Shown here one piece after another: positions 1 through 20,416 of a stretch of 20,416 bases of DNA. The first letter of the stretch is position 1. Each line of letters starts with the position of its first letter. The notes under the pieces were generated by a model, which saw nothing but the letters and a program-made list of their open reading frames with translations, had not been told where the DNA came from and made no database searches. The DNA comes from a virus. The stretch covers positions 1 through 20,416 of the IMG/VR virus record IMGVR_UViG_3300028129_000078; one strand, written 5' to 3'. A program made the position numbers and the translations under genes.

Positions 1-712
1 GCTCCACTCCGCCACCCGCCTCTTTGATGGCGTTAATCTGGGCTTTTCCAATCGTCTCTATATTTTCGGCTGCCTCTGCGGCTGTGGCCTGTACATTCTG
101 GACCTGCGTTGTGCCCTCTGCCCGTACTCTGGATACCTGGGTGTCTCCGGCGGTATTTACTCTTGTGGTCTGGGTCTGACCTGCGTTGTTTACGTCGGCT
201 ACGGCTTGCTGTGCGGTCAACGTAAAATCGTTCTTTATCTTCTCCGTGTCCTGGGCTGATTTCTTAGCCGCCGCTGCTTCTGCTTTTGCTGCTTCAAGCG
301 TTTTGATTGCATCCTGAGCCAGTTCCTCAAACATTCCTTCCAGTACCGTTGATTCATTTTCACTGGGTATTCCATCACCGCTTACACTTTTATATACATA
401 GAGATTAAAAGAAAATGAGGATACTACATCCTCACCACTCACAAACTCTATCATACATATAGCACTTCCAAACTCCGCAAGTGTCTGATTAGTTAAAGGT
501 ACGAATACAGCTTTATCCACAATCCGACAGTCATTATACACAACCTTTTTTGACGGCTTAACCACCCATACGCGTGCTGATACACCTTCTGGTATTTCCC
601 AGTCAATTACTGTACACTCTATTTCCCTTCCAGTATCTCCCTGCATTGCGTAAACGATAGGAGTGATCCGCTTATGCAAGACACTAATCTCAATCTTTTT
701 TACTGCTTTCAT
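1..712 (-). CDS. BppU-type baseplate/fibre protein, N-terminal part (runs off left edge)
   Basis: An uninterrupted reading frame starts at ATG 710-712, behind a GGGAGG site six bases upstream, and leaves the window at base 1; about 237 codons are visible. The protein begins MKAVKKIEISVLHKRITPIV. The first ~120 residues are beta-rich and resemble the N-terminal domain of phage baseplate upper proteins (BppU family), which attaches receptor-binding parts to the baseplate. From about residue 125 it becomes a long Ala/Glu/Lys/Gln-rich coiled coil with an imperfect repeat of the type AGxTQxxRVxx, as in trimeric fibre shafts. The receptor-binding end lies outside the window. It is the last visible gene of the tail operon, 30 bases after the lectin-like gene. 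Family call is from pattern recognition only. Confidence 0.75.
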   Translation of the reverse strand, partial: MKAVKKIEISVLHKRITPIVYAMQGDTGREIECTVIDWEIPEGVSARVWVVKPSKKVVYNDCRIVDKAVFVPLTNQTLAEFGSAICMIEFVSGEDVVSSFSFNLYVYKSVSGDGIPSENESTVLEGMFEELAQDAIKTLEAAKAEAAAAKKSAQDTEKIKNDFTLTAQQAVADVNNAGQTQTTRVNTAGDTQVSRVRAEGTTQVQNVQATAAEAAENIETIGKAQINAIKEAGGGVE

Positions 713-742
713 GCATTACCTCCCAAAATATATGCGTCCACG

Positions 743-1138
743 TCAAGTGCCTATAGCAATCCATACCAATGTTGTTTCTGTCGTATTCGTTCTCGTGACG
801 TATGCGTCAAATCCAGATTTTGTATTATTAGAGGCGCCAACGCCCAGGACATTTGTGCCTGGGACGGACGTAACCGGAGTGACTGTGACATATGGCTGGC
901 TTTTAAATGGTTTCGGAAAATCCACATGCGCCATTGTGGGTTTGTTGGCTACCGGAACAATACTCACCCTGCCCCCTTGGATCGTAAAACCTCCCAGCTC
1001 ATCTTTTATCAGTCCCTTTATCACAGACCACTTTATTTTTTCTGAGTCCTTACTCAGAGTCCTTATATAATCATCATCTGCTAACACAGTTGCTTCTTCG
1101 AGTTCCATTTCAGGTGTCATTAGTATATTTGCTTCCAC
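743..1138 (-). CDS. Tail fibre-like protein with H-type lectin-like C-terminus
   Basis: 131 aa from GTG 1136-1138, which sits eight bases after GGGAGG; an in-frame GTG at 1147 would overlap the upstream gene but has no room for a binding site. The N-terminal ~60 residues are charged and probably connect to the tail. The C-terminal ~75 residues contain VDFPKPFKSQPYVTVTP, a GFDAYVTRT segment and a terminal TLVWIAIGT. This is the strand pattern of H-type lectin domains, small beta-sandwich carbohydrate binders found in phage fibres. The gene lies between Tal and the BppU-type gene, fitting a role in host surface recognition. Sugar specificity cannot be read from the sequence. Confidence 0.7.
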   Translation of the reverse strand: MEANILMTPEMELEEATVLADDDYIRTLSKDSEKIKWSVIKGLIKDELGGFTIQGGRVSIVPVANKPTMAHVDFPKPFKSQPYVTVTPVTSVPGTNVLGVGASNNTKSGFDAYVTRTNTTETTLVWIAIGT

Positions 1139-1139
1139 A

Positions 1140-1343
1140 TCAATCACCTCCCAGTTTGTTTTTCTGGATATATTCCCGGATCGCGTTAATATGATCCGAT
1201 AAAGTTTGGTCTACAGCGTAAAAGCTTTTCTTATTGTTATCACTGATGGGTTCTCCAGTGTCTTTATCTACCTCGCTGTAAGTGTAGGATATCCTGTCAC
1301 TCCCCTCAATGTTCATGACCATAAAACTACTAAGTCGTTTCAT
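1140..1343 (-). CDS. Small tail-module protein of unknown function
   Basis: 67 aa from ATG 1341-1343, behind AGGAGGG. It overlaps the 3' end of the Tal gene by 14 bases, and its own stop lies inside the binding site of the next gene, so translation is probably coupled on both sides. The protein starts MKRLSSFMVMNIEGSDRISY, is polar, and ends in a predicted helix (DQTLSDHINAIREYI). It has no signal peptide or membrane segment. Similar small proteins sit between the tail endopeptidase and fibre genes of Clostridia phages, but I know of no assigned function. Position suggests a fibre or baseplate accessory. Confidence 0.75.
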   Translation of the reverse strand: MKRLSSFMVMNIEGSDRISYTYSEVDKDTGEPISDNNKKSFYAVDQTLSDHINAIREYIQKNKLGGD

Positions 1344-4300
1344 AAAACAAGCCCTCCTGTTCTTCGATTATTTGTGCAACTTCCGCAACGTATTCTTTCT
1401 CATAAACACCCAAGATTGCTTCTACATTTTCTTCTTCAAAGTCAGCATTCTCCAGACGCATGCATTCAAAATCTTTTTGTTTCGCCTTGATCTCCCAGGC
1501 AAATTTTAGGTTTTCTGTACCACGGACAATAAAATAGGAAGGACACTTCTCTCCTACCCAAATATCTCCCGGTCCTTCTTTTTGCAGAAACACCTGGTAC
1601 TCAATGCCTGTTGCTACGGTCTCTGCAAACACATCGTCCAGAGAAACGCAGCACTCTCCATTTTCATCTGTTACTCCCTCGCCCAAATCTCCAAACATCG
1701 GGGTTGCCATCTCATAGCAATATTGTAGCCTCCGGGAATAATTTTCTGTTTTCACGATCCTGCTTTTTGTTCCTGACGCTGTAAAGGTCCCGCTGACTTT
1801 TAATGGGCCTTTTACATCCAGACGCGGTTTGATCTCAACGTGTCCTGTGTCATAACTGCTTCCGGTTGAGTATAATCCAATCTGGGCATACTTTGCCGAA
1901 CTCGATCCTGGTTCCGGATAAGCCGAAAGTTTCATGTATGTAGGATATATATTTATAACCGTTTTTGTATCTGCGCATTTTATATCCATTCTTTCTGATG
2001 GTCCTTCTATATATCCCTTATTTGATGTATCTGCATGTATCTGGACCGCGGAACTTTCGTATCCTTGTGGATACACCCTTAATCTCGAACCACTCGACGA
2101 AGAAATTCCTGCTGGATATCCTACATCCGCAACTGTCTGTATGCTCTGCCCTGTGTCTGCGCTTACCATCTTACTGCAGGCCAGTACGTTATTGTCCAAG
2201 TCGAAATAAACCCTACCATTTTTCGATGCAATTTTACCGATCCGCATGTACGTTCCATTAATGTACAGCTGGCCGCCGGACATATAAATCCCCTGCAATG
2301 CCCCATTTTTTGTGAGCAGGCTAAAGATATCCTCGTGCGTCAGTGCATCCACATCTACCACAACTGCAATGCTCTGCATATCCAGCATCTGTGTTGTGCC
2401 GCCTGCGGCGTATAAAGTACAACGCAGAGCTACAACATCCCTTGGTATCCCAATGGCTTTTCCACTTGCGGTAGCTATTATCCCTCCTGCAGACGTTGCA
2501 AGGGCAGAATACAGGCTGTGAGTGATACTGGGTTCATTTGCACTGGATGTATATACAGTTGTCCATGTTGCTCCATCCAACGATTCTTCGATCTTGAACC
2601 GTCCCGCATATTCCGTTCTGGCTGTGCCGGTTCCATCCCGGTAATAGGCGCTCAGAGTAATGTAGTTCGGTGCCATTGAATTATCCTGGCTGCGTTTTAC
2701 TACCAAGGTGGATGCCTCCATAAAATATGTGCGGCCGGGCGCACCATTTTCTCCCGGGATCCCTTGTGCTCCCGGTTCTCCATTCTTCTGTTTTGCTATA
2801 TTGAACCGTTTCGTGACGGTAAACAACCCCAGATACGCCGCTGTGATATCCACCCATCCGGTGTCTGCCGTTAGGGCTGTCACCGTATATATCTTTGTAG
2901 GGTTATCCCAGGATCCTGTTACTCCTGCGGATCTCTGTATTGTGTATTGGCATGATGCAGTTACATCAATCTGCCCGTATAATACCTGGACAGTTGTTTG
3001 GACAATTGGGAAAGTGGCATAGTTTCCCTGATAGTCCGTGGGGATGCCCTGATATTCGTTTCCGAGTATCATCGTTATGTTTCGCACAGTCTCAAGCTTT
3101 TTATTGACATATTCCTCTATATTATCATCATCTACGAGAAAAGCTTCGGAAGAAAGCCTAAACTCTCCAGTATCCAGGTTCCAGAAATTACGGCCAGTCT
3201 TGTCCGACAGGAGACCGGCAATGATCGCATCTGCTACAATTCCTTTTGCTGTTATTGCAGTTCTCCAGTTCCAGTCCCTTCCGTCTGCGGTTCGCTCCGT
3301 AGCGATCTGTAAGCCCTGGCTGCCGAATATCATACAGCCGTATAATTCCGATTCTGGGTCCAGGTCGGATATTTCAAAGGCTCTTCCATTTACTTTCTTG
3401 GCAACCGTACTCTGCAGCCGCAATTGTGTATATATACCATCCAATATTCCCTGTACTTTTTCTGCCATTAAGGAACCATCCGGGCGGATAATCTTATCCA
3501 CTCGGTCAAGCGTTGACGAAATGTCATTAAAATAATTGTATGTAAATTCGCCAATATCTACCGAAGAGGTTATCTCTCTTATGCAATCATATTCCAGTTC
3601 AATTACTCTAGCATCAGTTACAATCCCCAGTCTTGAATGTTCAAGATGCACTGTATCTCCAAGTGAAACATGTTCAAGTTCTTCATACTCCTTATATGCC
3701 TCTGTATTTTGTAGCAGAAGAATCTTGACTGAGATATTGACCTTTGGTTTATCAACGCCTTTTATTGAAAATTCTTCATTGCATCGGCGAACCAACTCAG
3801 CCTGAAGTTCTTCCATAGTATCGACTATGGTTACTCCATTCTCTTCGTCATTTTCATTCGCATCGGCACGAAGTTTTATATCCTCATATTTTATTACTTT
3901 TGTGTGGACCACAGGATAATTTGAAATAATAGGTGAATCCACCCAGGGCGCTTCACCTGGCAGCATATATCCGTTAAATGATTTGGGCACAATTCTTGTA
4001 ATTACGTCCATATCTACTTCTTCGGAAATACCATCCTTTATAATATTTTTCCCATATAAAATATTGACTCCGTAATCGCCGCCCACACGATTATTGATTA
4101 TTACCGTGTAATTGTCGAAAAGGATTTCTCCTCCCCACCGGTTAATAAAGGAATTAGCATCATCTCCATTAATCGCCTCTATCAGATTTTGCGTTTCATA
4201 ATATGATGTGCACGCTTTTGTTATATCGGATTTCCCTGAATATTTAGGGTTCTGGGCGCACATTATGTCAAGGGCATCCTGCCCGTTTTTTCCCGTAGGC

Positions 4301-4605
4301 CTGACATCTTTCAAAAAGCAGTCATTTCTAGCATCCATGAATATCGGTTCTGCTGTGACACTTATATGCGTATCGGTCTTTATTTTATTGGAAATTCTGA
4401 ATAACTGCTCGCCATTAAAACTAGGCGCCTTTATTACAGCATAATCTACAATGCTTTCCCACCGCCCATCTGTATCAAGCGGATGTTCCATTTCTAGTAT
4501 CCATTGGCCGTTGAGGGTTGCCTGTACAGTACATTTGGTCGGAAATAGTACCATATCACCGTTTTGGGAAAACTTTATATTTTCTGGTTCATATATTTGT
4601 ATCAT
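1330..4605 (-). CDS. Tail-associated endopeptidase/fibre protein (Tal, Prophage_tail family)
   Basis: 1091 aa; start ATG 4603-4605 overlaps the Dit stop as ATGA. Residues 1 to about 390 match the Prophage_tail/gp44-like hub fold that caps the tail tube (N-terminus MIQIYEPENIKFSQNGDMVL). A mixed beta region follows. A short collagen-like run of about five Gly-X-Y triplets (GEPGAQGIPGENGAPG) lies near residues 605-622 and probably forms a trimeric linker. The last ~140 residues (from SRIVKTENYSRRLQYCYEM, with an FGDLGEG motif and VFLQKEGPGDIWV) are the conserved C-terminal segment of many Firmicutes phage tail proteins. Expected role: distal tail hub carrying fibres, involved in adsorption and wall penetration. 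I saw no clear catalytic motif for a peptidase. Confidence 0.85.
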   Translation of the reverse strand: MIQIYEPENIKFSQNGDMVLFPTKCTVQATLNGQWILEMEHPLDTDGRWESIVDYAVIKAPSFNGEQLFRISNKIKTDTHISVTAEPIFMDARNDCFLKDVRPTGKNGQDALDIMCAQNPKYSGKSDITKACTSYYETQNLIEAINGDDANSFINRWGGEILFDNYTVIINNRVGGDYGVNILYGKNIIKDGISEEVDMDVITRIVPKSFNGYMLPGEAPWVDSPIISNYPVVHTKVIKYEDIKLRADANENDEENGVTIVDTMEELQAELVRRCNEEFSIKGVDKPKVNISVKILLLQNTEAYKEYEELEHVSLGDTVHLEHSRLGIVTDARVIELEYDCIREITSSVDIGEFTYNYFNDISSTLDRVDKIIRPDGSLMAEKVQGILDGIYTQLRLQSTVAKKVNGRAFEISDLDPESELYGCMIFGSQGLQIATERTADGRDWNWRTAITAKGIVADAIIAGLLSDKTGRNFWNLDTGEFRLSSEAFLVDDDNIEEYVNKKLETVRNITMILGNEYQGIPTDYQGNYATFPIVQTTVQVLYGQIDVTASCQYTIQRSAGVTGSWDNPTKIYTVTALTADTGWVDITAAYLGLFTVTKRFNIAKQKNGEPGAQGIPGENGAPGRTYFMEASTLVVKRSQDNSMAPNYITLSAYYRDGTGTARTEYAGRFKIEESLDGATWTTVYTSSANEPSITHSLYSALATSAGGIIATASGKAIGIPRDVVALRCTLYAAGGTTQMLDMQSIAVVVDVDALTHEDIFSLLTKNGALQGIYMSGGQLYINGTYMRIGKIASKNGRVYFDLDNNVLACSKMVSADTGQSIQTVADVGYPAGISSSSGSRLRVYPQGYESSAVQIHADTSNKGYIEGPSERMDIKCADTKTVINIYPTYMKLSAYPEPGSSSAKYAQIGLYSTGSSYDTGHVEIKPRLDVKGPLKVSGTFTASGTKSRIVKTENYSRRLQYCYEMATPMFGDLGEGVTDENGECCVSLDDVFAETVATGIEYQVFLQKEGPGDIWVGEKCPSYFIVRGTENLKFAWEIKAKQKDFECMRLENADFEEENVEAILGVYEKEYVAEVAQIIEEQEGLFYETT

Positions 4606-5303
4606 GCTTTATACCCCCAGTGCGGTATTGTACTTACTGTAAATCCAGACGAAATTGAAATATTATTTTCACCATGCGGCAGCCACAAATCATCATACTT
4701 ACCAGTTACAGAAGTATTCTTTAGCTCGCCATTATCTCTGTAAGCCATCATTTTTCTTGTGTCAATAATTAGACTTTCTCCAATATTGGCCTTCATAAGC
4801 TTTGTATTAACTGTCAGTATGCATGGGCCTTCGCCACTTATTCTATATATTGGTCTGCACAGATCGTATGGATTGTATATTGTACTGTTTGAAGTCTCAA
4901 TATCACCTGACTCGTGAAATTCGTATGGATAACAAATAAATGTGGCTGTAAACCGCCCATATCTCATGATTTCTCTTTCTATTCCACTATGTTCTATCGT
5001 TAATACATCGTAATAAAAATCTGGAGATTCCGAAAATTGCAATTTTCCTTTCCCGGTAAGCCACCTTTTTAAATCATGTATGCTTTCTCGGAAATCGTCT
5101 GATAGCACAGAAAAAATGCAAGTGACAACAATGTTACTAACACTCCCATCCTCCACTATCAATTCACCTTCTTGGCCTGAAATACTATATGAATTGTAAT
5201 TGTGCTTCGCCTGTGTGATATCCGGGATATCATAAAGAAAGACACCGTGGTTTCCCCCGGTGTCCCCATTAAATGAGATCTCATAATTTTCATTTTGATA
5301 CAT
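4602..5303 (-). CDS. Distal tail protein (Dit, siphovirus tail component)
   Basis: 233 aa from ATG 5301-5303, which overlaps the tape-measure stop by one base (TGATG). A GTG directly before it (5304-5306) is an alternative, but the AGAGG site is better spaced for the ATG. The N-terminal half has the Dit/Sipho_tail pattern: a short strand region (FLYDIPDITQAKHNYNSYSI), then a helix-strand segment with LKRWLTGKGKLQFSESPDFYYDV, and YGRFTATFICYPYEF. The C-terminal half is a beta-sandwich-like extension. Dit forms the hexameric ring joining the tail tube to the baseplate hub, and its place between tape measure and Tal is the canonical one. Confidence 0.88.
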   Translation of the reverse strand: MYQNENYEISFNGDTGGNHGVFLYDIPDITQAKHNYNSYSISGQEGELIVEDGSVSNIVVTCIFSVLSDDFRESIHDLKRWLTGKGKLQFSESPDFYYDVLTIEHSGIEREIMRYGRFTATFICYPYEFHESGDIETSNSTIYNPYDLCRPIYRISGEGPCILTVNTKLMKANIGESLIIDTRKMMAYRDNGELKNTSVTGKYDDLWLPHGENNISISSGFTVSTIPHWGYKA

Positions 5304-8300
5304 CACGCACCTCTTGCCTTCCTAACTCCCCGTTGTCTCTCTCCGATTTTTCTGATTGTGTAATCTGCCATCGTCTCTCTCAATGGTGTCCCATCAACAT
5401 TTGTGTTATTTATCACCTGTATAGTAACGCCTTCAAGCACTCCTGTTAAATCAATATTTCCTGATCCTGTTCTATTTTCTCTTGCAGATTCTTTTGCATA
5501 TTTCATGGAAACGTCATGCGGGATTACCTTTGATCCATCTGGCAGATAAGTTAATTCTCCACGTCCGCCCTCATTCATTCTGGCAAATCCACCTGACCAG
5601 TCATCTGTACCGTGTAGCAAATAAGGAATATATCCAATGGATACACCAGGAATCATATTGATCACATCAAGTGCCCAGTTAATGCCGCCAATCACATCAT
5701 TCACGAATCCTTTAACAGTAGAAACCAAGTCCGCTACTGCACTGGAAACTCCATCAAATATCCCGGAAACAAAAGAAGTCAAACCATTCCAAGCTGTCTG
5801 TATACCGTTAAAAACACCAGCAATAAATTCCCGAACATTTCCCATGACCGAAGATACAACGGAATAAATACCGTTAAATACTTTTCCAACCACACCAGTT
5901 AATACCGATATAATACTCCCTACTGTATTAAATGCCTTTGATGTGAAATCGCATATACTTGACCAAGTACCAGAAACAACACTGAAGACTGTAGAAAACA
6001 CCCCTGTTACAGCTCCTATAACAGTCCCCACAACCTGGACAATCGTAGCTATTATATCTGCTATAAATGCAACGATTGGCGATATCACACCCATAATAGC
6101 TGCAATCACTGTCCCAATGAAAGAGACCACGGGAGATATTGCTGAAATAATCCCCGAGATTACAGAAATTACGACTGATAGTATATTGGTAATAATGGGG
6201 ACAAGTGTCTGAATAACTGACATTATCACGTTTATGATGGCAATTGCTGCTGGCATTAATGAAGTAACAATATTTGCAACAACGGTTATTATATTTGTTA
6301 TCACGGGTAACAATGAGCCTACAAGTTGCGCAATCATCGGCGCGATTGCTGCGGCAAGCTGTCCTATAATTTCTGCGATTTGTACTAAAAACGGTGCCAA
6401 TTGATTAAACAGGCTCACTAAAACGGGCAGCACCGTGGTTGTTACCTGTAAAACAGTATTCACAATCTGTACAAAGACAGGCATTAAATTTGCTACAGCA
6501 GATTGTATTGCAGGCAATATTGCGGATGCGATTCCGCCAATAGTGGTCCCCAATGTGGTGAAAACCGGAACCAATGAGCTTCCTATTATTGCAGCCAGTG
6601 CCTGGATCTGCGGACCGAAATTCTGAAATAACAAAATAATCATTTTCAGTGGAGGTGATATAAGCCCTAAAATTGCCATAAATCCTGTTTGGAACCCACC
6701 GGCGCCGGTTAATCCCCCCTTAAAACCTGATGTCAATCCCGAGAAAAATCCAGAAAACGCTTCCGCAATTGTACCTATTATGTTTTTTGCTGTTCCAAAT
6801 ATACTTTGTAAAGCCGGAACGAAATTTGACACACTTTGCATGAAACCATCAAAAATACCGGGGAGCATAGGCTTAATAAATTCTACCGCCGAAGATACCA
6901 TACCTTTTATGGTTTCTACGGCGGGTTGTATTTTACTTACAACTCCACTAAATTTCCCCTCTATCCCATCCAAAGCAGAACCATCGCTAATTCCCGAGAA
7001 TAAAGTAGCACACTTCTCCTTTATTGAGCTTATGATTGGCTCAATGATAGCTTGTATTCCCTGCCAAATACCGATGACATGTTCCCGAAATTCTTCATTC
7101 GTCACCATTAGATGTGCAAACCCTGCAGCCAGCCCGGCCACTAATGCAATTACAATTCCTGCGGGGCTGGAAACCATAGCAAAACCTTTTGCCAATGCCG
7201 CCCCTATTCCAGCTAATTTCCCCGTTAACATCAATGCTGGTGCAATCGCAGCCACTATAGCTCCAACAGTCACGATAAACCTTTTGGTCGAATCATCGGC
7301 ATTTGCGAAATATTCAGAGAATGTATCTATTTTATCTGTTATCATCATTATGGCTGGAACCATCATATCAATCATTGTAGAGCCTAATAAGACACCCATG
7401 TTCTTCACCTGGTTCCAGGCCTTACGCAGCTTGTCTCCATTTGTTTGTAGTTTTTCGTATGCCGCATTTGTGGCCCCCGCAGCATCACTCATCTGTCCCA
7501 ACTTGTCATTAAAAGTATCGAACTGCGAACCCGTGAGAGCCGTCATAGCCGTTACCGCCTCTGTACTTGAAAATAGTTCAGCCATTTTATCAGCCTGTCC
7601 GCCAGTCTCATTCTGAACTATTTTCAACATACCTGCCAGTCCTTCGCTTTCAAGCATCGCCTGGCCTGAAGAGTAACCGTATTTTTCTATTACGCCTTGC
7701 ATCGCAGTTGTTGGTGCCATAAGATTCGAGAATACAGCTTTAAGCTGTGTAGACACTTCCGCAGTATTTCCAGTTACACCAGTTAAGGTAGCCATGCTTC
7801 CGAATAATTCCTCGTATGACAAATTCAATGAATTAGCCAAAGGGAAAAGCGGCTGCATAGATTTTGCCATTTCCGGGAAAGTAGTAACTCCCAACTTCGC
7901 TGTCTGGAATGCTAAATCAGATATTTTCTGCGCCGTTTCATTTGAAACATCGTTGTATCCTTTCATTCCGGCGGAAATAAGCGCTACGGAATCTGATACC
8001 TCTGCGCCTCCAGCTTTTGCTGAACGGGCCATTGTAGTAAAAATACGTTCTGTCTCTTCCCCGCCGTCCCCTAATGAAGAAATCGCCTGATACATGCCAG
8101 CGCTCATTGTCTCAAGAGAAAGCCCCGTATTGTCGCTAATTCTTCTCACTGCATTCTTATAACCTTCTAAATGAGACGGATCATCCAGCAATGTATTGAC
8201 ATTCGCCATACTATCTTCAAAATCAAGTGCCATTTTCCCGCTTGCGGCTCCAACTCCAGCCACAGCCGCAGATATAGGCGCGAATTTTTTTGATGCTGCT

Positions 8301-8428
8301 TCAAACTTCTGAGAAGCAGACTCGAATTTTTTTTCGAGTGTATCCAAAGATGTCTGAGCTGTAGAAAACGCCTTTTTTATATCGCTCATATCTCCTTTTC
8401 CAGCTACCGACAATACATAATCAGACAC
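5303..8428 (-). CDS. Tail tape measure protein (TP901 family)
   Basis: 1041 aa from GTG 8426-8428, overlapping the end of the T frame by eight bases and preceded by GGGGG at a good distance. An N-terminal coiled coil (residues ~10-50) leads into the TP901-type core, recognised by ALDFEDSMANVNTLLDDPS and YEELFGSMATLTGVTGNTAE. The middle (about 380-900) is very hydrophobic Ile/Val/Ala-rich sequence with repeated short helices and many possible membrane-spanning stretches. The C-terminus has the common NEGGRGELTYLPDGSKVIPH motif. It sets tail length; at the usual ~1.5 Å per residue this would be a tail of roughly 150 nm, an estimate from the family rule. The hydrophobic core may also help DNA cross the membrane. 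Confidence 0.93.
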   Translation of the reverse strand: MSDYVLSVAGKGDMSDIKKAFSTAQTSLDTLEKKFESASQKFEAASKKFAPISAAVAGVGAASGKMALDFEDSMANVNTLLDDPSHLEGYKNAVRRISDNTGLSLETMSAGMYQAISSLGDGGEETERIFTTMARSAKAGGAEVSDSVALISAGMKGYNDVSNETAQKISDLAFQTAKLGVTTFPEMAKSMQPLFPLANSLNLSYEELFGSMATLTGVTGNTAEVSTQLKAVFSNLMAPTTAMQGVIEKYGYSSGQAMLESEGLAGMLKIVQNETGGQADKMAELFSSTEAVTAMTALTGSQFDTFNDKLGQMSDAAGATNAAYEKLQTNGDKLRKAWNQVKNMGVLLGSTMIDMMVPAIMMITDKIDTFSEYFANADDSTKRFIVTVGAIVAAIAPALMLTGKLAGIGAALAKGFAMVSSPAGIVIALVAGLAAGFAHLMVTNEEFREHVIGIWQGIQAIIEPIISSIKEKCATLFSGISDGSALDGIEGKFSGVVSKIQPAVETIKGMVSSAVEFIKPMLPGIFDGFMQSVSNFVPALQSIFGTAKNIIGTIAEAFSGFFSGLTSGFKGGLTGAGGFQTGFMAILGLISPPLKMIILLFQNFGPQIQALAAIIGSSLVPVFTTLGTTIGGIASAILPAIQSAVANLMPVFVQIVNTVLQVTTTVLPVLVSLFNQLAPFLVQIAEIIGQLAAAIAPMIAQLVGSLLPVITNIITVVANIVTSLMPAAIAIINVIMSVIQTLVPIITNILSVVISVISGIISAISPVVSFIGTVIAAIMGVISPIVAFIADIIATIVQVVGTVIGAVTGVFSTVFSVVSGTWSSICDFTSKAFNTVGSIISVLTGVVGKVFNGIYSVVSSVMGNVREFIAGVFNGIQTAWNGLTSFVSGIFDGVSSAVADLVSTVKGFVNDVIGGINWALDVINMIPGVSIGYIPYLLHGTDDWSGGFARMNEGGRGELTYLPDGSKVIPHDVSMKYAKESARENRTGSGNIDLTGVLEGVTIQVINNTNVDGTPLRETMADYTIRKIGERQRGVRKARGA

Positions 8429-9160
8429 GTTTTCTACCCCCTTTTCTTCTGGGCGGGGTCAATCCGTTTGTTTGGTATATTAAATCAACCCACCCCTTTC
8501 CTTCTTGCTTTTCTGTCTCTTCTATTACATGAATATTTTCTTTTACAACGTCTTTATTTGCTTTCTTCTGTTTTTTCTTCCAAAGCCGGATAAACCTCTT
8601 ATTTTTCTTTCGGAATGCATTACTTATCGCATTCAGGGCAGCATCCCTGAACATTGTGGAATCAGATACAGCTTTGTTCTCCCAAGCTTTATAGATGAAT
8701 GCTTTCTCGCACGGAGTAAGCATCTCATAATCTGATTTTGAATATCCAAAATTAACCACAAAAAAGGCAAAGTCTATCTCTTTCTGATAGTCCTTTGCCA
8801 TTTTCTCATATTCGCTGTCTTTTTCGTCTCCTCCGAAATACTCAAAGTCTACTAGTCGGCTGGGAATAAAAAAGGGCAGTCACGCTGTATTGCTGTAACA
8901 ACCGCCTCATTGACTGCAAGATACCCAGATTCCTCAATGAGTTTGTCAGCCATCTCCATGCCTTCTTTAGGCTTCACAAATGTATCTCCGTCTTCTTCTT
9001 TTAAAGCGTACGCTATGTAAGCCTTAAGGGATGAAATGCTCAACATCCCCCTATTTTTAAATAACTCAGGCATTGATGGCATCCCCATCGCATTCTCAAT
9101 CATTTCAATTCTCTTCAGATTAAACTTCAGTTCATATTTTTTTCCGTTCGCCTCAAACAT
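8421..9160 (-). CDS. Tail assembly chaperone GT, product of -1 frameshift (G part 9160-8867, T part 8867-8421)
   Basis: The upstream G frame (from 9160) and the downstream frame (stop 8421-8423) are joined by a -1 shift at TTTTTTA (plus 8867-8873). After the shift the frame is open and reads IPSRLVDFEYFGGDEKDSEY before MAKDYQ, so the downstream frame needs no start of its own. The T part has a segment with YEMLTPCEKAFIYKAWENK and a basic C-terminus (PPRRKGGRKRV), as in lambda-type GT extensions. G binds the tape measure while T recruits tail tube subunits. Position between tail tube and tape measure is canonical. The fusion would be about 246 aa. That the shift occurs is inferred from the motif and the open extension. 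Confidence 0.85.
8852..9160 (-). CDS. Tail assembly chaperone G (unshifted product)
   Basis: 102 aa from ATG 9158-9160, with GGGAGG about ten bases upstream; begins MFEANGKKYELKFNLKRIEM. This is the zero-frame product that ends at TAG 8852-8854 shortly after the slippery site. It is a small helical protein (IEMIENAMGMPSMPELF, then helices to the end) of the gpG-like class that coats the tape measure during tail assembly. It would be the majority product, with GT as a minor species. There is an 18-base gap to the tail tube gene upstream. Confidence 0.85.
   Translation of the reverse strand: MFEANGKKYELKFNLKRIEMIENAMGMPSMPELFKNRGMLSISSLKAYIAYALKEEDGDTFVKPKEGMEMADKLIEESGYLAVNEAVVTAIQRDCPFLFPAD
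8867..8873 (-). promoter_or_regulatory. Slippery heptamer TTTTTTA for -1 frameshift G to GT
   Basis: In the zero frame the codons read CCT TTT TTA TTC, so the heptamer is in the correct T_TTT_TTA phase, one of the classic -1 shift sites. An overlapping CCCTTTT in the same phase could also slip. The zero-frame stop is only 13 bases after the heptamer, while the -1 frame stays open for the rest of T. I did not identify a strong stimulatory hairpin directly downstream. Confidence 0.8.
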
Positions 9161-9178
9161 ATTTGTTCTGACCTCCCA

Positions 9179-9733
9179 TTATTCTTCTTCTACATTTGCT
9201 GTGGATGGGTTTGCTCCAGGCATGGTATCTGGTTCAGTAGGCGCTGCAATAAGGTCTACTAAAGCTCCCATCCCTTCCAGTGTTAAACTGTATGTTACCG
9301 CATCATCAAAAGGCGCTTCTACCGGATAATCCGTAATCACGGCCAATCCGCCGAACATTCCTTTTTTCGTCTTGCCATTCACTACCTTAATACATACTGG
9401 ATCGCCCGCATCAAATGCCTTAGCTAATGCCTTATGAGAATCATGATCAGGAACATAAAGACCATCATTATCAATGCTCCACTCCTTCATACCGGCAATT
9501 TTCGATTTCCATCCTCCCTGTGTATCTTTACTGGTTATTTCGATAGAATCCGCCGACCTGTTAATTGTCAGCCCCTGCTGTCCAGAAACAGCCATCAGCT
9601 TTGCCCCTGTGCTGTCCCATACAGCAAGAAGGATATCTTTACCTGCTATTGCTTTTGCGGCGGATGAAGAAAAGTCACAATACGCACCGCTGTCATATCC
9701 ATCGGCAAACATTTGTAAATTTATACCTTTCAT
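9179..9733 (-). CDS. Major tail tube protein (TP901-1-like), with Prp-type N-terminal motif
   Basis: 184 aa from ATG 9731-9733, preceded by AAAGGAG with seven-base spacing; the longer open frame upstream (to 9817) has no binding site and overlaps the neighbour. The body has the tail-tube pattern: ILLAVWDSTGAKLMAVSGQQ, ADSIEITSKDT, a WSIDNDGLYVPDHDS turn and YSLTLEGMGALVDL near the end. It would polymerise into the tube of a siphovirus tail. The N-terminus MKGINLQMFADGYDS carries the LQ-x-FA motif that the capsid and scaffold genes of this window also carry, suggesting removal of the first ten residues by the encoded Prp protease. That processing is an inference. Confidence 0.85.
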   Translation of the reverse strand: MKGINLQMFADGYDSGAYCDFSSSAAKAIAGKDILLAVWDSTGAKLMAVSGQQGLTINRSADSIEITSKDTQGGWKSKIAGMKEWSIDNDGLYVPDHDSHKALAKAFDAGDPVCIKVVNGKTKKGMFGGLAVITDYPVEAPFDDAVTYSLTLEGMGALVDLIAAPTEPDTMPGANPSTANVEEE

Positions 9734-9746
9734 TAACTTGCTCCTT

Positions 9747-10154
9747 TCATTTACATTTAAATCCGTAGCACACCGTGAACTGATACAGTGATACCGCGTG
9801 CTTTTCGTTAGTCTCATCAGTTTTAATAGTTTGTACCCCCATGTTGGTCTGCATGATCAATTCATAACCATCTGGCAGTACAATTTCATCTGTCATAGCC
9901 TCCTCCATACCCTTTATTAAATCATTGACCTGTACGGATGATGCTCCTGGCTCTGCGATTGAATGTAACCAAACCTGATAAATCATGCGGTACATAGTTT
10001 TAGTATCTGCCGGCCGACTTCGTATTATCTCGGCGAAATAAAAGGGGCTGGCTGCGTCCTTGGGTACTGCATCATAACACAGCTTTCCAGTACCATCCTC
10101 TATTCTCTTTTTAATCGCCAGCAACAGATCATTAAACGACAATTGTGTATACAT
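9747..10154 (-). CDS. Tail terminator/completion-like protein (DUF5072-like)
   Basis: 135 aa from ATG 10152-10154, with AAAGGA upstream. It starts MYTQLSFNDLLLAIKKRIED and has an alpha/beta pattern with FAEIIRSRPADTKTMYRMIY, VWLHSIAEPGASSVQVNDLI and a final strand pair. The size and position (directly before the tail tube, after the gp10-like neck gene) match tail terminator proteins such as SPP1 gp17, which cap the tube and join it to the head. I associate it with a phage family I remember as DUF5072, not confirmed by search. Confidence 0.7.
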   Translation of the reverse strand: MYTQLSFNDLLLAIKKRIEDGTGKLCYDAVPKDAASPFYFAEIIRSRPADTKTMYRMIYQVWLHSIAEPGASSVQVNDLIKGMEEAMTDEIVLPDGYELIMQTNMGVQTIKTDETNEKHAVSLYQFTVCYGFKCK

Positions 10155-10157
10155 ATA

Positions 10158-10508
10158 TCATCCTTTCTTGAGGGCTTCTTTTAGGTCCTTATAATAGATA
10201 GGCATCTGTGCATCAACGTTATTTTTCAAAAAATGCTGTCCTTGCACAAACCCACCATTACGGGTTCTATGCCCATACTCAACGTGAGGAGCATATTCTT
10301 TCGTGTATCCAACCTCTCCGCCTTCCATTGATGAACTTTTTCTAAGCTCTTCAGAATCTACAGGGGTGCCGTCACTACGTGCCGTATTCAGGATTTGTGT
10401 GAGGTTCTTTTTAAGGACGGCATCAAACCGTATAGCGTTAAGTCTTTCCAGTTCTTTTTCAAGTTTTGCGATATCACCGCTATTCAGTTTTATACTTACC
10501 TTACTCAT
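10158..10508 (-). CDS. HK97 gp10-like neck/tail-completion protein
   Basis: 116 aa; ATG 10506-10508 overlaps the previous gene by eight bases. It starts with a helix (SGDIAKLEKELERLNAIRFD) and contains the gp10-like signature: AxSDGTPVDSEELRKS, then YAPHVEYGHRTRNGGFVQGQHFLKN. The VDxGxLR...VEYGTR...PFL pattern is typical of the HK97-gp10_like family. These proteins act at the head-tail junction or in tail completion. Neighbours on both sides are connector and tail genes, which supports this. Confidence 0.85.
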   Translation of the reverse strand: MSKVSIKLNSGDIAKLEKELERLNAIRFDAVLKKNLTQILNTARSDGTPVDSEELRKSSSMEGGEVGYTKEYAPHVEYGHRTRNGGFVQGQHFLKNNVDAQMPIYYKDLKEALKKG

Positions 10509-10824
10509 TTATTTGCTCCCCTTTATATGCTTTCACATGTAAGAGTACGAAACGAGGTGATAAATCAATTATTCTTTTTATTTCATAGTTGAGTCCTGCA
10601 ATCCTCACTTTTTCACAAGTTGGGAAATCAGAAAAAGGAAGCCGCAGTAACAGCTTCCTCTGATTTTGTGTAATATCCCGGCCTTCAAGATGCACCTCTT
10701 CATTTGCCCACGGTGTAAATCTTCCTGGGCAATCTTTTACTCGAAAGTCGGAATATTCAGCATTCCCCAGCATATCTTCACCGACCTTTTCTTTCCTGAT
10801 CAGGCTGCACTCTTCCCACTTCAC
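10501..10824 (-). CDS. Head-tail joining / head closure-like protein
   Basis: 107 aa from GTG 10822-10824, which overlaps the upstream stop as GTGA; TGAGG lies six bases before it. Contains LIRKEKVGEDMLGNAEYSDF, then CPGRFTPWANEEVHLEGRDI and a final strand region (VRIAGLNYEIKRIIDLSPRF). The small all-beta make-up and the order (after the adaptor, before gp10-like) match stopper/head-closure proteins such as SPP1 gp16. These plug the connector after DNA packaging. Assignment rests on size, pattern and order. Confidence 0.72.
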   Translation of the reverse strand: MKWEECSLIRKEKVGEDMLGNAEYSDFRVKDCPGRFTPWANEEVHLEGRDITQNQRKLLLRLPFSDFPTCEKVRIAGLNYEIKRIIDLSPRFVLLHVKAYKGEQINE

Positions 10825-11150
10825 CGGAACCTCACCACCCTCCCTGAGCCTACTTTATTCAATTTACGCGACACCCATCCCTGTATTTCCGCCTCGTATT
10901 CACTTAGCACATTATCGACAAATGATGTGTTTATGTCCGCAGTTCCTTCAGACGAAATTCCTTCGTAGTAAGTTCTGCGATACATTTTCACTACGGCGTC
11001 CGCGCAAATCGAATCAAAAGCATTAGGAAGGCTATCTTCACCTAGCTGTATACAAATACGGTCAGTAACCGTATCTATTAACTCCTGCACTAAGTTTATG
11101 TCTATATTTTCGCCAGACAATCTCCGTTCAACCCTTACAAGAATACCCAT
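10821..11150 (-). CDS. Head-tail connector (adaptor) protein
   Basis: 109 aa from ATG 11148-11150 behind AAAGGAGG. Mostly helical: INLVQELIDTVTDRICIQLG, then an AFDSICADAVVKMYRRTYYE helix, and a C-terminal segment (LSEYEAEIQGWVSRKLNKVG). This is the arrangement of gp6/gp15-type adaptors that bind beneath the portal. It follows the capsid gene by 26 bases and is translationally coupled to the closure gene by a GTGA overlap. The first gene of the four-gene neck block. Confidence 0.75.
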   Translation of the reverse strand: MGILVRVERRLSGENIDINLVQELIDTVTDRICIQLGEDSLPNAFDSICADAVVKMYRRTYYEGISSEGTADINTSFVDNVLSEYEAEIQGWVSRKLNKVGSGRVVRFR

Positions 11151-11176
11151 ACCACCCGCCTCCTTTCAGCCTCAAT

Positions 11177-12088
11177 TTATTCCGAAGGCACAGGTGTAGG
11201 CTGAATAGTGGACACAATTACACCGTCCAGGTATTCAGGATAAAAAAGCACACCAGAGAATACCAGCGTTTCCACGGACGCATTCCCGGTGGTTACGGCG
11301 TGTGTCATTCCGATTAACCCTGTCGCATCCGAGGTCAGCCCGAATGATGCGGCTAAATCTCCAGACGTTGCCGGAACATATGCTCCTCGGATATTTTCCT
11401 TTGCCGTTGCAATCAGTTTTCCAGCTGGTAATGTCGGAGAAACAACCAGTGTTCCCAGTCCTATGAAATCGCTGATATAAGACATGCCAAACGCAGTCTG
11501 CATTGTAACCTGAGCATTCGCAAGATATGTAGCAACATCATCAGAAGACACAAAGAAAATAGGTGTAGCGTCTTCATCTTCATAGAATTTTTTTACCGCG
11601 CCCCACGCTGCAGATAATGCGGCCTGCAGGCCAACACCTTTTGCAGTCCCGGTGCCTGTTGACAAAAGACTATAAAACTCCTTTTTTATTTCCTTCTGGA
11701 TACCAGAAATCAGTTTTTCATCAGTCTTATTAATCGCAAGTTCTCTTCCACTTCTCTGAATAGCCTCCGCTGTGGTCTGTTTTCTGAATTTCTTTAATGT
11801 AAGTTCGAGAGTTTTTGCTAACTTCTGCTGGATTTTAGTAAGTGCAATCTCTTCACCTTCCGCAACCTGTGCCGGTGTATTAACCCGTGTCATCTTGTAC
11901 ATTTTAATAGTAGTGCCTTCGCTCATTGCATCAAGGTCTACAATTCCAAGAAGGTTCTGCAACTCTGTTATATTGGTGCTTAACCTACTGGCAAAATCTA
12001 CGGATATTGCTGGTTCTAAGTCTGTAGTCGTAATCGTATTTTCTGGCGCTGCAAACAATTGTAACCTCAAATACTCTTTATTTTTCAT
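11177..12088 (-). CDS. Major capsid protein (HK97 fold, SPP1/gp13-like type)
   Basis: 303 aa from ATG 12086-12088 behind GGAGG. N-terminus MKNKEYLRLQLFAAPENT carries an LQ-x-FA motif, with predicted Prp cleavage after Ala13. Then come an N-arm/E-loop region (LSTNITELQNLLGIVDLDAM, TIKMYKMTRVNTPAQVAEGE), a long spine helix region around residues 95-140 (KFRKQTTAEAIQRSGRELAI) and an A-domain ending with FSGVLFYPEYLDGVIVST. The order scaffold then capsid then connectors is canonical. There is no fused protease domain, which fits a separate maturation protease upstream. Codons for the shared MKNKEYL start differ from those in the scaffold gene, so the likeness is kept at the protein level. Confidence 0.87.
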   Translation of the reverse strand: MKNKEYLRLQLFAAPENTITTTDLEPAISVDFASRLSTNITELQNLLGIVDLDAMSEGTTIKMYKMTRVNTPAQVAEGEEIALTKIQQKLAKTLELTLKKFRKQTTAEAIQRSGRELAINKTDEKLISGIQKEIKKEFYSLLSTGTGTAKGVGLQAALSAAWGAVKKFYEDEDATPIFFVSSDDVATYLANAQVTMQTAFGMSYISDFIGLGTLVVSPTLPAGKLIATAKENIRGAYVPATSGDLAASFGLTSDATGLIGMTHAVTTGNASVETLVFSGVLFYPEYLDGVIVSTIQPTPVPSE

Positions 12089-12100
12089 TTTCTACCTCCA

Positions 12101-12703
12101 TCACTTAAATAATTCCATGTTCTCTCTAATGAGCCTTTGTCTTTCAGACCGGTCTTTAACAGCCATTATCTGTTCCTTTGTCACTCCAGAGGGTGCACCG
12201 GTCTTAGGGATATTTCCTTTCAGTGCATTTGCCACAGCTCTTTTTACTGCCGCTTGAAAAAGTCCCACAAAAGAATCTATCGTAGACTTTGTTTTATCCG
12301 CGTCCTCTGATACAAGCATAGATAACAAATCATCACTCACATTGATTTCTTTGTCTGCGAGCATTGTCCTAGCTGTCTTGGTCATTTCTGTAAGGCTCTG
12401 TTGTTTCATCAAAGTCTCAAGCTGTCTTTTCATTTCGTCCCGCTCATGTTCCGCACGTTCCTGCGCATTCATCTCCGCGAGTTTCTTCGCCTCTGTAAGC
12501 TCTTTCTCTTTCTTTTCCTGCCATTCCGCAAACTTTTTATTGATGAGCTTATTCAGATCTTCATCTGTATATTTTGCTTCAGGCTTCGTCTCTTCTTTTT
12601 TGTCTTCAGGTTTCGGGTCTGCGGGAGCCGGGTCTGTCGGTATAGTTTCTGACGGCGCCGGGTCTGCAAACATCTGCAATAATAAATATTCCTTGTTTTT
12701 CAT
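12101..12703 (-). CDS. Capsid scaffolding protein (DUF4355-like), with Prp-type N-terminal motif
   Basis: 200 aa from ATG 12701-12703 behind GGAGG. The first residues MKNKEYLLLQMFADPAPSET match the capsid N-terminus, with predicted Prp cleavage after Ala13. A Pro/Asp/Glu/Lys-rich low-complexity segment (~15-45) is followed by a long charged coiled coil (~50-125) and a C-terminal helical region ending RSERQRLIRENMELFK. Acidic, coiled-coil scaffolds of this kind direct procapsid assembly and are lost or cut before packaging. It lies 12 bases before the capsid gene. The tandem repeats at 12715-12807 lie directly before its binding site. Confidence 0.87.
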   Translation of the reverse strand: MKNKEYLLLQMFADPAPSETIPTDPAPADPKPEDKKEETKPEAKYTDEDLNKLINKKFAEWQEKKEKELTEAKKLAEMNAQERAEHERDEMKRQLETLMKQQSLTEMTKTARTMLADKEINVSDDLLSMLVSEDADKTKSTIDSFVGLFQAAVKRAVANALKGNIPKTGAPSGVTKEQIMAVKDRSERQRLIRENMELFK

Positions 12704-12714
12704 ATCTCTTACCT

Positions 12715-12807
12715 CCGTAATTTTAAGTCATCACGCCTGACTATTTCCGTAGCTTATAGCGTCCACGCCTGGCTGTAAACCGTAGCTTTTAGTGCCTTCC
12801 ACGCCTG
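12715..12807 (-). repeat. Three tandem imperfect 25-28 bp repeats before the scaffold gene
   Basis: Read on the minus strand, each copy starts CAGGCGTG and ends in (A)GCTACGG or ATTACGG. Copies lie at plus 12780-12807 (28 bp, three-base insertion), 12747-12771 (25 bp) and 12715-12739 (25 bp, most diverged, running into the scaffold ribosome binding site). Spacers are 8 and 7 bases. The block fills nearly all of the 109-base gap between the Prp and scaffold genes, the largest gap inside the head operon. Function unknown; possible roles are a translational leader, an RNA-processing site or a protein-binding site. Confidence 0.8.
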
Positions 12808-12816
12808 GGCAATCAT
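12754..12816 (-). CDS. Possible 20-codon ORF inside the repeat block
   Basis: ATG 12814-12816 overlaps the Prp stop as ATGA, and the frame reads MIAQAWKALKATVYSQAWTL then TAA. Because it spans two of the repeats, the peptide contains QAW twice. Coupling to Prp translation is possible, but there is no separate binding site and nothing like it is known to me. It may be a leader peptide or a remnant of a larger gene, or simply fall out of the repeats by chance. Confidence 0.25.
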   Translation of the reverse strand: MIAQAWKALKATVYSQAWTL

Positions 12817-13106
12817 CCTATTGTTACATTTTCCGGGTACTGGTTCGCAATCATACAAATACCAATAAAAAAAGAATCCATCAGTTTTTTAGATACCTCT
12901 GACAGATTCTTGAATCTCATATCCGCTATGCCATCGCTAAACGAATAGGATATATCATCCTTTGTAAGCCATTCAATTGACCTTATAAGCGTCTGCGCTA
13001 GTACAGACACCGCCGCACACACAATATCTTTTCCTTCCTCCGCATACTGTGCGTGCCCTGTAATAGTAATCCTTTCCTCATTGATTTTAACAACAATCAA
13101 CCGCAT
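12813..13106 (-). CDS. Prp-type cysteine protease (prohead/ribosomal-processing family)
   Basis: 97 aa from ATG 13104-13106 (MRLIVVKINEERITITGHAQ). The family signature is complete: the catalytic histidine is in GHA at His18, and the catalytic cysteine is in GKDIVCAAVS at Cys30. The spacing matches host Prp, which removes the N-terminus of ribosomal protein L27 at an LQFFA motif; related phage enzymes cut capsid and scaffold proteins. Here three neighbouring structural genes carry such motifs. The start is uncertain: ATG 13169 or ATG 13118 in the same frame would add 21 or 4 residues, but homologues begin just before the first strand, as chosen here. Lies between the thioredoxin-like and scaffold genes. 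Confidence 0.88.
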   Translation of the reverse strand: MRLIVVKINEERITITGHAQYAEEGKDIVCAAVSVLAQTLIRSIEWLTKDDISYSFSDGIADMRFKNLSEVSKKLMDSFFIGICMIANQYPENVTIG

Positions 13107-13161
13107 CCATCCTTTCATCCAGCGTTCCCTGCTGGTGGGAGATAATGGGACCACCGCCTTT

Positions 13162-13206
13162 CTATTCATCTTCCTTTCCAATTGACACAGCTATGAGCTT
13201 CAGCAC
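13162..13206 (-). CDS. Possible 14-codon ORF with strong ribosome binding site before Prp
   Basis: GTG 13204-13206 lies seven bases after an AAGGAGGTGA sequence, which is the best Shine-Dalgarno match in this area and also contains the stop of the thioredoxin-like gene. The frame reads VLKLIAVSIGKEDE (first residue as Met if used) then TAG, and its stop overlaps an in-frame upstream ATG of Prp (13167-13169). It may be a coupling leader that delivers ribosomes to Prp. Too short for any family call. Confidence 0.25.
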   Translation of the reverse strand: MLKLIAVSIGKEDE

Positions 13207-13210
13207 TTTA

Positions 13211-13468
13211 TCACCTCCTTAACAATTCTGCGGTCCTGTCTATGTCAATAGCCCCTGTGCATCGCATAATCACCTGTTTCCCGTCCAAAATTATTACAGC
13301 CGGCAATTTATCAATACCATATTTTTCGGCCGTAAATGGGTCGTTCTGCGCATTTATACGGCATATATACTCTGCTCCCACTTCATCCTCCAAAGGGATA
13401 ATAAATACATCATCATAAAAGTGGCATGGCGGACACCAAGGAGCATGGAAAAATAACAATTTTTTCAT
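13211..13468 (-). CDS. Thioredoxin-like protein with CPPC active site
   Basis: 85 aa from ATG 13466-13468, with GGGAG nine bases upstream. The N-terminal strand leads directly into FFHAPWCPPC (Cys12, Cys15), and the cis-proline loop is KLPAVII (Pro56), so the redox centre is intact. It is shorter than the usual ~105 aa and lacks the first beta-alpha unit, as in minimal phage thioredoxins. There is no signal peptide, so it acts in the cytoplasm. It sits between MuF, whose C-terminus is cysteine-rich, and Prp, a cysteine protease, so it may keep one of them reduced; that link is inference. Confidence 0.82.
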   Translation of the reverse strand: MKKLLFFHAPWCPPCHFYDDVFIIPLEDEVGAEYICRINAQNDPFTAEKYGIDKLPAVIILDGKQVIMRCTGAIDIDRTAELLRR

Positions 13469-13486
13469 AGTTCTTATCTCCCATTA

Positions 13487-14464
13487 CTATTTTTGACGTG
13501 CCATTGCATCTTTTATACTCTGTGCCCGCTCCGTATTAGATTTATGCCTATTTTCATAATCATTCATCCATTTATCCCAGTCATCCACCTCTATAGTGAA
13601 TGTGCACCGGCACCAGGCGTGGAACGGTGGGAAATTCACTCCGGGTGAACGGTCCTTGATATCGCAAACCTGTCTTGCCGCCCCCCGGCATATCCTGCAT
13701 ACCTTGCCATCCCCTACGGTGGAAATTTTATATTTTTCAAAATCCTCCACAAATGGCCGTATACTGGCCTCGGCCATAACATAAGTCCCTTCTGTGTAAA
13801 TGAGGCGGTACATGTCATTGCGGCATACATTATTAAAACGCAGCTTCATCTGGCGCGCAATCCGGTCATAAGAATCGCCGCGCGCAAAAGCCTGTGCAAT
13901 ATCAGTATTCAGGTAATCTGATAGTTTGTCCGTGTTCTTCCAGATGCGCCGGCTAAAATCCGCTCCTGCAGTCCATGATTGATTAACAATGGCTTTAACC
14001 AGTTCTGAATTTTCTGCATAAAATTTTTTCCCGAATCCCATAACTTCCGCTGCGGCACTTGCCCCTCTTGCGGCTTGTGTCCGCAAATGAGCATCTAATT
14101 GTTTAATATTCACAGCACCAATTTCCAATTGTTGTATTCTGATTGATGTCTGCAGCCCTTCCAAGCGGTTTAGTTTATATATGGACTCTCTTACAGGGAG
14201 CAAATGTTTGTACTGTGGGTATTTCCTTCCAAATTCATCCATCTGCTCTATTAAGAGGCGCTTATCGGTATCAGATAGGGATTCCATAAGCGTGCGATAT
14301 TGAATGACATTGTTCTCGCCATACTGTTGATAATATACAGCAATCTGTTTTTCCAATTTCCGATATTCCGAATCATAAAAGGACGAAAGCCTTTTTTTAA
14401 GTTTGGCTTCGTCTCTCTCCATCTGACTATTTAATCGCTGTTGCCTCTTCTGCCAATACCCCAT
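13487..14464 (-). CDS. Minor head protein, MuF/SPP1 gp7-like
   Basis: 325 aa from ATG 14462-14464, overlapping the portal gene by 38 bases in another frame. The N-terminal half is helical and charged (MGYWQKRQQRLNSQMERDEA). The C-terminal MuF domain contains RNDMYRLIYTEGTYVMAEAS, then STVGDGKVCRICRGAARQ, PGVNFPPFHAWCRCTFTIEV, with Cys and His residues typical of the family. SPP1 gp7 is bound to the portal inside the capsid and affects DNA ejection. Order portal-MuF is canonical. No toxin domain is fused at the C-terminus, unlike some polymorphic MuF proteins. Confidence 0.88.
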   Translation of the reverse strand: MGYWQKRQQRLNSQMERDEAKLKKRLSSFYDSEYRKLEKQIAVYYQQYGENNVIQYRTLMESLSDTDKRLLIEQMDEFGRKYPQYKHLLPVRESIYKLNRLEGLQTSIRIQQLEIGAVNIKQLDAHLRTQAARGASAAAEVMGFGKKFYAENSELVKAIVNQSWTAGADFSRRIWKNTDKLSDYLNTDIAQAFARGDSYDRIARQMKLRFNNVCRNDMYRLIYTEGTYVMAEASIRPFVEDFEKYKISTVGDGKVCRICRGAARQVCDIKDRSPGVNFPPFHAWCRCTFTIEVDDWDKWMNDYENRHKSNTERAQSIKDAMARQK

Positions 14465-15770
14465 CTTCTACCACCGTCCTATTTGTCGGGTAATCTGTTT
14501 TATACCCTGTTGCATCCTGTTCCTTCTCTATACGTTCAATTTCGTTCTTTGCGCTGTCTACAACAGAAAGAACTGAAAGCTGTGTTTCGCGACTCGTAAC
14601 ACCGGATAAATTCCCGGCAATTTGGCTCTCTTCAAGAATATTAGCCGGAATATTTTGTGTAAATTTATAACGAATGCCTACCCACGCATCTTTTTTCACA
14701 TCTGACAAGGGGTTACTAAAAATCAATCGGTATCTCCTGTTCATTCCAGAAGTAAACTTTCGTTCCTTTGTCTTCGCAAGATTACTCATGGCTTGCAATT
14801 TATATTTTAATGCTATACCTGAACTTGCCCCAAAGCTTTCGTCTGATATATTGGCCACCATAGAAATCTGGTATATAAGGCGTTCCAGCCTGTCAATCAA
14901 ATGCTCTTGCGTTGTATCTCCATTGGGTTTTTCCAAGAACTTAACTACAAGATTCGGCGTATCATCACCAGGAAAATTAATAATACGGTTTTCTCGTAAA
15001 GATTTTATATCTTCTTCGTCCATATCTGCTCCCAGCACAATCATATAAGCATCCGCGAAGTAATCAACATCATTCGCTTTTTCTGACAATGCTTTATTAT
15101 AGGCGTTTATCATTGGGAGGACACCTTCAAATATTCCGATGCGTTCTTCATTTTCTACGTATTCTGTTGCTGGAACACCGTCAAATCCGTGAAGCTTAGG
15201 CTCGTCCACCCATTTGTAAGAACCGTTATGAATAAAGTGCTGCACAATTCGTCCATCAGACCAGCTACCGTGTTCCACATTGTCAGCATCTAAATAATGC
15301 CTGACAAAATATAACGGCCTCTCCAAAATAGAATCATCATAGATCATGAACGCCTGCATAGGTGACAGATATGTAATTCCTATATTCCCAATTTCATCCA
15401 CATAATACATTTCATAACCGCTACCGTAAATGCTACATGTTTTTGCCAACTCTGCATTATTATCGTCCTGGTCATTATACTGATCCAAATACTCCAAATA
15501 CGCCGCCACTGCTGGCTCATCATGTGTCTCCTTGATGGGTACTCCAATAAAAAAACCATTCATGGTATCAGTAATGTATTTCGCAAAGTTTACTGCAATA
15601 CGGTTATCTGGCTTATATTCAGGCTTAGCAGCGTTATGGAGTATATCATAATCATTTTCATATGCGTCATGAAGTTTTTGATAACGTTTAGATATCTCCT
15701 GCTTATGCTTCGTCATGTATTTTCCCAGAAGCTCCGGCGTCATTGGCGTCCCCGATGGTATTTTAAACAT
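14427..15770 (-). CDS. Portal protein (SPP1 gp6-like)
   Basis: 447 aa from ATG 15768-15770, one base after the TerL stop (TAAATG), with AGGAGG inside the end of terL. Recognisable segments include YEDDYDIL-like NDYDILHNAAKPEYKPDNRI, AVNFAKYITDTMNGFFIGVP near residue 65-85, YGSGYEMYYVDEIGNIGITY, and the helix DESFGASSGIALKYKLQAMS. These are hallmarks of the Phage_prot_Gp6 portal family. It forms the dodecameric DNA entry ring at one capsid vertex and docks TerL. Length is normal for the family. The C-terminal tail is Glu/Asp-rich. Confidence 0.93.
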   Translation of the reverse strand: MFKIPSGTPMTPELLGKYMTKHKQEISKRYQKLHDAYENDYDILHNAAKPEYKPDNRIAVNFAKYITDTMNGFFIGVPIKETHDEPAVAAYLEYLDQYNDQDDNNAELAKTCSIYGSGYEMYYVDEIGNIGITYLSPMQAFMIYDDSILERPLYFVRHYLDADNVEHGSWSDGRIVQHFIHNGSYKWVDEPKLHGFDGVPATEYVENEERIGIFEGVLPMINAYNKALSEKANDVDYFADAYMIVLGADMDEEDIKSLRENRIINFPGDDTPNLVVKFLEKPNGDTTQEHLIDRLERLIYQISMVANISDESFGASSGIALKYKLQAMSNLAKTKERKFTSGMNRRYRLIFSNPLSDVKKDAWVGIRYKFTQNIPANILEESQIAGNLSGVTSRETQLSVLSVVDSAKNEIERIEKEQDATGYKTDYPTNRTVVEDGVLAEEATAIK

Positions 15771-15771
15771 T

Positions 15772-17043
15772 TTATATACCTCCTGTTACCTTCTTATATT
15801 TTGGACGTGTACTTATCTTCCTTAAAAGGCTGGCTGCACTGTCTGGGCTGTCATCATGATCAGCAAACTCATTATAGTCAAGCACTTCATTTATGTATTC
15901 TGGATCTGTATCTTCTAGCCATATGATGTTTTTCCACTCTTTCCGTAGGTATGTTGATATCTTTACAAATTTATTCATGCTTTCGTGGTACCCGGCTACA
16001 GGCAGCCCCATACTGCGAATTTCTTTTTTTAGATATCCTTTGTCTGCGTTGTCCTCGCAGTAAATGGTTCCTGCACGGAATTTTTCATGGATTTGCGCTA
16101 TCTGCGTCAAACAGTCATCCACATGCCTCTCCCAGCGCTTCCCAAGACCAATGACAGAACCGTCTTTATGCCTCTTGAAAATAGTGAATGCAGTTCCATC
16201 GCTCCCATTGTAACCAGCGTCAATGTGGGCCATTCCATCATAGATAAGGCTTTCCTCATTTGTGAATTTCGGTTCCTTGAACATAGCATCTTTATCGGCT
16301 ATATGTTTTAACTCATAATTTGCAGCGAATAAGCTGTCCGACATACTTTGACGCAAGCTTTCCAGTTTGCTCCTGCCAATAAGGCCCGTGGAATAGCAAT
16401 CATACCGTTTTACGTTTGGCATTATGGAAATTGCATCTTCTTTGTGCCAAGGTGTCCCGGTATTGATAAACCTTCCACCACGATTACAGATATTTTGCAG
16501 CTCCATGAATTGTATTTTTGTCTTTTCTCGTTCGGCTCGGCTAATTCTATCCTTTAAATTAACGATATCATCAGTCACCACAATATCAGCATGTTTACCC
16601 GTTATAGATGTCCCAATACCCAGCCCGATCACCTGAGATACGCCTTTAGCGGATACACAAAGGTTCGTATGGATTTCTGCGCCTGTTTCTTTTAACAGGT
16701 AAATATAACAGCCATACAGCGCATATGCAATCATCTGCATAATGTCAGATTTTAAAATTTTTTCGGCCTGTGTCATGACTTCTATCACGTCCGTGTCAGT
16801 CTTTCTGAAAAAAATAACATTTTCATTAGGGCAGACAACTGTGTGAATTGCAAGAAATAAAGAGAGATCCGTGGTTTTATATGAGCCACGGTGGGCAAGG
16901 AGCGTTTGGTCAGTCTTGGACAGCAAAAATGACCGAAGCCAATCGTTATGCAGCTCGGTCAAATCCTTAAATCCAACTATATGTCCTATCTTGTAAGGGA
17001 TATCCCTAACCAGTTCTAGGGCCTGTTCATAACTTAGTCCCAA
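15772..17043 (-). CDS. terL: Terminase large subunit (packaging ATPase and nuclease)
   Basis: 423 aa starting at TTG 17041-17043, seven bases after a GGAG that lies in the end of terS; the genes overlap by 17 bases. Walker A-like AHRGSYKTT is at residues 50-58 (a divergent form with Ser-Tyr-Lys-Thr-Thr), Walker B DIVVTDDI at 153-160, and a TGTPWH coupling motif at 195-200. The RNase H-like nuclease has Asp275 (HIDAGYNGSDGTAF), Glu330-Asp331 (YCEDNADKG) and the Asp-rich end ADHDDSPDSA near 395-402. It cuts and pumps DNA into the prohead through the portal. The TTG start is the only well-placed start before the conserved N-terminus. Confidence 0.92.
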   Translation of the reverse strand: MGLSYEQALELVRDIPYKIGHIVGFKDLTELHNDWLRSFLLSKTDQTLLAHRGSYKTTDLSLFLAIHTVVCPNENVIFFRKTDTDVIEVMTQAEKILKSDIMQMIAYALYGCYIYLLKETGAEIHTNLCVSAKGVSQVIGLGIGTSITGKHADIVVTDDIVNLKDRISRAEREKTKIQFMELQNICNRGGRFINTGTPWHKEDAISIMPNVKRYDCYSTGLIGRSKLESLRQSMSDSLFAANYELKHIADKDAMFKEPKFTNEESLIYDGMAHIDAGYNGSDGTAFTIFKRHKDGSVIGLGKRWERHVDDCLTQIAQIHEKFRAGTIYCEDNADKGYLKKEIRSMGLPVAGYHESMNKFVKISTYLRKEWKNIIWLEDTDPEYINEVLDYNEFADHDDSPDSAASLLRKISTRPKYKKVTGGI

Positions 17044-17533
17044 ATATGTGCTCCAATTCTTGCACCGTTTCTTGCGATGGTGTCACTTTTATATCGACCT
17101 TGTCATTCCACATGCCCAAATGTCTCCCCAGTAGCTCTAAAGCCTTCTCTTTATCATTCAGTTTTATCTCAATTCCATTAGCGCCTTCTTTGATACCAGC
17201 GATTGCCCTTACCTGTTCGTCTGTCAGTTCGTCTGTATTCTTAATCCTGACACATCCGACTTCTACCTCTGCATAGTCTGTAGCCCTTGCAAACGCAATG
17301 GCTGCCAATTCCCGGACTACTCTATCCTGAGTTACTTCTGTTCTCTCCTGCCGTTCCTCTGTGCGTTCTTGAATATAGGCCGAAACCTTAACATTTCTTA
17401 ACAGTCTGGCACCTGCAGCCGCCGCTGTCTCATCCTTCCTGCAATTCTTATAAGCTGCTTTGTAAGCCCTCGTGGCATTCAGATCCACAAGGTATTCATC
17501 GGCAAATATTTTCTGTCGTTCTGTTAATGCCAT
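17027..17533 (-). CDS. terS: Terminase small subunit (Terminase_2 family)
   Basis: 168 aa from ATG 17531-17533, eight bases after AGAGGTG. The N-terminus MALTERQKIFADEYLVDLNA and the following TRAYKAAYKNCRKDETAAAA segment are the DNA-binding helix-turn-helix region of the SPP1 G1P-like Terminase_2 family. A central coiled coil (about 70-95) mediates ring formation, and the C-terminal segment (LELLGRHLGMWNDKVDIKVT) is typical. It recognises the packaging start site, often within or near its own gene. A longer frame start at 17554 overlaps the terminator-like hairpin tail and lacks a binding site. Confidence 0.9.
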   Translation of the reverse strand: MALTERQKIFADEYLVDLNATRAYKAAYKNCRKDETAAAAGARLLRNVKVSAYIQERTEERQERTEVTQDRVVRELAAIAFARATDYAEVEVGCVRIKNTDELTDEQVRAIAGIKEGANGIEIKLNDKEKALELLGRHLGMWNDKVDIKVTPSQETVQELEHIFGTKL

Positions 17534-17557
17534 TAGACTCACCTCTTTTTGCACATT

Positions 17558-17583
17558 AAAAAGAGACGGCGCTAAACCGTCTC
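17558..17583 (-). terminator. Terminator-like hairpin in the terS leader
   Basis: On the minus strand a perfect 7-bp stem GAGACGG/CCGTCTC with loop TTTAGCG is followed at once by TTTTTAA. It lies 24 bases before the terS start codon, so an intact terminator here would stop transcription entering the late operon from upstream. It is the third such hairpin between the RNA gene promoter and terS. Confidence 0.65.
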
Positions 17584-17610
17584 ATAATCCATTACTTATA
17601 TTCTCCCATT

Positions 17611-17647
17611 TTATAAGGCTGCCGCTCTACCTCTGAGCTATATGCCT
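17611..17647 (-). pseudogene. tRNA-like 5' half (truncated)
   Basis: Minus strand reads AGGCATA, TA, GCTC AGAGGTA GAGC, G, GCAGC, then CTTATAA. This matches a tRNA through the acceptor 5' strand, U8/A9, a perfect 4-bp D-stem with a canonical AGAGGTA D-loop, the anticodon-stem 5' strand and a 7-base anticodon loop (UAU if read as anticodon). After that the match ends: no pairing 3' anticodon strand, no T-arm and no acceptor 3' strand. It cannot be a functional tRNA. It lies directly after the terminator of the acetyltransferase cassette and may be an insertion scar. Confidence 0.5.
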
Positions 17648-17650
17648 ATA

Positions 17651-17685
17651 ATAAAAGCGCCCAGCCAGTTATCTGACCAGACGCT
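17651..17685 (-). terminator. Intrinsic terminator after the GNAT gene
   Basis: Minus strand: 13-bp stem (left arm AGCGTCTGGTCAG, loop ATAA, right arm CTGGCTGGGCGCT, with several G-T pairs) followed by TTTTATTATA. Fourteen bases after the acetyltransferase stop, so it ends that cassette. Confidence 0.85.
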
Positions 17686-17699
17686 CTCTTATTATGTAT

Positions 17700-18314
17700 T
17701 TAGTTTTTTAGATATCTTAGCATTTGGACTAAATAGCCTCCACTCATAACATCAGTCTCATCTTTATCCAAATTTCTCTTGCCAAAATTCACAAATCCAT
17801 TGCTTGTATAAAAATCAATCAATTGAGGCTTGTCTTCGCATTCCAAGTATACAAACTTCCCTCCGACATCTGTTTGTATACTTTTTACTTTATCACAGGC
17901 AAGCTTCAGCAACTCATCACCTGTGATCAATTTATCGTATCCCTTATTGAAGTTTTTACCTAACTGGGCAATAAGTGGAGCAGACATGATATACCGCTTC
18001 ATGGAGACATCCGGTTGCGAAAATTTTGATATTTTCTTTTGCAATGTCTTGCTCATATTTGCTTTGTATATCATGATCACTTTTGTTACCAGTGTAAAAT
18101 ATCCTACCAGAACTAAGGTATCCTTATACGATGCAAAGACAAGATGCGTCGCTGCCCAACCCTGTTTCGCAAATACAATTGCCTTATCTCTTATATAAAA
18201 TTCGACATCCTTATTTAATGGACACGAAAAATCAGAGAGAATAGCTTTTACTCTATCCTCTCCAATTTCGCTTATCATTTCTGCTAAATTTACTTGTACA
18301 AAACCAGCTATCAT
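17700..18314 (-). CDS. GNAT-family N-acetyltransferase (possible toxin-like partner or moron enzyme)
   Basis: 204 aa; ATG 18312-18314 overlaps the stop of the small upstream gene as ATGA. The GNAT fold is suggested by a central strand (LVFASYKDTLVLVGYFTLVT), the APLIAQLGKNFNKGY motif in place of the usual acetyl-CoA motif A, a helix (DELLKLACDKVKSIQ) and the late strand-helix FVYLECEDKPQLIDFYTSNG leading to GFVNFGKR. Substrate unknown. Its coupling to a 58-aa basic protein, its own promoter and terminator, and its position outside the structural gene order resemble a toxin-antitoxin or moron cassette. Toxicity is not shown by the sequence; defence, anti-defence or protein modification are alternatives. 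Confidence 0.72.
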   Translation of the reverse strand: MIAGFVQVNLAEMISEIGEDRVKAILSDFSCPLNKDVEFYIRDKAIVFAKQGWAATHLVFASYKDTLVLVGYFTLVTKVIMIYKANMSKTLQKKISKFSQPDVSMKRYIMSAPLIAQLGKNFNKGYDKLITGDELLKLACDKVKSIQTDVGGKFVYLECEDKPQLIDFYTSNGFVNFGKRNLDKDETDVMSGGYLVQMLRYLKN

Positions 18315-18487
18315 GCTTTATCTCCAAATAGTTCTCTTATTTTTTCTCCGGAGATTTCTTTGAAGCTTCGGCTCAATTGTACATCCTTGCCTCGCCTTCC
18401 GCTAGCGTTCTCAATTGCTGACGCAAAAGTACGACAAAGTTTATTGTCTCTAATGTTTACGTCCTTAATAATGCTTTTTGTCGCCAT
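18311..18487 (-). CDS. 58-aa basic protein coupled to the GNAT gene (antitoxin-like position)
   Basis: Start ATG 18485-18487 (MATKSIIKDVNIRDNKLCRT), with AAGGGAG about nine bases upstream; the frame extends to 18556 but lacks a binding site there. The protein is basic and predicted alpha-helical: DNKLCRTFASAIENASGRRG followed by KDVQLSRSFKEISGEKIREL. I recognise no ribbon-helix-helix or HTH with certainty. Size, order before the acetyltransferase and the ATGA overlap are those of an antitoxin, but the pairing could also be an enzyme with a small partner. First gene of the two-gene cassette. Confidence 0.65.
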   Translation of the reverse strand: MATKSIIKDVNIRDNKLCRTFASAIENASGRRGKDVQLSRSFKEISGEKIRELFGDKA

Positions 18488-18620
18488 AACCCCATCTCCC
18501 TTGGCATGTGAGAGTGAAAAAAATTGCATGACAAATAAACCTATACCGTCAACCAATGTTATAATTCATATTAAATATCATGCTCTTTATTTACTTTTAG
18601 TTTATCCTCTTATAGTTTAT

Positions 18621-18648
18621 AGTATACTACGGATTTTCGAAATTGCAA
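18621..18648 (-). promoter_or_regulatory. Promoter of the GNAT cassette
   Basis: Minus strand -35 TTGCAA (18643-18648), 16-bp spacer, -10 TATACT (18621-18626) in an AT-rich stretch. It would give a leader of about 125 bases before the 58-aa gene, which suggests some leader or operator control. The only promoter-like site found for these two genes. Confidence 0.6.
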
Positions 18649-18719
18649 CCACTTTTCAATTTTATTTGATCTTTTCTAATACTATTTTATGCATTTTGAG
18701 TTACAAAATGATACCTTAT

Positions 18720-18762
18720 AATTAAATAAAACACCCTACAATAAATTGGCATAGAGTGTCTT
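18720..18762 (-). terminator. Intrinsic terminator of the structured RNA gene
   Basis: Minus strand: 11-bp stem (AAGACACTCTA with TAGGGTGTTTT, two G-T pairs), 13-base loop, then the stem's T-rich end running into ATTTAATTA. It follows the seven stem-loops and precedes the cassette promoter, so it defines the 3' end of the RNA transcript. Confidence 0.8.
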
Positions 18763-19050
18763 AATAACTTCCATATTTAAATGATACATATTGCTTACCC
18801 CGGGGGATAATCCCGGAGGTTACACAGCGCTCAGTGCACATTATGCTGTCGTACTCCCTGCCTCTCCGGTGATCCGGCGGCAGATAAGCTAATACACCGC
18901 CGTAACGGTGCTGTTATCCCAGACCTGGGACATACGGTTTAATGACTTTACCGCGGTCATTATATAGCAGTCACGCAACCCACCCCGTACTGCTCTGGCA
19001 ACCATAAGTTCCTTTCATTGCCCCAACCCATTTTTTTATATACTTCTATG
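18722..19050 (-). ncRNA. Stand-alone structured small RNA of unknown family (~330 nt)
   Basis: The transcript is bounded by a perfect sigma-A promoter and an intrinsic terminator. In 5'-3' order, paired arms (plus coordinates) are: 18986-18994/18966-18975 (9 bp, one bulge); 18956-18961/18941-18946 (6 bp); 18926-18930/18917-18921 (5 bp); 18906-18910/18895-18899 (5 bp); 18879-18883/18858-18862 enclosing 18874-18877/18866-18869; 18845-18849/18824-18828; and 18812-18820/18797-18804 (8 bp, one bulge). The region is GC-rich while its flanks are AT-rich. Frames inside are short (at most ~23 codons) and unconvincing. Not recognised as 6S, tmRNA, SRP, RNase P, GOLLD, ROOL or a riboswitch. The 3' 35 bases before the terminator are unstructured. 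Function could be trans-acting sRNA, packaging RNA or cis antitermination. Confidence 0.7.
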
Positions 19051-19056
19051 CTTCAT

Positions 19057-19085
19057 ATTATAAGTCAATCCCCACAGAATGTCAA
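19057..19085 (-). promoter_or_regulatory. Perfect consensus sigma-A promoter for the structured RNA
   Basis: Minus strand -35 TTGACA (19080-19085), exactly 17-bp spacer, -10 TATAAT (19057-19062): identical to the consensus in all twelve positions. Predicted transcription start is near 19050. It begins 24 bases after the stop of the sigma-like gene and points away from it, into the stem-loop region. Confidence 0.9.
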
Positions 19086-19108
19086 TCGTTTTATAACAAA
19101 TATATCAA

Positions 19109-19501
19109 CTAGAACACATTATTAAAATGTACCTTGCATATCTGCTCACATTCCCACATGGAAAGCCCTACCACTGCCGCCGTCTCCACGATATCGAAGC
19201 AATGTATATACCTGTAAGACAGTACAGCTTTTATGTATCCATCCGGGATAGTCTTAATATAATCGCAGGCCCTCTCAATCAGTTCCCGATTTTCCTTACG
19301 CAGCGCTGATATCATCCGTTCTATGTCAACTTTCTCTTCCACTGTTGCCATCCCGGATTGAGTCCCACCCATCCCATGAGGCATCCCATCGGACTGCACG
19401 GCAGAAATACCGTATTTACTGCATAAATCCTCGTATTTGGTCTTTAGCTGTACAAGCCTACGTTTATTCACACCTATTTGCTTCAACTCTTTCTCGGTCA
19501 T
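19109..19501 (-). CDS. Sigma-70 region 4-like phage regulator (ArpU/RinA/DUF1492-like)
   Basis: 130 aa from ATG 19499-19501, with AGGAGG about 12 bases upstream. The N-terminal third is a charged helix (RRLVQLKTKYEDLCSKYG). A Gly/Met/Ser linker (SDGMPHGMGGTQSGMATVEE) leads to a second helical region (EKVDIERMISALRKENRELI). The C-terminal ~45 residues form a helix-turn-helix (YIKAVLSYRYIHCFDIVETA then VVGLSMWECEQICKVHF), as in region 4 of sigma factors. Proteins of this plan lie just before terS in many Firmicutes phages and act as late-gene regulators. Here the RNA gene and cassette separate it from terS. Target promoter not identified. Confidence 0.75.
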   Translation of the reverse strand: MTEKELKQIGVNKRRLVQLKTKYEDLCSKYGISAVQSDGMPHGMGGTQSGMATVEEKVDIERMISALRKENRELIERACDYIKTIPDGYIKAVLSYRYIHCFDIVETAAVVGLSMWECEQICKVHFNNVF

Positions 19502-19510
19502 AGATGGGCT

Positions 19511-19798
19511 TTACCTCCTGTCTAATCGCTGAAGGAAATCATTATACTGATAACTCTCACAAGCTCCTGTTTTATGCCGGAGGAGAATGTGATGCTCATA
19601 CAGATTTACAACCTGCATCCGGCGGCTTACCTTGACAATCCGTCTTCCATCGTCTTTTACCTCCACTTTTATGTACACAATATCTCCGCGCTTTACTCCG
19701 TACCGCTTTTCTCGCGCCCTTATATTCTCCTCCCGCCTGATTGCGGGCAATGCTTGCTCGTATGTAGGGTCCGGGCAACCTGATCCGTTTTTTATCAT
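19511..19798 (-). CDS. 95-aa basic phage protein of unknown function
   Basis: ATG 19796-19798 overlaps the zinc-ribbon stop as ATGA; AAAGGAG lies eight bases before. The protein begins MIKNGSGCPDPTYEQALPAI, has a very basic helix (REENIRAREKRYGVKRG), then a beta-rich part (DIVYIKVEVKDDGRRIVKVS, MQVVNLYEHHILLRHKTGAC) ending ESYQYNDFLQRLDRR. The C-terminal part resembles a small beta-barrel binding RNA or DNA, but I cannot name it. Similar 'GCPDPTYEQAL' proteins occur before the late regulator in Clostridia phages from memory. Ends nine bases before the sigma-like gene. Confidence 0.75.
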   Translation of the reverse strand: MIKNGSGCPDPTYEQALPAIRREENIRAREKRYGVKRGDIVYIKVEVKDDGRRIVKVSRRMQVVNLYEHHILLRHKTGACESYQYNDFLQRLDRR

Positions 19799-19989
19799 CT
19801 ATCTTTCTCCTTTCTAGGTATTCCAAAACTGTCATTTTTCCGCGTCCTTATGTCCTCCCAGAAATTTTCTATGGTTTTAAATCGGTATCCGCAGGTTTGA
19901 CACTGCCTCCGCCTCAATACTGCAAAACCGTCTAAGCTCTCCTCTGTATCCGTTACCTGCGTTTTGCCGCCGCATTTCTTGCACTTCAT
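19795..19989 (-). CDS. NrdR-like zinc-ribbon protein without ATP-cone
   Basis: 64 aa from ATG 19987-19989, which overlaps the upstream stop as ATGA; the longer frame start at 20028 was rejected because it runs into that gene. It starts MKCKKCGGKTQVTDTEESLD, and a second pair follows in RRRQCQTCGYRFKTIE, giving four cysteines in two CxxC pairs plus the basic arm and F-T-x-E end of the NrdR N-terminal zinc ribbon. Host NrdR (about 150 aa) represses ribonucleotide reductase and has an ATP-cone, which is absent here. Likely a phage DNA-binding protein of unknown target. Confidence 0.8.
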   Translation of the reverse strand: MKCKKCGGKTQVTDTEESLDGFAVLRRRQCQTCGYRFKTIENFWEDIRTRKNDSFGIPRKEKDR

Positions 19990-20267
19990 GACTCGCCTTT
20001 CTCTTTCTCGCCGTTTTCCAATAGCCACTGGAACACCAGACGGTTTGCAATATGTGTAAAACCTATAAGGTCTGTATCATCACCGGTTATTCCAATATAT
20101 AGGAGATGTACTGCCATAATCATTGCAGTAAAGTCATCTGTAAGGTTCTCCTCTTCCAGTTCTATTTTGGGCATTTCCGTTCCTTCTCTTTCATCTACAT
20201 CTAAATATAAGTCTCTCAATGCTGTCGCAAACTTTTCTACTCTTTTATTAAACTCATTTTCATTCAT
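19986..20267 (-). CDS. 93-aa acidic phage protein of unknown function
   Basis: ATG 20265-20267 with AAAGGA about nine bases upstream. The protein begins MNENEFNKRVEKFATALRDL, is strongly acidic (EMPKIELEEENLTDDF) and then helical with a hydrophobic stretch (AMIMAVHLLYIGITGDDTDL). It has no clear membrane segment or motif. First certain gene of the coupled chain 93-aa / zinc ribbon / 95-aa. I do not recognise a family. Confidence 0.72.
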   Translation of the reverse strand: MNENEFNKRVEKFATALRDLYLDVDEREGTEMPKIELEEENLTDDFTAMIMAVHLLYIGITGDDTDLIGFTHIANRLVFQWLLENGEKEKGES

Positions 20268-20291
20268 TTTTATTTTCCTTTCACAATTCTT

Positions 20292-20384
20292 TTATCTTTT
20301 CACCACAGTTTCATCACATTTTCCCGGTATAGTAATACTCAACAAAGGGCGATAACCTTTTTCATATAGACTTTTCTTTTTCAT
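20292..20384 (-). CDS. Possible 30-codon ORF behind a hairpin
   Basis: Frame from ATG 20382-20384 to TAA 20292-20294, reading MKKKSLYEKGYRPLLSITIP and ten more residues. An AGGAGG lies 24 bases before the ATG, too far for normal use, but a 6-bp GCCGGG/CCCGGC hairpin (20388-20407) sits exactly between the two and could bring them together. No family recognised. It could instead be non-coding sequence after an upstream gene that ends outside the window. Confidence 0.3.
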   Translation of the reverse strand: MKKKSLYEKGYRPLLSITIPGKCDETVVKR

Positions 20385-20416
20385 ACTGCCGGGCCTGCTG
20401 ACCCGGCCCTCCTACT

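Follow-up and report, generated by a model that had tools for sequence, protein, structure and literature searches.

A modular, structured leader RNA in the late region of Lachnospiraceae phages, a candidate for cis-acting antitermination

Introduction

What is the structured stretch that stands behind a perfect promoter, shortly before the packaging genes, in the phage genome fragment IMGVR_UViG_3300028129_000078 (20,416 nt, hereafter the window)? An earlier note took it for a self-contained small RNA gene, constitutively expressed, and offered a packaging-linked RNA or a cis-acting RNA like put of phage HK022 as other possibilities. Our analysis points instead to a promoter-proximal leader of the late genes, a shortened member of a modular RNA family. 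RNA antiterminators named in the accounts drawn on here are few: put, EAR, canT and conAn2, the last as the RNA half of a pair (PMC11658703, PMC9378689, PMC8955417).

Results

Promoter, structured RNA and terminator

Promoter, stem-loops and terminator lie in the order first described, all on the minus strand (Table 1). The promoter, TTGACA-17-TATAAT, does match consensus at 12 of 12 positions; it is the sole 12/12 site in a promoter scan of 15000–20416, and about 0.02 perfect promoters would be expected by chance per window of like composition (16–18 spacing, both strands). Its -35 element and spacer are identical in three relatives (L009, L013 and L019; L numbers label loci and G numbers genomes), and the -10 differs in close kin (TATACT in L013, TAAAAT in L019). 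Constitutive expression is a proposal of the earlier note; activator-type late promoters occupy the same place in several relatives, as judged by eye. Direct repeats about 10–11 bp apart lie 5' of an extended -10 in L014, L015, L046, L052, L053, L069, L070, L073 and L074 (by eye), and are perhaps the sites of the late regulator.

The predicted transcript (18724–19050) has a folding energy of -102.6 kcal/mol; 100 dinucleotide shuffles gave a mean of -91.75 ± 4.85 (z = -2.24), and one of them was as low. Its minimum-free-energy (MFE) structure has ten hairpin loops, terminator counted, in keeping with the at least seven stem-loops proposed, and the proposed terminator with its T-rich tail is recovered by folding. 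As a single-sequence fold the leader is mildly unusual; the comparative evidence is stronger.

The impression that no convincing protein frame exists held up: no ORF of at least 50 aa lies inside 18726–19108, stops are present in all three frames of the transcript and relatives carry tRNA insertions, which together rule out a protein-coding reading. The cmscan search against Rfam that the note had suggested agrees with its failure to recognize a known class, giving no family at gathering score in the whole window; at E ≤ 5 in 18550–19150 there were two snoRNA matches alone, far under their cut-offs, and no known Rfam class was matched in scans of the window and relatives. ARAGORN and the Rfam tRNA model found no tRNA or tmRNA in the window; tRNAs exist in relatives.

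Table 1. Features of the leader and its surroundings in the window, in the direction of transcription
Feature	Position	Strand	Evidence or remark
Late transcriptional regulator	19109..19501	-	phrog_36, E 1.4e-11; just 5' of promoter
Late promoter TTGACA-17-TATAAT	19057..19085	-	12/12 match; directly 3' of late-regulator gene
Predicted leader RNA, ~327 nt	18724..19050	-	fold z -2.24; no ORF; homologues; start site ~19050 inferred
Junction of 5' deletion	19030..19032	-	~180 nt of L009 absent (CCUCC motif, A hairpin, next domain); BLAST and MAFFT
Module B hairpin (GGGGCAAUG..GGUUGCC)	18997..19024	-	few-mismatch pattern in L006, L009, L014, L016, L017, L018, L021
Module B second hairpin	18966..18994	-	folds; L006 and L009 retain the sequence
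Module C outer stem GCGGU..ACCGU	18935..18956	-	one pair G-C to A-U in L002, L017, L035
Module C hairpin UCCCA-GGUC-UGGGA	18917..18930	-	100% of cells paired, 13 sequences; changes one-sided
Module C hairpin GCACCGU-UACG-GCGGUGU	18894..18911	-	UUCG/UACG loop exchange among relatives; top pair UG/UA/CG
Empty tRNA slot, GUAUUA remnant of L009-type tRNA-Arg 3' end and flank	18890..18895	-	~87 nt missing by alignment
3' domain with modules D and E, closing stem GCUUA/UAAGC	18793..18889	-	98.1% of cells paired, 10 sequences; one A-U to G-C exchange
Predicted terminator T1	18724..18762	-	12 pairs, -11.6 kcal/mol, U-rich end, by folding; unlisted by terminator scanner
Putative cargo promoter TTGCAA-16-TATACT	18621..18648	-	9/12; such sites arise by chance
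Cargo: phrog_3291 small protein and acetyltransferase (phrog_1758)	17700..18484	-	profile matches
Predicted terminator T2	17648..17688	-	16 pairs, -22.9 kcal/mol by folding; unlisted by scanner
Truncated tRNA-Ile, 5' part only	17611..17646	-	between predicted T2 and T3, just before TerS; intact in L002, L008, L017, L035
Predicted terminator T3	17555..17583	-	scanner-listed; ~20 nt ahead of likely TerS ATG (17533)
Terminase small subunit (TerS)	17027..17554	-	Pfam Terminase_2, E 2.1e-37; phrog_51

A modular family of Lachnospiraceae phages

By BLAST one phage record was matched, Blautia phage Montmirail, reported as a prophage that was induced in the OMM12 consortium, its host there being B. 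coccoides strain YL58, according to the part of that report drawn on here (PMC10197239). DNA patterns revealed further relatives in IMG/VR, in Blautia parvula and in one Eubacteriales metagenome-assembled genome. The relatives are phages or prophages of Blautia and other Lachnospiraceae, in which the element follows the late-regulator gene and precedes terminase, HNH or cargo genes. Family members are modular and estimated at about 140–940 nt: a full copy runs from promoter through CCUCC motif, A hairpin, variable inserts, module C, tRNA slot and (in some) modules D/E to the terminator, and many members are little beyond CCUCC, hairpin and terminator. Module C is found in 17 loci (L002, L006–L009, L011, L013–L021, L035 and the window); outside this count are L003–L005, which duplicate the window, L023, a duplicate of L002, and L024, which overlaps L021.

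Alignment with L009, the nearest full relative, which shares the promoter and upstream DNA of the window and has a 5' hairpin domain and a tRNA, indicates that the window copy is a deletion form of this modular family. The CCUCC motif and the 12-bp hairpin with its GUCACA-like loop are absent from it by deletion relative to L009; it is a family member by descent because modules B, C, D and E are present, and it lies where members with the A hairpin lie, between late regulator and terminase or cargo. The A-less form also occurs in L003, L004 and L005, which are 99.96–100% identical to the window where aligned; because four records carry it, the deletion form marks a single phage lineage, as opposed to an error in one record.

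A model of the A hairpin matched 22 of 397 genomes of the Lachnospiraceae (the family of Blautia parvula) at E ≤ 0.01; by eye, 14 of these are real or probable (13 if the odd L051 is left out), seven are chance and one is a different tandem array. Across 378 phylum-wide genomes at E ≤ 0.001, the two matches were B. parvula (G001) and one coding-looking place, and Lachnospiraceae phages look to be the centre of the A-hairpin group. The A hairpin is commoner than modules C and D/E: in the 397 genomes the module C model gave four matches (G001 and G275 real, L077 and L078 coding-looking) and the D/E model four, all chance by eye. Searched as patterns in genome contigs, module C was present in two genomes and module E in none, and 72,556 plasmid records gave no match. 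Loci L010 and L012, which carry no further module, were dropped as chance, and 17 of the 19 pattern loci L026–L044 were dropped, a further module being present in L031 and L035 alone. A literature search judged by title and the opening of the abstract found no description of this RNA; the family is apparently undescribed, structured phage leader RNAs being already known as a kind.

Conservation as RNA

The family core comprises the CCUCC motif and the 12-bp A hairpin. Compensatory changes in homologues, which the earlier note had named as a check, are present in this hairpin, itself missing from the window: across 31 distinct sequences 98.1% of cells are paired and double changes fall at 11 of the 12 pairs (29 cells), values that none of 500 shuffles reached by any measure, in a set that is biased to pairing because part of it was fetched with a model of the same hairpin. 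The 13 pattern-found sequences are 98.7% paired with one doubly changed pair (5 cells), as many pairs being reached by 409 of 500 shuffles and as many cells by none. For the larger alignment, 20 of 30 places found with the model were kept, including L051 and L049 despite their odd settings; L045 (the same as L016) and L056 and L072 (tandem array) were set aside, and L058 and L061–L066 were dropped as chance by eye. At L047 (the same place as L076) the GGAC loop is kept and the stem letters differ (by eye). Of 36 loci, 22 have the CCUCC motif 5' of the hairpin; in 1000 mononucleotide shuffles the mean was 0.85 and the maximum 4.

The same check gives less for module C. Its cells are 92.3% paired with seven doubly changed, of which four come from L017 and L035, where the hairpin is unrelated, and three from one pair; a control slid to -3 likewise reaches seven cells (four pairs), and the covariation of module C is weaker than its totals. 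Modules D/E are 98.1% paired with little variation (one doubly changed pair, four cells; 11 of 500 shuffles as high). Taken as a whole, the RNA family looks solid.

Some further features were seen in passing. The hairpin loop of D/E (18834–18839 in the window) holds the palindrome GUGCAC in 7 of 10 copies, GGAGCUCC in L006 and L020 and GUACAC in L019; such a palindromic loop could permit kissing of two RNAs. The CCUCC(U)UUG of the A module is boxA-like in look. No rRNA was found in the Blautia genome searched for a comparison with rRNA leaders. A boxA string like that of B. subtilis occurs at four places with no rRNA seen beside any, and a boxA-like TGCTCTTTGAAAACTGAATAAAG stands near base 1500 of L087 in Blautia parvula, again with no rRNA seen adjoining. 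On the reverse complement of L056, six hairpins spaced 75–85 bp (1446–1851) and a similar one at 2201 carry GUGUCACAGC-like loops, in an array that adjoins phage repressor-like genes (all by eye).

The tRNA slot

ARAGORN called a tRNA in the slot of 8 of the 17 module-C loci: Asn in L002, L006 and L008, Arg in L009, Val in L011, Pro in L016 (extending into the preceding hairpin), and undefined in L017 and L035. Uncalled tRNA-like sequences fill it in L014, L021 and L019, six loci have it empty (the window, L007, L013, L015, L018 and L020), and most loci without module C show no tRNA. The slot tRNA-Asn is 97% identical over 60 nt to two chromosomal places. In single-sequence folds L014, L016 and L055 form a cloverleaf with a 9-bp acceptor stem and a short anticodon loop. 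Sequences from L011, L047 and L067 align to these forms, with no cloverleaf in their MFE structures, and the tRNA-like form of L019 has no anticodon arm (by eye).

Terminators, regulator and cargo

On the minus strand 3' of the leader come cargo, then TerS, TerL, portal, major head and tape-measure proteins; beyond this position 5' of terS we found no tie that would make the RNA packaging-linked. Three predicted terminators (T1, T2 and T3) separate the window promoter from terS, with no space for a promoter between T3 and terS, and since T2 and T3 stand ahead of the window terS, transcription from an upstream promoter must pass terminators. T2-like sequence recurs in L002, L007, L008, L017, L018, L019 and L035. 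An intact tRNA-Ile starts 4 nt past the UUUU of T2 in the four loci that have it, and terS starts 27 nt (L013), 35 nt (L015) or 31–40 nt by start codon (L025) after the leader terminator; because terS or tRNA-Ile begins just past a terminator in these relatives, read-through is needed.

An ORF of 102–176 aa ends 8–165 nt 5' of the A hairpin in 34 of 36 loci, about 32 of them regulator-like by eye. Among ten regulators profiled, nine match phrog_36 (L055 weakly) and that of L025 matches phrog_1558, of unknown function; the upstream regulator of L055 (1656–2156, minus strand) matches phrog_1558, with weak matches to phrog_36 and to the Q-like antiterminator phrog_79 (E 0.0019). The gene after the leader is terS in L013, L015, L025 and L073 and HNH in L008, L011, L047 and L068.

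Behind the leader terminator lies a hot spot for cargo, including PtuA of Septu (L006, PADLOC E 1e-150), TIR proteins (L017; L059 weakly), SocA/Panacea (L002) and ParA-like ATPases (L014 and L057); cargo of L009 and L048 had no match and that of L016 matched weakly. A C-rich arm (like CCCCCAATACATTTTT) that precedes the cargo terminator in L016, L017, L020, L048, L050 and L002 is complementary to the cargo ribosome-binding site (RBS). Scored for the upstream arm against mononucleotide shuffles, this complementarity gave p ≤ 0.05 in 5 of 15 loci, p ≤ 0.062 in 9 and p ≥ 0.2 in 6. A read-through transcript could thereby mask the cargo RBS, which the cargo's own transcript would leave free.

Discussion

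We read the element as a cis-acting antitermination leader placed before the late genes in temperate phages of Lachnospiraceae, at a probability of roughly 0.42 and with a mechanism that we infer. This reading is favoured because the layout is that of operons run by processive antiterminators (canT and conAn). Polymerase starting upstream would read through the predicted terminators to reach terS, and the nascent leader, chiefly through its A module of CCUCC and hairpin, would act in cis to render the enzyme terminator-resistant. Cargo between the terminators could remain under its own promoter in the lysogen, and a tRNA or tRNA-like structure would occupy a tolerated slot and be made late. 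The earlier suggestion of a put-like cis-acting RNA thus survives as the leading reading in its cis-acting part, whereas the short two-stem-loop form of put is not what we find.

The chief objection is that the window lineage is without A, the module common to the other complete copies found. Because the window has neither the A module nor a tRNA, activity of this copy would be doubtful, or would depend on the modules that are left or the regulator protein; and because the A-less lineage occurs in four records, either A is dispensable or the lineage is defective. The terminators between promoter and terS are predictions and may be leaky, a Q-like protein may do the antitermination work, and the antitermination reading leaves the tRNA slot unexplained. 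Tentatively, and with more doubt than belief, we propose that the family might constitute a new class of phage RNA-driven processive antiterminator, with a core of C-rich motif and one hairpin, swapping of modules and a slot that has turned captured host tRNAs into mimics without a usable anticodon.

Antitermination could also be imagined as driven by protein, in the manner of lambda pR'-6S-tR', with the regulator or another phage protein loading on polymerase at the promoter and the RNA left as a by-product and tRNA carrier. The regulator gene directly 5' of the promoter, as Q is to pR', would suit this, as would a perfect promoter and terminator resembling pR'-tR', an RNA body whose length varies widely and which in the window does without module A, and the weak Q-like match of the L055 regulator. 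We nevertheless consider it unlikely: pairing of the A hairpin is kept through many compensatory changes, needless for a by-product, and the regulators match transcription-regulator and, weakly, sigma-factor profiles, which together with the activator-like promoter repeats (by eye) indicates control of initiation. The same pairing-preserving double changes, with the fixed strand, the position 3' of a promoter and the UUCG/UACG exchange, are features of RNA and make it very improbable that the locus is kept as DNA, whether as a cos/pac site or as an insertion hot spot for cargo, for all that it lies 5' of terS or HNH and that cargo varies at the spot.

Two further readings start from the tRNA slot. 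A trans-acting large phage RNA of GOLLD/ROOL type, abundant late and perhaps self-assembling, with a tRNA in its variable region, would fit the phage location and modular structure, the tRNAs called in 8 of 17 slots and tRNA-like sequences in three more, and the GUGCAC palindromes of the D/E loops; in GOLLD, too, tRNAs sometimes lie in the linker, by the account available (PMC12286853). Many members (CCUCC, hairpin and terminator) are too small for a cage, no ROOL (RF03087) match was obtained at E ≤ 10 in 13 records, a search that left its control genomes without a match as well, and the Rfam matches of the window and relatives include neither ROOL nor GOLLD, in scans run without a positive control; we regard this reading as distinctly unlikely. 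Alternatively, the phage might use the locus to supply a late tRNA or a mimic (for synthetases, anticodon nucleases or RNase P), the remainder being scaffold. The tRNA-Asn so similar to two chromosomal places and the odd tRNAs, with 9-bp-acceptor cloverleafs in L014, L016 and L055 (single-sequence folds) and no anticodon arm in L019 (by eye), speak for such a role, which is still quite improbable given a slot that is empty in 6 of the 17 loci with module C, including the window, and the lack of any tRNA shown in most loci without module C.

A late-gene leader with such strong covariation is a specific candidate, open to test, for one more RNA antiterminator. Since the cargo hot spot carries defence and toxin-antitoxin-like genes, control of it bears on how prophage cargo is expressed without disturbing lytic growth. 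The slot occupants, from intact tRNA-Asn to structures without a normal anticodon arm, offer a natural series for the joining of a tRNA to a larger RNA.

Among known systems, the late region of lambda is laid out as regulator gene Q, pR', a short terminated 6S leader, tR' and late genes. The family resembles it, and nut, in its regulator gene, promoter and terminated leader and in having a hairpin after a linear motif, an arrangement like boxA-boxB; unlike in lambda, the genes and hosts are other ones and the motif is boxA-like in look. GOLLD and ROOL exceed about 500 nt (the ROOL model has 574 positions and many GOLLD RNAs are longer than 800 nt), whereas the window RNA has 327 nt and family members, at about 140–940 nt, vary strongly in length down to little over one hairpin. 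They also differ in that no Rfam RNA model was matched here, GOLLD presumably having its model in the library; nor did the Rfam scans return EAR, which we take to be in Rfam as well. What is shared with GOLLD and ROOL, as these are portrayed in the account available, is large structured phage RNA near tRNAs, with a tRNA sometimes inside (PMC12286853).

Closer likenesses are those of RNAs at the head of operons. Like HK022 put, which acts in cis without a phage protein, the element is a phage leader RNA with stem-loops 3' of a promoter; unlike put, described as about 70 nt with two stem-loops in the early operons of a lambdoid coliphage (PMC9378689), the window RNA has nearly five times that length, and what family members share as their core is a single 12-bp hairpin with the C-rich CCUCC motif. 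conAn2 (of pLS20) and EAR are likewise RNAs at the start of long Gram-positive operons with internal terminators, conAn at the start of one with more than 20; conAn2 differs in working with the protein ConAn1, and the likeness, as far as that source describes these RNAs, is one of layout (PMC8955417). canT, a 452-nt structured RNA of the conjugative element Tn916, has demonstrated activity and, in the portion of its report drawn on here, no mention of tRNA modules, in contrast to the phage family (PMC11658703). It is nevertheless alike in layout, as a long structured RNA that opens a long operon of a Gram-positive mobile element with several terminators after it (PMC11658703). By prediction, the window has this layout of a processive antiterminator from end to end: promoter, RNA, T1, cargo, T2, T3 and terS.
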